NCBI RefSeq assembly: GCF_003336205.1
Contig: NZ_QPIE01000003.1
Span: forward strand, 124,001-188,000
From: Chryseobacterium lacus
Lineage (GTDB): Bacteria; Bacteroidota; Bacteroidia; Flavobacteriales; Weeksellaceae
Direction of reading: 5' to 3'
Length of the DNA: 64,000 nucleotides
Shown here: in pieces, positions 1 through 64,000 of the stretch
How positions within the stretch are numbered: position 1 is the first letter of the stretch
Layout of the letters: each line of letters starts with the position of its first letter
The notes under the pieces: generated by a model
Told to the model about the DNA's origin: nothing
Database searches by the model: none
What the model saw: the letters and a program-made list of their open reading frames with translations, nothing else
Program-made: the position numbers and the translations under genes

Positions 1-402
1 GTCGTGCATATTGCTCCGGAAATCCCGGGAAACACCGGTTCTGGAGTAGGTGAGATAGAACTCTGAAAAGTAACTGAATATATTTCTGAACAGAAACATA
101 CTGATAAAAATAATACAGGTAATCAGCAGAACGTATTCTGCACCACGGGTTTCTTCCAGATTCTGAATGAAATAATTAAAACTGTCTTTAAGATAGGTGG
201 CGATATTAAAAAGAGAACCGTCAAACTCGGGTTTTGCTTCAATTCTCGGCGTTTTTTTATCAAAAAGAATATTCAAAACAGGAATGAAAAACAGCATCGC
301 AAAAATGTTGAAAACTGCATACAGGATATTGAAAAAAATACCGGCAGCCAAACTGCCTTTGTACGGCAGGATATACTGGATCGCCCGTTTATAATAATTC
401 AT
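1..402 (-). CDS. ABC transporter, N-terminal membrane domain (partial)
   Basis: The first 134 codons of a leftward gene whose 3' part lies outside the window. It begins with ATG at 400-402. The translation starts MNYYKRAIQYILPYKG and has two long hydrophobic segments (about residues 18-45 and 90-112), separated by a polar loop of the kind seen between TM1 and TM2 of MsbA-type exporters. I infer a half-size ABC exporter (membrane domain fused to an ATPase), possibly a lipid A or drug exporter. The nucleotide-binding domain is not in the window, so substrate and completeness cannot be judged. A -7 box lies 18 bp upstream of the start. Confidence 0.7.
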   Translation of the reverse strand, partial: MNYYKRAIQYILPYKGSLAAGIFFNILYAVFNIFAMLFFIPVLNILFDKKTPRIEAKPEFDGSLFNIATYLKDSFNYFIQNLEETRGAEYVLLITCIIFISMFLFRNIFSYFSEFYLTYSRTGVSRDFRSNMHD

Positions 403-419
403 TGAGAGATTTTGATGCA

Positions 420-427
420 CAAAATTA
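420..427 (-). promoter_or_regulatory. Promoter -7 box for the ABC transporter gene
   Basis: On the minus strand this reads TAATTTTG, matching the Bacteroidetes -7 consensus TAnnTTTG, 18 bp before the ATG at 402. The same flanking text (TTAATTTTGTGC) precedes the radical SAM gene at 1493. The -33 element is weak. Confidence 0.45.
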
Positions 428-452
428 AGGAAAATAGTACAAACGGTTGATC

Positions 453-1493
453 TCAAAAAAGTTTTAATTGCCGGGCTTTGGTTCCGGTAAAATGTTCTGT
501 AGATAAAGCAGGCATTTTTTTTCCAGCAAAGAATTTTTTATTACCCAAAGCAAAGGTTTGATGAATCATATCTGCGATATTTCCCTGGCCCTGATACCGT
601 TCAAAAAACCGTTTTTCGCCCAAGTTTCCGCCTCTCATTGATCGGATCAGGTTGAGCACTTTCTGAGCGCGATCCGGGAATGCTGTTTCAATCCATTTTA
701 CAAAAACCGGTTCGACCGTATCGTTAAGCCGAACTAAAACATACCCGAACGACAATGCACCTGCATCCGACACGCTTTTAAGAATGCTGAGGCTTTCGTC
801 GCTCGTAAGGCCTGGAATAACGGGAGCGACCATCACATTCACAGGAATTCCGTTTTCCGAAAGAATTTCTATGGCTTTCAGTTTGTTTCTGGCAGAAGAA
901 GTTCTGGGTTCCATGGTGCGGCGAATGTCTTCATTTAAAGTAGGAATGCTTAGAGAAACACGAACAAGGTTTTGCTCAGCCATCGGTTTTAAAATATCCA
1001 GATCTCTGAGGACCAGTGCGTTTTTAGTGATAATACTTACGGGATGACGGTAATCTCTGCACAATTCCAGCAACTTTCTGGTAATCTGCAACTGCCGTTC
1101 TATGGGTTGATAACAGTCGGTATTGCCGGACATCAGAATGGTTTGGGGGATATATCCTTTCTTCTGAAAGAATTTTTCAAGAAGGTCGGGTGCTGATTTT
1201 TTCACCATGATTTTCCTTTCAAAATCTACTCCTGCGGAAAATCCCCAAAATTCATGTGTAGGCCGGGCAAAACAATAGGAACAGCCGTGTTCGCAGCCCT
1301 GATAAGGATTCATGGAATATTCAAAAGAAAGATCCGGGCTTTTGACTTTATTGACAATCGTCTTCGGGAATATTTCTGTGAAACTCGTTTTTACAGTGTC
1401 AGGATGATCATCAGGTTCAAACGTATAGCGATCAAAACGGTTGATAACGTTCTGCTGCGCACCTTGTCCTTTTATAAAATTTTGATCTTCCAT
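453..1493 (-). CDS. PA0069-family radical SAM protein
   Basis: A 346-residue radical S-adenosylmethionine protein. The cluster-binding CxxxCxxC motif is visible as C67, C71 and C74 (CEHGCSYC) after the family's NPYQG lead-in, followed by the barrel segment LMSGNTDCYQPIERQ. The spacing of the triad and the overall sequence match the PA0069/Rv2578c family, which is distantly related to spore photoproduct lyase (SplB). Its physiological reaction is not established. The protein is full length and starts at ATG 1491-1493. It is monocistronic, 50 bp from the ABC transporter gene downstream, and has its own -7 box. Family assignment is confident; the reaction is unknown. Confidence 0.85.
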   Translation of the reverse strand: MEDQNFIKGQGAQQNVINRFDRYTFEPDDHPDTVKTSFTEIFPKTIVNKVKSPDLSFEYSMNPYQGCEHGCSYCFARPTHEFWGFSAGVDFERKIMVKKSAPDLLEKFFQKKGYIPQTILMSGNTDCYQPIERQLQITRKLLELCRDYRHPVSIITKNALVLRDLDILKPMAEQNLVRVSLSIPTLNEDIRRTMEPRTSSARNKLKAIEILSENGIPVNVMVAPVIPGLTSDESLSILKSVSDAGALSFGYVLVRLNDTVEPVFVKWIETAFPDRAQKVLNLIRSMRGGNLGEKRFFERYQGQGNIADMIHQTFALGNKKFFAGKKMPALSTEHFTGTKARQLKLF

Positions 1494-1512
1494 GCAGTAA
1501 AATTAAGGCGCA

Positions 1513-1520
1513 CAAAATTA
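1513..1520 (-). promoter_or_regulatory. Promoter -7 box for the radical SAM gene
   Basis: TAATTTTG on the minus strand, 20 bp before the ATG at 1493, in the same TTAATTTTGTGC context as the box at 420-427. Confidence 0.45.
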
Positions 1521-1552
1521 ATAAAGTGACTTTCCAAAAAGAAGTTTTCCAC

Positions 1553-1580
1553 AAAAAAAGCCGGCGTAAGACAACCGGCA
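1553..1580 (-). terminator. Rho-independent terminator after the 63-residue gene
   Basis: On the minus strand GCCGG and CCGGC arms enclose a ten-base loop and are followed by a run of T. It lies just past the stop of the gene at 1601-1792, which supports that gene being transcribed. Confidence 0.65.
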
Positions 1581-1600
1581 AATTCTGTATTGCCTTATGG

Positions 1601-1792
1601 TTATTTCAAAGCCAGATATTCGATTCCGTGGTGTAAATCCGAATTTTCATCATCATCATAAAGATGTCGGTGGTAGTCCGAATATTCAGAATCATAATCT
1701 TTATTGGAGAGCAAGCGCTTGACTAATGTGAATCCCATAACTGCGAAAAAGCCGAATATCCCTGCAATAATAACTCCTGTTTCTTTTTTCAT
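1601..1792 (-). CDS. Small single-pass membrane protein, unknown function
   Basis: A 63-residue protein with one N-terminal membrane helix (about residues 7-26, GVIIAGIFGFFAVMGFTLV), a short basic stretch (KRLL) and a polar tail rich in D, E, Y and H, including DYHRHLYDDDE. The acidic/His-rich tail would suit metal contact, but that is speculation. I do not recognise a family. It is supported as a gene by the strong terminator directly after its stop and by its position between two well-defined leftward genes. It could be cotranscribed with the SpmA/B-like gene 88 bp upstream. Confidence 0.5.
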   Translation of the reverse strand: MKKETGVIIAGIFGFFAVMGFTLVKRLLSNKDYDSEYSDYHRHLYDDDENSDLHHGIEYLALK

Positions 1793-1880
1793 AAAAATTG
1801 ATTTTGCTCTTTCGGAAATTACAAAATCTGTTCCTTTCTATGCCGATATTTCTTTTTCAATATGAATTAAATATCAATTT

Positions 1881-3284
1881 TTATCCGAAGAACAAATAGG
1901 CAAGGGTAATGGACGTGATAATGCCTACAAGATCTGCCAGCAACATGGCTCCCACAGTATATCGTGTATTTCTGATTCCGACAGCGCCAAAATAAACGGC
2001 AATCACATAAAAGGTCGTATCCGAACTTCCCTGTAGAACTCCCGCAAGCCTTCCCTGAAAACTGTCGGCACCAAAAGTCGCCATAGTATCTACCATCATT
2101 CCGCGGGCTCCGGATCCGGAAAGAGGCTTGATTAACGCAGTAGGTAAGCCATCTACAAAACGGGTATCGGCTCCGGAAACACTGGCAAGGAATTTCATCC
2201 CGTCTATGATAATTTCAAAAATCCCGGAAGTTCTTAGCAGTGAAATAGCGATCAACATTCCTACCAAATAAGGGATAATTTTAACACAGGTCCAGAATCC
2301 TTCCTTGGCTCCTTCAATAAAAGCATCGAACACATTAATTTTTTTATACACACCTCCGGCAACAATAGCGAAGAAAATAAGAAGAATAATTCCGTTGCTC
2401 AGCACCTTGCTGAAGCCGTCCAGTTCTTCTTTGCTCAGCTGAACCAGAAAAACTACCAAGCCGGCTATAATCGCAGAAATCCCTCCAATATAGGCCAGAA
2501 CAACAGGTTGGAATAAATTAATTTTTTGTTTAAATGAAACAATAATCAGGGCCGCCATGGTGGCAGCGAAAGTGGCAATCAGACAAGGAAGAAAAATATC
2601 CGTTGGCGTTTCAGATCCCATACTGGCCCGGATGGCAATAATGGAAACTGGAATCAAGGTAAGTCCGCTGGCGTGAAGGCAGAGAAACATTACCTGTGCA
2701 TTACTGGCGGTATCTTTGGAAGGGTTCAGGGTTTGCAGGCTTTCCATCGCCTTCAGGCCGAAAGGAGTAGCAGCATTATCCAGTCCCAATAAATTAGCAC
2801 TGAAATTCAGCATCATGTGTCCAAAAGATGGATGATTTTTTGGGACTTCGGGAAACAGCCGGGAGAAAAAAGGCTGTATCATTCTGGAAAGCAGATTAAT
2901 CCCTCCTGCTTTTTCTGCAATTCCCATAAATCCCATGAAAAGGGTCATTATTCCGATAAGTCCAAGACAGATTTTAACTGCGGTTTCTGAGGTACCGATA
3001 ACGCCGTCAGCAGTTTGAATGCGATAGACCTCAACGCTCTGCCTTAGTGAATCCGTACGGTAGTGCACCGTTCCTTCCTGAAACTCCGGATTTTTCAGTA
3101 ATTCCTGTTGCATACCGGTATTCAATTCATGGAAAGGTTGTGTCGCAATCGCTATGGTATCACCACTTCTCCCCACCACCATATCATTATAAATCGCTTG
3201 ATAATTAGGCGAAAAAATATATTTTATGCTGGCCAGTACAATTGCAACAATAATAAAAGCCGACCAAATTCTGCTCAGTACCAT
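1881..3284 (-). CDS. Nucleoside-recognition (Gate) domain membrane protein, SpmA-SpmB-like fusion
   Basis: A 467-residue polytopic membrane protein. It has an N-terminal helix, a periplasmic-looking loop (about residues 28-95), then two blocks of hydrophobic helices resembling spore maturation proteins A and B joined in one chain. Recognisable stretches include NLLGLDNAATPFGLKAM in the first block and IKPLSGSGARGMM in the second, both typical of the 'nucleoside recognition' Gate domains. SpmA and SpmB are separate in Bacillus; the fused form is known in non-sporulating Bacteroidetes, where its substrate is unestablished. Start is ATG 3282-3284. A nucleoside or peptide transport role is inference only. 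Confidence 0.8.
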   Translation of the reverse strand: MVLSRIWSAFIIVAIVLASIKYIFSPNYQAIYNDMVVGRSGDTIAIATQPFHELNTGMQQELLKNPEFQEGTVHYRTDSLRQSVEVYRIQTADGVIGTSETAVKICLGLIGIMTLFMGFMGIAEKAGGINLLSRMIQPFFSRLFPEVPKNHPSFGHMMLNFSANLLGLDNAATPFGLKAMESLQTLNPSKDTASNAQVMFLCLHASGLTLIPVSIIAIRASMGSETPTDIFLPCLIATFAATMAALIIVSFKQKINLFQPVVLAYIGGISAIIAGLVVFLVQLSKEELDGFSKVLSNGIILLIFFAIVAGGVYKKINVFDAFIEGAKEGFWTCVKIIPYLVGMLIAISLLRTSGIFEIIIDGMKFLASVSGADTRFVDGLPTALIKPLSGSGARGMMVDTMATFGADSFQGRLAGVLQGSSDTTFYVIAVYFGAVGIRNTRYTVGAMLLADLVGIITSITLAYLFFG

Positions 3285-3618
3285 GTTTTAAATTTGGAAA
3301 TTGAAATGGAAAATACGACACATAACTGAATCAAATCTTTTCTTCATGAATCCCAAGAAGTGACACCGAACCATAAAAACAAAACAGGAACTGAAAAATT
3401 TTTCATAGAAGATAATTTGAAATGATTATTCAAAGATATATTTTTTTGTTCAGCTCCGGAGACAAACGGATTTAAAATCTAAAATTGAACTCCGTGCCAT
3501 ATCCGTTCAGAACATCAATTTCATTCCTTACGCATCGAAATTTTTTCTCATAAAATGAGCCTTATTCCCAGCGTCTTCTAGCGGAAACAGGAGATGAAAG
3601 AAAGAATTCTTATAAACC

Positions 3619-3775
3619 TAGTCAGGATGTTGATTTTTCTTAGTCCATTTTCCTGAAAACTTGGTCAGGTTTCCAAAAATGCTGGTCAGGTTTTCGGTTT
3701 TTCTTCCTATGTTTTTGTAAAAAGCTGGTCAGCTTTTTAAAAAGGCTGGTCAGCTTTGAAAATATATCTGGTGAG
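3619..3775. repeat. TGGTCAG array with 21-22-bp period
   Basis: Copies of T(A/G)GTC(A/C)G(G/C) or close variants begin at 3619, 3641, 3662, 3683, 3726, 3747 and 3769. The steps are 22, 21, 21, 43, 21 and 22 bp, so one unit is missing or decayed near 3705. The spacers are T-rich. The period equals two helical turns, and also seven codons. Confidence 0.75.
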
Positions 3776-3894
3776 ATTCCGCAAAATGAACAGCAAGGAT
3801 AGCTCCTGCGGTGCGATAAATCTTATCCAGTCATGACCTACGCCTTTTTTGTCATGTTGTAAGCATCTCAACTTTTAGGCAAATAAGCAGAAAA

Positions 3895-3928
3895 GCGAAT
3901 GAGCGAATGAGCAAATGAGCAAATTCGC
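3895..3928. repeat. GCGAATGA octamer tandem repeat
   Basis: Four consecutive units: GCGAATGA, GCGAATGA, GCAAATGA and GCAAATTCGC. The first and last form GCGAAT/ATTCGC inverted ends. Confidence 0.7.
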
Positions 3929-3940
3929 TATTACTAAACA

Positions 3941-4323
3941 ATTAACCGATTAATCAATTAACCCCTAACAGGCAAATTCGCTAATAAGCGAAAAAGCAAA
4001 TTTGCTTCTCTAAACCAGGTTGCTTCTTTTGAAATTTCGACTTGTTATATTGCCCTAAGTTGGACATAGGGTAACTACGGGGTATGTACGGGTGAAGTAT
4101 GGAGGTAGAAATTTTGAGGTAATCAAAGTGCCTGTTTTAGTGGTTTTAAGGAAGCCAAGAAACGGATTTTCACCACCATTTAACGCCAATTTTAGCCGAA
4201 ACCGAGGAACCACCCCGTCATCCTCCTTCGTCGGCTGCCACCCCTCCGGAGGAGGGGAATATTTCCAACCTCTTTTGTACTGGAGGGAAAACATTTACTT
4301 TTTCTAAATAATTAACCGATTAA
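3941..4323. repeat. Direct 13-bp repeat flanking a 357-bp block
   Basis: ATTAACCGATTAA occurs at 3941-3953 and again at 4311-4323, with a shorter copy TAACCGATTAA at 4499-4509. The block between them contains a GC-richer stretch with a perfect CCCCTCC-GGA-GGAGGGG palindrome at 4241-4257. It may be a small repeated element with recombination-prone ends; no transposase is present. Confidence 0.5.
3972..4006. repeat. Nested hairpin related to the GCGAATGA repeat
   Basis: TTCGCT (3977-3982) and AGCGAA (3987-3992) pair around AATA, inside outer GCAAATT/AATTTGC arms. The core motifs are the same as in the octamer array 50 bp to the left. Confidence 0.55.
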
Positions 4324-4358
4324 GCGATTAACCAGCATACTCCTTTTCTTCGGGTACG

Positions 4359-4430
4359 GTTCGGGTCTCCTTCGGATCGTGTTCGGTAAAATGGGGGTTT
4401 TACCGAAGGTTTACCGAACACGACCCGAAC
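4359..4430. repeat. Large GTTCGG-based inverted repeat
   Basis: Arms CGTGTTCGGTAAA (4378-4390) and TTTACCGAACACG (4410-4422) match perfectly (13 bp). They are extended outside by GTTCGGGT (4359-4366) and ACCCGAAC (4423-4430). Further ATCCGAAC copies follow to the right. A cruciform or RNA hairpin could form. It is 238 bp beyond the fabG stop, so it is unlikely to be that gene's terminator. Confidence 0.7.
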
Positions 4431-4544
4431 AACATCCGAACAACATCCGAGCAAAACCGTTTCAAGCGAAGAAGATGATGAGAAAGAAGAACATTCGCTA
4501 ACCGATTAAACAATTACAGGCTTAAGAATTTAGTGAAGGAGCTA

Positions 4545-4611
4545 GAGCCAGTTTAAATTTTAACAAAATATTTTTAGTACAGGTATAAAATTGTAAAATT
4601 TAAACAGGCTC
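4545..4611. repeat. Inverted repeat with ~21-bp arms
   Basis: Left arm 4545-4566 begins GAGCCAGTTTAAATTTTA. The right arm 4591-4611 is its reverse complement except for one substitution and one indel. The loop is 24 bp of AT-rich DNA. There is no T tract in the fabG direction, so this is not an ordinary terminator. It resembles a small palindromic element or the closely apposed ends of a deleted insertion. Confidence 0.65.
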
Positions 4612-4667
4612 GTAGTAAGCTAATCCTCATTTCCTAACCAACTCACTGATTCAACACTTGCCTTCTT

Positions 4668-5411
4668 TTAGGTAAGCATTCCGCCATCCACATTCATTAC
4701 CTGTCCTGTGATATATCCTGACCAATCACTTCCAAAGAACACACAAGCATTCGCTACATCCTCTGGCTTTCCGCCTCGTTTCAAAGGAATGGCTTCTCTC
4801 CATCCCTGAACGGTTTTCTCATCCAGAGCTGCGGTCATTTCCGTTTCAATAAAACCAGGAGCAATAGCGTTGCAACGGATATTTCTGGATCCCAGTTCCA
4901 ACGCGACTGACTTTGTAAATCCGATAACACCGGCTTTGGATGCGGCATAATTTGCCTGTCCGGCATTTCCTTTCACACCCACCACGGAAGTCATGTTGAT
5001 AATAGATCCCGATTTGGCCTTCATCATTGGTTTGATTACCGCTTTGGTAAGATTGAATACGGAATCGAGATTAACTTTAATGATGGTATCCCAGTCTTCT
5101 TTAGACATTCTCAGCATCAGATTATCCCGGGTGATACCGGCGTTGTTAATCAGAATATCGATCTTCCCGAACTCTGCCATCACATCATCGACCAGCTTTT
5201 GAGCTGCATCATAATCGGATGCATCTGACTGATAAGCTTTAATTTGAGTAGATGAACCTAAAGTACTTTCAAGATCCCGAGCCTTCTCGACAGATCCTGC
5301 ATACGTGAAAGCGATCTTCGCGCCCTGAGCTGCAAAAACTTCCACAATTCCTTTCCCTATACCTCTTGTTCCGCCCGTAATCAGCGCTACTTTTCCTTCT
5401 AATAGTTTCAT
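4668..5411 (-). CDS. fabG: 3-oxoacyl-[acyl-carrier-protein] reductase FabG
   Basis: A short-chain dehydrogenase/reductase of 247 residues that reduces 3-oxoacyl-ACP with NADPH in fatty-acid elongation. The cofactor motif TGGTRGIG is at residues 12-19, the structural NNAG at 89-92, and the catalytic set is N114, S142, Y155 and K159 (YxxxK). Length and motifs are canonical for FabG. I chose the ATG at 5411 (MKLLEGKVALIT); an upstream in-frame TTG at 5426 would add only MKNKN and is less likely. It stands 67 bp downstream of rsmI on the same strand and may be cotranscribed. The SDR family is broad, but this sequence matches FabG throughout. Confidence 0.92.
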   Translation of the reverse strand: MKLLEGKVALITGGTRGIGKGIVEVFAAQGAKIAFTYAGSVEKARDLESTLGSSTQIKAYQSDASDYDAAQKLVDDVMAEFGKIDILINNAGITRDNLMLRMSKEDWDTIIKVNLDSVFNLTKAVIKPMMKAKSGSIINMTSVVGVKGNAGQANYAASKAGVIGFTKSVALELGSRNIRCNAIAPGFIETEMTAALDEKTVQGWREAIPLKRGGKPEDVANACVFFGSDWSGYITGQVMNVDGGMLT

Positions 5412-5478
5412 ATTTTTATTTTTCAAGTTCTTTTTATAGAGTAAGGTTAAGATTTAAAACCACCTTAAACTGTAATGC

Positions 5479-6153
5479 TTAAGTCACATTATTAATCACC
5501 AATACAATTTCTCCCTTTAAAGTTTTGCTTTTGGAGAATTCAATTAACTCATTGATATTTCCTCTTTTAGTTTCTTCAAACTTCTTGGATATCTCACGGC
5601 TAAGGCTCACTCGGGTGTCTTCCCCAAATATTTCTTTTATCTGCTCAAGAGTCGTATTGATCTTGTGCGGACTTTCGTACAAAACAATGGTTTTTTTCTC
5701 TGCCGCAAGTTGGCTCAGTTTGGTTTGACGTCCTTTCTTTTGCGGAAGGAATCCGGCAAAAAGAAATTCGTTATTCGGCAATCCCGAAACCACCAATGCA
5801 GGCACAAACGCAGTAGCACCAGGAAGACATATCATTTCAATTCCGGCTTCTACACCGGCTTTTGCCAGTAGATAACCGGGATCGGAAATACCGGGTGTCC
5901 CTGCATCTGTGATCAGCGCAATATTATCCCCATCTTTCAGCTGTTGAATGATTTTTTCTGTAACATGATGCTCATTATGGAGATGATAGGACCTGGTGGG
6001 TTTAGAAATTTCATAATGTTTCAGCAAAACACCGGAAGTTCGGGTATCTTCACACAGAATATAATCTACTTCCTTCAGAACTTTAATCGCCCTGAAGGTC
6101 ATGTCCTCCATATTTCCTATCGGAGTCGGAACAAAATAAAGAATTCCACTCAT
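5479..6153 (-). CDS. rsmI: 16S rRNA (cytidine-1402-2'-O)-methyltransferase RsmI
   Basis: A 224-residue tetrapyrrole-methylase-fold enzyme that methylates the ribose of C1402 in 16S rRNA using SAM. Diagnostic segments are the N-terminal VPTPIGNMEDMTFRAI, the CEDTRTSGVLL block, DAGTPGISDPGY and LPGATAFVPAL. It is shorter than E. coli RsmI, lacking much of the C-terminal extension, as is usual in Bacteroidetes. Its ATG shares one base with the stop of the Mur ligase gene upstream (TAATG arrangement), so the two are translationally coupled. Confidence 0.92.
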   Translation of the reverse strand: MSGILYFVPTPIGNMEDMTFRAIKVLKEVDYILCEDTRTSGVLLKHYEISKPTRSYHLHNEHHVTEKIIQQLKDGDNIALITDAGTPGISDPGYLLAKAGVEAGIEMICLPGATAFVPALVVSGLPNNEFLFAGFLPQKKGRQTKLSQLAAEKKTIVLYESPHKINTTLEQIKEIFGEDTRVSLSREISKKFEETKRGNINELIEFSKSKTLKGEIVLVINNVT

Positions 6154-7529
6154 TAAAGCTGTTCAAAAATAATTTTCGAGAATTCTTCTAATCCTGGGTC
6201 TCTCGCTCCCATCAGCAGCAATATAGCACTTTCCGACAAAGACGGTCTAGCCTTCTCCAGAAACTGCGTTCTTTCTGCAACAAAAAAAGCTTTTTTTCCT
6301 TTTGCTTTGATGCCTTCAATCAGCTCTTCTGCCGAAATATCTTTCGTGGCCGTACCGCCTGCATAGAAAATTTCGCTCATCCATATTTCATCCTGAGGCC
6401 GTAGCGCAGCAGAAATTTCTTCTATAAAATCGTCTTTCAAAAAACGGGTAGGACCATAGCCGTGAGGCTGAAACCAAGCCACCACTTTATCTGCGAGCGG
6501 CTGACAGGCTTTGATGGAGGCCGCGCATTTCGCCGGATTATGGGCGTAATCATCAATGACCCAAATGCCGTTTTTGTTTCCTAAAATCTGATGCCTACGA
6601 TAGATTCCTTCATAATTAGAAAGGCTTTCAGCACAGGTTTTTAAATCGACTCCAATTTGATGGGCTACGGCAATGGCCGCAGTGGCATTCTCCACGCTGT
6701 GCCTCCCTACGGCATTCATCTTTATGGTTTGTCCTAGAACCTGAAAAGTCAGTTCAAAACCTTTTTGCTGGAAATCTGTAGCGTTATATTTTGCAATTTT
6801 ATTCTCAAATCCAAAATCAGTTTCTAAATTCTCAGACAGCAAAGCAGCCTTCATATTCGACTGATTAACGATAAATTTTCCTTTTGTATTATTTTTAAAA
6901 AGGGTAAAAAGCTGCATCAGTTCTTCCATTTCCTGATGGTCTTTATCTACATTCAGCAGTACGCCGATTTCAGGCCTGTATTGTACCACAGAACCGTCAC
7001 TTTCATCTGCTTCTATAATGAGCCATTCTCCCTTTCCAACGGCTGCGTTTCCAATTTTTCCTTTTTTTATTAATGAAGTCAAACCTGCTCCGGTAATAAT
7101 TCCGGGTTCCAACCGTGCTTCCGCCAAAATGTGATATAGCATCGCGGCAGTTGTAGATTTACCTGAAGTTCCTGCGATAGCAATGGTTTTCTTGCTGTCA
7201 CAAATCATCGCCAGAAGTTCACTTCTTTTAATGACAGGAATATTGAGTTCCTGAGCTTTTACCACTTCTGCTACGGTATTTTCAATCGCCGTAGACACGA
7301 CTACCAAATCCGTTTTCTCTGTAATTCCGCTGCCGTCCTGAAGAAAACAGTGTATTCCATCGGCTTCCAGTTGTTCTTTAGTTTTATTGAAAGTATCGGG
7401 TGTGAAATACCGGTCGCTGCCGGAGACTTCTTTCCCCGTTCCTTTCAGGTATTGCGCTAGGGCACTCATTCCTGCACCGGCAATTCCGATAAAAAAAATA
7501 TTCTGAAAATCTGAGATATTTTGACTCAT
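6153..7529 (-). CDS. Mur ligase, Mpl/MurC-like
   Basis: A 458-residue cytoplasmic Mur ligase. It has an N-terminal Rossmann segment (IFFIGIAGAGMSALA), the P-loop GTSGKST at residues 120-126, the central DESDGS motif and DDYAHNPAK in the C-terminal domain. The MurC signature places it with UDP-MurNAc-dependent ligases. Its stand-alone position, away from a division cluster, suggests Mpl, which joins recycled L-Ala-D-Glu-mDAP peptide to UDP-MurNAc, rather than the essential MurC. The two are hard to separate from sequence alone, so I leave the symbol empty. It is translationally coupled to rsmI downstream. Confidence 0.8.
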   Translation of the reverse strand: MSQNISDFQNIFFIGIAGAGMSALAQYLKGTGKEVSGSDRYFTPDTFNKTKEQLEADGIHCFLQDGSGITEKTDLVVVSTAIENTVAEVVKAQELNIPVIKRSELLAMICDSKKTIAIAGTSGKSTTAAMLYHILAEARLEPGIITGAGLTSLIKKGKIGNAAVGKGEWLIIEADESDGSVVQYRPEIGVLLNVDKDHQEMEELMQLFTLFKNNTKGKFIVNQSNMKAALLSENLETDFGFENKIAKYNATDFQQKGFELTFQVLGQTIKMNAVGRHSVENATAAIAVAHQIGVDLKTCAESLSNYEGIYRRHQILGNKNGIWVIDDYAHNPAKCAASIKACQPLADKVVAWFQPHGYGPTRFLKDDFIEEISAALRPQDEIWMSEIFYAGGTATKDISAEELIEGIKAKGKKAFFVAERTQFLEKARPSLSESAILLLMGARDPGLEEFSKIIFEQL

Positions 7530-7560
7530 AAAATGTATTTCCTCGCTGAATGAGTATGAA

Positions 7561-8475
7561 TTACTGAAACTTATTTTCTACGAGACTCCATAATCTTTGT
7601 GCGTATTCATCGGCTTTTTCCCAGCCTTTACGGTAATAGATATCACTTAAAAATTCTTTGGCTTCTTCCAGCGTAGAAAAGCTGTTGAGCTGATGAATAG
7701 TTTCATTCATTTCTGATTGGCTGCCTTTAAAAAGCATTTTTGAAAAAGCAATTTTATCATTTAAATCCAGTTTAAATTCAGGCTTTGGCTTTCCGGCCTC
7801 CATAAAATCAACGGGAACATTCGTTTTAAGTAAACTGGAAGATTCAGGTTTTGGGTCTTCTTCCGGAGTAAGTTCATCATCGAAAAGCGACTGTATTTTT
7901 TTCAGGCCTTTAATGTTGGCAAGCCGTATTTTTTTCTCTTCATGATGTAGTTCCTGAAGTTCTTCGGCAACTTCATTTAACTGCTGTAATCTTTCTTGTT
8001 TGGAAATTTCTACTATTTTTCCTCGGTTTTCATTCGGTTCAGATTCTTCAACAGCCAACTGTATTTCTTCATTTTCTTCATCTTCGGATAGAATTTCTTC
8101 TATTTCGTTCAGTTCATTATTGAAAACAGCTTCTTCCTCTAAATTTTCATCATATTCCGGATGATCAATTTCTGATTGATCGATCTGATTCAGTTCGTTG
8201 TTAAAAATCACTTCTTCCTCAGCATGATATTTTTCGGTATGGTTTTCAAAATCAGTTTCTCCATCGGGAAGTTCTTTTACATTTTTGTGATCTTTTTCTT
8301 CCTGTACTGATGAATATTGAATCGAGATTTTTAGAAAAGCAGCAAGTTCCTGAAGTTTCAGAATATCTTTTTCACTGTTGGCCAACGCTTCTGCTGTTGA
8401 TTGGCTCATTAATTTTTCAACGATTTTCTTCGCATCCTGAAAAACGGACTCCTGAATTTCTGTCGCACTTTGCAT
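7561..8475 (-). CDS. Conserved acidic coiled-coil protein, unknown function
   Basis: A 304-residue soluble protein. The middle (about residues 60-180) is extremely rich in Glu and Asp with repeated FNNELNxI segments (near 90, 116), then a charged helical region likely to be coiled coil (about 155-195). The last ~75 residues (from PEFKLDLNDKIAFSKMLF to the end, including YYRKGWEKADEYAQRLW) are more ordered and look like a conserved Bacteroidetes C-terminal domain. I do not know its function. It sits 31 bp upstream of the Mur ligase gene and is divergent from tdk, so it probably heads the hyp-Mur ligase-rsmI-fabG transcript. Confidence 0.8.
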   Translation of the reverse strand: MQSATEIQESVFQDAKKIVEKLMSQSTAEALANSEKDILKLQELAAFLKISIQYSSVQEEKDHKNVKELPDGETDFENHTEKYHAEEEVIFNNELNQIDQSEIDHPEYDENLEEEAVFNNELNEIEEILSEDEENEEIQLAVEESEPNENRGKIVEISKQERLQQLNEVAEELQELHHEEKKIRLANIKGLKKIQSLFDDELTPEEDPKPESSSLLKTNVPVDFMEAGKPKPEFKLDLNDKIAFSKMLFKGSQSEMNETIHQLNSFSTLEEAKEFLSDIYYRKGWEKADEYAQRLWSLVENKFQ

Positions 8476-8534
8476 AGCAATTCCTTATTAAATTTTGCTT
8501 ATTTTTGAAATTATATTCACGGCTAAAATAGCAA

Positions 8535-9128
8535 ATGTTTTTAGAAAATACAATAAATCATTCCAGACAGAGCGGATGGATGGAAGTGATCTGCGGATCT
8601 ATGTTTTCCGGCAAAACCGAGGAGCTTATCCGCAGGTTGCGCAGGGCAGAAATGGCAGGCCAGAATGTGGAAATTTTCAAGCCTAAACTGGATACCCGAT
8701 ATGACGAAATAGAAGTAGTATCCCATAATCTTAATAAAATCAGAAGCACGCCCGTAGAAAGTTCCAACGAAATTCTGCTTCTCGGTTCTACCTGCGATGT
8801 CGTTGGGATTGATGAAGCACAGTTTTTCGATTCCGGAATTGTAGAAGTAGCCAATGCACTGGCGAATGAAGGCGTCCGAGTGGTGATCGCCGGATTGGAT
8901 ATGGATTTTCTGGGACGCCCGTTTGGTTCAATGCCTAATCTCATGGCGACAGCAGAGTATGTAACCAAAGTACACGCCATCTGCAAACGCACGGGAAATC
9001 TCGCCAATTACTCTTTGACAATCAGCCAAGGAAAAGATCTTGTGGAACTTGGGGAAACAGAAAGTTATGAAGCGGTAAGCAGACGCGTTTTTGTGGAAGA
9101 AATACTGAAAAACAATCCCACACCATGA
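8535..9128 (+). CDS. tdk: Thymidine kinase
   Basis: A 197-residue type II thymidine kinase that makes dTMP from thymidine with ATP (salvage). The P-loop GSMFSGKT is at residues 21-28, the DEAQFF block with the catalytic Glu94 at 93-98, and the lasso region follows RTGNLANYS. The zinc-ribbon cysteines that stabilise the lasso in E. coli Tdk are missing: only C150 remains where CxxC is expected, and SYEAVSRRVF replaces the second Cys pair. Its TGA overlaps the ATG of murF-alr by 4 bp (ATGA), so it leads a coupled operon. An in-frame MEVICGSM start at residue 16 is possible. Confidence 0.92.
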   Translation: MFLENTINHSRQSGWMEVICGSMFSGKTEELIRRLRRAEMAGQNVEIFKPKLDTRYDEIEVVSHNLNKIRSTPVESSNEILLLGSTCDVVGIDEAQFFDSGIVEVANALANEGVRVVIAGLDMDFLGRPFGSMPNLMATAEYVTKVHAICKRTGNLANYSLTISQGKDLVELGETESYEAVSRRVFVEEILKNNPTP

Positions 9129-11572
9129 ACTATACTGCGAGACAAATGGCCTCTATTACTGGAAGTCAACTGATAGGAGACGGAGGACGAATGGTGCAGA
9201 ACATTGCTTTCGACAGCAGAATATTGTTTTCGGTACAGCAGACGGCATTCATCGCCATTAATACTTCAAAAAACAGCGGCGAGAAGTATATCAACACTGC
9301 TGTGGAAGCTGGAGTACAAGTAATTATCTCTGAACATGAAGTCCCGGTCAACAAATCTGTTACGCTAATCATCACAGAAAATTCCATAACATTCCTGCAA
9401 AAATTGGCGAAATATCATCTGCAGCAGTTTCCGGGTTTAAAAACCATCGGAATCACCGGTAGCAATGGGAAAACGATTGTAAAAGAGTGGCTGTATCAGT
9501 GTCTTTGTAGCGAATTCAGTACTGTAAAAAGTCCGAAAAGTTTCAATTCTCAAATAGGATTACCGGTTTCTTTATTGCAAATAGATGAACGGCATCAGTT
9601 GGGAATTTTTGAAGCGGGAATTTCCAAACCGGGAGAGATGGAAAAACTAGAAGCGATTTTTTCTCCTGAAATCGGTATTCTCACGCATATCGGAACCGCA
9701 CATTCTGCTCATTTTGATTCTGAAGAACAATTAATCGATGAAAAAATAAAGTTATTTCAGCATTCCGGTATCATTATATTTAATGGAGATAAAGAAAACG
9801 TTTACAATAAAATACATCAGGTTTACTCAAGTAAGAAATTAATATCGTATGGCCTTTGCCAACATAATGACCTTCACATAATTTCCGAGCCTGGCTCGCA
9901 CCAAATTACAGTGTCATTTGCCGGTAGTATATTTTCATTTCCTGTTCAGGCAACCGATGAAGCCACACTCACGAATGCATTGGCCATTATCGCTGTTTTA
10001 AAAGAATTAAAATTCAGTAACCAGCAGATTATTGAGAAGCTGAATGCACTGAAATCGGTAGAAATGAGGCTGGAAAGCATCAACGGAATTCATGATAATT
10101 TAATCATTAACGATTCTTACAATCTGGATCTGGACTCTCTTAAAATTGCTTTCCAGTTCATCAACGAATATAATAAAGATAAAAAAATACTGGTCTTGAC
10201 GGATATTGTAGAAGCACGGGAAGATCCGGAAGGAATTTATACCGAGGCAGCACGATTGGTGAATGAACAGAAATTCCACAAGGTTTTTCTTATTGGCGAA
10301 GGAATATCAAAATTTAGTGAACTGTTTCATACTGAAACCTCTACTTTTAATACAACTGAGCAATTAATTGAAAGTCAGGAGATTTTGAAGATATATAATT
10401 CCCTTATCCTTTTGAAAGGAGCGAGGAAATTTGAAATTGAGAAACTGAAAAATATTCTTGAATTGCAGAAACATGATACAGTGATGGAGGTCAATCTGCA
10501 TGCAATTCTCAACAATATCAATGTGCACCGAACACTACTAAAACCCGAAACGAAAATTATGGCGATGGTAAAAGCGTATTCCTACGGACTTGGTGGCTAT
10601 GAAATTGCGGAGTTTCTACAACATCACCACATTGATTATCTTGGTGTTGCGTATGCAGACGAAGGCGCTGAGCTCAGGAAAAAGGGAATTACCACGCCCA
10701 TCATCGTGATGAATCCAGAGCAGCACAGCTATAATGCAGTGATTGATTACAATTTAGAACCGGAAATCTACAGTTTCAGGGTGTTGGAACTGTTCTATAA
10801 AACCCTGCAGGAAAAGGGAGCGGACAGAAATTATCCCGTTCATATCAAATTAGAAACCGGAATGCAAAGACTGGGTTTTCATGCGCATGAATTAGACGAA
10901 CTTATTGAGAAACTAAATCAAATGAATCTGAAGGTAGCCAGTATTTTCAGTCATTTGTCATCAGCCGATGCAGAAGAAGAAAAAAAGTTTACCTTGCAGC
11001 AGATTAATACCTTTATCACCACTTCTGATTACCTGATTGCCGGAATTAAAGATCAACCTATTCGTCATATTCTGAATTCATCCGGAATCACGAATTTTCC
11101 TGAATATCAGTTGGATATGGTAAGAATTGGAATCGGAATGATGGGAATTTCGTCTCAGCCTGAAATTAAAAAACAACTACAAAGTGCTGTGGTATTAAAG
11201 ACCGTGATTTCTCAGATTTCGAAGGTTAAAAAAGGCGAAAGCGTAGGTTACAACAGAAATCATAAAACTCCAAAAGACACATTAATCGCGACCATTCCTG
11301 TTGGTTATGCTGACGGAATTCCAAGATTAATAGGAAACAGCGTTGGTTTTGTGGGAATCAAAGACAGGCTTTATCCTATCGTCGGAAATATTTGTATGGA
11401 TATGATGATGGTGGATCTTCAGGATGCTGACGATATACAGGAAGGCGATGAAGTGATTATTTTTAATTCTAATCCAAGCCTGGAAGAGTTTTCAAAATAT
11501 TGCAATACAATACCTTACGAAGTTTTAACCTCAATATCCCGACGGGTAAAAAGAATTTATATCAAAAAATGA
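9125..11572 (+). CDS. murF: Bifunctional MurF (UDP-MurNAc-tripeptide:D-Ala-D-Ala ligase) / alanine racemase
   Basis: An 815-residue fusion of two peptidoglycan enzymes. Residues 1-450 are MurF, with the ATP loop TGSNGKT at 111-117 and the motif NDSYN near 329-333, adding D-Ala-D-Ala to UDP-MurNAc-tripeptide. Residues 453-815 are a PLP-dependent alanine racemase, with the Schiff-base lysine K483 in MVKAYSYG and catalytic Tyr709 in SVGYNRNH, supplying D-Ala. Having both on one chain couples precursor supply to its use. The fusion is known in Bacteroidetes. The ATG overlaps the tdk stop, and the stop overlaps the next gene's ATG. Confidence 0.93.
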   Translation: MNYTARQMASITGSQLIGDGGRMVQNIAFDSRILFSVQQTAFIAINTSKNSGEKYINTAVEAGVQVIISEHEVPVNKSVTLIITENSITFLQKLAKYHLQQFPGLKTIGITGSNGKTIVKEWLYQCLCSEFSTVKSPKSFNSQIGLPVSLLQIDERHQLGIFEAGISKPGEMEKLEAIFSPEIGILTHIGTAHSAHFDSEEQLIDEKIKLFQHSGIIIFNGDKENVYNKIHQVYSSKKLISYGLCQHNDLHIISEPGSHQITVSFAGSIFSFPVQATDEATLTNALAIIAVLKELKFSNQQIIEKLNALKSVEMRLESINGIHDNLIINDSYNLDLDSLKIAFQFINEYNKDKKILVLTDIVEAREDPEGIYTEAARLVNEQKFHKVFLIGEGISKFSELFHTETSTFNTTEQLIESQEILKIYNSLILLKGARKFEIEKLKNILELQKHDTVMEVNLHAILNNINVHRTLLKPETKIMAMVKAYSYGLGGYEIAEFLQHHHIDYLGVAYADEGAELRKKGITTPIIVMNPEQHSYNAVIDYNLEPEIYSFRVLELFYKTLQEKGADRNYPVHIKLETGMQRLGFHAHELDELIEKLNQMNLKVASIFSHLSSADAEEEKKFTLQQINTFITTSDYLIAGIKDQPIRHILNSSGITNFPEYQLDMVRIGIGMMGISSQPEIKKQLQSAVVLKTVISQISKVKKGESVGYNRNHKTPKDTLIATIPVGYADGIPRLIGNSVGFVGIKDRLYPIVGNICMDMMMVDLQDADDIQEGDEVIIFNSNPSLEEFSKYCNTIPYEVLTSISRRVKRIYIKK

Positions 11573-13713
11573 CACGAAAAATTCTCTGGTTCACATTTCT
11601 TCTCATCTGCTCTTTTGGTAAAAGCCAGGTGAAGGAGGGATTTGTTCTGCCAGAGAATCCTAAAATTGGGCTTTCATTGTCTGGTGGCGGCGCGAAAGGT
11701 TTTGCGCATATCGGTGTTCTAAAAGTAATAGATTCATTGGGCATCAAAATAGATTATATTTCCGGAACCAGCATGGGTGCTATTATCGGTGGATTATATG
11801 CTGCGGGATATAGAGCGGATGAGATTGAAAAATTCGTGATGAAGACTGACTTTTACACCCTTATCGCCAATGAAAAAACGCGTCAGGAAACACCGTTCTT
11901 TTATAAAACTACGGACAAATATCTTCTCACCTTGCCTATTAAAAACGGGAAAGTGAATGTACTGCCAAAAGCTATTTCTACAGGCCAGAAAAACATTTAC
12001 GTTCTGGAAGAACTGTTCAAGAATGTTTCCCATATTACGGATTTTTCTGAACTTCCGATCCCTTTTTTATGTATAGCCACCAATCTCGAAAACGGAAAAA
12101 TGGAAATTTTTGAGGAAGGCGATCTGGTGAGTGCGATTATGGCCAGTTCGGCCTTTCCTTCTTTGATGGATCCGGTTCAGATCAATGACAGCCTTTACAT
12201 AGATGGAGCCATGACGCTCAATTTACCTTCGGAACCTTTGAAAAAAAAAGGAATAGATATCGTTATCGGGGTGGATCTCAGCCAGCCACTTACTCCGAAA
12301 GAACAGTTAAATTCAGTTCTTGCTATCTTCAACCAGATCATTGATTTTGGGATTAAAAAAGAAAATAAAAGACAATATGAGTTTACTGATATTACCATAA
12401 AGCCCGATCTTTCCGGACTCTCAGCAACAAGCTATAGCGATAAAGAAAAAATTCTCCAGTCAGGATATTATGAAACATTGAAATACGCCTCTGTTTTGAG
12501 CAAACTTCCGAAACGGGAATCACCACTGAGAAGTTCCGTGCATTCGGTGTTTTCCAATGTGTATAAAATTGATCAGCTGATTCTTGAAAATAATAACATT
12601 TTCGATCAAAATTACATACAAGGTAAAATGAACCTAAAATTGCCGTCTCTTCAAACGTATGGAAGCATTAATAAAATGATCGGTAAACTCTATGCTACAA
12701 ACAATTATTATACGATCAATTACGATATCATTCAACAGAATAACGAGAATCATTTAAAGTTAATTCTAAGTGAAGTAGACACCCGGTTTTTCCTGAAAGC
12801 AGGACTGCATTATGATGAAGTTTTCAAAACCGGACTTCTGCTGAATGCCACTATAAAAAGGCTCTTATTTAAAAATTCGATTATTTCTCTAGATTTAATT
12901 GTGGGAGATAAACCTCGTTATTATTTTAATTATTTTATCGACAACGGTTATATTCCGGGATTTGGAGTGTACTCGTCAGGAATGTCATTTGATTTCGCAG
13001 ACGGAAATAACGAAAATATATCATGGAATTGGTTTAGAAACGATGTTTTTATTCAATCAGTGTGGAGAGATAAGTTTGCTGTCGGCGGAGGTTTTAATCA
13101 TGAATACTTCAAAACCAATCTGCATAGTACAGGGAACTTTATCAATCCTTATGTTTTTATAAAAAGTGATACCCGGGACGACAGAAATTTCCCTTCACGA
13201 GGGTTTTTTATGGATATTAATGGAAAATATCTGGATTTCTTTAATGACAATCCCGAGAAAAAAACTTTTCAAACTAAAGCACTGCTTAATTTTAACTTTC
13301 CACTAACACAAAGTTTAACATATCAGTTAAGCTTCTTTGGAGGCATCACTGCAAACAAAGAAATTTCGCCATATTATAAGTATAGAGCAGGTGGAATTTT
13401 TGAGCAGGAATTAGGAAATTTTACCTCATTTCCAGGAATGAAACTGGCTGAAATAAGTAATGATAATATGATGAGTGTATCTCAAACGGCCCAATTCCGA
13501 TTTCAAAAAAACTTTTTTATTGCAGGTAATTTCAATATGCTCACTGTTTTTGATGAAGTCCGAATTAGAGATATGTTGCATATTCATTATATTTCAGGCG
13601 GGTTGTCTGTAGGATACCGCTCTCCTTTGGGGCCGGTAAAAATTAATTATAGCATGATGATTAATAAGAAAAAAAGTGGAATTTTCAATATCATGCTCGG
13701 ACATTGGTTTTAA
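11569..13713 (+). CDS. Patatin-like phospholipase with C-terminal outer-membrane barrel
   Basis: A 714-residue protein from ATG 11569, which overlaps the murF-alr stop by 4 bp. A signal peptide covers about residues 1-20 (hydrophobic core ILWFTFLLICSFG). The patatin lipase domain has the oxyanion GGGAKG at 39-44, the nucleophile S68 in GTSMG and D212 in the DGA motif. After about residue 330 comes a POTRA-like segment and then an aromatic-rich beta-barrel with the RDDRNFPSRGFFMD block typical of BamA/bacterial surface antigen domains. The layout matches the PlpD-type surface or self-secreting lipases. An upstream ATG at 11500 would lie inside murF-alr and would mask the signal peptide. Confidence 0.88.
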   Translation: MTRKILWFTFLLICSFGKSQVKEGFVLPENPKIGLSLSGGGAKGFAHIGVLKVIDSLGIKIDYISGTSMGAIIGGLYAAGYRADEIEKFVMKTDFYTLIANEKTRQETPFFYKTTDKYLLTLPIKNGKVNVLPKAISTGQKNIYVLEELFKNVSHITDFSELPIPFLCIATNLENGKMEIFEEGDLVSAIMASSAFPSLMDPVQINDSLYIDGAMTLNLPSEPLKKKGIDIVIGVDLSQPLTPKEQLNSVLAIFNQIIDFGIKKENKRQYEFTDITIKPDLSGLSATSYSDKEKILQSGYYETLKYASVLSKLPKRESPLRSSVHSVFSNVYKIDQLILENNNIFDQNYIQGKMNLKLPSLQTYGSINKMIGKLYATNNYYTINYDIIQQNNENHLKLILSEVDTRFFLKAGLHYDEVFKTGLLLNATIKRLLFKNSIISLDLIVGDKPRYYFNYFIDNGYIPGFGVYSSGMSFDFADGNNENISWNWFRNDVFIQSVWRDKFAVGGGFNHEYFKTNLHSTGNFINPYVFIKSDTRDDRNFPSRGFFMDINGKYLDFFNDNPEKKTFQTKALLNFNFPLTQSLTYQLSFFGGITANKEISPYYKYRAGGIFEQELGNFTSFPGMKLAEISNDNMMSVSQTAQFRFQKNFFIAGNFNMLTVFDEVRIRDMLHIHYISGGLSVGYRSPLGPVKINYSMMINKKKSGIFNIMLGHWF

Positions 13714-13716
13714 ATT

Positions 13717-14130
13717 ATGATACAGTTTTTCTTTGAAAATACCGACGAGATCGCACTTAATCCGGACATAATAAGCTGGTTGAAGGAAGTAATAATAAGC
13801 GAGAATAAAAAACCCGGAATTCTGAATTTCATTTTATGTAATGATGCCTACCTGCTCGAAATCAACCGGCAGTACCTTCAGCATGATTACTTTACCGATA
13901 TTATTTCCTTCGATTACACCAAGGGTAAAATCATTAGCGGTGATATTTTCGTATCTTTGCAGCGCATTTCAGAGAATGCCTCACAGTTTGATTCAGGTTT
14001 TGAAGAAGAACTAAAACGAGTGTTGGTTCACGGTATTCTGCATCTTTGCGGATATCATGATAAGACTGAAGCTGAAATAAATGAAATGCGAAGCAAGGAA
14101 AATTACTACTTAAAAACATTTCCTTTATAA
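13717..14130 (+). CDS. ybeY: Endoribonuclease YbeY
   Basis: A 137-residue single-strand endoribonuclease involved in 16S rRNA 3'-end maturation and ribosome quality control. The zinc-binding signature is seen near the C-terminus as HGILHLCGYHD, and DIISFDY earlier in the chain is also family-typical. It follows the patatin gene by 3 bp and precedes the first parS-like site. The length is a little under that of E. coli YbeY, as usual for this phylum. Confidence 0.9.
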   Translation: MIQFFFENTDEIALNPDIISWLKEVIISENKKPGILNFILCNDAYLLEINRQYLQHDYFTDIISFDYTKGKIISGDIFVSLQRISENASQFDSGFEEELKRVLVHGILHLCGYHDKTEAEINEMRSKENYYLKTFPL

Positions 14131-14131
14131 A

Positions 14132-14147
14132 TGTTTCACGTGAAACA
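14132..14147. promoter_or_regulatory. parS-like site 1
   Basis: TGTTTCACGTGAAACA, a perfect 16-bp palindrome matching the broadly conserved chromosomal parS (ParB-binding) consensus. The palindrome extends to 22 bp (14129-14150). It lies in the 38-bp gap between ybeY and mnmG. Function is inferred from the motif. Confidence 0.85.
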
Positions 14148-14168
14148 TTTCACTTTAAATTCAAATGA

Positions 14169-16031
14169 ATGATTAGCGAAATATATGATGTAATCGTTGT
14201 TGGAGGCGGACATGCCGGTTGCGAAGCTGCTGCTGCCGCAGCCAATTTAGGCTCCAAAACGCTTCTGGTGACCATGAATATGCAAACCATCGGACAAATG
14301 AGCTGCAATCCTGCTATGGGCGGTATTGCAAAGGGACAAATTGTTAGGGAAATAGATGCTATGGGTGGATACTCCGGTATCATTGCCGATAAATCTGCAA
14401 TCCAGTTTAAAATGCTCAACCTTTCAAAAGGCCCCGCAATGTGGTCTCCCCGTACGCAAAATGACAGAATGCTGTTCGCCGAAGAATGGAGATTAGCTCT
14501 GGAAAATACACCAAATCTTGACTTTTTTCAGGATATGGTTAAAAACCTTATTGTTGAAAATCACACCGTCAAAGGGATCATCACCTCTCTGGGAATTGAA
14601 ATAAAAGCCAAATCCGTTATTTTGACGAACGGTACTTTTCTCAACGGGTTAATTCACGTGGGAGACAAGCAGTTAGGCGGAGGAAGAATGGGCGAACCAC
14701 GATCTTTCGGAATTACAGAACAACTCACTTCTCTGGGTTTCGAAGCAGGAAGAATGAAAACCGGTACACCGCCAAGAATTGACGGGAGAACACTGGATTA
14801 TTCACAGATGGAGGAACAAAAAGGCGATGAAAATCCTGGAAAATTCTCGTTTCTGGATACGCCTTTATTGAAAGAACAACGCAGCTGTCATATCGTTTAT
14901 ACAAATGAAAAAGTCCATGATATTCTGCGGGAAGGATTCGACAGAAGCCCTATGTTTAATGGGACAATACAAAGTCTTGGGCCCCGCTATTGTCCAAGTA
15001 TTGAAGATAAGATCAACCGTTTTGCAGAGCGAAACCGACACCAGTTATTTGTAGAACCTGAAGGCTGGAAAACGGTGGAAGTGTATGTCAACGGATTCAG
15101 CTCTTCCCTTCCGGAAGACGTACAGATACGGGCCTTACGCGAAATACCGGGCTTCACAAATGTAAAAGTATTCAGACCCGGTTATGCAATCGAATATGAC
15201 TATTTCCCTCCTACCCAACTACAGCATTCATTGGAAACAAAACTGATAGAAAACCTGTATTTTGCAGGGCAAATTAACGGCACTACCGGTTACGAAGAAG
15301 CTGCAGGACAGGGATTAATTGCCGGAATCAATGCGCACAATAAAGTTCACGGAAAAGAGGAATTCATTCTGAACAGAGATGAAGCCTACATTGGTGTACT
15401 TATCGACGATCTGATTACCAAAGGTACCGACGAACCTTACCGGATGTTTACTTCTAGAGCTGAATACCGCCTCCTTTTAAGACAGGATAATGCGGATATA
15501 AGACTGACAGAAAAATCGTACAAAATAGGCCTTGCAACAGAAGAAAGGTTAAGAAAAACAGAAGAAAAAATATTCAAATCAAAGGAGTTAGAAACATTTC
15601 TCAGAGAAACTTCGCTGAAACCTGCCATCATCAACCCTATTCTACAGGAAATGGAAAGCAGCCCTGTAGATCAGGCGTATAAAGCCGCGCAAATTCTTAC
15701 CCGCCCAAACATTAATTTAAATACACTAGATCGTATTGATTTTATTGAAAATAAATCGAAAGAATATACTACCGAAGTTCGGGAACAGGCAGAAATTAAC
15801 ATCAAATACAAAGGGTATATTGATAAGGAAAGGGAAAATGTATCCAAACTTCACCGTATGGAAAATATTAAAATTCCTGAAGATTTTGACTTTACCAAAA
15901 TTGCATCACTATCTGCGGAAGCGAAAATAAAAATGAATGCAGTAAAACCTAAAACCATTGCTCAAGCTTCCCGAATCAGTGGTGTTTCTCCTGCAGATAT
16001 CAATGTTCTTTTAATCTATCTGGGAAGATAG
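14169..16031 (+). CDS. mnmG: tRNA uridine-5-carboxymethylaminomethyl modification enzyme MnmG
   Basis: A 620-residue FAD enzyme (GidA). With MnmE it installs cmnm5 at U34 of tRNAs reading NNA/NNG codons. The FAD-binding dinucleotide fold is at the start (VVVGGGHAGCEAA). The family blocks CNPAMGGIAKG, NGTFLNGLIHVG, MKTGTPPR and FAGQINGTTGYEEAAGQG are all present, as is the C-terminal helical domain. Length is standard. Its neighbours on both sides are parS-like palindromes, recalling the gidA-parA-parB neighbourhood near many bacterial origins, although parAB is not in this window. Confidence 0.95.
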   Translation: MISEIYDVIVVGGGHAGCEAAAAAANLGSKTLLVTMNMQTIGQMSCNPAMGGIAKGQIVREIDAMGGYSGIIADKSAIQFKMLNLSKGPAMWSPRTQNDRMLFAEEWRLALENTPNLDFFQDMVKNLIVENHTVKGIITSLGIEIKAKSVILTNGTFLNGLIHVGDKQLGGGRMGEPRSFGITEQLTSLGFEAGRMKTGTPPRIDGRTLDYSQMEEQKGDENPGKFSFLDTPLLKEQRSCHIVYTNEKVHDILREGFDRSPMFNGTIQSLGPRYCPSIEDKINRFAERNRHQLFVEPEGWKTVEVYVNGFSSSLPEDVQIRALREIPGFTNVKVFRPGYAIEYDYFPPTQLQHSLETKLIENLYFAGQINGTTGYEEAAGQGLIAGINAHNKVHGKEEFILNRDEAYIGVLIDDLITKGTDEPYRMFTSRAEYRLLLRQDNADIRLTEKSYKIGLATEERLRKTEEKIFKSKELETFLRETSLKPAIINPILQEMESSPVDQAYKAAQILTRPNINLNTLDRIDFIENKSKEYTTEVREQAEINIKYKGYIDKERENVSKLHRMENIKIPEDFDFTKIASLSAEAKIKMNAVKPKTIAQASRISGVSPADINVLLIYLGR

Positions 16032-16039
16032 GTACTGAT

Positions 16040-16055
16040 TGTTTCACGTGAAACA
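16040..16055. promoter_or_regulatory. parS-like site 2
   Basis: A second perfect TGTTTCACGTGAAACA, 8 bp after the mnmG stop and identical to the site at 14132. The two are 1.9 kb apart and bracket mnmG exactly. Confidence 0.85.
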
Positions 16056-16070
16056 TTGTTAAATATTCAA

Positions 16071-16886
16071 ATGAAAATTAAAGATTTATTTTTAACGCAG
16101 GAGGAGTTTATGCTCGCAGAAACTCCAGTTCCTGGAATTTTAAAAACCACTCCAGTTCCATCGAATATTGAGAAATATTATGAATCTGAACAATATATCT
16201 CCCATCATCAGGATAGCAACAGTTTCAAAGATAAACTCTATAAGTTCGCACAATATTTTAATTTGAATTACAAAAGAAATACTCTGGTTGCGGAAACCTT
16301 CCGTAATGCACACGTATTGGATTATGGCTGCGGTGCCGGTGAATTTGTGAAATATATTGAAGATGAATTTACTACGTTTGGATACGAACCTAATGCTTCT
16401 GCCCGCTCCTCTGCTACACGAAAAACAAGCAAAGCACAGATTATTGATGATATTAATAGTCTGGATAATTCTTTAGATGTCATCACATTATGGCACGTAC
16501 TGGAACATATAGAAGATCAGGAAACAATTTTAAAAGTATTCCATCAAAAACTGAAAGAAAATGGTAAACTGATCATCGCAGTTCCGAACTATGCGTCTTA
16601 TGATGCAAAATATTATAAGGAATTTTGGGCAGCGTATGACGTGCCAAGACATCTGTACCATTTTTCAAAAAAAGGAATGGAACAGATTTTTAACACCCAC
16701 GAATGGAAACTTAAAAAAATAAAACCTCTTTTTCTGGATGCTTTCTATATTTCGATTTTGAGTGAAAAATATAAAAAAAATCCTCTCTTTTTATTAAAAG
16801 GAGGATTCATCGGAGCGATTTCTAATTTTAAAGCATCAAAAACCGGCGAATTTTCTAGTTTGATATATATTATCGAAAAAAAATAG
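16071..16886 (+). CDS. Class I SAM-dependent methyltransferase
   Basis: A 271-residue methyltransferase. Motif I is VLDYGCGAGEFVKY (about residues 86-99), and WHVLEHIED (about 142-150) is the post-II segment typical of the methyltransferase-11/23 group. The N-terminus (KTTPVPSNIEKYYESEQYIS) is characteristic of a Bacteroidetes family whose substrate is unknown. Start: the ATG at 16071 is preferred over an in-frame TTG at 16056, which directly abuts the parS-like site. It ends the tdk-to-mnmG run and is closed by a bidirectional terminator. A tRNA or rRNA target is possible from context but not shown. Confidence 0.85.
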   Translation: MKIKDLFLTQEEFMLAETPVPGILKTTPVPSNIEKYYESEQYISHHQDSNSFKDKLYKFAQYFNLNYKRNTLVAETFRNAHVLDYGCGAGEFVKYIEDEFTTFGYEPNASARSSATRKTSKAQIIDDINSLDNSLDVITLWHVLEHIEDQETILKVFHQKLKENGKLIIAVPNYASYDAKYYKEFWAAYDVPRHLYHFSKKGMEQIFNTHEWKLKKIKPLFLDAFYISILSEKYKKNPLFLLKGGFIGAISNFKASKTGEFSSLIYIIEKK

Positions 16887-16946
16887 ATCTTTCAAATTAA
16901 CCCTGTTTCTAAAAGCCAATTTTTGATCATGTTGTATAAGAAATAA

Positions 16947-16973
16947 AAAAAGTTACCAAAGCGGTAACTTTTT
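16947..16973. terminator. Bidirectional terminator between the methyltransferase gene and pgk
   Basis: A perfect 11-bp stem, AAAAAGTTACC and GGTAACTTTTT, around AAAGC. Each arm supplies a T tract for one strand, and the flanking genes converge here. Confidence 0.85.
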
Positions 16974-16978
16974 CTATA

Positions 16979-18169
16979 TTAATCATTGATGGCGGCAATC
17001 CCGGGAAGTTCTTTTCCTTCCAAACTTTCCAACATAGCACCACCTCCGGTTGAAACATAAGAAACTTTTGATTCATATCCGTTCTGTTTCACAAACGCTA
17101 CACTATCGCCACCTCCTACTAAAGAAAAAGCACCAAGCCGGGTTGCTTCCGCAATACTATCACCTAAACGGATCGTTCCTGCGGCAAAATTCGGCATTTC
17201 AAAAACACCTACCGGACCATTCCACAATATCGTCCGTGAATTCATAATAATATCATGAAAAAGCTTTCGGGTTCTTGGTCCTACATCAAGCCCCATCCAG
17301 TTTTCAGGAATTTGGTAGGCATCTGATTCTTTTCGTTCAGCATCATTATTAAATTCATCTGCAGCAATAACGTCCACAGGAAGGCAAATTCTTACATTCA
17401 TCGATTTAGCTTTCGCAATAATTTCAAGAGCAAGGTCCATCTTATCCACCTCTACCAGCGAATTTCCTATATTTCCACCCAATGCTTTAATAAATGTAAA
17501 TGCCATTCCACCGCCGATGATCAGATGGTCAATAGCGGGAAGCATGTTCTCTATGATGGTAATTTTAGAAGAAACTTTAGAACCTCCAATTATCGCTGTC
17601 ACAGGTTTTTCCCCATTTTTAAGAACTTTATCAATAGCTTCAAGTTCTTTTGCCATCAGTAAACCGAAAAATTTAGTTTCAGGAAAATACTGAGCAATAA
17701 TCGCAGTAGAAGCGTGGGCTCTGTGCGCTGTTCCGAAAGCGTCATTTACATAAGCGTCTGCATATTTGGCGAGATTTTTAGCGAAAGTTACATCACCCTT
17801 TTCTTCCTCATCATAAAATCGGAGATTTTCCAAAAGCAAAATTTCACCAGGCTTCAGGTCTTTGGTCATATTCTCGGCATCTTCTCCGATACAATCGTGG
17901 CAGAACAAGACGGTTCTTCCCATAACATTTTCAATTTCATTAACCAGATTTTTCAGTGAAAATTCTTCCGTCTTCTTACCTTTAGGCCTTCCCAAATGCG
18001 TCATTAAAATCACCGATCCGCCATCGTTAAGTATTTTATCAATCGTAGGCTTTGCAGCAACAATCCTGGTGTTGTCCGTTACTTTTAAATCTGCGCTTTG
18101 AGGCACGTTGAAATCTACCCTTACCAGTGTTTTTTTGTCCTTGAAATTAAAATCATTTACAGTTTTCAT
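16979..18169 (-). CDS. pgk: Phosphoglycerate kinase
   Basis: A 396-residue glycolytic kinase converting 1,3-bisphosphoglycerate and ADP to 3-phosphoglycerate and ATP. Visible family blocks are the N-terminal VRVDFNVPQ, the LMTHLGRPKG loop, the NDAFGTAHRAHAS segment, WNGPVGVFE and the C-terminal GGGDSVAFV nucleotide loop. Length is standard. It is monocistronic and leftward, with a shared terminator at its 3' end and the candidate origin region immediately upstream of its ATG. Confidence 0.97.
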   Translation of the reverse strand: MKTVNDFNFKDKKTLVRVDFNVPQSADLKVTDNTRIVAAKPTIDKILNDGGSVILMTHLGRPKGKKTEEFSLKNLVNEIENVMGRTVLFCHDCIGEDAENMTKDLKPGEILLLENLRFYDEEEKGDVTFAKNLAKYADAYVNDAFGTAHRAHASTAIIAQYFPETKFFGLLMAKELEAIDKVLKNGEKPVTAIIGGSKVSSKITIIENMLPAIDHLIIGGGMAFTFIKALGGNIGNSLVEVDKMDLALEIIAKAKSMNVRICLPVDVIAADEFNNDAERKESDAYQIPENWMGLDVGPRTRKLFHDIIMNSRTILWNGPVGVFEMPNFAAGTIRLGDSIAEATRLGAFSLVGGGDSVAFVKQNGYESKVSYVSTGGGAMLESLEGKELPGIAAIND

Positions 18170-18590
18170 AGTGAAATTATATACCTACAAATTTAAGATT
18201 AAAAAACCCGATAAAAAATTTTGTCGAAACAATTTTATCCCACACCTGTCATTAACATTCATTTTAATTTTTTTTAATTATAATAAAAGATTTGAGTGAT
18301 GTTGTTGTTGAGTGTTCGGGAAAGTATGGATAAGTTTTTTAGCAGATTTAATAACAAGGAAACGTTACGGTTTTAAGATTTAGTTAACATTATAAACGCC
18401 TAATTTTTAATATTTAACAAGAGATATTAACAATTATGAATAACTTGTTGTAAAATATGTTGCGGAATATACGTCTATGGAGAACTTTCCAATTTCCAAG
18501 AACAAATAAGTAAAACTATGCTACAGAATTTCAACAATAAAAAAGCATTAGCCTTTTTAACTGAAAAATGAAAGAAAAACTTTGTCAGAC

Positions 18591-18599
18591 TTATCCACA
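18591..18599 (+). promoter_or_regulatory. DnaA box, perfect match
   Basis: TTATCCACA, the strong DnaA-binding nonamer, within the pgk-rpiB gap. Weaker boxes lie 266 bp to the left and 32 bp to the right. Confidence 0.6.
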
Positions 18600-18758
18600 T
18601 CAGTTTGATAGAAATTGCTCATATATTCACAAGGAATGTTGATGAATTACTTTCGCAAAACCACAATACAGGTACTTCGAACACATAATTTCTGACTGAA
18701 AAAAGGTTGAAACAGAAAATAAGCTTGTTAATAAAAATGATTATCAGTTCATAAACCT

Positions 18759-18766
18759 TAAATTTG
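18759..18766 (+). promoter_or_regulatory. Promoter -7 box for rpiB
   Basis: TAAATTTG fits TAnnTTTG, 22 bp before the ATG at 18788. No clear -33 box at the usual distance. Confidence 0.45.
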
Positions 18767-18787
18767 TAGAAACTCTGATAGACGAAC

Positions 18788-19216
18788 ATGAAAAAAATAG
18801 CAATAGCAGCCGATCATGCCGGTTTCGAATACAAAGAATATCTGAAAAAACAACTGGAAGGTTCTTATGAAATCACCGATTACGGAACCCATTCCGCAGA
18901 CAGTGTAGATTACCCGGATTTTGTACATCCTGCAGCTGCCTCAGTAGAAAATGGGGAAAATGAAGCAGGAATTTTGATTTGTGGAAGCGGACAAGGAGTA
19001 CAGCTAAGCGCCAACAAACACACAGGAATCCGGTGTGCGTTATGTTGGATGCCCGAATTAGCCATGCTTTCCAGACAGCATAACGACTGTAATATGATCG
19101 CCATTCCTGCGAGATTTATCGCCAAGGAACTGGCTCTGGAAATTGTGGAAAGATTTTTGAATACAGATTTTGAAGGTGGCAGACATCAGAAAAGAGTGGA
19201 TAAAATAAGCTGCTAA
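18788..19216 (+). CDS. rpiB: Ribose 5-phosphate isomerase B
   Basis: A 142-residue RpiB/LacAB-family isomerase that interconverts ribose-5-P and ribulose-5-P in the pentose phosphate pathway. It starts IAADHAGFEYKE, carries the active-site Cys loop LICGSGQGVQLSANK, and has RHQKRVDKI near its end, all typical. Length is standard. It heads the plus-strand block rpiB-rnr-membrane protein-lysE-ldcA-yraN; rnr starts 19 bp downstream. Confidence 0.93.
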   Translation: MKKIAIAADHAGFEYKEYLKKQLEGSYEITDYGTHSADSVDYPDFVHPAAASVENGENEAGILICGSGQGVQLSANKHTGIRCALCWMPELAMLSRQHNDCNMIAIPARFIAKELALEIVERFLNTDFEGGRHQKRVDKISC

Positions 19217-19235
19217 CCCAAATAACCAAGAATGT

Positions 19236-21389
19236 ATGCCAAAAAAATCAAAATATTTCAGCCAGAAAAACCATCAGAAATTGCAAGACATCGGAAAGAA
19301 AGTTCTTGCTTTCATGAATCAGAAATCCAGCAAAATCTACAATTATAAACAGATCGCTGACGGAATTGGTTACGTTAATCCCCGACAGCGCGAAATGGTT
19401 ATTCAGGCTTTGCATCAGCTTTTAGCGGACGATAAAATTAAGGAAACAGATAAAGGAAAATATATTTTAAATCTTAAAATCCAAGGAACTTTAACAGGAA
19501 TTATCGATTTTAACCAGTCCGGAAATGCCTATGTGAATGTAGAAGGGATAGCGGATGATATTTTTATTCATTCCAAAAATGTGAAAGATGCCTTGCAGGG
19601 TGATAAAGTAATGATTGTCACCTATAATTTTAAAGGAAAGAAACTGGAAGGTTCGGTAGTACAGGTATTGGAGAGAAATAAAACCGAGTTTGTAGGAACT
19701 TTAGATTATATTGACCATAAAGAATTTGGCTTTGTAGTCGCTGATAAAAAGATTATTCATACTGATATTTTCGTGAAAAAAGAAAACTTTCACGGTGCCA
19801 ATCCCGGAGATAAGGTTGTGGTAAAAATGCTGGGTTGGAGAAAAGGGGACAAAAATCCTGAAGGTGAAATTATTCAGGTTTTGGGCGCTCCCGGAGAACA
19901 CGAAACCGAGATTCATTCCATTCTGGCAGAATATGGTCTCCCCTATCATTTTCCTGAAGAAGTAGAAAAAGAAGCGGATAAAATCGATAGAGAAATTCAT
20001 GAGCATGAAGTAAAAAAACGTTGGGACATGCGGGAAGTACTCACTTTCACCATAGATCCAAAAGATGCTAAAGATTTTGATGATGCACTTTCCATCCGGA
20101 AACTCAGCAACGGAAACTGGGAAATCGGGGTTCATATTGCCGATGTTTCCCATTATGTCACTCCCGGTTCGTTAATTGATGAAGAGGCTTATCAGCGTGC
20201 AACTTCTGTGTATCTGGTTGACAGAGTAGTTCCTATGCTTCCGGAAGTGTTGAGTAACGGCGTTTGTTCGCTGCGTCCGAATGAAGATAAATATACTTTT
20301 TCTGCGGTTTTTGAGATGGATGATGAAGCTCATATTCACAAAGAGTGGTTCGGCCGAACCGTAATTCATTCTGACAGAAGATTCACCTACGAAGAAGCGC
20401 AGGAACGAATAGAATCCGAAACCGGTGATCTGGCGGATGAGATTCTGACCCTGAACAGGCTCGCAAAAATCATGCGTTCACAGAGAATAAAAAATGGAGC
20501 CATCACATTCGACAGAAGCGAAGTCCGCTTTAATCTGGATGAAAACAACGAACCTATTGGCGTTTATTTTAAAGTAAGTAAAGATTCCAATCACCTTATA
20601 GAGGAATTTATGCTTTTGGCGAACAGAAAAGTTTCTGAATATATTTCGCTGACCCGCAAAGGAGAATACACCAACAATACCTTTATTTACAGGATTCATG
20701 ACGATCCCGATCCTGTAAAACTGGAAGCACTTCGTGATTTTGTTTCCACCTTCGGGTATAAAATGAACCTTGCCAATACAAAAAAAGTAGCGGAAAGCAT
20801 GAACGCGCTTCTGCAAGGAGTTCAGGGAAAACCGGAAGAAAATATGATCGAAACCCTGGCAATGCGATCCATGAGCAAAGCGGTTTATTCTACCAATCCT
20901 ATCGGACATTACGGTTTGGGATTCGAATATTATTCCCACTTTACCTCTCCTATCCGAAGATATCCTGACCTTATTGCACATCGTTTGTTGCAACATTATC
21001 TTGACGGTGGAAAATCGCCAAACCGAAACGAAATTGAAGAAAAATCCAAACACTGTTCTGCTATGGAACGCTTGGCCGCAGATGCAGAGCGTGATAGTAT
21101 CAAATTCATGCAGGTAAAATTCATGGAGAAGCATTTAGGTGAAGTTTTTGAAGGCGTGATTTCAGGTGTTGCAGAATTCGGATTTTGGGTGGCCATTCCT
21201 GAAAATGGAGCCGAAGGACTTATCAAACTTAGAGACCTTGTTGATGACAGCTATAATTACGATGCAAAAGCCCACGCAGTGTACGGATCCAGAACCGGAA
21301 ATCAATACCAATTAGGCGATCAGGTGAAAATAAAAGTGATGAAAGCCAATCTTATACAGAAACAGTTAGATTTTAAAATTGTGGAATAA
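19236..21389 (+). CDS. rnr: Ribonuclease R
   Basis: A 717-residue processive 3'-5' exoribonuclease of the RNB family, degrading structured RNA. In order: N-terminal helix-turn-helix-like region (residues 1-85), two cold-shock domains (about 88-245), the RNB catalytic domain with the Asp cluster DPKDAKDFDDALS (about 270-282), and a C-terminal S1 domain (GEVFEGVISGVAEFGFWVAI). The length fits RNase R rather than the shorter RNase II. Its TAA is followed directly by the next gene's ATG. Confidence 0.94.
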   Translation: MPKKSKYFSQKNHQKLQDIGKKVLAFMNQKSSKIYNYKQIADGIGYVNPRQREMVIQALHQLLADDKIKETDKGKYILNLKIQGTLTGIIDFNQSGNAYVNVEGIADDIFIHSKNVKDALQGDKVMIVTYNFKGKKLEGSVVQVLERNKTEFVGTLDYIDHKEFGFVVADKKIIHTDIFVKKENFHGANPGDKVVVKMLGWRKGDKNPEGEIIQVLGAPGEHETEIHSILAEYGLPYHFPEEVEKEADKIDREIHEHEVKKRWDMREVLTFTIDPKDAKDFDDALSIRKLSNGNWEIGVHIADVSHYVTPGSLIDEEAYQRATSVYLVDRVVPMLPEVLSNGVCSLRPNEDKYTFSAVFEMDDEAHIHKEWFGRTVIHSDRRFTYEEAQERIESETGDLADEILTLNRLAKIMRSQRIKNGAITFDRSEVRFNLDENNEPIGVYFKVSKDSNHLIEEFMLLANRKVSEYISLTRKGEYTNNTFIYRIHDDPDPVKLEALRDFVSTFGYKMNLANTKKVAESMNALLQGVQGKPEENMIETLAMRSMSKAVYSTNPIGHYGLGFEYYSHFTSPIRRYPDLIAHRLLQHYLDGGKSPNRNEIEEKSKHCSAMERLAADAERDSIKFMQVKFMEKHLGEVFEGVISGVAEFGFWVAIPENGAEGLIKLRDLVDDSYNYDAKAHAVYGSRTGNQYQLGDQVKIKVMKANLIQKQLDFKIVE

Positions 21390-21917
21390 ATGTTTTATCA
21401 GTACCGGTACCTGTTTCGGGTGCTCATCATCCTTGCCAATCTGCTGATTTTTTTTACCATCATTCTTAATACCGTAATTTCGGTGTGGCAATTGATCATT
21501 ATTGCAGGAATTTATGCCTTGTTTTCAGTGTTCATCTACCGCTGGATAAGGCCCAACTGGGAAATTCTTTTTGAGAAATCCGATTATTTCGGGTTTCTTG
21601 TTCCGTTGATATTTCATTTATTCTTCTTCCTCAATTTCGTATTTTCTCATCATCCGCAAACGGAAACTTACATATTTTCAAATACCTCTTCGGGCAGAAT
21701 CGGAACCACATCAGATAACGTTCCTGTTCACGGAAATTCTACTACGATCCTTTTGGAAAACAATGCATACGGAGATTTTTATTTCATAAGAACCTTTGTG
21801 GATTATGATAAAATTAGGGGAAAAAATGTCATTGAATATACCTTTGAAGAAGGATTATTAGGATTAAAAGTGATCAAAAATTACCGGTTTTCAAATGATA
21901 ATGTTATTTTTGAATAA
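21390..21917 (+). CDS. Membrane protein of unknown function
   Basis: A 175-residue protein starting immediately after the rnr stop. Three hydrophobic segments are visible (about residues 8-27, 30-50 and 69-88). A polar C-terminal half follows that may sit outside the membrane and includes HHPQTETYIFSNTSSG. I recognise no family. The tight spacing to rnr and the 10-bp gap to the LysE-type gene argue for one transcript and that this is a real gene. Confidence 0.75.
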   Translation: MFYQYRYLFRVLIILANLLIFFTIILNTVISVWQLIIIAGIYALFSVFIYRWIRPNWEILFEKSDYFGFLVPLIFHLFFFLNFVFSHHPQTETYIFSNTSSGRIGTTSDNVPVHGNSTTILLENNAYGDFYFIRTFVDYDKIRGKNVIEYTFEEGLLGLKVIKNYRFSNDNVIFE

Positions 21918-21927
21918 TTAATAGCGT

Positions 21928-22617
21928 ATGTTTGAACTGATCTTCTCAGCCATCGTACTGGGATTCATGCTGAGTTTGGTATTTATCGGGCCTATTTTTT
22001 TTCTATTGATTGAAACCAGCTTTTTAAGAGGACCTAAAAGCGCTCTGGCATTAGATCTTGGCGTGGTGGCAGCAGATATTTTATGTATTGTTGCTGCCTA
22101 TTATGCCAGTGCGGATATCATCCATCTTATCGATCAACATCCTGGATTCTATAGGATTACAGCACTCATCATTCTAGTGTATGGGATTTTTATGTTCATT
22201 TCTAAAACCAAAATGCATCTTCCCGGAGAGAAAAGACTCATCAGCCAAAATTACCTAAAAACATTTCTGAATGGTTTTCTGCTCAATTTACTCAACATCG
22301 GCGTGTTGCTCTTTTGGTTGGTTACCGTCATTACCGCGCGGAAAAATTATCCTGAAATACCAGAATTTGTCCTTTATATTAGCATTGTTATTCTGACCTA
22401 TTTTCTTATTGATCTTTTTAAAATTTATTTGGCCAAAATGTTCCATGATAAACTGACGTATAAAGTGGCCAACAGTATCCGGAAAGCAGTCGGAGCGATT
22501 CTCGTGATATTCAGTATTTTTATTTTTCTGCAAAGTATCAAAAAATACAACCGCTTCGACAAACAACTAGAACATGCTGAGAAACAGGAACCAAAACACT
22601 TAAAAATGAAACAATGA
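21928..22617 (+). CDS. LysE-family exporter
   Basis: A 229-residue inner-membrane protein with five or six hydrophobic helices in the LysE/RhtB pattern: an N-terminal helix with GFMLSLVFIGPIFFLLI, a cytoplasmic FLRGPKSALALDLG loop typical of the family, and a helix pair at the end followed by a charged tail. Family members export amino acids or related metabolites; the substrate here is unknown. The last 4 bp overlap the ATG of the LD-carboxypeptidase gene, suggesting coupled translation and perhaps a link to cell-wall amino-acid recycling. Confidence 0.82.
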   Translation: MFELIFSAIVLGFMLSLVFIGPIFFLLIETSFLRGPKSALALDLGVVAADILCIVAAYYASADIIHLIDQHPGFYRITALIILVYGIFMFISKTKMHLPGEKRLISQNYLKTFLNGFLLNLLNIGVLLFWLVTVITARKNYPEIPEFVLYISIVILTYFLIDLFKIYLAKMFHDKLTYKVANSIRKAVGAILVIFSIFIFLQSIKKYNRFDKQLEHAEKQEPKHLKMKQ

Positions 22618-23543
22618 AGTTCCCGAAAAATGTAAGAAAAGGAGATAAAATTGCTGTTGTTTCACCAGCAGGTGCGGTGGAAGAAAGCCAGCTCGCCTCT
22701 ACCCTTTCCTTGATCGAATCTCACGGTTATCAGCCTGTGTTGGGAAATCACGTTTATGGGAAATATGACCATGGTTTTGTGTATTCCGGAACGGAACAAC
22801 AGCGCATAGCGGACTTGAATTGGGCTTTGAATGATCCTGAAATTGCTGCAGTTTGGGCTTCCCGCGGTGGATACGGTTGCCAACATCTGGTGCAACACCT
22901 AGATTGGTCTTTTGTATCAAAAAATCCGAAATGGTATATCGGGTACTCAGACAATACTGTGATACAAAGTGGTCTGCTGAAAAATGATATTCCCTCTATT
23001 CACGGGCAAACCATCAAAACATCTTCTTTCGGGGTTTCTGAAGAAAGTTATCAGCATATATTTGATATTTTAAAAGGAAATATTCCTCAATATACCATTC
23101 AAAATCATCCTTATAATAGGGTCGGAGAGACAGAAGGTATTTTGGTAGGAGGAAATTTGGCACTGATTTATGCCTTGTTAGGAACAGAAAATTCCTTTGA
23201 TTTTCAGGATAAAATTCTCTTTATAGAAGAAATTGGAGAACAGTATTATGCGCTCGATCGGATGCTGATGAGCTTGGAAATGGGCGGTGTTTTCAACAAA
23301 ATTAAAGGTTTGGTTGTGGGCGGAATGACCAATATGGGCAAGGAAGCAGACAACCAACATTACACGGAAAGTTTTGATCCTTTTGCCAATCAGCTGATTA
23401 TGGAAAGAGTTCAAAGTTATCATTTTCCAGTAGTTTTTCAGTTTCCCAACGGACATATTGAGCACAATTTGCCGCTCATCATCGGAATGAAAATGCGGCT
23501 GATCGTTGGCTCAAAGGAAAGTTCAATACAAATGGAACGCTGA
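22614..23543 (+). CDS. LD-carboxypeptidase (peptidase S66)
   Basis: A 309-residue serine peptidase of the LdcA family, which removes the terminal D-Ala from murein tetrapeptides during cell-wall recycling. The nucleophile is S112 in GYSDNT. The family Glu is E205 or E206 in FIEEIGEQ, and His281 lies in NGHIEHN, giving the Ser-Glu-His set. WASRGGYG at about 81-88 is another family mark. Length is standard. It overlaps the gene before by 4 bp and shares one base with the yraN-like gene after it (TGATG). The Mpl-like ligase in this window could use its tripeptide product. Confidence 0.9.
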   Translation: MKFPKNVRKGDKIAVVSPAGAVEESQLASTLSLIESHGYQPVLGNHVYGKYDHGFVYSGTEQQRIADLNWALNDPEIAAVWASRGGYGCQHLVQHLDWSFVSKNPKWYIGYSDNTVIQSGLLKNDIPSIHGQTIKTSSFGVSEESYQHIFDILKGNIPQYTIQNHPYNRVGETEGILVGGNLALIYALLGTENSFDFQDKILFIEEIGEQYYALDRMLMSLEMGGVFNKIKGLVVGGMTNMGKEADNQHYTESFDPFANQLIMERVQSYHFPVVFQFPNGHIEHNLPLIIGMKMRLIVGSKESSIQMER

Positions 23544-23914
23544 TGGCAGAGCATAACGAATTAGGGAAACAGGCAGAAGATAAGGCCGTAGAATTTCTTC
23601 AGGAGAAAGGATACACTGTGATTGCGCGGAATTTCCGTTGGCAAAAAGCGGAAATCGACATTATTGCGGAGCATCTCGGAATGATCATCATTGTTGAGGT
23701 AAAAGCCCGAACGAACGCTATTTTTATAGAACCGCAGGAAGCGGTGAATAAAAGAAAAATGCGTTTGCTCATTAGTGCTGCAGACGAATTTTTGCAAGCC
23801 AACAATAGGACTGAGGAAGTGCGTTTTGATATTGTTTCCGTAGTGCCGCAACAGCAAGGAGCCATGAAGATCATTCATATTGAAAACGCTTTCGAACCCT
23901 ACGATGCAAACTGA
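23543..23914 (+). CDS. YraN-family (UPF0102) nuclease-like protein
   Basis: A 123-residue protein with the YraN pattern: N-terminal ELGKQAEDKAVEFLQ, then AEIDIIAEH and IVEVKARTN. Residues E37, D39, E52 and K54 form a PD-(D/E)xK-like active site, consistent with an endonuclease fold. Cellular function is not established. Its ATG overlaps the stop of the LD-carboxypeptidase gene by one base. No oddities. Confidence 0.88.
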   Translation: MAEHNELGKQAEDKAVEFLQEKGYTVIARNFRWQKAEIDIIAEHLGMIIIVEVKARTNAIFIEPQEAVNKRKMRLLISAADEFLQANNRTEEVRFDIVSVVPQQQGAMKIIHIENAFEPYDAN

Positions 23915-23973
23915 TGTCCTGCAAACGACCGGTTTTTTTGGAAATATAAATTTAAAATCATCACCTTTGCAGT

Positions 23974-24642
23974 ATGAAAATTCTTCATCTTGAAACCTCA
24001 TCCAAAAATTGTTCTGTAGCCATCTCCGAAGGTAAAAAGTTGCTTTGTCTTTGTGAAGAAACATCGGAAAATTACAAGCAATCGGAGTTGCTGCATACGT
24101 TTGTAAAATGGGCAATTGAAGGAGCCCAAATTTCGCTGAAGGAACTGGACGCAGTGTCATTGGGAGCGGGTCCAGGATCATATACAGGCCTCAGAATCGG
24201 CGCTTCTGCTGCCAAAGGTTTTTGTTATGGACTGAATATTCCACTTATTGCCGTAAATTCCTTAGAAACCCTAGCGGCACCCTTTTTAGCCACAGATTTT
24301 GATTTGGTGATTCCAATGGCCGACGCACGCAGAATGGAAGTATATTGCTCCGTGTATGACGGCAACAATGGCCAAGTGATCACAGAAACTGAAGCGAAAG
24401 TACTGGATGAAACTTCCTTTCAGGAATTGAGCGATAAAAAAGTGCTGTTTGCAGGAGATGGAGCAAGGAAAGCGAAAGAGATATTACAACTGCCTGATGC
24501 AACCTTCAACGCCGGAGTTTTGCCTTCTGCACAATACCTTATCGGAAAAGCGGCCGATAAATTTGAAGCTCAGAACTTCGAAGATATTGCATATTTCGAA
24601 CCCTATTATCTCAAGGATTTTCAGGGAGTGAAGAAGAAATAA
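23974..24642 (+). CDS. tsaB: tRNA threonylcarbamoyladenosine biosynthesis protein TsaB
   Basis: A 222-residue member of the ASKHA fold that pairs with TsaD and TsaE to make t6A37 in ANN-decoding tRNAs. The N-terminal ILHLETSSKNCSVAI and the block LGAGPGSYTGLRIGASAAKG are characteristic of TsaB. It lacks the metal-binding HxxxH of TsaD, as expected. It starts 59 bp after the yraN-like gene and may share its transcript. A 583-bp gap follows. Confidence 0.92.
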   Translation: MKILHLETSSKNCSVAISEGKKLLCLCEETSENYKQSELLHTFVKWAIEGAQISLKELDAVSLGAGPGSYTGLRIGASAAKGFCYGLNIPLIAVNSLETLAAPFLATDFDLVIPMADARRMEVYCSVYDGNNGQVITETEAKVLDETSFQELSDKKVLFAGDGARKAKEILQLPDATFNAGVLPSAQYLIGKAADKFEAQNFEDIAYFEPYYLKDFQGVKKK

Positions 24643-24716
24643 GGTGAGTATCCATATTTAGGAATAATTCCTTTTCCTTGATTTTTCAGGATCCTTTTTA
24701 GCTTCAAAGACTTCTA

Positions 24717-25136
24717 AGATAACCATTCTCGATGTTTTTCGTAGATAATAATATTTTTGTAATTACTAGAGCAAATATTGGGATTTCTACGGTCTGCCAA
24801 TTGAAAACTTTTAGATCGTCCTATCTGGAGAAGCCTATCAAGTTGTAGCGTTTTGTCAAAAATTCACGGACAATCGCCTTTGCTTGTAGGCTTGCTTTAT
24901 GTTTATAGTAATAGAAATATCTCGTGATTTCATTTGGGCAAACTGAGATCAAGTAAACTCTAATTCATTTAAATTAGATTTTTCAAATCTTTTGCAGAAG
25001 TGAATCGATAATTACTTTCGTCTTCTACTGCATGCTTGTCCTTACTCATGTACGTCACAACAAAAGCTGTTTTTTCTTTGCTAAATTTATATAAAAAAGT
25101 GAATAGAAAAATAAAATAGTAAAAGAGTTGTTCCAT
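24717..25136 (-). pseudogene. Possible decayed gene in three frames (unknown family)
   Basis: Reading leftward, an ATG at 25136 opens a 55-codon frame (25136-24969) with a hydrophobic N-terminal helix and then KEKTAFVVTYMSKDKHA. A second frame (24964-24824) reads protein-like text such as HKASLQAKAIVREFLTKRYN. A third (24824-24717) includes FQLADRRNPNICSSNYKN and EKHREWLS before a stop. The three stretches abut, as expected if two frameshifts broke one ORF. I do not recognise the protein. Alternatively only the 55-residue ORF is a real small membrane protein, or all of it is chance in AT-rich DNA. Confidence 0.3.
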
Positions 25137-25161
25137 AATTTAAAAAAAAACACGATTTGTT

Positions 25162-25180
25162 ATTTAGAAAGATTACAAAT
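25162..25180. promoter_or_regulatory. Fur-box-like palindrome (distal) upstream of the TonB receptor
   Basis: ATTTAGAAAGATTACAAAT, a 19-bp imperfect inverted repeat resembling the ATTTAGAATnATTCTAAAT type of Fur box (6 of 9 half-site pairs match). It lies just upstream of the -7 box. Confidence 0.35.
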
Positions 25181-25184
25181 TATA

Positions 25185-25192
25185 TATATTTG
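25185..25192 (+). promoter_or_regulatory. Promoter -7 box for the TonB receptor gene
   Basis: TATATTTG fits TAnnTTTG. It sits between the two Fur-like palindromes, 33 bp before the ATG. Confidence 0.55.
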
Positions 25193-25199
25193 CGTCATT

Positions 25200-25218
25200 A
25201 TTTTAAATCATTCTAAAT
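25200..25218. promoter_or_regulatory. Fur-box-like palindrome (proximal) upstream of the TonB receptor
   Basis: ATTTTAAATCATTCTAAAT, a 19-bp inverted repeat with 7 of 9 half-site pairs matching around a central C. The right half ATTCTAAAT is the canonical Fur half-site. It covers the probable transcription start, consistent with repression under iron sufficiency. Confidence 0.5.
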
Positions 25219-25225
25219 AAATTTT

Positions 25226-27361
25226 ATGAAGAAAACTGTATTGCCTGTAATTTTATTGGGTTCATTGTCCGGAGTTTATGGACAGTCAGATAGTTTAAAA
25301 ATCGAAAATATAACTGAAGTTATTATAAACCATACCAAGAAATATAAGAATGATAATGCTTTTGCAGTTTCTAAACTAAATTTGAAAGACATTGAAAATC
25401 CACAGGTATACAACAGTATTCCGAAAGCCATACTGAAAGATCAGGTTTCTACAAATTTTAATAATGTAATATCCAATGCTACAGGAATTACGCGACTTTG
25501 GGAAAGCACTTCCAGAGGTGGAGACGGAGCAGAATATTATACCATGCGTGGTTTTTCTACACAGTCACGGTTGGTAAACGGAATGGCGAGTTTCAATAAT
25601 GGCGGCCTCGATCCTGCCAATATCGAGAATATTGATGTGATTAAAGGGCCTTCGGGAACGCTGTACGGCGGTAGCCTTGTGTCTTATGGAGGTTTGGTAA
25701 ATATCCAGACCAAAAAGCCCTACGATAAATTAGGCGGGGAAATAAATTATATCCTCGGAAGCAATGCCCTCAACAGAGTCACTCTGGACGTAAATACTCC
25801 TGTAAAAAACGGATTGTTTTTAAGGCTGAATTCTGCGTATCACACCGAAAATTCTTTTCAGGATGCGGGGTTTTATAAATCATTTTTTATCGCACCTTCT
25901 TTAAAATTTGTGGCAAGCGAAAGACTCACCTTTTTGGTAAATTCCGAATTTAAAAGCAATGAAACAGCCAATGCACCCATGATTTTCCTGAGCAGGTATG
26001 CGCCGCTTTCGTTCAATTCAATGGATGTTTTTGATGCCGGTTACGAAAAGTCTTACACCAGCAATAACCTCACCACACAAAACCCGACTTTTAATTTGCA
26101 GTCGCAGATGATTTATAAACTGTCCGACAAATGGACCTCTCAAACGCAGGTGGCCGGAAGTTCAAGCAAAGCGACAGGTTATTATCAATATTTGTGGGAT
26201 AGTTCGAATGGCGACGAGTTTACCCGTTTTATCTCAAAAGCCAATAGTGAAACATTGGCCACAGGAATTCAGCAGAATTTTATTGGCGATTTTACTTTAG
26301 GAAATATGAGAAACAGACTGGTTGTAGGTTTAGATTATCTAAATACTAAAGTCATCAATAATGATTCGGAATGGAGAACTTTTGGAACGGTTTCTCTTAA
26401 AAATCAGGCCGATACTTCCCCATTAACCAGCCAAGGTGCAGATGCAGCCTTATTGGATGCTAAAGTAATTCCTGCTACAGCGGAAACCAATATTAAGAGT
26501 GCCTATTTCTCCAATGTTCTGAATATTCTCCCACAACTGGCAGCAATGGTGAGTTTGCGAATCGATCAGTTCAGCGGAAAACCAACCCAGTGGTCTACAG
26601 AAGAGATTGAAAGCCAAGCCACATTTTCGCCAAAAATTGGGCTGGTGTATCAACCGATACTTAATAAACTGTCTCTTTTTGCAAATTATATGAACGGATT
26701 TCAGTACCTGACACCGCAAAAAGTGACCGATGCGAGCAGCAACAATCCGTCAATAAAAATATTTGATCCGGAAAGAGCTAACCAATGGGAAGTAGGCGCA
26801 AAAGCGAATCTTATTGATAACACACTATCCCTTACCGCAAGTTATTACGATATAAAAGTATCCAATAAAATAATGGCAGATCCGGCGAACATCAACAATT
26901 CGATACAGGGCGGTGAAGTTTTCAGCAAAGGATTTGAAATCAGTGTCGTAGGAAATCCGGTGGAAGGGCTGAATGTCATTGCAGGATTTAGCAAAAATAA
27001 AAGTGAACAAATCAGCGGTGATGAGGCTTATAACGGACTGAGGCCAGAAGAAGCAGGTCCCGAAATGCTGATCAACTTCTGGGCAAATTATAAAATCCCG
27101 AATGGAATTCTTAGAAATTTCGTAGCAGGTTTTGGTTTTAGTCACGCTTCCGAGCATAAAACCCTCAACAGAACAGGAATCGGAACCTTCACACTTCCGG
27201 AGTACACCGTTGCCAATGCCATGATTGGCTATCATCCTGAAAATTATAGTATTTCCCTGAAAATGGACAATATTGGAAACACCAGATATTACTCGGGTTG
27301 GAGCACGGTGACGCCACAAAGATTACGAACGCTTTCTTTGGCATTAGGGTTTAATTTCTGA
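25226..27361 (+). CDS. TonB-dependent siderophore receptor
   Basis: A 711-residue outer-membrane receptor. A signal peptide ends at about residue 19 (GSLSGVYGQ). There is a plug domain (about residues 55-165) with the family text YYTMRGFSTQSRLVNG and VIKGPSGTLYGG, then a 22-strand-type barrel ending in the aromatic LSLALGFNF. This matches the ferrichrome/ferric-siderophore class. It imports ferric chelates using TonB energy; the particular siderophore is unknown. A PepSY membrane protein gene follows 53 bp later, a common pairing for siderophore uptake and reduction. Fur-like palindromes lie at the promoter. Confidence 0.93.
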   Translation: MKKTVLPVILLGSLSGVYGQSDSLKIENITEVIINHTKKYKNDNAFAVSKLNLKDIENPQVYNSIPKAILKDQVSTNFNNVISNATGITRLWESTSRGGDGAEYYTMRGFSTQSRLVNGMASFNNGGLDPANIENIDVIKGPSGTLYGGSLVSYGGLVNIQTKKPYDKLGGEINYILGSNALNRVTLDVNTPVKNGLFLRLNSAYHTENSFQDAGFYKSFFIAPSLKFVASERLTFLVNSEFKSNETANAPMIFLSRYAPLSFNSMDVFDAGYEKSYTSNNLTTQNPTFNLQSQMIYKLSDKWTSQTQVAGSSSKATGYYQYLWDSSNGDEFTRFISKANSETLATGIQQNFIGDFTLGNMRNRLVVGLDYLNTKVINNDSEWRTFGTVSLKNQADTSPLTSQGADAALLDAKVIPATAETNIKSAYFSNVLNILPQLAAMVSLRIDQFSGKPTQWSTEEIESQATFSPKIGLVYQPILNKLSLFANYMNGFQYLTPQKVTDASSNNPSIKIFDPERANQWEVGAKANLIDNTLSLTASYYDIKVSNKIMADPANINNSIQGGEVFSKGFEISVVGNPVEGLNVIAGFSKNKSEQISGDEAYNGLRPEEAGPEMLINFWANYKIPNGILRNFVAGFGFSHASEHKTLNRTGIGTFTLPEYTVANAMIGYHPENYSISLKMDNIGNTRYYSGWSTVTPQRLRTLSLALGFNF

Positions 27362-27414
27362 TGTTTTTCTTACAACACTGCAAAATATTGTATTGACTTC
27401 TTTAATAATAAAGG

Positions 27415-28623
27415 ATGAGAAAAAGACACGAACAACGTATTAAAAATCGAAAACCGGCATTCAAAAAGTGGATTAAGAGGCTGCATCTTTGGTTCGGGCT
27501 TTCCATCGGGCTTATTGTTTTTATTGTAAGCATTACCGGGGCGTTATATGTTTTTAAAGAAGACATACAGTATGTTCTCAGAAAAGATTTCATCACGCAT
27601 TCCGAAAAAAATATTTCCGAAAAGAAAACTCTACCCCTGAAAGTGCTGGAGGAGAAAATTAACGAGCAGAATCCCGAGAAGTATCCTTTGCATTGGGTGG
27701 AAATTCCTTTGGACAAAACTAAATCTTACAAATTTTATTATTATGAACGAGATCCCGATGCATGGAATTATTTTGATGAATTCCCCATCTACAAATCTGT
27801 TTATGTCAACCCTTTTTCAGGAGAAGTACTCTCAATAGAGGATGAAAAAAACGGATTTTTTAATATTGTAAAATTTATCCACTGGAGTTTTCTGCTGAAT
27901 TCTGATTGGGGAAAATATGTGGTCGGAATTCCGGTACTTATTTTTCTATTTATGTTGATTTCCGGCATTATTTTGTGGTGGCCCAGAAATAAGGCCGCCA
28001 GAAAACAGCGGTTTTGGTTTCAGTGGAAAAACATCAGAAACTGGAAACGGAAAAATTACGATTTACACAGTATTTTAGGCTTTTATGCATCATTTATTGC
28101 ACTTATCGTTGCAATTACAGGCTTGTTTTATTCTTTCGTTTTTATCCAGGCTTTTATGTACTTCGTTTTTTCCGGAGGAAATACCGTATATCCTGAGTTT
28201 GCGCATATACAGACCGAAGATCCGGTGGAAATGAAAACGGCAGCGACCATCGATAAAATAGCAATGCAGGTAGAACAGCATTATCCCGATTATTCGGCGT
28301 ATACCATCGATTTGGGACATGAGCATATTGATGATCACGAACACGAAAATTTCACCGTGTATGTGCGGGGTCTGGAAGATAAATACTATATCTACAGTGA
28401 GATGGTTTTTGATGAAAACTCCGGCAAACTCCTACTGAACCGGCCTTATGAAAAGCGGGATTTTGGAGAGAAATATGTTGCTGCCAATTATGACATTCAC
28501 GTAGGAGCAATTCTGGGAACATTCGGTAAAATTCTGGCGTTAATTTCAAGTTTAGTTTGCGCGAGTCTGCCCGTCACCGGCTTCATGGTGTGGTGGGGAA
28601 GAAGAAATAAAGCGAAACGCTAA
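27415..28623 (+). CDS. PepSY-associated TM helix protein (putative iron reductase)
   Basis: A 402-residue inner-membrane protein with four main membrane helices (about residues 30-50, 163-185, 218-245 and 370-395) and PepSY-type periplasmic loops. The start WIKRLHLWFGLSIGLIVFIV and the FIHWSFLL and LHSILGFYASFIALIVAITG blocks are characteristic. Several membrane His residues could bind haem. This family accompanies siderophore receptors and is thought to reduce ferric iron in the periplasm. It is placed directly after the TonB receptor and ends at a strong terminator overlapping its stop. Confidence 0.88.
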   Translation: MRKRHEQRIKNRKPAFKKWIKRLHLWFGLSIGLIVFIVSITGALYVFKEDIQYVLRKDFITHSEKNISEKKTLPLKVLEEKINEQNPEKYPLHWVEIPLDKTKSYKFYYYERDPDAWNYFDEFPIYKSVYVNPFSGEVLSIEDEKNGFFNIVKFIHWSFLLNSDWGKYVVGIPVLIFLFMLISGIILWWPRNKAARKQRFWFQWKNIRNWKRKNYDLHSILGFYASFIALIVAITGLFYSFVFIQAFMYFVFSGGNTVYPEFAHIQTEDPVEMKTAATIDKIAMQVEQHYPDYSAYTIDLGHEHIDDHEHENFTVYVRGLEDKYYIYSEMVFDENSGKLLLNRPYEKRDFGEKYVAANYDIHVGAILGTFGKILALISSLVCASLPVTGFMVWWGRRNKAKR

Positions 28624-28638
28624 TACGTTTCGCCTTTT
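28612..28638 (+). terminator. Terminator overlapping the PepSY gene stop
   Basis: GCGAAACG (28612-28619) and CGTTTCGC (28626-28633) pair around a six-base loop, followed by CTTTTC. The stop codon lies in the loop. Confidence 0.75.
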
Positions 28639-29050
28639 CATGACAGATTTTAAAAACCGGAATTTAGATCCCGTCGCTGGTTGAGTTTTTTGTCCGGATA
28701 AAGATCATGGCAATGGCAAAGACAGGTTGTAAATGAAAAAAAATGCGCACATACCAAGATAGAAATTATTGTCAGATAGAAGCCTCTTTCATGTGCAAAT
28801 ATCCGAATAAGAAGCAAACAAGCATTCGTGAATAACATCCTGAAATTTTTTGATCTGAGTGCCGTTGCAAATAAACTGAGAGAACTTTACTCGCCACTCT
28901 GCTGAAATGAGCCTGTGTTCTTCCTTCAACCATTTAAGAATCAGCATTAAAATCTTTGCTAATCCCTGATATATGTGAGGAATAAATGCGTTTCGTTAAA
29001 CAGTTTAACAATTTAACCGGATTAACCAATTCTCATTAATATCAGCAGAG
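28639..29050. other. 412-bp gap between the PepSY gene and porW
   Basis: It contains one weak minus-strand ORF (28650-28838) and a perfect GTTAAAC-A-GTTTAAC palindrome at 28995-29009, followed by TTAACCGG/ATTAACC text reminiscent of the ATTAACCGATTAA repeats at 3941 and 4311. Nothing else supported. Confidence 0.4.
28650..28838 (-). CDS. Doubtful small ORF, possible membrane peptide
   Basis: A 62-residue ORF with a hydrophobic stretch (YLTIISILVCAHFFSFTTCLC) followed by a His/Cys-containing segment HCHDLYPDKK and an RRDLN tail. The metal-ligand-like CLCHCHD next to an iron-uptake pair is suggestive, but there is no ribosome site, promoter or recognised family. It could be chance. Confidence 0.22.
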   Translation of the reverse strand: MLFTNACLLLIRIFAHERGFYLTIISILVCAHFFSFTTCLCHCHDLYPDKKLNQRRDLNSGF

Positions 29051-31561
29051 TTACTTTCTTTGTTTCGGTAAAGTGGGCGGAGCGAGAGGATTTTCCTGAG
29101 CCTGTTCTAAAGATCTTTCTTCCGCTTTTCTGGCAGCATCGTTTTGCTGTTTCTGAAGAACATTGGAAGGTGCAGTATTGATAGGCGTTTCAGTCTTTTT
29201 CACAGGAGCAGTCGGTGTTGGGTTTTTCTGAATAACATTCCCTTTTTCATCCCGCATTTGAACCTTGAGATCGCTTTTTAGCCAGTTCAGCATTTCTTTT
29301 GCCTTTTCTCCTTCCATAGTTTTGTCATAGTTCAGAGCGATTTGTTCCAGCTGTAGAATCATCACTTCTTTTCCGCTCAGTTTGCCGGCATTCAGGGCAT
29401 TCAGCAAGGCAAACTTCGGAACTAATGCATCGTTTTTGTGCTGTTCTAATGCATCGTGGATAATCGCTTGGCTTTCCGTAAATTTTTCATTTTCATAATA
29501 AGCAAAAGCGGTTCTGTAAGCTCTTTCGGCTTCTGGTGCTGATTTCACAAAACTTTTGTTGCGCGGGTTGCGGGCAAATTCAGCATACGAAGTATAAGGA
29601 TAATCATTCAGCAATATTTGTTTGGCACGTTCTGCAGCTGCTGGATTATTTTCATAATTCATTACAAATATTTCGTAAAGTGAGAGCAGCATTACCTTTT
29701 CTTCCGGCTGGTTATCCACAAGATCGTACAGCGTTTGGGTAGCCAATGGCGTGTCTGAGAAGAAGTCGTCATACATCATTCCCATCCCCAAGGTGGCCGT
29801 GTCTCTGCTCTTTTTCAACAGATCCAGAGTGGCGGCATCTCTGGGAATTTTTTCAATATAAAAAGCGGGTTCAAATCTTCGCGGATCCGCAGTGGAAACC
29901 ACGCCCAGCGCAGCACTTTTGGGATCCTGCATAGTGGCCATTCGGGCAGAATACCGCCAGTTATCTGAAAGTGCTCGGTTTCCCCAGATTTGTTTAAAAT
30001 CTGTAGAACCACGGGAAACAGAAGAGGTATTGGAAAAATAAAACCCTTTGGAACCGCCTGTGAAATCCTGAAACATATTGGATTTTCCGGCGAATACCGA
30101 ATTGGCTGAATAATCTCCGGTGTCAAATCCTTTGCTTCTTTCTTCCCGTATTCGCGCCCGTTCTTCGGCATCTTCTTTGGCTTTCATTTTTTCAATATGG
30201 CTGTTGAAATACGCAATTCGCTCGCCTTCACTCATTTTCGCAAGAGCAAGAATACTGTCATTTTTCTTTATCAGATAATAGTTGGCCGCAATTTTTTTAA
30301 TATTACTGGATTGGTTTTGAAGAGCAATTTTAGTAGGCTCATACGTCATGACTGCAATGGCAGAATCGTAGTAGGCACCTGCTTTGATATAATCGTCTTC
30401 CTCAAGATAGCCTTTCCCGATTTCAAAATAACTCAGTCCGCGGATTTGTGGGTCAGAAACTTTTTCGGCCAGCGATTTTCTGAAGAAATCCTGAGCTTCC
30501 GTTTTCTTTCCGGCTTTGTTGGCCATCAATCCTAAAGCGTAATAAAATTCATTCTTTCGGGATGCATAAGTTCCTTTTTTGCTGATGTCTTCCAGGTATT
30601 TTCTGGCTCCGCTGTAGTCATCTTTGCTGTTGTATGTTTTCGCAATCTCAATTTGAGACTTTACTTCAAATTCAAAATCATTGGCGTACTTGTATGCAGA
30701 GGCAAAGCTTTCTCTGGCCTGTTGCCCTTTGCCCAAATCGGCAAGAATCTGGCCGCGGAGGAAGGCAATTCTGCTTTTCATTTTCCGATTGCTATTCACT
30801 TCAAAAGCATGGGCAAGTTCTGCAACGGCAGCCTCTTTATTTCCGGCTTCCAGAAGAGCTTCTGAATAATGAATGCTGAGCAGTTTTTGATAATCTTTTT
30901 TAAGTTTTTCTTTTTTTAAGTCCGCGAAAATCGCATTGGCTTTAAAGTAATCTTTCATTTTGGCATAGGCCAATCCCTGATAAATTTTAGCAAGAGGAAG
31001 CCTTTTGTCATCTTTCATTTTAATGAAAACGGTATTTAGGGCATCCAGTGCAGCGAGAGGTTTTCCCATATAAATCCTCGCTTGTGCGAGGGTAATATAA
31101 GCATCGAAAATACTGCTGTTTTTCTCCTGTCCGTCACGGATTACAGAATATTTGTCAATGCTTTTCAAGGCTTTAGCTTCAGCAATTTCCAGTGTTGTAG
31201 CTCCTTTGGCATCACTCAGCCCGTCATTTGCTCCTGGCATCGCAGGGAGGTTGCCAGCAGACCGTGACAAGGTATTTCTGCTGGCCGGAGTGGCGGTTTC
31301 CGAAAAAGCAGCAGCCTGTCCGATTTCGCTGCCCAAGGGTTGTTCTTCGTAAGTGAGAAGATGAATATAGGGAGCGTAAAAGTTGTCTTTATGGGCTTTT
31401 GTTCTTTCGTCGAATTCCGTGTTTAGGGCATCCTGAGCATTAAAAAGCGTGTTGTACTGCGTGAAAAACCCTTTCATGAAACGGGACCGCTTCTCCGGCT
31501 TTTTAGTAGCACAGGCAGCTAAGAACAGGATCAGAAAAAGAGAGAATATCGTTTTTTTCAT
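29051..31561 (-). CDS. porW: Type IX secretion/gliding lipoprotein PorW/SprE
   Basis: An 836-residue lipoprotein with lipobox LAAC (Cys17) after a hydrophobic leader, and many TPR-like helical repeats in the first two thirds (for example AKIYQGLAYAKMKDYFKA and LSYFEIGKGYLEEDDY). The C-terminus is proline- and lysine-rich. The N-terminus after the lipobox (KKPEKRSRFMKGFFTQYNTLFNAQDALN) is diagnostic of SprE/PorW, a periplasmic part of the type IX secretion system also needed for gliding in Flavobacterium. It is the last gene of the leftward DUF2520-kdsC-maf-porW group. The gap to maf is 88 bp, so it may have its own promoter. Confidence 0.9.
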   Translation of the reverse strand: MKKTIFSLFLILFLAACATKKPEKRSRFMKGFFTQYNTLFNAQDALNTEFDERTKAHKDNFYAPYIHLLTYEEQPLGSEIGQAAAFSETATPASRNTLSRSAGNLPAMPGANDGLSDAKGATTLEIAEAKALKSIDKYSVIRDGQEKNSSIFDAYITLAQARIYMGKPLAALDALNTVFIKMKDDKRLPLAKIYQGLAYAKMKDYFKANAIFADLKKEKLKKDYQKLLSIHYSEALLEAGNKEAAVAELAHAFEVNSNRKMKSRIAFLRGQILADLGKGQQARESFASAYKYANDFEFEVKSQIEIAKTYNSKDDYSGARKYLEDISKKGTYASRKNEFYYALGLMANKAGKKTEAQDFFRKSLAEKVSDPQIRGLSYFEIGKGYLEEDDYIKAGAYYDSAIAVMTYEPTKIALQNQSSNIKKIAANYYLIKKNDSILALAKMSEGERIAYFNSHIEKMKAKEDAEERARIREERSKGFDTGDYSANSVFAGKSNMFQDFTGGSKGFYFSNTSSVSRGSTDFKQIWGNRALSDNWRYSARMATMQDPKSAALGVVSTADPRRFEPAFYIEKIPRDAATLDLLKKSRDTATLGMGMMYDDFFSDTPLATQTLYDLVDNQPEEKVMLLSLYEIFVMNYENNPAAAERAKQILLNDYPYTSYAEFARNPRNKSFVKSAPEAERAYRTAFAYYENEKFTESQAIIHDALEQHKNDALVPKFALLNALNAGKLSGKEVMILQLEQIALNYDKTMEGEKAKEMLNWLKSDLKVQMRDEKGNVIQKNPTPTAPVKKTETPINTAPSNVLQKQQNDAARKAEERSLEQAQENPLAPPTLPKQRK

Positions 31562-31649
31562 TGCTTCATTATAACATGATAATCTGCATTTTATTGTAAA
31601 AAGCAGTGAATTAATGGTGTAAAAATAAGTAAAATTTGATTCCGAAGAA

Positions 31650-32213
31650 TTAATGAAGCTGAATTTCGTTGATCAGGCTGTAAACCAGATGAGTGGGAAG
31701 GCCCATAATGGTGTAATAACTTCCCTCAATTCTTTCAACTTTTGCCATGCCCAGCCATTCCTGAATACCATAACTTCCGGCTTTGTCGAAAGGTTTGAAA
31801 TGTTCAATATACCAGCGCGCTTCATTGGGAGTAATATTTTTGAAACTCACCGCAGCGACATCGGTTGCTGTTTTTTGCTCATGTACAGTACGAACCGTAA
31901 TTCCTGTGAATACCTGATGTGTTTTTCCCGAAAGTTTCATCAGCATTTCAAAAGCTTCTTCAGCATTCTGGGGTTTGCCTAAAATCTCCTGATCCAAAGC
32001 AACAATGGTATCCGCGGTCAGCAACACTTCATCGTTTTGGAGAATCCGGAACGACTGCGCTTTCAAAGCAGACAAATATCCGGCAACAGCATTGGCATCC
32101 ATATCTTCTGGATATATTTCCTCGCAGTTCAGCGATACCGTCTCAAATTCATATCCCAATTTGTGCAGGAGTTCTTTACGGCGTGGCGACTGGGAAGCAA
32201 GGAGAAGTTTCAT
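31650..32213 (-). CDS. Maf-family nucleotide pyrophosphatase
   Basis: A 187-residue Maf protein. The N-terminal LLASQSPRRKELLHKLG is the family signature, and TADTIVALDQEILGKP contains the catalytic Asp. These enzymes hydrolyse dTTP/UTP or modified nucleotides and are linked to septum control. The YhdE-like subgroup is likely (dTTP/UTP pyrophosphatase), but this was not tested. It starts 27 bp after the kdsC-like stop, in the same transcript. Confidence 0.9.
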   Translation of the reverse strand: MKLLLASQSPRRKELLHKLGYEFETVSLNCEEIYPEDMDANAVAGYLSALKAQSFRILQNDEVLLTADTIVALDQEILGKPQNAEEAFEMLMKLSGKTHQVFTGITVRTVHEQKTATDVAAVSFKNITPNEARWYIEHFKPFDKAGSYGIQEWLGMAKVERIEGSYYTIMGLPTHLVYSLINEIQLH

Positions 32214-32240
32214 CAGATCAGTGTTCTTTTAGAGGAGATT

Positions 32241-32759
32241 TTAAACCGACTGGGTATTGTCTTCATGCCATTTTCCCTGTATTTTCATCACCTGTTCAAT
32301 GGCATCTCTTACCGCGCCATGGCCTCCAAAAACGGGAGAAATGTAATCCGAAATCGCCTTCACTTCGGGAACTGCATTCGCAGGACAAGCAGCGATAGCC
32401 ACCATTCTCATCATCGCCAGATCGGGTAGATCATCTCCCATCATCAGAATTTCATCATTCCGCAAATTATATTTGGATTTAAAAAGTTCAAAATCAACCA
32501 GCTTGTCAGCCGATTTGGGATAATAATCCTGAATGCCCAGATACTGGATTCTGTGCTTCACGCCCGGATCATCTCCCCCTGTAATCACGGCAATCGGATA
32601 TTGGTTTTTTACCGCTTTCACCACCGCATAACCGTCTAAAACATTCATAACACGGCACATGTTTCCTTCCGGCAGGAGATAGACGCTTCCGTCAGTAAAA
32701 ACACCGTCCACATCGAATACAAATGCTTTTATATTTTTTAAACGTTCTTTATAGCTCAT
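32241..32759 (-). CDS. kdsC: HAD phosphatase, KdsC-like (Kdo-8-phosphate phosphatase)
   Basis: A 172-residue C0-type HAD phosphatase without a cap domain. The nucleophile motif is FDVDGVFTDG, with D16 and D18; MMGDDLPDLAMM near residues 105-116 is motif III. Length and motifs fit KdsC, which releases phosphate from Kdo-8-phosphate in the synthesis of lipopolysaccharide core sugar. Related sialic-acid phosphatases look similar. It overlaps the DUF2520 gene upstream by 11 bp. Confidence 0.85.
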   Translation of the reverse strand: MSYKERLKNIKAFVFDVDGVFTDGSVYLLPEGNMCRVMNVLDGYAVVKAVKNQYPIAVITGGDDPGVKHRIQYLGIQDYYPKSADKLVDFELFKSKYNLRNDEILMMGDDLPDLAMMRMVAIAACPANAVPEVKAISDYISPVFGGHGAVRDAIEQVMKIQGKWHEDNTQSV

Positions 32760-33498
32760 ACATTTCTTTTATAGACTGGTTCAAAGTTTTATAAATTTCA
32801 AGTGGAGTTCCCTTTAGTAATTTTTCGTGAAGCTGCAGTACTCTGAAATCATTTCTGACAGCAGGTCCGGTTTGTGCATCTTTCGGCGGAAGAGTGTTTA
32901 TTTTATCTACGGTTTCGTGAATCAAAGGTAAAAAATAACTGAATGGGATCTCCTGAGAGTTCGATATTTCCTGTGCTCTGGCAAAAAGATGGTTCACAAA
33001 ATTACAGGCGAAAACCGCAGTAAGATGAATGTATTTTCTTTTTTCATAAGAACTTTCCATCACGTTATCAGAAATGGAACTTGCAAGGGTTGTTAGCAAG
33101 TCCAAATCGTTTTCATTTTCCGCTTCCAGAAAAAAAGGAATCTTCCGGTAATCCAAATCCTGATGTAGCGAAAAAGTTTGTAGGGGATAGAAACAAGCTT
33201 TTCGATAAGGGCCTTTCAGCATTTCTCTCGGAAGCGATCCTGAGGTATGGGCCACCAAAGCTTCTGGATTCTTGATCAATTCTGACACTTCTTCAATAGC
33301 ATGATCACTCACCGCAATGAGGTAAAGATCTGCCTCCGCTAGCTGATGTGTGGAATAAGGAATGCCCAGTTCTTCCGAAATTCCTTGAAGTTTTTCGTCA
33401 TTTCTCCCGAAGATTTGAGAAATCGGGATATCCTGCTGAGTAAAAGCTTTCGACAGGTGATAAGCAACATTTCCAGAACCAATAATAACAATGTTCAT
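32749..33498 (-). CDS. Rossmann-fold DUF2520 protein
   Basis: A 249-residue protein. Residues 1-110 form an NAD(P)-type Rossmann domain (VIIGSGNVAYHLSKAF; VSDHAIEEVSE), and the rest is DUF2520, a helical C-terminal domain with the segment HLTAVFACNFVNHLF typical of the family. It resembles ketopantoate reductase/6-phosphogluconate dehydrogenase-like proteins, but no substrate is established. I use ATG 33498 (MNIVIIGSG); a GTG at 33504 would add only two residues. It heads the DUF2520-kdsC-maf-porW group. Confidence 0.85.
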   Translation of the reverse strand: MNIVIIGSGNVAYHLSKAFTQQDIPISQIFGRNDEKLQGISEELGIPYSTHQLAEADLYLIAVSDHAIEEVSELIKNPEALVAHTSGSLPREMLKGPYRKACFYPLQTFSLHQDLDYRKIPFFLEAENENDLDLLTTLASSISDNVMESSYEKRKYIHLTAVFACNFVNHLFARAQEISNSQEIPFSYFLPLIHETVDKINTLPPKDAQTGPAVRNDFRVLQLHEKLLKGTPLEIYKTLNQSIKEMYEL

Positions 33499-33595
33499 AG
33501 ACACAAATATACTGTTTTCACGCTTTGGACTAAAAATTGGAGTAATAATTTTTAACTTTTAATTATATTGTCCATCCAAAGAATGAAGCATCTGT

Positions 33596-34147
33596 ATGAA
33601 GATAACCGACGCTGAAATTATTGCAATGATGCAGGAAGAACGAAGTCAGGAAAAAGGGCTTCGGGTTTTGATGGATACCTACCAAAGCAGATTGTACTGG
33701 CATATCAGAAGAATGATTGTGGATCACGATTTGGCTCAGGATGTTTTACAGGACACCTTCATCAAAGTATACCAGAATTTTCATCAATTTAAGCAGGAAA
33801 GTAAGCTCTATACCTGGCTTTATCGGATTGCTACCAATGAAGCATTGCAACAGCTCAATAAGCTCAAGAGAATGAACAGAACGGATGAAGATCCTGAATA
33901 TCACCTCGTTAACATGGTGGCGGATAACATTTCCACAGAAGCCGACGAAATTCAAGTGCTGTTGCAAAAAGCGATACAAACACTGCCTGAAAAGCAGAAA
34001 CTGGTATTTATGATGAGGTATTATGACGATTTACCTTACGAGGAAATTTCAAATATTGTGGACATGTCAGTAGGGACTTTGAAAACCAACTATCATTACG
34101 CAAAACAGAAAATAGAAAGCTACATAAAAGAAAATTATCAAGAATAA
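33596..34147 (+). CDS. ECF-type RNA polymerase sigma factor
   Basis: A 183-residue sigma-70 family ECF factor. Region 2 spans about residues 25-90 (DHDLAQDVLQDTFIKVYQN and TWLYRIATNEALQQL), and region 4 about 120-175 (LPEKQKLVFMMRYYDDLPYEEIS with a helix-turn-helix SVGTLKTNYHYAKQKI). There is no region 1 or 3, as expected. It heads a three-gene set with a single-pass membrane protein and a secreted protein, the classic sigma/anti-sigma/sensor layout of Bacteroidetes envelope-stress control. Confidence 0.93.
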   Translation: MKITDAEIIAMMQEERSQEKGLRVLMDTYQSRLYWHIRRMIVDHDLAQDVLQDTFIKVYQNFHQFKQESKLYTWLYRIATNEALQQLNKLKRMNRTDEDPEYHLVNMVADNISTEADEIQVLLQKAIQTLPEKQKLVFMMRYYDDLPYEEISNIVDMSVGTLKTNYHYAKQKIESYIKENYQE

Positions 34148-34157
34148 AGTTGTCAAA

Positions 34158-34694
34158 ATGAAACATTTAGATATAGAACAACTCGAGAGAAAAAACATTT
34201 ACAAAACACCAGATCATTTTTTTGAAAAGATCCAGGAAAATGTAATGAAAGATTTTTCTGAGAACCAAAATCAGCAGCAGCCACAGATTGGGAGAAAAAC
34301 CAACGGAAACTGGTGGTATGCAGCAGCCTCATTGGTTTTATTAGCAGGTGCGGCCTGGCTTTTTAGCAGCATTCCTTCAGAAGAAGCTAATAATATTGTT
34401 AGAAATAATGATATACGGGAAACGATAAACCCTCCAACCCAAATCCAGAATATGCCGAAACCGGAAACTGAAAATTATATCGCATTAGCAAACGATTTAA
34501 CTATCGCAGCTGAGGTTCATCAAAAAGAAAAACAACCCGCAACAAAAATCAAGGAGATACCCGACCAACGAGCGGAAATAACTTTCACCGGAGCACAGCA
34601 GATCGAACAGATTCTGGATGTATTGACGGCAGAAGAAATTGCCTCGCTGGCACAGAATACAGAACAAGATATTTACTTAGATTTATATAATTAA
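34158..34694 (+). CDS. Putative anti-sigma factor (single-pass membrane protein)
   Basis: A 178-residue protein with one membrane helix at about residues 52-70 (WWYAAASLVLLAGAAWLF). The short cytoplasmic N-terminus starts MKHLDIEQLERKNIYKTPDHFFEKI, a pattern seen in Bacteroidetes anti-sigma-like proteins, and a polar periplasmic C-terminus follows. No zinc-finger anti-sigma motif (HxxxCxxC) is present. It starts 10 bp after the sigma gene. The role is inferred from position and topology. Confidence 0.75.
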   Translation: MKHLDIEQLERKNIYKTPDHFFEKIQENVMKDFSENQNQQQPQIGRKTNGNWWYAAASLVLLAGAAWLFSSIPSEEANNIVRNNDIRETINPPTQIQNMPKPETENYIALANDLTIAAEVHQKEKQPATKIKEIPDQRAEITFTGAQQIEQILDVLTAEEIASLAQNTEQDIYLDLYN

Positions 34695-34711
34695 CTGAGA
34701 ATCGGTAAAAA

Positions 34712-35323
34712 ATGAGAATAGTAAGAAACTTGATCAGCATCGCATTGATAGGATTTATCGGATTCCTGAAGGCTCAGGACCTAAAAAATTGGCGTTCCAT
34801 GAAGCCGGAGCAACGACAGGAACTAATCAATAAAATGAGTTCAGAAGAAAAAATTAACCTTTTGAAAACATTCAGGCAGAGAATGATGATCGATGAGTTG
34901 GAAGTTCCGGAAGCGAAGCAGGAAGAGTTCAAAACGCTGTACGACGAATATCAGGAAAGCCAAACCAAAATAAAAGGCAAGTTTCAGCCCAACCCCAATT
35001 ACAATACCATGACGGATCAGGAAGCTAAAGCTGAACTCGAAAAAAGTTTCATCGTAGGACAGGAACTCTTGAATAACAGAAAGAAATATGCTGAGAAGTT
35101 TCAGAAAGTAGTAAAACCGCAACAGGTGTTAGAAATGTTTCAGAGTGAAGGAAAAATGAGAAACAGAGTAATCGATCGTAAGTCTGATAATCAGCAGAGA
35201 AGGCCGACGAAAACAGGAGAAATGAGAAACAGCGGAGAAACACGGAAAATTAATACCGAATCTTCAGGAATCAGAAACCCAAGAAACAATAACGGGGCGA
35301 ATAGCCAGAGCAGACGACCATAA
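34712..35323 (+). CDS. Secreted protein, putative sensor partner of the ECF sigma factor
   Basis: A 203-residue protein with a signal peptide (about residues 1-21, ending FLKAQ), a helical charged middle (SSEEKINLLKTFRQRMMIDE; EFKTLYDEYQESQTKI) and a basic, Asn/Arg-rich tail. The predicted helical hairpin resembles periplasmic Spy/CpxP-like stress sensors, and similar Flavobacterium genes are labelled 'sensor of ECF-type sigma factor'. It lies 17 bp after the anti-sigma-like gene and is followed by a terminator. Confidence 0.7.
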   Translation: MRIVRNLISIALIGFIGFLKAQDLKNWRSMKPEQRQELINKMSSEEKINLLKTFRQRMMIDELEVPEAKQEEFKTLYDEYQESQTKIKGKFQPNPNYNTMTDQEAKAELEKSFIVGQELLNNRKKYAEKFQKVVKPQQVLEMFQSEGKMRNRVIDRKSDNQQRRPTKTGEMRNSGETRKINTESSGIRNPRNNNGANSQSRRP

Positions 35324-35346
35324 TAGTTTATTTTTTTAAATGTTTG

Positions 35347-35385
35347 GACGACCTTTGCATCACAATGCAGAGGTTGTCTTTTTTT
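35347..35385 (+). terminator. Terminator after the ECF sigma cassette
   Basis: GACGACCT...TTGCAT and ATGCA...AGGTTGTC pair around CACA, followed by a run of seven T. Confidence 0.8.
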
Positions 35386-35407
35386 ATAACAATCAGACGA
35401 AAAACAC

Positions 35408-35415
35408 TAAATTTG
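35408..35415 (+). promoter_or_regulatory. Promoter -7 box for lepA
   Basis: TAAATTTG fits TAnnTTTG, 21 bp upstream of the ATG, just past the terminator. Confidence 0.5.
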
Positions 35416-35435
35416 CAAACTACTTAATATTTTAG

Positions 35436-37232
35436 ATGAAAAACATACGCAATTTTTGCATTATTGCTCATATCGACCACGGGAAATCAACACTTGCAGA
35501 CCGGCTGTTGGAGTATACCAATACAGTCACACAGAGGGAGTTGCAGTCTCAAACCCTAGATGATATGGATCTGGAGAAAGAAAGGGGCATCACCATAAAA
35601 TCCCACGCCATTCAGATGGATTATGAATTGAATGGCGAACACTATGTTCTGAATCTGATCGATACACCCGGACACGTAGATTTCTCTTACGAAGTTTCCC
35701 GTTCTATTGCAGCCTGCGAAGGCGCATTGCTCATCGTGGATGCAGCGCAAAGCATTCAGGCACAAACCATAAGCAATCTTTACCTCGCGCTTGAAAACGA
35801 CCTGACCATTATCCCGATTCTTAATAAAATTGATCTGCCTTCTGCCAATCCGGAAGAGGTGACGGACGAGATTATGGAACTTATCGGTTGCGAATATGAG
35901 GATGTACTGCGGGTATCCGGGAAAACCGGAGAAGGAGTGCATGAATTGCTGGAGCAGATCGTAAAAAGAGTTCCGGCACCAGTCGGCGACGAGAACGCAC
36001 CGCTTCAGGCGCTTGTATTCGACTCTGTGTATAACCCGTTTCGCGGTATTGAGGCTTATTTCAAAGTAGTGAACGGAAGCATCAAAAAGGGCCAGAGAAT
36101 TAAATTTATGGCCACCGGAAAAATGTATGAAGCAGATGAAGTGGGAACGCTGAAACTGAAACAGGCACCAAAAAAGGAAATAAAAACCGGAGACGTAGGC
36201 TATATTATTTCCGGTATTAAAGATGCGCGCGAAGTAAAGGTGGGCGACACGATTACCACTTATGAAAATGGTGCTGCAGCTGCTATTGAGGGTTTTGAAG
36301 AAGTAAAGCCGATGGTTTTCGCAGGAATTTACCCTATTGAAGCAGAGGATTTTGAAGAATTGAGATTCTCTCTAGAAAAACTAAGGCTTAACGATGCTTC
36401 TCTGGTTTTCGAACCGGAAAGTTCCGCCGCTTTGGGTTTCGGTTTCCGTTGTGGATTCCTAGGAATGCTGCACATGGAGATCGTGCAGGAAAGACTCGAC
36501 CGAGAATTTAATATGGACGTGATCACCACGGTTCCGAACGTTTCTTATCATGGTTATACCAAAAAAGATCCTGAGAAAGTGATCCTCATCAATAACCCGT
36601 CCGAAATGACTGATCCAATGTTACTCGATCGCGTTGAAGAACCTTTCATCAAAGCTTCCATCATTACAAAATCTGATTTCGTGGGTCCTGTAATGACGCT
36701 ATGTATCGAAAAAAGGGGCGAAATTGTTACGCAAAACTATTTAACAGCAGATCGCGTGGAAATGGTTTTCAACATGCCTTTGGCAGAAGTTGTTTTTGAT
36801 TTTTACGACCGTTTAAAGTCTATCTCTAAAGGTTACGCATCCTTCGATTATCATCCGATCGGTTTCCGTGCTTCCAAGTTGGTGAAAATGGATATTCTGA
36901 TCAATGGCGATATGGTGGATGCGCTTTCATCACTGATTCACGATAGTAACGCCTATTACATCGGTAAAAGAATGTGTGAGAAACTCCGGGAATTGATCCC
37001 GAGACAGCAGTTTGATATTGCCGTTCAGGCCGCACTGGGAGCAAAAGTGATCGCCAGAGAAACCATTAAAGCATTAAGAAAAGATGTTACTGCGAAATGC
37101 TACGGTGGTGATATTTCCAGAAAAAGAAAGCTTTTGGAAAAACAAAAAGAAGGAAAAAAGAAAATGAAACAGATCGGGCGGGTAGAAGTTCCGCAATCTG
37201 CTTTCATGGCGGTATTGAAACTGAATGACTAA
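35436..37232 (+). CDS. lepA: Elongation factor 4 (LepA)
   Basis: A 598-residue translational GTPase that acts on stalled or mis-translocated ribosomes. G1 [12 protein letters not shown] at residues 10-21, the switch I segment [10 protein letters not shown]3 DTPGHVDF and G4 NKID are all present. So is the LepA-specific C-terminal domain ([20 protein letters not shown]). Length is standard. It is transcribed alone and closed by a terminator. Confidence 0.96.
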
Positions 37233-37248
37233 ACTAGAATTCACAACA

Positions 37249-37273
37249 AACTTTCGGCAACGGAAGTTTTTTT
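37249..37273 (+). terminator. Terminator after lepA
   Basis: AACTTTC and GGAAGTT pair (one G-U) around GGCAAC, followed by a run of seven T. The next gene's possible TTG start at 37272 would lie inside it, favouring the ATG at 37287. Confidence 0.65.
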
Positions 37274-37286
37274 GTTATTTAGTATC

Positions 37287-37574
37287 ATGAAAATCAAAGT
37301 TTTAATCAGCATTCTGGCGCTGCTTTATATTTTGTTTATAATAGTAATGTGGCAGTTTCAGCTGATAATTCCAGGAGTAGCGGGAATTATATTCGGAGCG
37401 TTGTATGAAATGACAGCAATTCCTGTGTTCTTTTTGGTGCCGGTGCTCACGGTTCTTTTTGGTGTTTTGTGGATCCGAGAAGGGTTCAAAAAAAAATCAG
37501 AATCACTCTACGCATTTCTGATTTCTTTAGTCGCTTTACTATTGATTATCCTGATGACTATCCAAGATCTTTAG
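37287..37574 (+). CDS. Small membrane protein of unknown function
   Basis: A 95-residue very hydrophobic protein with three probable membrane helices (about residues 4-24, 33-58 and 74-92). Short polar loops include the charged REGFKKKSES. I chose the ATG at 37287 because the upstream TTG at 37272 falls in the lepA terminator. I recognise no family. It converges with the cupin-like gene, 8 bp apart. Confidence 0.6.
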   Translation: MKIKVLISILALLYILFIIVMWQFQLIIPGVAGIIFGALYEMTAIPVFFLVPVLTVLFGVLWIREGFKKKSESLYAFLISLVALLLIILMTIQDL

Positions 37575-37582
37575 AATTGGTT

Positions 37583-38467
37583 TTAGCGTTTCGGAAGGCC
37601 TTTGGCTAATGCACGATGGGCACGCTCAATCGCTTTTTTCTCTTTCCAGTCCATATATTTTCCCTTGAATCTTGCTTTCATGAAATTATCAAAACCTCTT
37701 TGTGCAGTTAAGTTCCAAAGAGAATGCGCTTTTACAGCCCAGCTTTTGTCCCAGGCACGCAGCGAAATGGAGAAACTGCCGTCCAGATATTTCATCCAGT
37801 GCCACCATCCTGTAGGCATGAAAAGAGTATCGCCATGTTCCAAATAACATTCGATGCCTTCAATGCCGTCTAATGCGGGAAATTTCTCAAAATCAGGATG
37901 TTCTATATCATAATCTTCTAATGCATAGGTAGCGAACGGAAGTTTGTACAGGCGTTCTTTCCATTTATAGTCGAAGAGCAGAATATGTTTTCTTCCATTA
38001 AAATGGGTATGAAAAATATGCGACATATCAATATCAAAATGCATGAAAGTGACAGAACCTTTACCGCCGAAAAACATGCTGGGATATTTATCAAGAAAAC
38101 CACCCATGAGATCCTTCGGGAAAATGTAATCGTTCAGCAATTGGGGAGCCGCTTTGATGGGATCAAAGAAAAAAATTCTCAAATCCGTTGGCGTTTCTTT
38201 GATAAGGTCGATATATTCGGTGAATTTCATTTTTGCCGCTGCAGTATTGATGGGAGCCGCAGGATCTGCTTTGGAAGAATCATATAAAGGAACCTCAATA
38301 TCTCCTACCATTTCCTTCATATAATCCATAGTCCATTTCTGATAGGCAGGCCATTTTCTGGCCATATTCCGAATTACAACAGGTTTTCTTTTCTTCAGAT
38401 AATTCTCATAGAAATCTTCTCTGGAAATGTCTTCCACTACATCAATTGGACTTAGGATGATTCCCAT
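37583..38467 (-). CDS. JmjC/cupin-like protein, putative 2-oxoglutarate-Fe(II) dioxygenase
   Basis: A 294-residue protein of the cupin-8/JmjC-like group. The metal triad is visible as H143 and D145 (FMHFDIDMSHIFHTH) and H223 (GWWHWMKYL). The HxD...H spacing and the HGDTLFMPTGWWH strand pair are characteristic. K160 in NGRKHILLF may bind 2-oxoglutarate. Family members hydroxylate proteins or small molecules; the substrate here is unknown. It is monocistronic, leftward, and converges with a small membrane protein gene. Confidence 0.8.
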   Translation of the reverse strand: MGIILSPIDVVEDISREDFYENYLKKRKPVVIRNMARKWPAYQKWTMDYMKEMVGDIEVPLYDSSKADPAAPINTAAAKMKFTEYIDLIKETPTDLRIFFFDPIKAAPQLLNDYIFPKDLMGGFLDKYPSMFFGGKGSVTFMHFDIDMSHIFHTHFNGRKHILLFDYKWKERLYKLPFATYALEDYDIEHPDFEKFPALDGIEGIECYLEHGDTLFMPTGWWHWMKYLDGSFSISLRAWDKSWAVKAHSLWNLTAQRGFDNFMKARFKGKYMDWKEKKAIERAHRALAKGLPKR

Positions 38468-38610
38468 TTTATTTAAAATTTGTGAGCAAAATTATTAATT
38501 TATTTTCATCATAATCAACATTAGTCATTGATTTTTTTCATTACCCCGATGATGTGCAGTTTGGCTGTAACAATTCAGCTGAGGAAGTTACTAATCTTTG
38601 AAACAATTAC

Positions 38611-41271
38611 ATGATCACCAGACTTTCTTTTCTTATTCTTTTTATTGTCGCTTCTTTCGTATATGCGCAACAAAGCGTTTCCGGAAAAGTAAAAAACACC
38701 GATGGAGAATGGGTGGCTAATGCCAGTGTAACCGTGGAAGAGCCCGGCAAAGATGCTATTATCGCTTATGCTATTACCAATTCAAAAGGCGAATATAAAG
38801 TAACTTTTACGAGTTCTGAAGCGCAGGTAGATCTGAAGGTAAAAGCTTTTAATCATCAAACCACAACCAAAAGTATCAAGAACAGTACGCAAAACCTGGA
38901 TTTCACGCTTTCTTTACAGGCCACCGAAATAGAGGAAGTGCGCCTAAAAACGAGACTGATTACCAAAAAAGGAGATACTATCAGTTATGACCTGAAGTCA
39001 TTTGATACGAAAAACGATCGTACTTTGGCAGATGTTCTGAAACGAATGCCTGGAATCGAAGTGAACAAAGATGGTTCTATTCTGTATCAAGGACAGCCAC
39101 TTTCCAAATTTTATGTGAACGGGAAAGACCTTATGGAAGGCGGATATGGAGTGGTGAATAATGCCTTGCCCAAAGATGCTGTACAAAAAGTTGAGGTTCT
39201 TGAAAATCACCAACCGGTGAAAATCCTTCAGGATAAAGTTCCTTCTGATCAGGCGGCAATTAATATTAAGCTGAAAAAGCAAGTCACCATGACGGGCAGA
39301 GGAGAAGTAGGCGGCGGAATTGCAGATCCGGCCTTGTGGAATATAAAACTTACTCCGATGTTTTTCGGACAAAAAAATCAGTGGGTCGTCAATTATAAGA
39401 CCAATAATATGGGCGAAACGGTAGAAAATGAAGGCAATATTTTTGCTTTCGGAAACCGTTGGGAAGGACGAAGAGGAAACGCATCTCAGGCCGGTTGGTT
39501 GAGCGTGGAAAAAGCATCTATCCCCAATCTTCCGGAAAAAAGATATTTAATGAACAATGTGCATTTTCTGTCAGCCAATATTTTGACCAATCCGTTTAAA
39601 AATAAGGAATGGGAACTGAAAGCCAACGCCAGTTATACGAATAATGCTGTTGAAAGAGAATCCTACAGCGAGCAGTATAATAAGCAACTGGACATTCGTT
39701 CCACAGTTTATAGAGACAATCGATTGTACACTAACCGCGCAAAGGGTGAGATGGTTTTCAGTAAGAATGCCAAAGAGGGATTTTTCAAAAACACGACGAC
39801 ATTCAATCAGTTTTGGAATGCAGATCGCGCAACTGCCAATATCGCTGTAGGTGCTGCAGGCCGGAATTCCGGACAGTCTGTGGAATCTCCTACAACCAAT
39901 TTTGTCAACTCTCTCAGCACCATTATTCCCTGGAAATCCAGAATGGTAAATGTAATGTCATATATATCATATCAGGATGATCATCAGGAACTGCGCCTGA
40001 TTCCCGCTTCATATTTTGCCGGACTTGCACCGGGATTTGATGAGGTGCGGCAACAATTTAACTTGACCACTTTTGAAGCCAATCATTCTGCAACCATGGG
40101 ATTTACTAAAAAGTTCTGGACTTTCACCCCGGAGATTGGTTTGAAATATTCCAGAAACGGATTGGATTCGGAGCTTTTTGGAGTTCAGAATAGTTTTGTA
40201 AGCACTTTTGGAAACCAATTCCAGAACGACTTGAAATTTATCAATACGGTTCCTTATGCGGGACTGGGCGTGAATTTTAAGAACGAAAACTGGTCCGTAG
40301 GAATACAGTTGCCGGTTAATTTAAACAACATTCAGGCGGAAGATCAGGAAAGAATGGTGAATCAGGATTTCACAAGAGTGACGTTTGAACCTTCAGGTTT
40401 TATCCAGTATTCCTTCGCTTCCTTCTGGAAAGCGGCGGTTTCAGGAAATATGAGCAACAGTTTTTCATCTGTTGATAATCTGTATTCAGGTTTTATTATG
40501 ACCAATCCTACCTTCCTGAATGCGATGGATGCTGATAATCCTATTTTGGAAAGGGAAGCCAGAAGAGTAGGAGCCCGTGTAGAATACCGGAATCCACTGA
40601 ACAATCTTTTCTTTAACGTAAATTATAGTTTATCGGGATCTACCAGAAACTTGATCGAAGATTTTGAAGATGACGGAACGGGTTTCGGAGGAATGAAATA
40701 CAGGCTGATGGACAATTCCAGTACAGGAAATACGGCAAGTGTGGAAATTGGAAAATACTTTCCTAAGTTCAAATCCAACGCTTCGGTTTCTTTCCGAAAT
40801 TCTGATAATTCTTCCGATAACTTCAGAAACGGAACTTTCTTCGTGAACGAAAATGATGCACAAAATCTCTCTTTCAAACTGAATAATGCGCTTTTTTCCT
40901 GGATGACACTGGATTATAATTTCACAAAAGGATGGAGTTCCAACACCAGTATTTTCGGGAAAACGACATCATCGCAGTACAACCATAATCTAGGATTGAC
41001 ACTCTTCCCTGTTGAAAATCATTCTATTGCGCTGAACTGGGATCAGATTAATTATTCGCAGGCGGGAGAGCAGTATAATAATGGGTTTTATGACCTGACG
41101 TATCAGTTTGCATGGGCTTCTAAGAAAATCGATTTTGAACTGAAATGGATGAATATCGCCAATCAGAAAACATTTGAAACGCTGAACGACAGTGCAACGT
41201 ATATTACCTTACAACGCATTAAAATTCGACCAAGCCAAGTAATGTTCACCGTGAAATTTAACTTTAAATAA
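38611..41271 (+). CDS. Carboxypeptidase-regulatory-like / TonB-receptor-like outer-membrane protein
   Basis: An 886-residue protein with a signal peptide (residues 1-19, ending FVYAQ). It has a carboxypeptidase-D regulatory-like beta-sandwich (about 20-105), a plug-like domain (about 118-215, with DVLKRMPGIEVNKDGSILY and FYVNGKDLMEGG), and a large C-terminal barrel ending in VMFTVKFNFK. No TonB box is obvious. It resembles SusC-like or outer-membrane assembly proteins, but no substrate can be assigned. The two GLPGLI genes follow 39 and 982 bp later on the same strand, a recurring neighbourhood in this phylum. Confidence 0.82.
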   Translation: MITRLSFLILFIVASFVYAQQSVSGKVKNTDGEWVANASVTVEEPGKDAIIAYAITNSKGEYKVTFTSSEAQVDLKVKAFNHQTTTKSIKNSTQNLDFTLSLQATEIEEVRLKTRLITKKGDTISYDLKSFDTKNDRTLADVLKRMPGIEVNKDGSILYQGQPLSKFYVNGKDLMEGGYGVVNNALPKDAVQKVEVLENHQPVKILQDKVPSDQAAINIKLKKQVTMTGRGEVGGGIADPALWNIKLTPMFFGQKNQWVVNYKTNNMGETVENEGNIFAFGNRWEGRRGNASQAGWLSVEKASIPNLPEKRYLMNNVHFLSANILTNPFKNKEWELKANASYTNNAVERESYSEQYNKQLDIRSTVYRDNRLYTNRAKGEMVFSKNAKEGFFKNTTTFNQFWNADRATANIAVGAAGRNSGQSVESPTTNFVNSLSTIIPWKSRMVNVMSYISYQDDHQELRLIPASYFAGLAPGFDEVRQQFNLTTFEANHSATMGFTKKFWTFTPEIGLKYSRNGLDSELFGVQNSFVSTFGNQFQNDLKFINTVPYAGLGVNFKNENWSVGIQLPVNLNNIQAEDQERMVNQDFTRVTFEPSGFIQYSFASFWKAAVSGNMSNSFSSVDNLYSGFIMTNPTFLNAMDADNPILEREARRVGARVEYRNPLNNLFFNVNYSLSGSTRNLIEDFEDDGTGFGGMKYRLMDNSSTGNTASVEIGKYFPKFKSNASVSFRNSDNSSDNFRNGTFFVNENDAQNLSFKLNNALFSWMTLDYNFTKGWSSNTSIFGKTTSSQYNHNLGLTLFPVENHSIALNWDQINYSQAGEQYNNGFYDLTYQFAWASKKIDFELKWMNIANQKTFETLNDSATYITLQRIKIRPSQVMFTVKFNFK

Positions 41272-41310
41272 TCCTTGAGATCCAATCCGTAATCTTAAAA
41301 ACCGTACGAT

Positions 41311-42195
41311 ATGAAAGTTTTCCTCACGCTGTTATTGTGTATTCCTATGCTGGCCTTCGCTCAGGTGAACCGTTTTATTTATGAATACACTTTCATTCCC
41401 AATATCCACGAGAAAGATTCTATTAAAAAAGAATTGATGGTTTTGGACATAGACGCCAAAGGATCCGTGTATCAAAGTATGGGGAAACTTGAAGCGGATT
41501 CTATCATGCAGGCCGAAATCAGCAAAATGTCCGGAAGACGTGGCGGCAATTTTAACTTTACCAGCCGAAATAATTTAAGAAACAGCATCGGTTATAGAGT
41601 GACCAAAGATTATCCTGAATATACTATTTTTCTTCATGAAAGAGTAGGAAGAGACCGATATAAAATTTCTGAAAATGAAAAAATAAACTGGAAAATAGAC
41701 CCTGAAGTGAAACAGATCGGGAAATATAAAACCCAAAAAGCGACTGCCGAATTTGGTGGAAGAAGTTGGATTGCGTGGTTTTCTCAGGAATTGCCATTTC
41801 AGGACGGGCCCTATAAATTTTATGGATTGCCGGGACTTATTGTGCATGTAGAAGACAATACGGGTTCTCATATAATGGCATTGGCCGGAAATAAAACGCT
41901 GCCTCAGGCTAAGATTTCAGATGCCAATACTGAAATTCCCATTCTCATGGAAAAGGAAATACCGGTATCCGAAGCACAGTTTACCAAGGTATACCGCGAT
42001 TATGTGAAAGATCCCGCTAAAAATATGCGCCAGATGATGAACAATTCAGGCTCCAATGTAAGCACCGTCATCCGTATGAGAACTGCCGACGGGAGAGAAA
42101 TTTCGGATATGAATGAAATGGCAAAAATGATGGAAAAATCTGTGAAGGAAAACGAAAAAAAGAACAACAACAGAATAGAGCTCAATCTCTATTAA
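41311..42195 (+). CDS. GLPGLI family protein (first copy)
   Basis: A 294-residue protein with a signal peptide (about 1-17, ending LAFAQ). The eponymous GLPGLI motif is at residues 172-177, following the block FGGRSWIAWFSQELPFQDGPYKF. The C-terminus is Lys/Asn-rich. Function is unknown; members are secreted or periplasmic and often beside large outer-membrane barrels, as here. Paired with a second copy that has the motif at exactly the same residue positions, indicating local duplication. Confidence 0.88.
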   Translation: MKVFLTLLLCIPMLAFAQVNRFIYEYTFIPNIHEKDSIKKELMVLDIDAKGSVYQSMGKLEADSIMQAEISKMSGRRGGNFNFTSRNNLRNSIGYRVTKDYPEYTIFLHERVGRDRYKISENEKINWKIDPEVKQIGKYKTQKATAEFGGRSWIAWFSQELPFQDGPYKFYGLPGLIVHVEDNTGSHIMALAGNKTLPQAKISDANTEIPILMEKEIPVSEAQFTKVYRDYVKDPAKNMRQMMNNSGSNVSTVIRMRTADGREISDMNEMAKMMEKSVKENEKKNNNRIELNLY

Positions 42196-42253
42196 TAGTG
42201 TAACAAATCCATAAAATAACGTACTAATTGAAAGAACTCAACATAAAAATTCA

Positions 42254-43135
42254 ATGAAAAAATACCTTTCTACATTCCTTGTTTTGTCATTTTTAGCACT
42301 GAATGCGCAACAAACAGCAAACAGATTTTTCTATGAACTTACTTTTAAGCCGAAAAAAGAAAAGCCGGAAACCGAAAAAGTAATGACAAGCCTTGATATT
42401 ACCAAGGATAAATCCATTTATCAGGATTTCACCGTTCCAGCACAGGATTCGATCATCAAAATGGAAATAGAAGCCATGGAGAAAAGCGGCACCTGGAAAG
42501 ACATGTCCAAAAGCATTAAGATGCCCAAGTTTTCGTTTAAAATTTATAAAACGTACCCGGATATGACGGTTAGTTATATGGATAGAATCAGTACCAAACT
42601 GTTCAAATATGACGATCCAGTTACTTTTAATTGGAAAATACTTCCTGATAAAGAAAAAATTGGTGCTTACAATACTCAAAAAGCAACCACTGAATTTGGC
42701 GGCAGAAAATGGACAGCGTGGTTCTCCACCGAACTGCCTTTTCAGGATGGACCTTATAAATTTCACGGACTTCCCGGCCTTATCGTGAAAGTAGAGGATG
42801 ACGGAAAAAATTATTCATGGACATTACAAGGAAATAAAAATGTAGAGAACTGGGAAGAATTTTCTTTTGCAGAGAAAGCCAATACCAAATATGGCATGAG
42901 CAACACTGCGGTAGCTACCACGAAGGAAAAATTTACTAAATCTTACGAGAATTTCAAAGCAGATCCATTAGCGGAAGCACGACCTTACATGACACCGGAA
43001 TTCCTGAACAGAACCATGCCCGGATCTAGCAAAACGTTTGGCGAAATGATGAAAGAACAAGAAAAATTGTTAAAAGACTTCTTTGGAAGCAATAATAATC
43101 CCATTGAGATTCCGGATACGAAGAAAAAGAAATAA
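42254..43135 (+). CDS. GLPGLI family protein (second copy)
   Basis: A 293-residue paralogue of the preceding gene: signal peptide (about 1-18), FGGRKWTAWFSTELPFQDGPYKF block and GLPGLI at 172-177. It is 58 bp downstream of the first copy. The conserved middle is nearly identical, while the N-terminal thirds and C-termini have diverged. A terminator follows. Function unknown; probably acts with the upstream outer-membrane protein. Confidence 0.88.
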   Translation: MKKYLSTFLVLSFLALNAQQTANRFFYELTFKPKKEKPETEKVMTSLDITKDKSIYQDFTVPAQDSIIKMEIEAMEKSGTWKDMSKSIKMPKFSFKIYKTYPDMTVSYMDRISTKLFKYDDPVTFNWKILPDKEKIGAYNTQKATTEFGGRKWTAWFSTELPFQDGPYKFHGLPGLIVKVEDDGKNYSWTLQGNKNVENWEEFSFAEKANTKYGMSNTAVATTKEKFTKSYENFKADPLAEARPYMTPEFLNRTMPGSSKTFGEMMKEQEKLLKDFFGSNNNPIEIPDTKKKK

Positions 43136-43156
43136 CATTCCATATTTAGTTATATT

Positions 43157-43188
43157 AAAAGAGGCTGCCAATTCGGACGCCTCTTTTT
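43157..43188 (+). terminator. Terminator after the GLPGLI pair
   Basis: AAAAGAGGC and GCCTCTTTTT pair around a 13-base loop, ending in a T run. Confidence 0.8.
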
Positions 43189-43223
43189 GCTATGGAAAAC
43201 AGCAATTTATTCGCTAAAATCTT

Positions 43224-43242
43224 ATTTAGATTCAATTTAAAT
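43224..43242. promoter_or_regulatory. Fur-box-like palindrome upstream of feoA
   Basis: ATTTAGATTCAATTTAAAT, a 19-bp inverted repeat with 8 of 9 half-site pairs matching around a central C. The format is the same as the box at 25200. It overlaps the -33 side of the feoA promoter, suggesting iron-dependent repression. Confidence 0.55.
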
Positions 43243-43246
43243 AACG

Positions 43247-43254
43247 TATATTTG
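43247..43254 (+). promoter_or_regulatory. Promoter -7 box for feoA
   Basis: TATATTTG fits TAnnTTTG and immediately follows the Fur-like palindrome. Confidence 0.55.
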
Positions 43255-43297
43255 CCAATGAAAAATGTACGATGTGAAAAGAAGTAACTTCATTAAA

Positions 43298-43528
43298 ATG
43301 AGCAGGTTTCCACTGAACCAATCTGGGAAAATTCTAGATTATGACAACAATAGACTGATGATGCCCAACAAGATTATCGAGATGGGACTGCTGCCGGAAA
43401 CCATTTTTAAAATTTTGTATCAGGCTCCGTTCGGCGGGCCGTTATATATTGAGTTTGGTAAAGAAAACAGCAGAATTGCGCTTCGGAAAGAAGAAGCAGA
43501 ATATTTAATTGTAGAACAGATCCGCTAA
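43298..43528 (+). CDS. feoA: FeoA-type ferrous iron transport accessory protein
   Basis: A 76-residue SH3-like FeoA protein (from ATG 43298: MSRFPLNQSGKILDYD). The IEMGLLPETIFKIL stretch matches the FeoA core 'MGL.PG' and the later strands fit the fold. An ATG at 43265 in the same frame would add 11 residues, but it lies only about 10 bp after the -7 box, so I prefer 43298. It is 18 bp before feoB. FeoA assists ferrous iron uptake by FeoB. Confidence 0.82.
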   Translation: MSRFPLNQSGKILDYDNNRLMMPNKIIEMGLLPETIFKILYQAPFGGPLYIEFGKENSRIALRKEEAEYLIVEQIR

Positions 43529-43546
43529 TACGGAGGTTTTTAAAAA

Positions 43547-45583
43547 ATGAAAATGGCAAAAAACCGTACTCAGATCCTTTTGGTAGGAAATCCCAATGTA
43601 GGAAAATCAACTATTTTCAACGCCCTTTGCAACAAAAAACAGAAAACCGGAAACTACGCCGGAGTTACTGTGGCCAGCCATTCCGGGACGTATGTTTATA
43701 AAGAGCGCGAGATAGAAATTATAGATCTTCCGGGTTCTTACAGCATTTATCCCGACTCTGAAGACGAAGCGATTTTTTCAAAATTCTTGATACAAGAGCA
43801 AAATCAATATTCAGGTGCGATTTATATTCTGGATGCTATGAACCTGAAAAGAGGTTTGTTGCTTTTCCAGCAAATTCAGGATTTAGGAACACCGCTTTTA
43901 TTGGTGGTAAATCAGATTGATGAAGCGGAAAAACGAGGAATTCATATTGATTTTGAACTTCTTTCACAGCAGCTGAATACCAAAATAATCCAGACCAATG
44001 CCAAAGAAAAAATAGGCCTGGACGAATTGCGCGAAGCAGTTCACCAAAATTGCTTTACAAAATCTGAAAGTATTTCTTTTGAAATTCCGTTGGAGCAAAA
44101 AGAAATTGTGCACCGGATTTCTTCTCAGGCAAATGAGAAAAACCCTTACAAAGTCTGGACACTTCTATCGTCTGAAAAATACTTAGGAAAACTAGAATCG
44201 GTACATGAACAGCTGACGGATCATGACAGAAAATGTATTGTTCCGAAAAGGCTTCAAACACAGGAAACCATCAGAAGGTATCAGGAAATTGATAAAATTC
44301 TTCCTAAAGTAATTACGAAAAAACCACAGTTCAAAGAGCTTCTTACCGAAAAAGCAGACAAACTTTTAGTTCACCCTTTCTGGGGATATGTCTTCTTTGC
44401 GGTTATTTTGCTGTTTATTTTCCAGATGGTGTTTTTCATGGCAGAATATCCAATGAACTGGATCGACGCGGGATTTGCTTGGCTCGCTGAAAATGTAAAA
44501 AATATCCTTCCTGAGGGCCCGCTCGGCAGCCTCATCGGCGACGGAATTATTCCCGGGATTGGTGGAATAGTCATTTTTGCGCCTCAGATCGGAATATTAT
44601 TATATTTTCTTTATTTGCTGGAAGATTCCGGATATATGGCGAGAGTAGTTTTTTTAATGGACCGCTGGTTGAAGGTTTTTGGACTGAACGGAAAAAGTAT
44701 TGTTCCGTTAATTTCCGGAGTAGCGTGTGCTATTCCGGCAATTATGTCCACCAGAAATATTGAAAATGTAAAAGAAAGACTCATTACCATTCTGGTAACG
44801 CCCTTTATGACGTGTGCAGCGCGGCTTCCGGTGTATACCATCATCATCGCTTTGGTCATTCCCGCGAAGAAATTTATGGGTATTGATTATCGTGCCATTG
44901 CATTATTAGGCATGTATCTGCTGGGATTCGTTACGGCACTGGTTTCTGCTTTAATTCTAAAAAAAACCATTAAGCAAAAAACCAAAAGTTTCCTGATTAT
45001 GGAACTTCCGCCTTACAAGAAGCCCCTTTTCGGATATGATTTCAAGCTGATGTTGGGAAAGGTGTGGGAATTTATCAACGGAGCAGGAAGGGTGATTTTG
45101 GCAGTGAGTATCATTCTGTGGTTTCTGAGTTACTTAGGCCCGAAACAAAATCCTGATCAGTATGTGGCTACCGATGTTCATCTTCATGATTCTTACCTGG
45201 CAAAAATGGGGAAAGCGATAGAACCTGTTGTTGCGCCTTTAGGCTACGACTGGAAAATGGGAGTATCTATTATCTCAAGCTTTGCAGCAAGGGAAGTTTT
45301 TGTAGGAACCATGGCCACTTTGTACAGCTTGGATGATGATGTGGAAGAAGGCCCGATTGTAGAAAAAATGAGAAACGACGTGAAACCTAATGGCGAGAAA
45401 GTTTTTACGCTGGCGACGGGACTTTCCGTATTGGTATATTATGCTTTTGCCATGCAGTGCGTCTCTACTATTGCTGTGGTGTATCGCGAAACCCGCAGCA
45501 TCAAATGGACGACCCTTCAACTGGTGGGAATGACCGGACTGGCCTATATCGCAGCTTTTTTAGTTTACCAGTTTTTTAAATAA
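43547..45583 (+). CDS. feoB: Ferrous iron transporter FeoB
   Basis: A 678-residue inner-membrane GTPase-permease that imports Fe(II). The G-protein domain has G1 GNPNVGKS at residues 14-21, G3 DLPGSYS and G4 NQID. The membrane part has Gate domains with SGVACAIPAIMSTR and the second CVSTIAVVYRET, each bearing a conserved Cys. A Shine-Dalgarno GGAGG (43532-43536) stands 10 bp before the ATG, unusual for this DNA. The gene is followed by a 49-residue Cys-rich microprotein. Confidence 0.95.
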   Translation: MKMAKNRTQILLVGNPNVGKSTIFNALCNKKQKTGNYAGVTVASHSGTYVYKEREIEIIDLPGSYSIYPDSEDEAIFSKFLIQEQNQYSGAIYILDAMNLKRGLLLFQQIQDLGTPLLLVVNQIDEAEKRGIHIDFELLSQQLNTKIIQTNAKEKIGLDELREAVHQNCFTKSESISFEIPLEQKEIVHRISSQANEKNPYKVWTLLSSEKYLGKLESVHEQLTDHDRKCIVPKRLQTQETIRRYQEIDKILPKVITKKPQFKELLTEKADKLLVHPFWGYVFFAVILLFIFQMVFFMAEYPMNWIDAGFAWLAENVKNILPEGPLGSLIGDGIIPGIGGIVIFAPQIGILLYFLYLLEDSGYMARVVFLMDRWLKVFGLNGKSIVPLISGVACAIPAIMSTRNIENVKERLITILVTPFMTCAARLPVYTIIIALVIPAKKFMGIDYRAIALLGMYLLGFVTALVSALILKKTIKQKTKSFLIMELPPYKKPLFGYDFKLMLGKVWEFINGAGRVILAVSIILWFLSYLGPKQNPDQYVATDVHLHDSYLAKMGKAIEPVVAPLGYDWKMGVSIISSFAAREVFVGTMATLYSLDDDVEEGPIVEKMRNDVKPNGEKVFTLATGLSVLVYYAFAMQCVSTIAVVYRETRSIKWTTLQLVGMTGLAYIAAFLVYQFFK

Positions 45584-45599
45584 TCAAAATTCAAATGAA

Positions 45600-45749
45600 A
45601 TGGACACATCACTTTTAATACAATATATCATTATAGCGGTTTTGGTTTTGGCAGCTTGCTATTCCATTTTCAAAATCTTTAAAAAGAATTTTTCACCGAA
45701 GAAATTTAAGGATAATGACAATGGCTGTAGCAGCAAATGCTGTTCGTAG
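45600..45749 (+). CDS. FeoB-associated Cys-rich membrane microprotein
   Basis: A 49-residue protein starting 16 bp after the feoB stop. One membrane helix (about residues 6-24, IQYIIIAVLVLAACYSIF), a basic segment (KIFKKNFSPKKFK) and a C-terminal Cys cluster NGCSSKCCS. This layout is that of the FeoB-associated Cys-rich proteins that accompany feoB in many bacteria and may fill a FeoC-like role. The Cys cluster could sense iron or redox state, which is inference. It is easily missed because of its size. Confidence 0.78.
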   Translation: MDTSLLIQYIIIAVLVLAACYSIFKIFKKNFSPKKFKDNDNGCSSKCCS

Positions 45750-45764
45750 AAACGGATTAATTCG

Positions 45765-45772
45765 TATTTTTG
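45765..45772 (+). promoter_or_regulatory. Promoter -7 box for glmM
   Basis: TATTTTTG fits TAnnTTTG, 42 bp before the ATG at 45815. Confidence 0.5.
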
Positions 45773-45814
45773 CAGCAATTAAAAAAAATCTAATACCTAA
45801 ATTTTGAGAGAATT

Positions 45815-47197
45815 ATGTCATTAATTAAATCCATTTCCGGCATCCGCGGAACCATTGGCGGAAAAGTAAATGATAACCTGACTCCCGTAGATGTCGTAAA
45901 ATTTGCTGCAGCTTTCGGAACGTGGCTTCAGCGGAATCATAACAAAGAAAATCTTACTTTGGTGATTGGTCGTGATGCGAGAATTTCCGGTGAAATGGTG
46001 AACTCTCTGGTGACAGGTACGCTTCAGGGTTTGGGAATAAATGTTATTGATCTCGGACTTTCTACAACGCCAACAGTAGAAGTGATGGTACCGGAACTGA
46101 ATGCAGACGGTGGAATTATTCTTACTGCTTCCCATAATCCAAAACAATGGAACGCGCTGAAACTCCTGAACGAAAACGGTGAATTCATCAATGGCGAAAA
46201 TGGTGCGGAAGTGCTGCGAATTGCAGATAATGAAGACTTTGATTTTGCTGAAGTTGATGATTTAGGAAAATATGAAACCCGTTCTGATGGATTCGATATT
46301 CACATCAGTAAAATCCTGGCTTTGCCGATGGTAGATGCTGAAGCCGTGAAAGCGAAGAAGTTCAAAGTAGTGCTGGATGCTGTGAATTCAACTGGAGGAA
46401 TTTCTATTCCGCCGCTTCTGGAACAGTTGGGTTGTGAAGTGGTGAAATTATATTGTGAACCCAACGGTCATTTTCCACACAATCCCGAACCGCTGAAGGA
46501 GCATCTTTCCGACATTTGCGAACTGGTGAGAAAAGAAAAAGCTGATCTTGGAATCGTGGTGGATCCCGATGTGGACAGATTAGCGATCATTGATGAAAAC
46601 GGAGAAATGTTCGGTGAAGAATACACTCTGGTTGCGGTTGCAGACTATCTTTTGAAACATAAAAAAGGTGCTGCTGTTTCCAATCTTTCGTCCAGCCGTG
46701 CGTTGCGGGATGTCGCTGAAAAGCACAATTCCGAATATTTTGCAAGTGCTGTTGGCGAGGTGAATGTTGTAACCCTTATGAAAGAGAAAAATGCCGTTAT
46801 TGGTGGCGAAGGAAACGGAGGAATTATCTATCCTGACCTTCACTACGGAAGAGATTCTTTGGTGGGAGCTGCACTTTTCTTAACGCATTTGGCTCATGAA
46901 AATAAGACTGTTTCCGAACTTCGGACCACCTATCCTGCTTATTTCATGGGCAAAAAGAAGATAGAACTGACACCAGAAATTAATGTAGATGAACTTTTAA
47001 CAAAAATGGAAAACCTATATCAAAATGAAGAGATTTCTACCGTAGACGGCGTGAAAATTGATTTCTCTGAAAGCTGGGTTCATTTTAGAAAATCAAATAC
47101 TGAACCGATTATCAGAATTTATACTGAAGCCAAATCTCAGGAAGAAGCGGATCAATTAGGCGATGATATGATTGCAAAAATAAAAAGTTTGATTTAG
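45815..47197 (+). CDS. glmM: Phosphoglucosamine mutase
   Basis: A 460-residue alpha-D-phosphohexomutase. The phospho-Ser loop TASHNPKQWNALK puts the catalytic serine at 106, the metal loop is DPDVDRLAI, and the substrate loop is GGEGNGG. It ends with the phosphate-binding RKSNTEPIIR. GlmM is most likely (glucosamine-6-P to glucosamine-1-P for UDP-GlcNAc and peptidoglycan), though other phosphohexomutases share these motifs. Length matches GlmM of this phylum. Confidence 0.88.
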   Translation: MSLIKSISGIRGTIGGKVNDNLTPVDVVKFAAAFGTWLQRNHNKENLTLVIGRDARISGEMVNSLVTGTLQGLGINVIDLGLSTTPTVEVMVPELNADGGIILTASHNPKQWNALKLLNENGEFINGENGAEVLRIADNEDFDFAEVDDLGKYETRSDGFDIHISKILALPMVDAEAVKAKKFKVVLDAVNSTGGISIPPLLEQLGCEVVKLYCEPNGHFPHNPEPLKEHLSDICELVRKEKADLGIVVDPDVDRLAIIDENGEMFGEEYTLVAVADYLLKHKKGAAVSNLSSSRALRDVAEKHNSEYFASAVGEVNVVTLMKEKNAVIGGEGNGGIIYPDLHYGRDSLVGAALFLTHLAHENKTVSELRTTYPAYFMGKKKIELTPEINVDELLTKMENLYQNEEISTVDGVKIDFSESWVHFRKSNTEPIIRIYTEAKSQEEADQLGDDMIAKIKSLI

Positions 47198-47369
47198 ATT
47201 TTTTTATTTATATTTAGTCAGTTTATTTGAATCTTTTTAACAGCCGGTCTTTTGCGGAAAAGTTAAAGAACGCTTATGTGAAGATAGCTAAAGGATAATT
47301 TATAATTTATATGTTTTTTCAAAGTTGGGATATATTTTTCCTGCATTGAAGAGACTTTGAGATACACTA

Positions 47370-48740
47370 TTGGAAGATTTTTTTGACAATGAACTTGCTA
47401 AAAAGTTCGAAGAAATGATTGAAAACAATGATGAATTTTATTTCGATACCGAAGAATTAGAAGACATCATTATCTATTATCTGGAGCTGGGAGATATTTC
47501 CTACGCAGATCTTGCGGTGACATATGGGTTGAAAATCCATCCTCAGTCTACCGAAATTAAAATTAAAAAGCTGGAGGTGCTTTTGGAATTGGAAGACTAT
47601 CATCAGGCCAAACATCTTATTGATGAACTGAAACATGCTTCTGAAGAACATACCGATTTCCTGGTGTGCTGTGCCAAATATTATTCTAATCTTGGAAATC
47701 CTTCAAAATCAATCGCTTATTGCGAAAAAGCTTTGGCATTAGGAGAAGAAGAAAATTTCCTGCACAATTTTATTGCAGACGAATATGTCAATCTGGGCGA
47801 CCCGTTTAACGCTTTAAAAAACTACAAAAAAGCATTGAAGTTTGATCCGAATGATGAATATTCATTTGAAAACTGCCTTCATTGTTTCTATAGTTTGAAA
47901 AAATATGAAGAAGCATTGAGCTTTCTGAACAATTATCTGGATCAGTTTCCTTTCTCAGAAACCGCTTGGTATGAATACGGACAATATTTTTACAACCGAA
48001 AAAATTACGAAGAAGCCATCAAGGGATTTGATTATTTGCTGGCCATCAATTCCGGTGCTGTAGGTGTTTACGGAAATAAGGCAGCTTGTTACGAAGCACT
48101 GAAAGACTGGGAGAAAGCGATAAAAGTGTATGAAGAAATGTTGGAACTGGAACATACCAAAGCTTTCACATTTTATAAAATAGGACTATGTTACAAAGAA
48201 TTGAAACAACTGGTTCCTGCGCTTGCACATTTCCAGAAAACGCTGATTGAAGATCCTCAGTTTTATCATGCGATGATAGAGCAAAGTATTGTTTACGAAG
48301 AACTTGGTGGAATGAAAGAGGCTTTGCATTTTGCAAAAGAAGCGGCTTCTTACAACGAGAATAATGTTGAATTTCTGAAACGTCTGGCTTATCTCAGTAT
48401 TCAGATGGGAGAAATGGAAGAAAGTGAACAGTGCCTGAAAAAAATGGTTCAGAAAGAACCCGATTTGTTCTACAACTGGTATGCGTACATTGAAGTTCTC
48501 ATGATTTTGGGTGAATTCAGTGATGCACTGGAGGTTTTGGAAGAAGCCGTGATCCTGCATCACAGAGCGGAATTATATTACCAAATGAGCAATTGCTGGT
48601 ACCATCTAAAAGATTCAGCAAAAGGCAAGAAATTCTTAGATCATGCCTTGGAATTAGACGCCACCATCGTGGAAGATATGGGAAAAAAATATCCCTACAT
48701 CAAAGAAGCGGTGAAAAAATCTAAGACTAAAAAGAAGTAA
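47370..48740 (+). CDS. Tetratricopeptide-repeat protein
   Basis: A 456-residue helical protein of about ten TPR units, recognisable as repeated G/A/L-spaced pairs (for example FLHNFIADEYVNLGDPFNAL, PNDEYSFENCLHCFYSLKKY). No signal peptide or membrane helix, so probably cytoplasmic. The likely start is TTG at 47370 (EDFFDNELAKKFEEM); no ATG lies upstream in frame, and the next ATG at codon 16 would cut into the conserved acidic N-terminus. A strong terminator follows. Function unknown; probably a protein-protein scaffold. Confidence 0.82.
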   Translation: MEDFFDNELAKKFEEMIENNDEFYFDTEELEDIIIYYLELGDISYADLAVTYGLKIHPQSTEIKIKKLEVLLELEDYHQAKHLIDELKHASEEHTDFLVCCAKYYSNLGNPSKSIAYCEKALALGEEENFLHNFIADEYVNLGDPFNALKNYKKALKFDPNDEYSFENCLHCFYSLKKYEEALSFLNNYLDQFPFSETAWYEYGQYFYNRKNYEEAIKGFDYLLAINSGAVGVYGNKAACYEALKDWEKAIKVYEEMLELEHTKAFTFYKIGLCYKELKQLVPALAHFQKTLIEDPQFYHAMIEQSIVYEELGGMKEALHFAKEAASYNENNVEFLKRLAYLSIQMGEMEESEQCLKKMVQKEPDLFYNWYAYIEVLMILGEFSDALEVLEEAVILHHRAELYYQMSNCWYHLKDSAKGKKFLDHALELDATIVEDMGKKYPYIKEAVKKSKTKKK

Positions 48741-48756
48741 ATTTTATTTTATATTG

Positions 48757-48786
48757 AAACCGAAGTATTTGTGCTTCGGTTTTTTG
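48757..48786 (+). terminator. Terminator after the TPR gene
   Basis: AAACCGAAG and CTTCGGTTT pair around TATTTGTG, followed by a T run. It lies between convergent genes. Confidence 0.85.
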
Positions 48787-48796
48787 TTTTTCTTCC

Positions 48797-49678
48797 TCAC
48801 TGTTTTATTGGCTTGCTCCTCAAAAATATCAATCCGCCAATAATAATCAGTCCGCCGGTAAACTGAATGGCCGTAAGTCTTTCGCCGTCTAAAACGCCCC
48901 AAAGTACCGCAACTATTGGCATTAGCAAAGTAACGGTAGAAGCGAATAATGGACTTGAAATTTTCAAAAGCCGATAGTTCAGCAGCATGGCCAGTCCGGT
49001 TCCGAAGATAGAAAGCAAACTCACATATCCCAATCCTAGAAATTCAGAAGATGTTCCTTTAAATTCACCGAAAAATCCTGTCGATATAAGAGCCAAAAGA
49101 GAAGGCAGAAAAAGGACATAGAAGAACACAAATCCCGATAGCACTTGTGAAGATATGTCATTCAGCTTGGCTTTTACCGTAGTCATACTTATGGCGTAAA
49201 GAAAGGTAGCAATCAACAATAAAAGGATGGGAAAAAACTTGATTCCGGTTTCTCCCTGCGAACCCAACATCAGCAGACACGCACCCGAAAAACTGATGCT
49301 GACTCCCAAGATCTGTCTTCCCGTAGTTGCAGATTTCCAGAATAATCCACCCACAATAATCACGAAAATAGGCATCATGGAATTGATGATTCCTGCAACA
49401 CTGCTGCTGATCTGCGTTTCCGCAATAGGAAAAAGAAACATCGGGATGAAGTTTCCGGAAAAGGCCGCCAAAACCAACCATTTTATTCTTTTTCTCGGGA
49501 ATTTTTTTCTGTGAATAATGGCTAATGGCGAAAGCAACACTCCAGCAATCAGCACGCGCAAAGCTCCTACTTGATAAGGGTCAAAATGTTCCAGTCCTTT
49601 TTTGATCAGAATAAAAGATGAACCCCAGATAAGCGTCAGTACAATAAGCAAAATCCATTTTTCTTTTTCAGGATTCAT
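48797..49678 (-). CDS. EamA/DMT-superfamily transporter
   Basis: A 293-residue membrane protein with ten probable helices arranged as two EamA halves. The N-terminus ILLIVLTLIWGSSFILIKKGL and the segment AGIINSMMPIFVIIVGG are family-typical. Such proteins export metabolites or drugs; the substrate is unknown. It overlaps the aat gene by 4 bp and is the last gene of that leftward pair. Confidence 0.87.
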   Translation of the reverse strand: MNPEKEKWILLIVLTLIWGSSFILIKKGLEHFDPYQVGALRVLIAGVLLSPLAIIHRKKFPRKRIKWLVLAAFSGNFIPMFLFPIAETQISSSVAGIINSMMPIFVIIVGGLFWKSATTGRQILGVSISFSGACLLMLGSQGETGIKFFPILLLLIATFLYAISMTTVKAKLNDISSQVLSGFVFFYVLFLPSLLALISTGFFGEFKGTSSEFLGLGYVSLLSIFGTGLAMLLNYRLLKISSPLFASTVTLLMPIVAVLWGVLDGERLTAIQFTGGLIIIGGLIFLRSKPIKQ

Positions 49679-50319
49679 AGCGTAGATTTGAGATAATATA
49701 AATAATCAATTTTGGAAATCATTCTTGCGCCAAGGCTTTTCAAATGGTCGGTATACACCTGACAGTCAATCAGGCTCAGTTCGTGCTGATGTTCTGACAC
49801 AAAATAGATAAATCCCGCTTTGGAAGCATTGCTCACTTTTGAAAACATGCTCTCGCCACAGAAAACATCTCCGATTTGCAGCCCGTAAAATCCACCAACC
49901 AATTCGTCATTCTGCCACACTTCTACGCTTTTCGCAATTCCTTTGTTGTGCAATTGGACAAAAGTTTCGATCAGCTCATCAGAAATCCAGGTATCATTTT
50001 GATCTTTTCGATTGGTATTTTTGCATTGTTGCATTACCTCTGCAAAACACCTGTTTTCAGTAAACCGGAAACTATCTCTTGCCATTATTTTCCGCATCGA
50101 TTTGGATATTTTTAATTCATCAGGGAAAAGTACAAACCTCGGATCGGGGCACCACCACAGAATTTTCTCACCTGGATTGTACCAAGGAAAAATGCCATGT
50201 TGATACGCCAAAAGAACGCGATCCACAGATAAGTCGCCGCCCTGCGCAATCAATCCACCTATAGGATGATAGAAAGCAGGATCGGGAAATGAAATCTCAT
50301 CCTTCTGAAGCTGAATCAT
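49675..50319 (-). CDS. aat: Leucyl/phenylalanyl-tRNA-protein transferase
   Basis: A 214-residue Aat enzyme that adds Leu or Phe from aminoacyl-tRNA to proteins with basic N-termini, marking them for ClpAP. The GNAT-like core shows FPWYNPGEKILWWCPDPRF and AGFIYFVSEHQHELSLIDCQ, both diagnostic. Length is standard. Its 3' end overlaps the DMT transporter start by 4 bp; the DUF3127 gene lies upstream beyond a terminator. Confidence 0.93.
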   Translation of the reverse strand: MIQLQKDEISFPDPAFYHPIGGLIAQGGDLSVDRVLLAYQHGIFPWYNPGEKILWWCPDPRFVLFPDELKISKSMRKIMARDSFRFTENRCFAEVMQQCKNTNRKDQNDTWISDELIETFVQLHNKGIAKSVEVWQNDELVGGFYGLQIGDVFCGESMFSKVSNASKAGFIYFVSEHQHELSLIDCQVYTDHLKSLGARMISKIDYLYYLKSTL

Positions 50320-50329
50320 GGCGAAAAAT

Positions 50330-50360
50330 AAATCCTACTTTTTTTGAAAAAGCAGGATTT
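50330..50360 (-). terminator. Terminator after the DUF3127 gene
   Basis: AAATCCTACTTTTT and AAAAAGCAGGATTT pair with one mismatch around TTG. On the minus strand it follows the DUF3127 stop at 50382. Confidence 0.7.
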
Positions 50361-50381
50361 TGAAATTGTTGTGTGCATGAA

Positions 50382-50765
50382 TTAAAATGGCAAATCATCA
50401 TCCTCGTCCTCAGAGAATGGGTTTTCATTGCTGGATGAAGCGGAAGGTTGGGAGGATGGTGAGGCTTGGGTAGGCTCTGCATTGCTGTTTTCGTGAACTT
50501 TTTCCAGTCTCCAACCGGTAATGCTGTTAAAATATTTGGTCACACCGTCTGGCGCAGTCCATTCTCTTCCCCGTATATTGATGCCTACTTTCACTTGTTC
50601 GCCCTCTGAAACATTATCAAGAAGATTTATTTTCTCAGAAAGAAACTCGATGCTGATGGGTTGGGGATATTGCTCTTGGGTAAGAAGAATCATTTCCCTT
50701 TTCTGAAATCCACTTGCAAAAGTTTGAGTTTCAAACACTTTCTTTACTGTTCCTTGTAATTCCAT
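50382..50765 (-). CDS. DUF3127 protein with SSB-like acidic C-terminal tip
   Basis: A 127-residue protein. Residues 1-90 are the DUF3127 domain: MELQGTVKKVFETQTFASGF, ISIEFLSEKINLLDN, VKVGINIRGREWT and FNSITGWRLEK, which look like the strands of an OB-fold. After about residue 95 comes a Ser/Pro-rich linker and then SEDEDDDLPF. The terminal DDDLPF is nearly identical to the tip of bacterial SSB, which recruits repair proteins. A second SSB-like, ssDNA- or protein-binding role is inference. It is monocistronic. Confidence 0.85.
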   Translation of the reverse strand: MELQGTVKKVFETQTFASGFQKREMILLTQEQYPQPISIEFLSEKINLLDNVSEGEQVKVGINIRGREWTAPDGVTKYFNSITGWRLEKVHENSNAEPTQASPSSQPSASSSNENPFSEDEDDDLPF

Positions 50766-50863
50766 ACCTTTATTATTAAAAGTGTAAAAGTAATAAAATG
50801 AAAAATAGTAAGCGAATGAAAACTTACAATTATCACAAAAAAATATTTTTCGCGTTTAATTCT

Positions 50864-50892
50864 TTTGGAAAGCTAAAATTGTATTATATTTG
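50864..50892 (+). promoter_or_regulatory. Promoter for the tRNA cluster
   Basis: TTTG (50864-50867), 17 bp, then TATATTTG (50885-50892): a well-spaced Bacteroidetes -33/-7 pair, 36 bp before the first tRNA. Confidence 0.6.
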
Positions 50893-50927
50893 CACTCACA
50901 AAAAAGAAAAGTAGTTCTTTATCACTT

Positions 50928-51009
50928 GCGGATGTGGTGTAATTGGTAGCCACGCCAGACTTAGGATCTGGTGCCGAGAGGCGTGGGGGTTCGAGTCCCT
51001 TCATCCGCA
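50928..51009 (+). tRNA. tRNA-Leu (anticodon TAG)
   Basis: 82 nt. The acceptor GCGGATG pairs with CATCCGC, discriminator A. The anticodon stem CCAGA/TCTGG frames loop CTTAGGA, giving TAG. A long variable arm (GTGCCGAGAGGCGTG region) is present, as required for tRNA-Leu, and the T arm GGGGGTTCGAGTCCC is canonical. CCA is not encoded. Confidence 0.95.
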
Positions 51010-51045
51010 CATCTTATATTTCTGAATATAAATTCAGAAATTTTC

Positions 51046-51118
<73 letters not shown>

Positions 51119-51130
51119 CTGTTCTACTTT

Positions 51131-51214
51131 GCCCTGGTGGTGGAATTGGTAGACACGCAGGACTTAAAATCCTGTGTCCGCAAGGACGTACGGGTTCAAG
51201 TCCCGTCTGGGGTA
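51131..51214 (+). tRNA. tRNA-Leu (anticodon TAA)
   Basis: 84 nt. The anticodon stem CAGGA/TCCTG frames CTTAAAA, giving TAA. A long variable arm (TGTCCGCAAGGACGT) and T arm ACGGGTTCAAGTCCCGT are present. The acceptor GCCCTGG pairs with CTGGGGT using three G-U wobble pairs, including the terminal one. CCA not encoded. Confidence 0.93.
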
Positions 51215-51218
51215 CTCG

Positions 51219-51249
51219 AAACGCAGCAATCATGGATTGGCTGCGTTTT
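51219..51249 (+). terminator. Terminator after the tRNA cluster
   Basis: AAACGCAG-CAATC and GATTG-G-CTGCGTTTT pair with a one-base bulge around ATG, ending in T. Confidence 0.7.
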
Positions 51250-51288
51250 GTTATTTTGGGCAAATACAATACTTCCAAAAAATTCGAG

Positions 51289-51296
51289 TATTTTTG
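51289..51296 (+). promoter_or_regulatory. Promoter -7 box for mutL
   Basis: TATTTTTG fits TAnnTTTG, 17 bp before the ATG at 51313. A Shine-Dalgarno-like AGGAGG lies just upstream of that ATG. Confidence 0.5.
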
Positions 51297-51312
51297 TAGC
51301 AATTAGGAGGAT

Positions 51313-53082
51313 ATGTCAGATATTATTCAGCTTTTACCGGATCATGTCGCCAATCAGATCGCCGCCGGCGAAGTGGTGCAGCGGCCTGCATCTATCGTAA
51401 AAGAACTGTTGGAAAATGCCATAGATGCCAAGGCGCAAAAAATTGAACTCATTGTTCGGGAAGCAGGAAAAAATTTAATACAAGTAGTGGATGACGGAAT
51501 CGGAATGTCTGAAACTGATGCCAGAATGGCTTTTGAACGGCATGCTACTTCTAAAATCCGAACTACAGAAGATATTTTCAAAATTGCAACCAAAGGTTTT
51601 CGTGGCGAAGCTTTGGCTTCCATTGCAGCCGTAGCGCAAGTAGAGCTGAAAACGCGGAAAAGCGAAGTTGTCATTGGAACCAACATCTATATCGAAGGTG
51701 GCGGATTGCAATTTCAGGAACCTGTGCAAACGGCCGAAGGTTCCAATTTTCAGGTCAAAAATCTTTTTTATAATGTCCCGGCAAGACGAAAGTTCCTGAA
51801 AAACAACAATGTAGAATTTCGACATATTATTGATGAATTTCAAAGGGTTGCGCTTGCGCATGAAAATGTTGAGTTTTCATTATTTCATGATGATGAACCT
51901 GTTTTCAAGTTGAGAAAAGGAACACAAATTCAACGGATTTTAGAGATTTTCGGCAGGAAATTGCAACCACTTCTCATTCCGATTAAAGAAGATTTGGGTT
52001 GGGTACAACTGAACGGTTACGTAGCAAAACCGGAAGGTGCCAAAAAAGTGCGTGGTGAACAATTTCTTTTTGTGAATGGAAGGTTTTTCCGAAGCCCTTA
52101 TTTGAATAAGGCGGTTCAGGAAGCGTTTGAAGGCTTGCTGCTTCCCGGATATATTCCCACATTTTTCCTGTATCTGGAGTTGGATCCGGGTAAGATTGAC
52201 GTCAATATTCATCCTCAGAAAACAGAAGTTAAGTTTGAGGATGAACATCTTATTTTTGCTTTGTTCCGTTCTACCATTAAAAAATCTCTTGGAATTTATA
52301 ACATTGCACCAAGCCTTGATTTTGATCGGGATCCGCAGGTGGATGAAATGTTTAAAGCTTCAAAAGCGAACAGTGGAGGAAATTTCAAAATGCCTGATGT
52401 GGTGGTTGATAGAAATTACAATCCTTTTCTGGAAGAAAAAAAGGTGAAACAAGCGGAAATTCAGAATCTTTCCGAAATGTACCATCAGAATATTTCAGCG
52501 GCTCCGTCCAAAATCAATTTATTTGAAGATGAAGATTTTGACGAAGATCTGATGAGGCTCCCGAACGGATATTGGCTCTTCAACAAAGGTGAAAAAACGC
52601 TGATGTTGGATCTGGGAAGAATGCACCGGTTGATTGTTTCAGAGAAAAATAAAAACAAGAAACAAAACAGAAATTCCAGTTCACTGCTGTTTTCCCTAGA
52701 ATATCACATGAATGAAATTGAGAAAAATAAATACAGATCCATCAAAAAGTACCTGCCGGATTTGGGTTTTGATATTAAAATCGCTCATGAAAATGTCCTT
52801 AGGATTGATGCAGTACCGGAAGGCCTGAAAGAGACGCAGGTAATGAAATTTTTTGAAAATATATTTGAAATTCTGGAATACCGGACCGAGGATGATTTTA
52901 TGAATTTCTATGAAAACCAATGGAATAAGATACAGAGCAAGTCGCGGTTTGATTTCATCTACAAAATCGATGCAGAACAGCTGATTCGTGAATTTTCTGA
53001 ACTGGGTTTCCCGGAATACCTTCCCAATGGCAAAAGATGCTTTTCGGAACTTCCGCTGGAAGAACTCAAAAATAAATTTTAA
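51313..53082 (+). CDS. mutL: DNA mismatch repair protein MutL (endonuclease motifs degenerate)
   Basis: A 589-residue GHKL ATPase that couples MutS mismatch recognition to strand removal. The N-terminal domain is intact: ELLENAIDAKA (30-40), DDGIGM (60-65), GFRGEAL (95-101) and NVPARRKFLK. The middle linker is acidic. In the C-terminal dimerisation domain the nuclease motif DQHAxxE is replaced by DLGRMHR (433-439), and the zinc-site CPHGRP near the end by LPNGKRC (570-576). So this MutL probably lacks latent nicking activity. A Shine-Dalgarno-like AGGAGG precedes the ATG. A rhomboid gene follows 7 bp later. Confidence 0.93.
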   Translation: MSDIIQLLPDHVANQIAAGEVVQRPASIVKELLENAIDAKAQKIELIVREAGKNLIQVVDDGIGMSETDARMAFERHATSKIRTTEDIFKIATKGFRGEALASIAAVAQVELKTRKSEVVIGTNIYIEGGGLQFQEPVQTAEGSNFQVKNLFYNVPARRKFLKNNNVEFRHIIDEFQRVALAHENVEFSLFHDDEPVFKLRKGTQIQRILEIFGRKLQPLLIPIKEDLGWVQLNGYVAKPEGAKKVRGEQFLFVNGRFFRSPYLNKAVQEAFEGLLLPGYIPTFFLYLELDPGKIDVNIHPQKTEVKFEDEHLIFALFRSTIKKSLGIYNIAPSLDFDRDPQVDEMFKASKANSGGNFKMPDVVVDRNYNPFLEEKKVKQAEIQNLSEMYHQNISAAPSKINLFEDEDFDEDLMRLPNGYWLFNKGEKTLMLDLGRMHRLIVSEKNKNKKQNRNSSSLLFSLEYHMNEIEKNKYRSIKKYLPDLGFDIKIAHENVLRIDAVPEGLKETQVMKFFENIFEILEYRTEDDFMNFYENQWNKIQSKSRFDFIYKIDAEQLIREFSELGFPEYLPNGKRCFSELPLEELKNKF

Positions 53083-53089
53083 AAAGAAT

Positions 53090-53821
53090 ATGTTTCAAAA
53101 TATCACTCCCGTTACGAAAACAATCATCATTATCAATGTAATTGTTTTTTTGCTTTCTTTTTTGCTGCCGAATTTGATGTATCATTTGGCGGCATATTAT
53201 CCTTTTTCCCAAAGTTTTAAAATCTGGCAGATCATCACCCACATGTTTGCTCATGGTGGCTGGATGCATTTGCTGTTCAATATGTTCACTTTACTGAGTT
53301 TCGGTCCTGTTTTAGAAAAAGTTCTCGGAGACAGGAAGTTTATAAGTTTTTACCTGATTTGTGGCCTTGGTTCCTTTGTCATCTACAATATCTGGAATTA
53401 TTTTCTGGTTCAGGAAGCGGCAAATGCATTATTGGAATCAGGAATCAATCCGGCAGCGATTTTTGCCAATGCCGATTTTTTTAATTTTAATCCAGCCTAT
53501 TATAATTCACTTTCCGGCGCAGAGCAACATCTTTTTAATTTGCTTTCTACACCCATGGTAGGAGCTTCAGGCGCCATCTTCGGGGTGGTTACGGCATTTG
53601 CGATATTGTTTCCCAATGCCGAGCTCTTTTTCATGTTCATCCCTTTTCCGGTGAAAGCAAAATATCTTTTGCCCGTCATAATTTTAGGATCGTTATTCTT
53701 AGGATTCAGGCAGTTTGAAGGCGATAACATTGCTCATTTTGCTCATCTTGGCGGCGCGTTAATCGGATTTCTCTGGATAAGAAACTGGAAGAACAAGCAA
53801 AATTTTAACAGATTCAGATGA
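53090..53821 (+). CDS. Rhomboid-family intramembrane serine protease
   Basis: A 243-residue membrane protein with six or seven helices. The catalytic serine is S160 in GASGAIFG, and the catalytic histidine is H219 in HFAHLGGALIG. HMFAHGGWMHLLFNM (51-65) is the conserved L1/TM2 region. The preferred start is ATG 53090 (MFQNITPVTK); the longer frame from 52988 overlaps mutL. Its substrates are unknown. It lies 7 bp after mutL, and its stop overlaps the ATG of the EEP gene. Confidence 0.9.
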   Translation: MFQNITPVTKTIIIINVIVFLLSFLLPNLMYHLAAYYPFSQSFKIWQIITHMFAHGGWMHLLFNMFTLLSFGPVLEKVLGDRKFISFYLICGLGSFVIYNIWNYFLVQEAANALLESGINPAAIFANADFFNFNPAYYNSLSGAEQHLFNLLSTPMVGASGAIFGVVTAFAILFPNAELFFMFIPFPVKAKYLLPVIILGSLFLGFRQFEGDNIAHFAHLGGALIGFLWIRNWKNKQNFNRFR

Positions 53822-54801
53822 GGATTTTCCGGGCAATGTTGATGTTGGCTCATCTTGCAGTGGTGTTGATGCTTTTCGGAACCATGTTGAATGCCTACGT
53901 TCCGCCACGAATTTTCCCTTATCTCAATCTGCTGTCACTGGCATTTCCCGGGTTGTTTATTCTTCACCTTTTATTGTGTCTCGTATGGATTGTCAGCTGG
54001 AAAAAAAGGGCTTTTTTGTTCTTATTTCTTACGCTTTTTCTTTTACAACCGGCGAAAAGATGGATAAATTTTACAAGTGAAAAAACAGAAGCAGGAAACT
54101 TGAAAGTGCTCACAATCAATGTGAAAGGAACGGAATATGGATTAGTTGAAACTCAGGATTATCTTAAAGCTCAGGATGCTGATGTGGTTTTAGTTCAGGA
54201 ATTTGGCGGTGAGTTTCCTGTAAATGGATATGACTATTCTGCCCATCATAATATTGTGGCTGTTACTTCAAAATCCAAAATTCTCGAGCATGGAAAAATT
54301 GAAATGGATTCTTATCCCGGAAGTGCTCTTTTTGCAGATATTAAAATTAATGGACAAATCATCCGCTTTATAACCGTGTATCTGCATCCTTTTTCTTTTG
54401 AGAAACAGAAAGTAAAACCGGCAGATGATTTTGAAGAAAATAAAGCCAAATCAAAATATATTTTGAAACAGCTGATTCCGAATTTCAAAAGGCATCAGGA
54501 CGAGGTAGAAAAAATTCGGGAAGTGATTCAGAAGTCGCCCTATCCTGTGATTTTGACCGGAGATTTTAATGCGGTTCCGAATTCTTATGAATATTACCAA
54601 CTTTCAGCCGGATTGCAGGATGTTTTCGTAGCTGTTGGAAATGGAAACGGCACCAGTTTTCATGATTATAAAATTCCGATAAGAATAGATTATATCTTTG
54701 CGTCAGAAAGTTTGCAACCGGTCAGTTACCAAATCGACCGTTCTGTAAAGCTTTCAGATCATTATCCTGTTATTGCAGAGTTTAAAATCAAAAATCCATG
54801 A
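53818..54801 (+). CDS. Membrane-anchored endonuclease/exonuclease/phosphatase-family protein
   Basis: A 327-residue protein. Residues 1-80 hold three hydrophobic helices (ending near LFLLQPAKRW). A DNase I/EEP-like domain follows, with VLVQEFG, LTGDFNAVPNS (about 240-250) and the SDHYPVIAEF end motif supplying the catalytic Asp/Asn/His set. The active site should face the periplasm. Substrate (DNA, phosphate ester or lipid) is unknown. It overlaps the rhomboid gene before and the lipoprotein gene after by 4 bp each. Confidence 0.86.
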   Translation: MRIFRAMLMLAHLAVVLMLFGTMLNAYVPPRIFPYLNLLSLAFPGLFILHLLLCLVWIVSWKKRAFLFLFLTLFLLQPAKRWINFTSEKTEAGNLKVLTINVKGTEYGLVETQDYLKAQDADVVLVQEFGGEFPVNGYDYSAHHNIVAVTSKSKILEHGKIEMDSYPGSALFADIKINGQIIRFITVYLHPFSFEKQKVKPADDFEENKAKSKYILKQLIPNFKRHQDEVEKIREVIQKSPYPVILTGDFNAVPNSYEYYQLSAGLQDVFVAVGNGNGTSFHDYKIPIRIDYIFASESLQPVSYQIDRSVKLSDHYPVIAEFKIKNP

Positions 54802-55013
54802 GATTGAAAGTCATTTTCTTTTTGCTAATTCTTTTTATGATATATTCCTGTGAGAAAAGCAACCGAAAATCGCAACCGGAACCTGATGCAGATCTTCCTG
54901 CGCCTTATGATACCGTGGCAATCGATTCCTTTTCAGTCGGTGCGTCTTCTTCAGTTTTGACGAAACCGAAAACCCTCCTTTCTGATTCTTTAAAGAAAAA
55001 AGTTCGTAATTAA
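54798..55013 (+). CDS. Small lipoprotein, unknown function
   Basis: A 71-residue protein with a hydrophobic leader and lipobox IYSC (Cys18), then a low-complexity, Ser/Pro-rich mature part. It overlaps the preceding gene by 4 bp and ends 2 bp from the convergent GH3-like gene. I recognise no family. Overlap and a clear lipobox make it likely real. Confidence 0.65.
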   Translation: MRLKVIFFLLILFMIYSCEKSNRKSQPEPDADLPAPYDTVAIDSFSVGASSSVLTKPKTLLSDSLKKKVRN

Positions 55014-55015
55014 AT

Positions 55016-56536
55016 TTAAAGTTTCTGATTTAATTCCAGAAGAGGATCAATATATTCCCTGTCATTGCTGAGTCTCGGAACTTTATTCTGTCCGCCCAAT
55101 TTGCCCCGGGATTCCATCCAGTGATAAAAAAGATTGGGCTTTGCACAATGTACAATCGGTCTTTTTAGGGTCATATTATTGTAACGCTTGGCTTCATAAT
55201 CTGAGTTGATAGATTTCAGACAATTATCAAAAGAATCAACGAAAAGATCAAGATCGGATGGGAATTTATTAAATTCAAAAATCCATTCGTGCGCGCCGCT
55301 TTCATTTCCTTTCATAAAAACCGGAGCTCCTGTAAAATCACCAATACTTGCGTTGCTGGCCTGACACGCTTGTGTAATTGCCGTTTCTACATTCCCGATC
55401 ATCAGTTCTTCGCCGAAAGCATTGATGTAATGCTTAGTTCGTCCTGAGATTTTTATTCTGAAAGGATCCAGGGAAGTAAAGATCACTGTATCGCCTATCA
55501 AATAACGCCACAATCCACCGTTGGTTGTCAGCACAACGGCATAGTTTACACCTTTTTGTACTTCTTCCAGCGGAATCGCATTCGGTTCCGACTTTCCAAA
55601 AGTATCCATCGGAATAAATTCATAGAAAATACCATAATCAAGCATTAACAGCATTTCATCACTGTCGCTTCGGTCCTGTATTCCGAAAAAGCCTTCAGAA
55701 GCATTGTATATTTCGTAATAATTGATGTCTTTTCCAATAACTTCCCGATATTGTTCCCTGTAAGGTTTGAAACTGATCCCGCCGTGAAAAAACACTTCCA
55801 AATGAGGCCAGATTTCCGAAATAGTACCTACACCGGTTTCTTTCAGTACTCTTTGCAACAGTACCATCATCCAGCTCGGAACTCCGGTAAGACTGCCGAC
55901 ATCTTCATTTTTTACTTCTGAAATTATGGCTTGAAGTTTACTTTCCCATTCCGACATCAGCGAAACTTTTCTGCTGGGAACAGTGGTAAGTTCTACCCAA
56001 AAGGGAAGATTGTCAATCAATATTGCTGAAAGATCGCCAAATTTGGTGTTGAATTGTTCATACATTTCTGCACTTCCACCCAAACGGAGGTTTTTGTTGG
56101 AAAAAAGCAGATTATCAGGATGATTGTTGGCGTAAATAGAAATTAAATCTTTACCGGCTTTGAAATGACAATCATTCAGGCTATCGTCTGTAATAGGGAT
56201 GTACTTACTTTTTGCATTCGTCGTTCCTGAGGATTTGGCAAAATGGCGAATTTGTCCGGGCCAGAATACATCTTTTTCGCCTTTCCTCGCTCTTTCTATA
56301 TAAGGTTCAAAATCTTCATACGTTGTGATGGGAACTCTGTTTTTGAAATCCTGATATGAAGAAATGGAGCTGAAGCCATGAATTTTGCCGTATTCTGTGG
56401 TTTCCGCATGAAACAGTTGCGAAAAAAGAATTCCGTTTTGAGTGTTGATCGGCTCATTGATAAAATTCTGAATCTGACTGATCCTTTGCTTAATAAACCA
56501 GTTGACTAAAGAATTAAAAAAGGGTTTGTTCGCCAT
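55016..56536 (-). CDS. GH3-family (auxin-responsive-like) acyl-adenylate enzyme
   Basis: A 506-residue protein of the GH3 family. Visible segments are the ATP/adenylate motif FAKSSGTTNAKSKYIPIT, the YNASEGFFGIQ block and DTVIFTSLDPFRIKISGR. Plant members conjugate amino acids to auxin or jasmonate through an acyl-adenylate; the bacterial substrate is not established. The start is ATG 56536 (MANKPFFNSLVNWF); an in-frame ATG at 56572 would add a hydrophobic 12 residues. Monocistronic, leftward, separated from the bacilliredoxin gene by a terminator. Confidence 0.85.
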   Translation of the reverse strand: MANKPFFNSLVNWFIKQRISQIQNFINEPINTQNGILFSQLFHAETTEYGKIHGFSSISSYQDFKNRVPITTYEDFEPYIERARKGEKDVFWPGQIRHFAKSSGTTNAKSKYIPITDDSLNDCHFKAGKDLISIYANNHPDNLLFSNKNLRLGGSAEMYEQFNTKFGDLSAILIDNLPFWVELTTVPSRKVSLMSEWESKLQAIISEVKNEDVGSLTGVPSWMMVLLQRVLKETGVGTISEIWPHLEVFFHGGISFKPYREQYREVIGKDINYYEIYNASEGFFGIQDRSDSDEMLLMLDYGIFYEFIPMDTFGKSEPNAIPLEEVQKGVNYAVVLTTNGGLWRYLIGDTVIFTSLDPFRIKISGRTKHYINAFGEELMIGNVETAITQACQASNASIGDFTGAPVFMKGNESGAHEWIFEFNKFPSDLDLFVDSFDNCLKSINSDYEAKRYNNMTLKRPIVHCAKPNLFYHWMESRGKLGGQNKVPRLSNDREYIDPLLELNQKL

Positions 56537-56570
56537 CGAAAGCAAAAATAGTAATTCGTTCCAGAAAAAC

Positions 56571-56602
56571 AAAAAAAATTCCGCCCAGACTCTGAACGGA
56601 AT
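56571..56602 (-). terminator. Terminator after the bacilliredoxin gene
   Basis: On the minus strand ATTCCG and CGGAAT pair with a 13-base loop, followed by a run of eight T. Confidence 0.75.
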
Positions 56603-56624
56603 AAGATCTACTAAATGTTAAATT

Positions 56625-57035
56625 TTAGCAATATTCGTTATAAGCAGCCTGAAGGTTTGCAGCAATTGCACCTGCAGGATTTCCTTCAATATGGTGTCTT
56701 TCCAACATGTGCACAAGTTCGCCGTCTTTGAAAAGCGCAATACTTGGAGAGCTCGGAGGAAAAGGAGCCATATACTTTCTTGCTTCAGCTACAGCATCGC
56801 CATCATATCCGGCAAACACGGTGACAAGATGATCCGGCTTTTTATCTCCTGTAAGTGAAAAAACAACTCCAGGCCTTGCTGCACCGGCGGCACATCCACA
56901 CACGGAATTCACCATCACCAGTGTGGTTCCTTCTTTCTTTATTGCACTGCTTACTTCTTCGGGAGTTGTAAGGTCTTGGAAACCTTTATCGGTAAGTTCA
57001 GCCTTCATTGGCATTACTAAATCTTCTGGATACAT
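56625..57035 (-). CDS. BrxA/BrxB-family bacilliredoxin
   Basis: A 136-residue thioredoxin-fold protein with the active-site CGC at residues 46-48 in VNSVCGCAAGAARPG, the signature of the YphP/YqiW family. Such proteins remove bacillithiol from oxidised protein thiols, so the organism may make bacillithiol. Length is standard. It is monocistronic. Confidence 0.92.
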   Translation of the reverse strand: MYPEDLVMPMKAELTDKGFQDLTTPEEVSSAIKKEGTTLVMVNSVCGCAAGAARPGVVFSLTGDKKPDHLVTVFAGYDGDAVAEARKYMAPFPPSSPSIALFKDGELVHMLERHHIEGNPAGAIAANLQAAYNEYC

Positions 57036-57150
57036 AATATTTCGATTTTAGTTTAAAAATAAATTAATTCTGTCTTTTTAAAAAGGATGTTAAAGTCTTA
57101 TATAGCTGCATCAATATCATTCCAACAAAAATGAAATGACAAAATGGCTG

Positions 57151-58410
57151 TTATTTTTTCTTTACTGCTTTGGCAATATTGATAATTACTTTTACTGCTT
57201 TCTCCATGGTTTCTAAAGCAACATATTCATAAGGTCCGTGAAAATTCATTCCTCCCGCAAAAATATTAGGGCAGGGAAGTCCCATGTAAGAAAGTTGTGC
57301 GCCGTCGGTTCCGCCACGGATGGCTTTTATTTTCGGCTCTACATTGGCGTCCCGCATCGCTTGTGCTGCAATATCAATGATGTGCATTTTTCCTTCAAAC
57401 TGCTGCTTCATATTGCGGTATTGTTCTTTGATTTCAATTTCGGCAATTCCGGAACCGTGTTTTTCGTTCAGTTCTTCAACTTTGCTGACCATCAATTGTT
57501 TTCTGGCTTCAAATTTTTCAGCATCATGATCACGAATAATGTACTGAAGTTTGGCTTCAGAAACATTGGCTTGAAGTTCGGTCAGATGATAGAAGCCGTC
57601 GTAACCTTTTGTCGTAGAAGGTGTTTCGTTTTGTGGAAGCATACTTACAAATTCCGCAGCCAAAAGTCCCGCGTTCACCATTTTGCCAAACGCATATCCG
57701 GGGTGTACACTCAAACCATGAATGTTCACCACTGCACCGGCAGCATTGAAATTTTCATATTCCAGTTCGCCGGCCTCGCTGCCGTCCATCGTGTAAGCCC
57801 ATTCAGCACCGAATTTTTCCACGTCAAATTTATGGGCGCCTCTTCCGATTTCCTCATCCGGTGTAAAACCAATGGCAATTCTTCCGTGTTTTATTTCCGG
57901 ATGTGCCAAAAGGTATTCTGCTGCTGTTACAATTTCTGCAACTCCTGCTTTATCATCAGCTCCCAAAAGTGTGGTTCCATCAGTAGTAATCAGGGTTCTT
58001 CCAACATATTGTTTCAGATTTTCAAATTTTGAAGGAGATAGGGTAAATCCTGTTTCTTTATTCAAAACAAGATCGCCACCGTCATAATCGTCCCAAATTT
58101 GTGGTTTTACATTTTCACCGTTAAAATCAGGAGAAGTATCATAATGCGCAATAAATCCAATGGTAGGTTCGTCATCATTTTCCAGATTGGAGGGAATAAA
58201 TGCATAAATATAGCCGTTGCCGTCCAGTTCTACGTTCTCCAATCCTAAGTTTTGAAGTTCTTCAAAAATATATTTTGCGATATTCCACTGTTGTGCTGTG
58301 GAAGGCGTGCTTTCGCTCTCAGGATCGCTGGTAGAATATATTTTTACATAATTCAGGAAACGGTTCTGAAGTTTTAACTTCCATTCCAGATTGAATTCTA
58401 TTGTCTGCAT
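57151..58410 (-). CDS. pepT: Peptidase T (tripeptidase)
   Basis: A 419-residue M20B zinc tripeptidase. The metal-site motifs GFIAHYDTSPDFNG, LLGADDKAGVAEI and GFTPDEEIGRGA are present and in order. The dimerisation/lid domain separates them from the C-terminal RGGTDGAQLSYMGLPCPN. It cleaves the N-terminal residue of tripeptides in the cytoplasm. Length and motifs are canonical. Monocistronic, leftward. Confidence 0.95.
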   Translation of the reverse strand: MQTIEFNLEWKLKLQNRFLNYVKIYSTSDPESESTPSTAQQWNIAKYIFEELQNLGLENVELDGNGYIYAFIPSNLENDDEPTIGFIAHYDTSPDFNGENVKPQIWDDYDGGDLVLNKETGFTLSPSKFENLKQYVGRTLITTDGTTLLGADDKAGVAEIVTAAEYLLAHPEIKHGRIAIGFTPDEEIGRGAHKFDVEKFGAEWAYTMDGSEAGELEYENFNAAGAVVNIHGLSVHPGYAFGKMVNAGLLAAEFVSMLPQNETPSTTKGYDGFYHLTELQANVSEAKLQYIIRDHDAEKFEARKQLMVSKVEELNEKHGSGIAEIEIKEQYRNMKQQFEGKMHIIDIAAQAMRDANVEPKIKAIRGGTDGAQLSYMGLPCPNIFAGGMNFHGPYEYVALETMEKAVKVIINIAKAVKKK

Positions 58411-58567
58411 TTTGTAAGATATTTGATTATAACAAAGATACGGTTTCAGTCGGAAACGGGAAAAGAGATTTGACTCTACATTTCCTATGTTTCACAAATA
58501 ATAAACGAATTTACTTTCATTTTAGAATCATCAATAAACCTTGTTTTCGGCTTCCGATCAAAAAACT

Positions 58568-58575
58568 TATATTTG
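58568..58575 (+). promoter_or_regulatory. Promoter -7 box for the HMG-CoA lyase-like gene
   Basis: TATATTTG fits TAnnTTTG, 20 bp before the ATG at 58595. Confidence 0.5.
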
Positions 58576-58594
58576 AAAAACCAAAAATTTTAAA

Positions 58595-59443
58595 ATGTTT
58601 CTCACCGAATGTCCGCGGGATGCGATGCAAGGTTGGGGCGAAATGATCCCGACACAAACAAAAATTGATTACATCAATGCGCTGATGGAAGTAAATTTTG
58701 ATGTCCTGGATTGTGGAAGTTTCGTTTCCCCGAAAGCAATTCCTCAAATGGCGGACAGTGGCGAAGTTCTGGATCATATTGACAAGTCGCTTTCCTCTAC
58801 GAAATTGTCGGTTATCGTGGCAAATGTTTTGGGTGCTGAATTGGCTTTGAAACACGACAATGTCGATATACTGGGTTTCCCGTTTTCTATTTCTGAAACT
58901 TTTCAATACCGTAATACCAATAAAAAAAGAGAAGAAGCTTTTAATGAAATCGCAGAGATTTTTGAATTAGCCAAAAGTCAGAATAAAGCTTTAAATGTCT
59001 ATTTTTCAATGGCCTTTGGAAATCCGTATGGAGAAACGTGGAGTCTGGAAGAAGTGGGATATTGGGCACAGCGCTTTAATGAAATAGGCATTCGGAATAT
59101 TTTGCTTTCAGATACAACCGGAGTTGCAACGCCGGATCTGATTACGCAAATTTTTAAAGAAATTCCTCCTAAATACCCCGAAATTACTTTTGGTGCACAT
59201 TTTCACAACCGATATGAAGACAGCTATGGAAAGCTGAAAGCTACCTATGACAGCGGATGCAGAAGTTTTGACAGCGCAATAAAAGGAATAGGCGGTTGCC
59301 CGATGGCAAAGGACGAACTGGTTGGAAATATGCCTACAGAACAAGTGATTAATTTTATGGCTTCGGAAAAAATTCCCCATCGCCTTCACCTTCTCAATTT
59401 TGAAAGTGCATACAATCAGGCGAAAAGAATATTTAATTTCTAA
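58595..59443 (+). CDS. Hydroxymethylglutaryl-CoA lyase-like protein
   Basis: A 282-residue TIM-barrel protein of the HMGL family. The metal/substrate motif TECPRDAMQGW opens the chain, LLSDTTGVATPD and FGAHFHNRYE supply barrel residues, and GIGGCPMAKDELVGNMPTE is the catalytic-Cys loop of HMG-CoA lyases. Expected reaction: 3-hydroxy-3-methylglutaryl-CoA to acetoacetate and acetyl-CoA in leucine breakdown. The start looks complete though short. It may be cotranscribed with the OsmC gene 20 bp downstream. Confidence 0.88.
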   Translation: MFLTECPRDAMQGWGEMIPTQTKIDYINALMEVNFDVLDCGSFVSPKAIPQMADSGEVLDHIDKSLSSTKLSVIVANVLGAELALKHDNVDILGFPFSISETFQYRNTNKKREEAFNEIAEIFELAKSQNKALNVYFSMAFGNPYGETWSLEEVGYWAQRFNEIGIRNILLSDTTGVATPDLITQIFKEIPPKYPEITFGAHFHNRYEDSYGKLKATYDSGCRSFDSAIKGIGGCPMAKDELVGNMPTEQVINFMASEKIPHRLHLLNFESAYNQAKRIFNF

Positions 59444-59463
59444 ATAAATTAAATTTAAAAAAT

Positions 59464-59868
59464 ATGACATCAAAAATAAAATATATTGGCGATCTCAGAT
59501 GTGAAGCGGAACATCTGCAAAGCGGAACGGTAATGATGACGGATGCTCCCACCGATAACCACGGGAAAGGCGAGAAATTTTCTCCGACGGATTTATGTGC
59601 CACATCTTTGGCAGAATGTGCACTCACAACAATTGCCATTTTAGGAAAATCTCAGGATTTAAACATTGAAGGGGCTACTTGTGAACTTCAAAAAATCATG
59701 CTTTCAGAGCCCAGAAGAATTGGGGAAATTATCTGTTATTTTGATTTTCCGGGTGAATTTTCTGATGATGAGATAGCATTTATCGAAACTACAGCTCAGA
59801 ATTGTCCGGTCGCAAAAAGCCTGCATCCCGATCTGAAACAAACGATGAGGTTTAAATTCGGAAAATAA
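59464..59868 (+). CDS. OsmC-family peroxidase-like protein
   Basis: A 134-residue OsmC/Ohr-like protein. The two cysteines expected for thiol peroxidase activity appear as C52 in TSLAECALT and C114 in QNCPVAKSL. These enzymes reduce organic hydroperoxides. Length fits the family. 20 bp after the HMG-CoA lyase-like gene, on the same strand. Confidence 0.87.
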   Translation: MTSKIKYIGDLRCEAEHLQSGTVMMTDAPTDNHGKGEKFSPTDLCATSLAECALTTIAILGKSQDLNIEGATCELQKIMLSEPRRIGEIICYFDFPGEFSDDEIAFIETTAQNCPVAKSLHPDLKQTMRFKFGK

Positions 59869-59900
59869 AAAACCGCCTCAATTATTTTTTGAGACGGTTT
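59869..59900 (-). terminator. Terminator between the OsmC gene and hemE
   Basis: AAACCGCCTCAA and TTGAGACGGTTT pair with one G-T/C mismatch around a seven-base loop. On the minus strand a T run follows, closing the hem operon. Likely serves the convergent OsmC gene too. Confidence 0.75.
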
Positions 59901-59906
59901 CCTATT

Positions 59907-60932
59907 TTATCCTTTCCATTCTGTAACGGCCCGGATGAAAGCTTCCGCATTTTCAACAGGAATATTGGGCAATATCCCATGGCCTAAATTCACAATATAT
60001 TGGTCTTTTCCAAATCTGTTAATCATTTCATGAACCATTTTTCTGATGGTTTCCGGCGATGAATGCAATCTTGCAGGATCAAAATTCCCTTGCAGCGTCA
60101 TTTTACCTCCCGTAGTTTTTCTTGCAAATTCAGGAGAAACTGTCCAGTCGACACCCAAGGCGGATACTTTGGAACGGCTCATTTCTTCCAGCGCAAACCA
60201 ACATCCTTTCCCGAAAACCACCACATGAGTAAGCGGGCTTAAAGCTTCAACGATCTGGTCGATATATTTCCATGAAAATTCCTGATAATCTTCAGGTGAA
60301 AGCATTCCGCCCCAACTGTCAAAAATCTGAACAGCTGAAACGCCTTTTTCTACCTTTCTTTTCAGGTAAGCAATTGTAGTATCGGTAATTTTCTGTAAAA
60401 GCTGATGTGCTGCTTCCAGCTGTTGAAAACAGAAAGATTTGGCAATATCAAAAGCTTTGGAGCCCTTTCCTTCAACGCAATAACAAAGGATTGTCCAAGG
60501 AGAACCGGCAAATCCGATTAGCGGAATTTCGTTGTCCAGTTTTTCCAAAGTAAGTTCGATGGCATCAAAAACGTAGCCTAAAGTATCATTTACATCGGGA
60601 ACTATAACGTTCTGAACCTGCTCCGCCGTACGAATTGGATCATCAAGCCAAGGTCCGGTATTTTCTTTCATTTTAAAATCAATTCCCATCGCTTGTGGTA
60701 CCACGAGAATATCTGAAAACAAAATGGCCGCATCCAGAGGAAATCTCCGGATCGGTTGTACAGTGATTTCTGAAGCCAGTTCAGGAGTTTGGCATCGGGT
60801 AAAAAAATCATATTCTTTTCTAATTTCCATGAACTCAGGAAGATATCGTCCTGCCTGACGCATCATCCATACGGGAGGACGTTCCACCGTCTCTCCTTTT
60901 AACGCCCGTAAATATAAATCGTTTTTAATCAT
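59907..60932 (-). CDS. hemE: Uroporphyrinogen decarboxylase
   Basis: A 341-residue HemE that removes four carboxyls from uroporphyrinogen III to give coproporphyrinogen III. The N-terminal [17 protein letters not shown] motif is the URO-D signature, and [16 protein letters not shown] is the second. The C-terminal [18 protein letters not shown] is also typical. Start: ATG 60932; a TTG at 60938 in the same frame falls inside the hemD stop region. Last gene of the haem operon, closed by a terminator. Confidence 0.95.
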
Positions 60933-60934
60933 AA

Positions 60935-61627
60935 TCAATTTTTGTTTTGCTTTTCAGCTTCTTTTGAAATCAGTTTCAAAACATCATCCAGGCTGATTTC
61001 CTTGCTGGTAATTATTTTGCTGTCGGTGTGCTTTTCAATTTCTTCGGAAGTGGTCAATCCGATTGAAAATATCTTTTTGCTTTCTAAACTGTTGTGTTTT
61101 ATAAAACTTCGCACGCCGCTCGGGCTGAAAAAAACAACAGCATCGTAATTGTTCTCAATTTTGGGGTAGAGCAGCGTAGTTTCATACATACAAATCTTCC
61201 GATAAGAAATGTTTTGCAACGGAAGCGCTTTGTCCAGAACATCCAGTGCCAGATTTCCGCAGAAGTGCAGAAAGCGTTCTTTTCCAGAATGTTCAATGAT
61301 AAAATCACAGAGTTCACGGGCGTGTTTTTTCACTTTGAAAGTTCCAAAACCATAATCCCGAATCCGTTTTTTTGTTTTCTGTCCTACACAATATATTTTG
61401 TTGAAATTTTTGCTGGTGAAATCTTCATTTGGAAGGAATCCGTTTTGGAAAAAACTTTCCACAGCATTGACACTTGTGAATATAAGCGAAGAATCTTTCA
61501 GGTCAAAATGTGGGACAGACAAAGGTTTTATCTCGATTACTTCGACGAAATCATAAGAAAAATGGTCTCCGATTTTTTCAGAAATAATTTCGGTGTCCAG
61601 ATTATTTTTTGTGAACAGAACCTTCAT
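60935..61627 (-). CDS. hemD: Uroporphyrinogen-III synthase
   Basis: A 230-residue HemD that closes hydroxymethylbilane to uroporphyrinogen III with inversion of ring D. It shows the bilobed pattern [14 protein letters not shown] in the first lobe and [12 protein letters not shown] in the second. The family is poorly conserved, so position between hemC and hemE is the strongest support. Spacing is 5 bp from hemC and 2 bp from hemE. Confidence 0.88.
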
Positions 61628-61632
61628 TGTCT

Positions 61633-62544
61633 TCAGCCCATTTGTTGTTTTATTTCTTCCATTACGGCTTTTCCGCCGTTATTCAGGATTTTTTGCGCCA
61701 GTTCTTCGCCGAAGTTTTTGTTTTCTTTGTACTCAAAAATTTCATCTGTTTGAATACAGTTTTTGCCGTCCAGAGAACAGAGTCTTCCGATGAAACGGAT
61801 TTTTCCATCTTCATACTCAGCAAATGCACCGATAGGGGCGGTACATCCACCTTCCAAAGTTTTCAGGAAATTACGTTCTATTTCTACACATATTTGGGTT
61901 TCCCGATGGTTGATCCGTGTCAGAACTTCGTTAATTTCTGCATTTTCTTCATGTCCTGCAACGGCTACCACGCCTTGCGATGCAGCTGAGATCATGCCTG
62001 GAATTTCCTCATGAGAAATATTGATATTGATTCTTTTAAGTCCTGCCAGGGAGAAAATTGTAGCATCAAAATCCTGTTCTTCCAATTTCCGAAGACGGGT
62101 TTGTACATTGCCACGAATATCTGAAAATTCAGTATCCGGAAATTCCTTCAGCCAGAAAGCTCTTCTGCGAAGACTGCTGGTGGCAATTTTAAGATCTTTG
62201 AGGTCAAGGGTTTGTGCGGATTGTTTTCTTACCAGAACGTCCTGATGAAAATCTCTCTGTAAATAACTGACAATCTTTATTTGATCTGGCAACTGTGTAG
62301 GAACGTCTTTCAGAGAATGAACTGCAATATCTATTTCTTTATTTAAAAGGGCAATATCCAGATCTTTGGTGAAAATCCCTGTGATTCCCATCGCATACAA
62401 AGGCTGGGTCAGGTTCTGATCGCCGGTAGAAATAATGGGAATTATTTCAGTAGTATAATTCAGATTCTGAAGATGTCTTGCCACTTCACGGGCCTGCCAT
62501 AGCGCCAAAGGTGAATTTCGGGTGCCGATTCTAATGCTTTTCAT
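61633..62544 (-). CDS. hemC: Hydroxymethylbilane synthase
   Basis: A 303-residue porphobilinogen deaminase that links four porphobilinogens. The dipyrromethane cofactor attaches at C234 in EGGCTAPIGA. IGTRNSPLALWQA opens the protein, and HSLKDVP and DIRGNVQTRLRKL are the substrate-binding Arg/Lys segments. Length is standard. It overlaps hemA by 14 bp. Confidence 0.96.
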   Translation of the reverse strand: MKSIRIGTRNSPLALWQAREVARHLQNLNYTTEIIPIISTGDQNLTQPLYAMGITGIFTKDLDIALLNKEIDIAVHSLKDVPTQLPDQIKIVSYLQRDFHQDVLVRKQSAQTLDLKDLKIATSSLRRRAFWLKEFPDTEFSDIRGNVQTRLRKLEEQDFDATIFSLAGLKRININISHEEIPGMISAASQGVVAVAGHEENAEINEVLTRINHRETQICVEIERNFLKTLEGGCTAPIGAFAEYEDGKIRFIGRLCSLDGKNCIQTDEIFEYKENKNFGEELAQKILNNGGKAVMEEIKQQMG

Positions 62545-63805
62545 TAAATTCGTTATTGGGGTGTTCTACTAAAATTTCGTGCATCAACTGGCTGATTTCC
62601 TCTGCTTTCCAGGGATGATCGATAATATATTTTGCAAACCGATTGGTAATTTTCTGCACCAGTTTTTCTGAAAGCACCATATCATGTACATCCACATACT
62701 TGTGTTTTTTGTGAATATTGTGCATTTCATTGCGCTCCATATTCTTTAAAACAGCTTTAAAATGATGAATTTTCGGAGCCAGTTTTCTTTTCTTTTCCCA
62801 TTCCGTGAAATCCTTGGTCATTTCTTTAATGATTTTTTCGGCTTTCGGAATTTCTTTTTTCCGCTGCTCCATTGTATTGCTGATATGTGCAGAAAGTTCA
62901 TCTACGTCTACCAAATTTACATTAGGGTTTGTGGTAATATTTTTTTCAACATTATTGGGAATAGAAAGATCTATAACAAGAGTCTCTTTTCCGTTCGGGA
63001 AATGATTTTGATGAATGATAGGATGTGCCGCTCCGGTTGCGACAATCAGAATATCGGTGTTCTTAAGTTCAGTTTCCAAATCGCTAAAAGCAATGTGAGG
63101 AATTTTATATTTTTCCGCGATTTTTTCCGCCTTTTCTGAAGTACGGTTCATTACTTTTATTCTCGGTTTGTAGATGTGTTTTACCAAATTTTCAACTGTA
63201 TTCTGGCCAATTTCTCCGGTTCCGAGGAGGAGGATATTCTTATCAGAAATTTGTTTCTGATGATTCAAAATATAATGTACCGCAGCATAAGAAACTGAGG
63301 CCGCTCCGTTAGAAATCCCGGTTTCGTTTTTTATTTTTTTAGAAATCTGAATGGAAGAATTAATGGCCCGTTCCAGATAGGGATTGCTGTTTTTTTTCTC
63401 TTTTTTGAACCTGTTGTAAGCGTTTTTGATCTGTCCGATAATTTCAAAATCACCAATAATCTGGCTTTCCAGTCCGGCAGCTACCCGAAATAGATGATTC
63501 AGCGCTTCCTCTCTTGTAAAGATATTGGCATATTTGATAAAATCCGTGAGTGCTACGCCTGTAGTTTTGCAGAACTCTTCGGCTACCAACAGATAATTGT
63601 GCGAGGTTGTATATATTTCAGTACGGTTACACGTGGAAACCACAAATGCGTCTCCCATATTCCCCTCGTGAATGGAGTGTACAAAATCCTTGATGTGTTC
63701 ATCAAAGAACGCAAACTTGCTCCGGGTTTCTGCATCAGCTTTTTCGTAGCTCACGCTTAACACGGCAAAATTAGCGGTTTTGTGTATTTCAGGGTGCTGT
63801 TTCAT
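62531..63805 (-). CDS. hemA: Glutamyl-tRNA reductase
   Basis: A 424-residue HemA reducing glutamyl-tRNA to glutamate-1-semialdehyde, the first step of C5 haem synthesis. The catalytic cysteine is C59 in STCNRTEIY; AAGLESQIIGDFEI and the NADPH loop LLGTGEIGQNTVENL follow in order. Its 3' end overlaps hemC by 14 bp. hemL is not in the window. The ATG at 63805 starts the hemA-hemC-hemD-hemE operon. Confidence 0.95.
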   Translation of the reverse strand: MKQHPEIHKTANFAVLSVSYEKADAETRSKFAFFDEHIKDFVHSIHEGNMGDAFVVSTCNRTEIYTTSHNYLLVAEEFCKTTGVALTDFIKYANIFTREEALNHLFRVAAGLESQIIGDFEIIGQIKNAYNRFKKEKKNSNPYLERAINSSIQISKKIKNETGISNGAASVSYAAVHYILNHQKQISDKNILLLGTGEIGQNTVENLVKHIYKPRIKVMNRTSEKAEKIAEKYKIPHIAFSDLETELKNTDILIVATGAAHPIIHQNHFPNGKETLVIDLSIPNNVEKNITTNPNVNLVDVDELSAHISNTMEQRKKEIPKAEKIIKEMTKDFTEWEKKRKLAPKIHHFKAVLKNMERNEMHNIHKKHKYVDVHDMVLSEKLVQKITNRFAKYIIDHPWKAEEISQLMHEILVEHPNNEFNEKH

Positions 63806-64000
63806 AGCAAACGCAAAAGTACTGATTTTTAATTTAAAGGCCTATGATTAAAGTCATTCATAAAACCTAAGCCGGTTGTCCATAAAACCTTAAAAAGACC
63901 TTTTTTTCGGGAAAATCTTCTGGTTTCCGGTTTAAAATTGATGTTGTTTTCACCAAGGTAAATTTAATAAAACTTTAACCAAATTTCAAGATACTTAAAT
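63806..64000. other. Gene-free right edge
   Basis: 195 bp upstream of hemA. A TACTTTTG on the minus strand (63814-63821) would place transcription very close to the hemA ATG. A short direct repeat CATAAAACCT occurs twice (near 63859 and 63880). No gene is seen; a divergent gene may start beyond the edge. Confidence 0.4.

What the first reader, a model, noticed from the sequence alone, without database searches (positions are those of the whole stretch)
18170..18787. Candidate chromosome origin between pgk and rpiB, away from dnaA
A 618-bp AT-rich gap has one perfect DnaA box TTATCCACA, two 8/9 boxes (18325 and 18623), long AT tracts, and two parS-like sites within about 4 kb. There is no other obvious function for a gap this long between two metabolic genes. 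This would place oriC beside mnmG and rpiB instead of dnaA.
Basis: partly seen in the sequence, partly recalled or inferred. Interest (0 to 1): 0.7.

Follow-up and report, generated by a model that had tools for sequence, protein, structure and literature searches.

The report
Chromosome replication origin, far from dnaA
The 618-base gap between two sugar-metabolism genes is very probably where this relative of Chryseobacterium starts copying its chromosome, far away from the initiator gene dnaA; similar origins have been predicted by others in this order of bacteria, so it is a well-supported but not revolutionary annotation.

Summary
The gap 18170-18787 between pgk and rpiB is very probably the chromosomal oriC of this Weeksellaceae bacterium. 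Alone this is only mildly improbable; comparison decides it. The pgk-gap-rpiB layout with at least 550 bp is kept in 75 of 80 related loci. In 63 gaps shorter than 1 kb, exact boxes number 43 against 0.3 expected, about 30-fold denser than in other intergenic DNA. Where pgk and rpiB have split apart (G001, G002), boxes and parS stay with pgk, and the GC-skew minimum of G001 lies 8 kb from them. In three other complete relatives the skew minimum falls in the same region (within about 10-110 kb), while dnaA is about 0.6-2.2 Mb away. A conserved box-spacer-CAA-repeat-AT-tract module suggests how the duplex opens, with trinucleotides that deviate from the DnaA-trio consensus. Origins away from dnaA have already been predicted in Elizabethkingia and Flavobacteriaceae. 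No experiment exists.

The parts
18170..18787 (.). proposed oriC: intergenic region between divergent pgk and rpiB
   Evidence: 618 bp, no gene; layout kept in 75 of 80 related loci, gap never under 550 bp; DnaA-box enrichment
18591..18599 (+). DnaA box TTATCCACA, exact; strongest conserved box of the alignment
18325..18333 (-). DnaA box TTATCCATA (8/9); at the position of TTATCC[AC]CA in relatives; box of the unwinding-type module
18235..18244 (+). degenerate box-like TTATCCCACA (one extra base), aligned with [AT]TTCCACA / AATCCACA in relatives
   Evidence: alignment; inference
18623..18631 (+). weak box-like ATATTCACA (7/9), aligned with TTTTCACA-type sites in relatives
   Evidence: sequence, alignment
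18300..18312 (-). trinucleotide run CTCAACAACAACA (- strand), separated from the 18325 box by a spacer of 12-15 nt; candidate deviant DnaA-trio element
   Evidence: strict pattern in 58 of 76 gaps against 1.5 in shuffles; loose pattern 74 of 76
18261..18288 (.). 28-bp run of A/T only: candidate DNA unwinding element
   Evidence: only 4 of 63,971 30-bp windows are less stable; conserved T-tract/A-tract
18188..18195 (-). Bacteroidota-type -7 promoter element TAAATTTG of pgk
   Evidence: conserved ACAAATTTAAG; motif assignment from general knowledge
18759..18766 (+). Bacteroidota-type -7 promoter element TAAATTTG of rpiB
   Evidence: conserved TTAAATTTGT; motif assignment from general knowledge
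16040..16055 (+). parS, exact 16-mer, 2.1 kb from the gap
14132..14147 (+). parS, exact 16-mer, 4.0 kb from the gap
14169..16031 (+). mnmG (gidA), between the two parS sites
   Evidence: Pfam GIDA
16979..18169 (-). pgk, left neighbour
   Evidence: Pfam PGK
18788..19216 (+). rpiB, right neighbour
   Evidence: Pfam LacAB_rpiB

Best explanation
The gap is the chromosomal replication origin (oriC). Proposed mechanism: DnaA, made from a dnaA gene far away, binds the exact box at 18591 and the weaker boxes at 18325 and around it. From the 18325 box it extends over the CAA-type trinucleotides (18300-18312) and opens the adjacent A/T-only tract (18261-18288), where helicase is loaded and bidirectional replication starts. 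ParB bound at the two parS sites 2-4 kb away (around mnmG) then segregates the new origins. Shown here: the anatomy, its conservation, its link to parS and to the region where GC skew switches sign, and the absence of such features at dnaA. Inferred: DnaA binding, site of opening, helicase loading, ParB action.
For: 1) The pgk-gap-rpiB layout with 550 bp or more is kept in 75 of 80 related loci. 2) In the 63 gaps under 1 kb: 43 exact boxes against 0.3 expected, 199 boxes at up to 1 mismatch against 15; exact boxes 1.02/kb in gaps, 0.036/kb in other intergenic DNA and 0.008/kb in coding DNA of the same loci. 3) Where rpiB and pgk are separated (G001 52 kb, G002 40 kb), 5 and 4 boxes lie upstream of pgk and none upstream of rpiB, and parS stays with pgk/mnmG. 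4) The GC-skew minimum in G001 is at 146.7 kb, with the pgk-side cluster at 154.6 kb; in G032, G006 and G022 the minimum lies within about 10-110 kb of the gap, whereas dnaA lies well inside a replication arm or near the skew maximum. 5) The genome's only two parS sites are 2.1 and 4.0 kb away. 6) dnaA is on another contig without a box cluster. 7) No RNA family matches; only ORFs of at most 63 aa touch the gap. 8) In 13 loci with a 2.1-2.4-kb space, an ORF of about 490-540 aa sits next to rpiB and the boxes stay on the pgk side.
Against: In this genome's own contig the cumulative GC-skew minimum is 114 kb left of the gap, with a flat stretch between; the assembly is a 31-contig draft. Skew minima in G022 and G032 are 74 and about 104 kb from the gap. 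Synonymous-site skew is noisy and in G032 switches only between about 0.8 and 0.91 Mb. The window's gap holds fewer clear boxes than the average relative's gap. No read depth or biochemistry.
Confidence: 0.92

Rival explanations
1. The gap is only a long divergent promoter/regulatory region of pgk and rpiB, with DnaA boxes acting as a DnaA-controlled metabolic switch.
For: Both genes have conserved TAnnTTTG promoter elements at the two ends of the gap.
Against: The promoter elements lie within about 30 bp of the genes and leave over 500 bp unexplained. Boxes stay near pgk but tolerate a large ORF between them and rpiB. Co-location with parS and the skew switch is not explained.
Confidence: 0.03
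2. oriC is near dnaA, as in many bacteria, and the gap is a secondary DnaA-binding (titration) site.
For: dnaA-linked origins are common (general knowledge); several complete relatives are numbered from dnaA.
Against: No DnaA-box cluster around dnaA. dnaA lies inside a replication arm or near the skew maximum in G032, G022, G006 and G001. No parS near it.
Confidence: 0.01
3. The parAB locus, whose upstream region carries the only palindromic pair of exact DnaA boxes in the genome, is the origin.
For: TTATCCACA-N12-TGTGGATAA at G000:C1:58449-58478, conserved about once per genome in most of the family; parAB is often origin-linked in other bacteria (general knowledge).
Against: In complete relatives parB lies deep in a replication arm (G001 708 kb against skew minimum 147 kb; G032 1495 kb against about 0.6-0.7 Mb) and is not linked to parS.
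Confidence: 0.01
4. oriC is nearby (same parS/mnmG region, within tens of kb) but not in this gap.
For: Skew resolution is only about 10-110 kb; a gene-orientation switch also occurs at about 8.5 kb of the window.
Against: The gap stands out from the other intergenic DNA of the neighbourhood by massive conserved box enrichment.
Confidence: 0.03

Closest known systems
Predicted oriC of Elizabethkingia meningoseptica G4076 (PMC8994065)
   Same: Ori-Finder prediction of 649 bp with three TTATCCACA boxes (up to 1 mismatch), AT-rich elements, about 1.9 Mb in coordinates from dnaA; Elizabethkingia belongs to the same family (own knowledge)
   Different: Flanking genes are not stated in the passages read, so identity with the pgk-rpiB gap was not tested; single-genome prediction without the comparative test made here
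mnmG-linked oriC of Flavobacteriaceae (Mariniflexile litorale PMC11278836; Algorimicrobium PMC12843772)
   Same: Ori-Finder/GC skew place oriC beside mnmG; in Mariniflexile explicitly not at dnaA
   Different: Different family; the pgk-rpiB arrangement is not described. In relative G058, of another family, pgk and rpiB are about 23 kb apart
Basal unwinding system (BUS): DnaA boxes, spacer, DnaA-trios (PMC8287927, PMC6669920)
   Same: Box (often two in tandem), spacer of about 10-15 nt, trinucleotide repeats, then AT-rich DNA
   Different: Trinucleotides are mainly CAA/CAT (3'-GTT/GTA-5'), without the middle adenine of 3'-GAT-5'; that paper itself suspects such deviant trios exist
Chromosomal ParB-parS segregation system
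   Same: Exact TGTTTCACGTGAAACA sites near the origin, one ParB gene
   Different: parAB is not next to parS or oriC in this family

Membership tests
DnaA-dependent bacterial chromosomal oriC | Cluster of DnaA boxes beyond chance | tested here: met
   Window alone: P about 0.01-0.02; with relatives overwhelming
DnaA-dependent bacterial chromosomal oriC | AT-rich unwinding element beside the boxes | tested here: met
   18261-18288 all A/T, among the least stable stretches of the window; conserved
DnaA-dependent bacterial chromosomal oriC | Located at the GC-skew minimum | tested here: met
   Met regionally in complete relatives: 8 kb in G001, 74-104 kb in G022 and G032; inconclusive in the draft genome itself
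DnaA-dependent bacterial chromosomal oriC | Conserved position and architecture in relatives | tested here: met
   75 of 80 loci; boxes stay with pgk in rearranged genomes
DnaA-dependent bacterial chromosomal oriC | Intact DnaA encoded in the genome | tested here: met
   485-aa DnaA, G000:C26
DnaA-dependent bacterial chromosomal oriC | Replication actually initiates there | not testable with these tools
   needs read depth or experiment
BUS / DnaA-trio unwinding element | DnaA box (up to 2 mismatches), spacer, then trinucleotide repeat | tested here: met
   strict pattern 58 of 76 gaps against mean 1.5 in shuffles; loose 74 of 76, modal spacer 14-15 nt
BUS / DnaA-trio unwinding element | Trio consensus 3'-[G/A]A[T/A]-5' (middle adenine) | tested here: not met
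   repeat is CAA/AAC on the - strand; only some relatives start with CTA (3'-GAT-5')
Chromosomal parS | 16-bp TGTTTCACGTGAAACA, few copies, ParB encoded | tested here: met
   two exact copies, both beside mnmG; ParB at G000:C1

The most novel reading that the evidence does not exclude
Weeksellaceae origins open through a variant basal unwinding system in which DnaA engages CAA-type trinucleotides (3'-GTT-5', no middle adenine) next to a TTATCC[AC]CA box: the 'deviant DnaA-trio' that was suspected to exist.
Probability: 0.35. Interest if true: 0.55.

Novelty: new member of a known kind. Interest (0 to 1): 0.4.

Why it matters
It gives a sequence-level, comparatively supported oriC for much of a bacterial family (Chryseobacterium, Epilithonimonas, Riemerella, Bergeyella, Cloacibacterium and relatives), in which some complete genomes are numbered from dnaA, roughly 0.6-2.2 Mb from this gap. 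It allows growth-rate estimates from coverage, sensible numbering of genomes and tests of replication control. It also offers a conserved candidate for a DnaA-trio variant that can be tested in a simple strand-separation assay.

Tried and rejected
Window GC skew alone: two local minima, at about 8.5 and 18-19 kb; too coarse. Own-contig skew: inconclusive. Synonymous-site skew: noisy, affected by coding-strand bias. Genome-wide search for TGTTGT-N-GTGGATAA: too strict, hits the gap in only two genomes (G020, G018). A near-constant ~1.05 Mb oriC-dnaA distance seen in the first ten relatives did not hold in a larger set of complete genomes (about 0.6-2.2 Mb, worked out). Rfam on the gap: nothing. 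Simple promoter/terminator scan: nothing above shuffles.

Full report
WHAT IS THERE. The gap is 618 bp between the starts of the divergent genes pgk (16979-18169, -) and rpiB (18788-19216, +). It is 73% AT. Two exact parS 16-mers, TGTTTCACGTGAAACA, flank mnmG at 14132 and 16040, and no other site with up to one mismatch exists in the 2.38-Mb draft genome. First-order (dinucleotide) resampling gives P about 0.009 for an exact box and about 0.02 for two boxes with up to one mismatch in such a gap: suggestive, not proof. dnaA is on another contig, without a box cluster around it.

CONSERVATION. A scan of named genomes gave 80 rpiB loci, nearly all from Weeksellaceae genera (Chryseobacterium, Epilithonimonas, Riemerella, Bergeyella, Cloacibacterium, Soonwooa, Planobacterium and others). 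In 75 of them, as in the window, pgk and rpiB are divergent neighbours, and the space between them is never under 550 bp. In the 63 gaps under 1 kb (window included) there are 43 exact DnaA boxes (expected 0.3) and 199 with up to one mismatch (expected 15); all 63 have at least one. In the same loci exact boxes occur at 1.02 per kb in the gap, 0.036 in other intergenic DNA and 0.008 in coding DNA. Relatives are not independent, but neighbouring intergenic DNA shares the same ancestry and lacks the boxes. The alignment shows the same order: pgk promoter element, weak box, T-tract/A-tract, TGTTGTTG, box on the - strand, variable middle, strong box AGTTATCCACA on the + strand followed by a TTTTCACA-like site, rpiB promoter element.

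NATURAL EXPERIMENT. In two relatives pgk and rpiB have come apart: by about 52 kb in G001 and 40 kb in G002. The box cluster stays upstream of pgk (5 and 4 boxes at up to one mismatch in 620-640 bp) and there are none upstream of rpiB (sequences); the parS sites also stay with pgk/mnmG. In 13 loci of the Chryseobacterium group a large ORF (487-540 aa) lies between boxes and rpiB, and the boxes again stay on the pgk side. So the element is not simply the rpiB promoter.

GC SKEW. G001: cumulative GC minimum at 146.7 kb, pgk-side cluster at 154.6 kb, rpiB at 103 kb; maximum between 1.15 and 1.30 Mb, where the antipode of the cluster would be about 1.18 Mb; dnaA at 1.485 Mb. G032: negative from about 1.95 Mb through zero to 0.65 Mb, positive on the whole from 0.69 to 1.79 Mb; gap at 0.701 Mb, dnaA at 1.776 Mb near the maximum; at fine scale a broad valley with minimum at 598 kb and a second dip at the gap. 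G006: switch between 2.76 and 2.86 Mb, gap at 2.867 Mb. G022: minimum at 1.629 Mb, gap at 1.703 Mb. The own contig is uninformative to the left of the gap: the minimum is 114 kb away with flat skew between, while to the right of the gap the skew is positive overall. So skew places the origin in this region at 10-110 kb resolution and speaks against dnaA. In complete genomes of the family dnaA is about 0.6 to 2.2 Mb from pgk, usually in the terminus-side half (worked out; genome lengths rounded).

MECHANISM (INFERRED). On the - strand, 74 of 76 gaps show a DnaA-like box, a spacer (most often 14-15 nt), a CAA-type trinucleotide run and then about 82% AT DNA; a stricter pattern finds 58 of 76 against 1.5 in shuffles. 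In the window: TTATCCATA-ctttcccgaacactc-AACAACAACATC..., leading into 28 bp of pure A/T that is among the least stable stretches of the window. This is the layout of the basal unwinding system, for which the consensus trio is 3'-GAT-5' (PMC8287927; PMC7561715). Here the trinucleotides read 3'-GTT/GTA-5' and lack the middle adenine, so formal membership fails on that feature. PMC8287927 suspects that such deviant trios exist. I propose that DnaA loads at the box and extends over this run to open the A/T tract, and that ParB-parS then segregates the region. None of these steps was tested.

KNOWN OR NEW. Ori-Finder placed a 649-bp, three-box oriC far from dnaA in Elizabethkingia meningoseptica (PMC8994065), and mnmG-linked origins have been predicted in Flavobacteriaceae, once with the explicit remark that dnaA does not fit the skew (PMC11278836, PMC12843772). 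The present finding is therefore a new, better supported member of a known kind. New here, as far as the searches made show, are the family-wide comparative test, the split-locus evidence and the variant trinucleotide module.

RIVALS. A plain regulatory region, a dnaA-linked origin, a parAB-linked origin and a nearby but different site were considered. The first three conflict with box distribution, skew and parS; the last is limited only by skew resolution.

Noticed in passing
G000:C1:58449-58478 (locus L251:10449-10478), upstream of parA: A palindromic pair of exact DnaA boxes, TTATCCACA-N12-TGTGGATAA, about 110 bp upstream of parA (parA-parB-...-dapB-lepB). The pattern (spacer 11-15) occurs in 25 of 59 sampled genomes, 24 of them among the 36 of this family, almost always exactly once per genome (G003 twice), and beside parB in every genome where that was checked except G017 and G038. 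It may couple DnaA to chromosome partitioning or be a DnaA titration/reactivation site.
   Followed up: partly
complete relatives: dnaA is never near the proposed origin in complete genomes of the family (about 0.6-2.2 Mb away) and usually sits in the terminus-side half of the chromosome, so the initiator gene should be at low copy number in fast growth.
   Followed up: partly
L081, L088, L103, L111, L115-L117, L124-L126, L128, L130, L144: A large ORF (487-540 aa) sits between the origin boxes and rpiB in 13 loci of the Chryseobacterium group; its identity was not looked up.
   Followed up: no
G032:C1:712206, G008:C2:466820, G006:C1:2876886: In some relatives a third, imperfect parS lies about 10-15 kb on the other side of the gap, so that parS sites flank the origin. 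The window has no such third site at up to 3 mismatches.
   Followed up: no
window 8535-16886: The genes from the thymidine kinase gene to the methyltransferase gene beside mnmG run towards the proposed origin, i.e. against the leftward fork; a head-on block right next to an origin.
   Followed up: no

Follow-up and report, generated by a model that had tools for sequence, protein, structure and literature searches.

The window, the whole 64,000-nucleotide stretch of a Chryseobacterium lacus contig that was analysed, carries on its minus strand a gene for a small protein of the family DUF3127, with aat as its downstream neighbour. The features considered here are as follows.

50382..50765, minus strand: DUF3127 gene, an open reading frame with an ATG start and 127 codons plus stop; proposed SSB-like ssDNA-binding hub
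50496..50765, minus strand: OB-fold domain, residues 1–90, from predicted structure and fold comparison
50412..50495, minus strand: flexible Ser/Pro/Asn-rich linker, residues 91–118, from low pLDDT and composition
50385..50411, minus strand: acidic tip, residues 119–127, EDEDDDLPF, from the protein end and homologue conservation
50385–50402, minus strand: core tip DDDLPF
49675..50319, minus strand, downstream of the DUF3127 gene: aat, leucyl/phenylalanyl-tRNA protein transferase (PF03588, E 1.4e-70)

A sequence-only reading of this DNA had assigned the protein to DUF3127 and described a small, possibly OB-like domain, a flexible Ser/Pro linker and an SSB-like DDDLPF end. Profile comparison confirms the family (PF11325; residues 2–88, E 3.6e-27, 94.9 bits against a cut-off of 27), the frame does end in ...SEDEDDDLPF, and linker residues 91–116 comprise 8 S, 4 P and 4 N among 26. 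Three tRNA genes and mutL lie upstream in divergent orientation. The sequence TAnnTTTG is a Bacteroidota promoter motif, and none was seen upstream of the DUF3127 gene. Of 80 homologous loci from named genomes, 70 have aat on the same strand no more than 3.5 kb downstream, which suggests that the chromosomal DUF3127 gene is a settled resident; aat is its conserved neighbour and stands outside its mechanism. Elsewhere in the window (55016–56572, minus strand), this Bacteroidota chromosome encodes a protein of the GH3 family (PF03321, E 1.2e-56), which is known from auxin-conjugating enzymes of plants.

Alignment with 1eqq places the DDDLPF end one conservative residue away from the E. coli SSB tip, DDDIPF, in keeping with the near-identity first proposed. 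Among 317 stop-to-stop frames of at least 60 amino acids in the window, the DUF3127 frame alone ends in [DE]x[LIVMA]PF. The same pattern closes 1 of 1,111 frames of at least 150 amino acids drawn from the 80 homologous loci and the window with DUF3127 excluded, and that single background frame is a true SSB (L178; PF00436, E 2.5e-29). The occurrence of the tip on DUF3127 is far above chance. Whole-genome searches with the OB domain alone yielded a broad, non-random set of 104 chromosomal homologues (the window's copy, the top 30 by score from the phylum sample, the window's relatives, 40 picks from lower in the list and 5 from the family), in which all 104 proteins end in PF and 93 match the stricter pattern [DEN]x[LIVMA]PF. 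The 80 named-genome loci, ranked by full-length match in a way that favours tails, end in DDLPF in 79 cases and in DGLPF in one. Conservation of the tail across homologues, on which the sequence-only reading had made its proposal depend, is therefore found in both sets. One homologue (L105) is frame-broken by an internal TGA and was used for its C-terminus alone. The Bacteroidetes endosymbiont of Geopemphigus sp. (L174) likewise retains DUF3127 and the tip.

Predicted fold and probable kinship with SSB

A template-free AlphaFold2 model built on 94 homologues has a pLDDT of about 96 over residues 1–90 and 57–64 beyond them. Strands at residues 2–10, 21–29 and 36–42, a helix at 43–51 and strands at 57–70 and 76–89 give this predicted model the strand-strand-strand-helix-strand-strand order of an OB topology. 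In a Foldseek comparison of the model with the PDB the best 50 matches are all SSBs (E 8e-7 to 2.3e-5), VIA aligns 90 residues with the Salinibacter ruber SSB (Z 12.2, rmsd 2.4), and among viral predicted structures the top named matches are a DUF3127 protein followed by phage SSBs. Structure prediction, set against the alternative of an unrelated fold, thus returns an OB fold for the small domain, and the low pLDDT of the linker (57–61) together with its Ser/Pro/Asn-rich composition agrees with the flexibility ascribed to it. Six residues, F20, Y33, W69, Y78, F79 and W85, occupy columns that are 94–100% aromatic in alignments of 94 and 43 sequences, and a weak alignment pairs W69 with the tryptophan in the RTRKW motif from E. 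coli. The stacking residues reported for E. coli SSB are W40, W54, F60 and W88 (PMC3991886), and we infer their mapping onto the DUF3127 positions.

PriB (Z up to 11.9) and other OB proteins match the model as well, so the fold alone is no proof of ssDNA binding. Because OB folds bind many kinds of ligand and PriB also stands high in the fold comparison, the protein could be imagined to bind RNA or protein instead of ssDNA, with a tip that acts as a decoy and titrates SSB partners. We regard such a function as highly improbable, in view of the six near-universal aromatic positions, the exclusive presence of SSBs among the best 50 Foldseek matches and the window's genome, in which no other tipped SSB was found. 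Two further identities were rejected. PriB resembles the DUF3127 protein in having an OB fold related to SSB but is by description an OB fold only, whereas 37 residues of linker and tip follow the OB domain here and end in DDDLPF. Matches to IF3_C (PF00707, E 0.047; TIGR00168, E 0.16) fall far below the cut-offs.

Sequence lends moderate support to a shared descent of DUF3127 and SSB, and structure lends stronger support. The PF00436 profile of canonical SSB gives no match to the DUF3127 protein at E up to 1, a point against the SSB reading, and the protein is accordingly not filed as a canonical SSB. It does match the canonical SSB family PHROG 44 at E 2.3e-9 with the tail included in the match, and in the converse search a canonical SSB matches PHROG 4932, a phage family of single-strand DNA-binding proteins, at E 4.8e-4. 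With tails removed, a 43-sequence DUF3127 profile scores 34.3 against Bacteroidota SSBs, where 200 column shuffles reach no more than 21.6, and a 17-sequence profile scores 27.0 against 22.2 for shuffles; a deeper, noisier 94-sequence alignment reaches 20.0 against a shuffle maximum of 19.6, which is chance level and counts against kinship. Searching PDB sequences with the protein returned only tail and short SSB matches (E 0.59 and 0.86), and a search of the PDB with the 94-sequence profile found no relative, a further point against. The two proteins share an OB fold, a disordered linker and a DDLPF or DDIPF tip, with about 90 residues aligned in the predicted model. They differ in belonging to separate Pfam and PHROG families and in the DUF3127 domain, which spans about 90 residues and has, between strands 2 and 3, a loop with about 10 residues fewer than that of SSB, again a point against.

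The closest annotated relatives are in phages. PHROG 4932 matches residues 1–127 over profile positions 1–117 of 117 (E 3.4e-37), which makes its members, like the RefSeq phage SSBs, full-length homologues of the DUF3127 protein with the tip included, although their annotation is apparently computational. The 127 matching RefSeq phage records are named single strand DNA binding protein, and the GenBank originals are mostly named hypothetical protein. In Pantoea phage AAS23, gp25 is reported to be an SSB and to have domain hits to both PRK09010 and DUF3127 (PMC8004638). The SSB likeness of DUF3127 is thus already implied by phage annotation, and the earlier description of the family as one of unknown function only is not wholly accurate, given the names in PHROG 4932 and the RefSeq phage records.

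DUF3127 and canonical SSBs across Bacteroidota

Of 296 genomes sampled across the phylum, 171 carry DUF3127; within the window's class the figure is 72 of 73, with one exception (G292). Named homologues at 61–81% identity come from Chryseobacterium, Cloacibacterium, Riemerella, Kaistella and Epilithonimonas, and point to Weeksellaceae as the window's family. Every Weeksellaceae genome with completeness of 90% or more and contamination of 5% or less carries the gene (187/187), as do 195 of the 197 Weeksellaceae genomes overall, the two misses being 80% and 56% complete. One genome in which neither DUF3127 nor SSB was found (G136) is a point against this pattern. A Winogradskyella metagenome-assembled genome (L178, 8001–8375 and 11834–12298) places its DUF3127 gene about 3.5 kb from a tipped canonical SSB.

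The canonical SSB of the window's genome is reduced. This genome is 99.96% complete and has a single PF00436 match, a 109-amino-acid protein that ends in ...EEVVLLGSK and lacks both linker and tip; no relic of a lost tip, as a frameshift would leave, was seen right after its stop. In 22 Weeksellaceae genomes with exactly one PF00436 match and an SSB gene that was read, 20 of the SSBs are tipless, 16 stopping at the OB domain and 4 carrying a short motif-free extension, and the remaining two (G297 and G387) have a tip. A tipped SSB persists in some genera of the family, in many cases next to a tipless one. Outside Weeksellaceae, Bacteroidota genomes taken from the better-scoring rows of the SSB search, with one SSB considered per genome, have a tipped SSB in 20 of 20 cases without DUF3127 and in 20 of 20 with it. 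In these samples, a sole detected SSB without a tip is seen where DUF3127 is universal.

Several Weeksellaceae SSBs (L062, L349, L361 and L423–L426) have a short linker and a degenerate end such as MDLDD, HSEF, SEEI or QHDF, as if their tips were decaying. In the window's genome, a gene for a 149-amino-acid lone-HRDC protein (L012, contig C27, 1835–2281; PF00570, E 2.3e-19) comes after the gene for the tipless SSB; the HRDC protein could be linked to recombination helicases.

In other members of the family no canonical SSB was detected. The PF00436 profile matches in 181 of the 187 good Weeksellaceae genomes and finds nothing in six. When these were searched again with a Bacteroidota SSB alignment, four (G298, G310, G311 and G337) yielded the DUF3127 gene or genes and nothing else; a fifth (G385) yielded DUF3127 together with a weak match to part of a 2,227-codon frame. 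The sixth, G313, was excluded, since it encodes a divergent SSB of prophage type that passes the Pfam cut-off and carries a DDDLPF tip of its own; that this SSB at first escaped detection shows that a genome search can miss SSBs, and the resulting count of five good genomes without an SSB other than DUF3127 rests on two profile searches. Two further genomes of the same order, G320 and G323, the latter a single contig, have DUF3127 and no SSB otherwise detected. RecO and PriA are each present in 9 of 9 genomes, a set made up of these genomes and the window's own.

The co-occurrence of a tipless SSB and a tipped DUF3127 protein in the same genomes, both of SSB-type OB fold (for DUF3127 by prediction), would also fit a loosely RPA-like hetero-oligomer, dimeric or tetrameric, whose tip comes from DUF3127. 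We consider a heteromer of this kind unlikely: DUF3127 occurs in the five good Weeksellaceae genomes without another SSB found, and many genomes pair it with a fully tipped SSB, so that a tipless partner is not needed.

Proposed role, precedents and phage copies

We consider it likely that the DUF3127 protein is a compact SSB, coating ssDNA and using its tip to recruit partners, and that in Weeksellaceae it serves as the main, sometimes the only, tip-bearing SSB. Judging by fold and conservation, the OB domain would coat ssDNA through the conserved aromatic set while the disordered linker tethers the DDLPF tip, and the identity of the tip and the retention of partners suggest that PriA, RecO and similar proteins of replication and repair dock onto it. 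PriA binds the SSB tip in E. coli, and RecO is reported to do so. Interaction of the acidic tip of E. coli SSB with partner proteins has been described (PMC7145534). In most DUF3127-bearing Bacteroidota genomes the protein would form a second hub beside a tipped canonical SSB. In Weeksellaceae, since the canonical SSB is usually tipless or undetectable, DUF3127 is instead probably the main and at times sole carrier of the tip. The term second hub, used in the sequence-only reading, therefore suits genomes in which a tipped canonical SSB coexists and understates the case in the window's genome, where the one SSB found is tipless.

An arrangement of this type is described in Anabaena. Its two annotated SSBs consist of the OB domain alone and have no tip, and the 'hypothetical' protein All4779, with linker and tip, was shown experimentally to be the major SSB (PMC3976300). 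The published description matches the Weeksellaceae pattern of OB-only annotated SSBs and a tipped 'hypothetical' protein, and differs in that All4779 is a 182-amino-acid cyanobacterial protein described as weakly homologous to SSBs (PMC3976300). The Anabaena case is a direct precedent for a DUF3127 hub. In Weeksellaceae, DUF3127 is probably the housekeeping hub. According to the same source, B. subtilis also pairs a tipped with a tipless ssDNA-binding protein, SsbA and SsbB, and the tipless SsbB has a role in competence (PMC3976300), and this points to a possible function for the tipless SSB of Weeksellaceae. By that account both B. subtilis proteins are canonical SSBs, whereas in Weeksellaceae the tipped one is DUF3127. 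We see an even balance for and against the stronger proposal that the canonical SSB has been displaced in this family, with DUF3127 as the essential housekeeping hub and the PF00436 protein as a tipless accessory that is absent in some lineages. If displacement is true, DUF3127 would represent a general second SSB system of Bacteroidia, the class being assigned by inference.

SSB is viewed as a single protein, universal and essential in bacteria, with a tip that organizes genome maintenance; in Weeksellaceae, including Chryseobacterium and Riemerella, this tip has seemingly moved onto a protein of 'unknown function'. Such a move would affect the choice of gene for work on replication and repair in these bacteria, the site of action of SSB-tip inhibitors and the annotation of SSB genes. 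Weeksellaceae also provide a natural experiment on whether a canonical SSB has to carry the tip. In open-access journal papers we found neither the DUF3127 family described as a chromosomal SSB nor Bacteroidota described as lacking SSB, and no mention of PF11325; DUF3127 is named in a single paper there, the one on phage AAS23. Nor did we find in these papers that chromosomal DUF3127 is near-universal in the class, that its tip is invariant or that it substitutes for the canonical SSB tip in Weeksellaceae.

Phage copies could be taken to point to a narrower function. In Nonlabens phage P12024L, DUF3127 comes after genes for a YqaJ exonuclease and an ERF annealing protein, and two genes separate it from a primase; a RecT-like gene lies close to DUF3127 in Cellulophaga phage phi18:3, and a NinG gene lies near it in Tenacibaculum phage Gundel_1. 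With such neighbours, and with canonical SSB retained in most Weeksellaceae, DUF3127 might be a phage-derived SSB for recombination only, leaving replication to a tipless SSB whose partners are recruited in some other way. We find this improbable: in Weeksellaceae DUF3127 is commoner than SSB (187/187 against 181/187), its chromosomal gene typically adjoins aat, and in the B. subtilis comparison the special competence role belongs to the tipless SsbB (PMC3976300). A general SSB hub remains our preferred reading of the chromosomal protein.

The tip is less constant in phages, which can lose it, whereas chromosomal DUF3127 is found lineage-wide beside aat. On phage contigs, 123 of 153 complete DUF3127 copies end in PF and 30 do not, which suggests that some versions function without the tip. 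Phages also appear at times to keep the OB domain only, as 24 of the 153 copies are at most 97 amino acids long. These short proteins (L250, L253, L254, L256, L259, L267 and others) end at the OB domain, 16 of the 24 lack a PF end, and they are possibly versions that avoid host partners.
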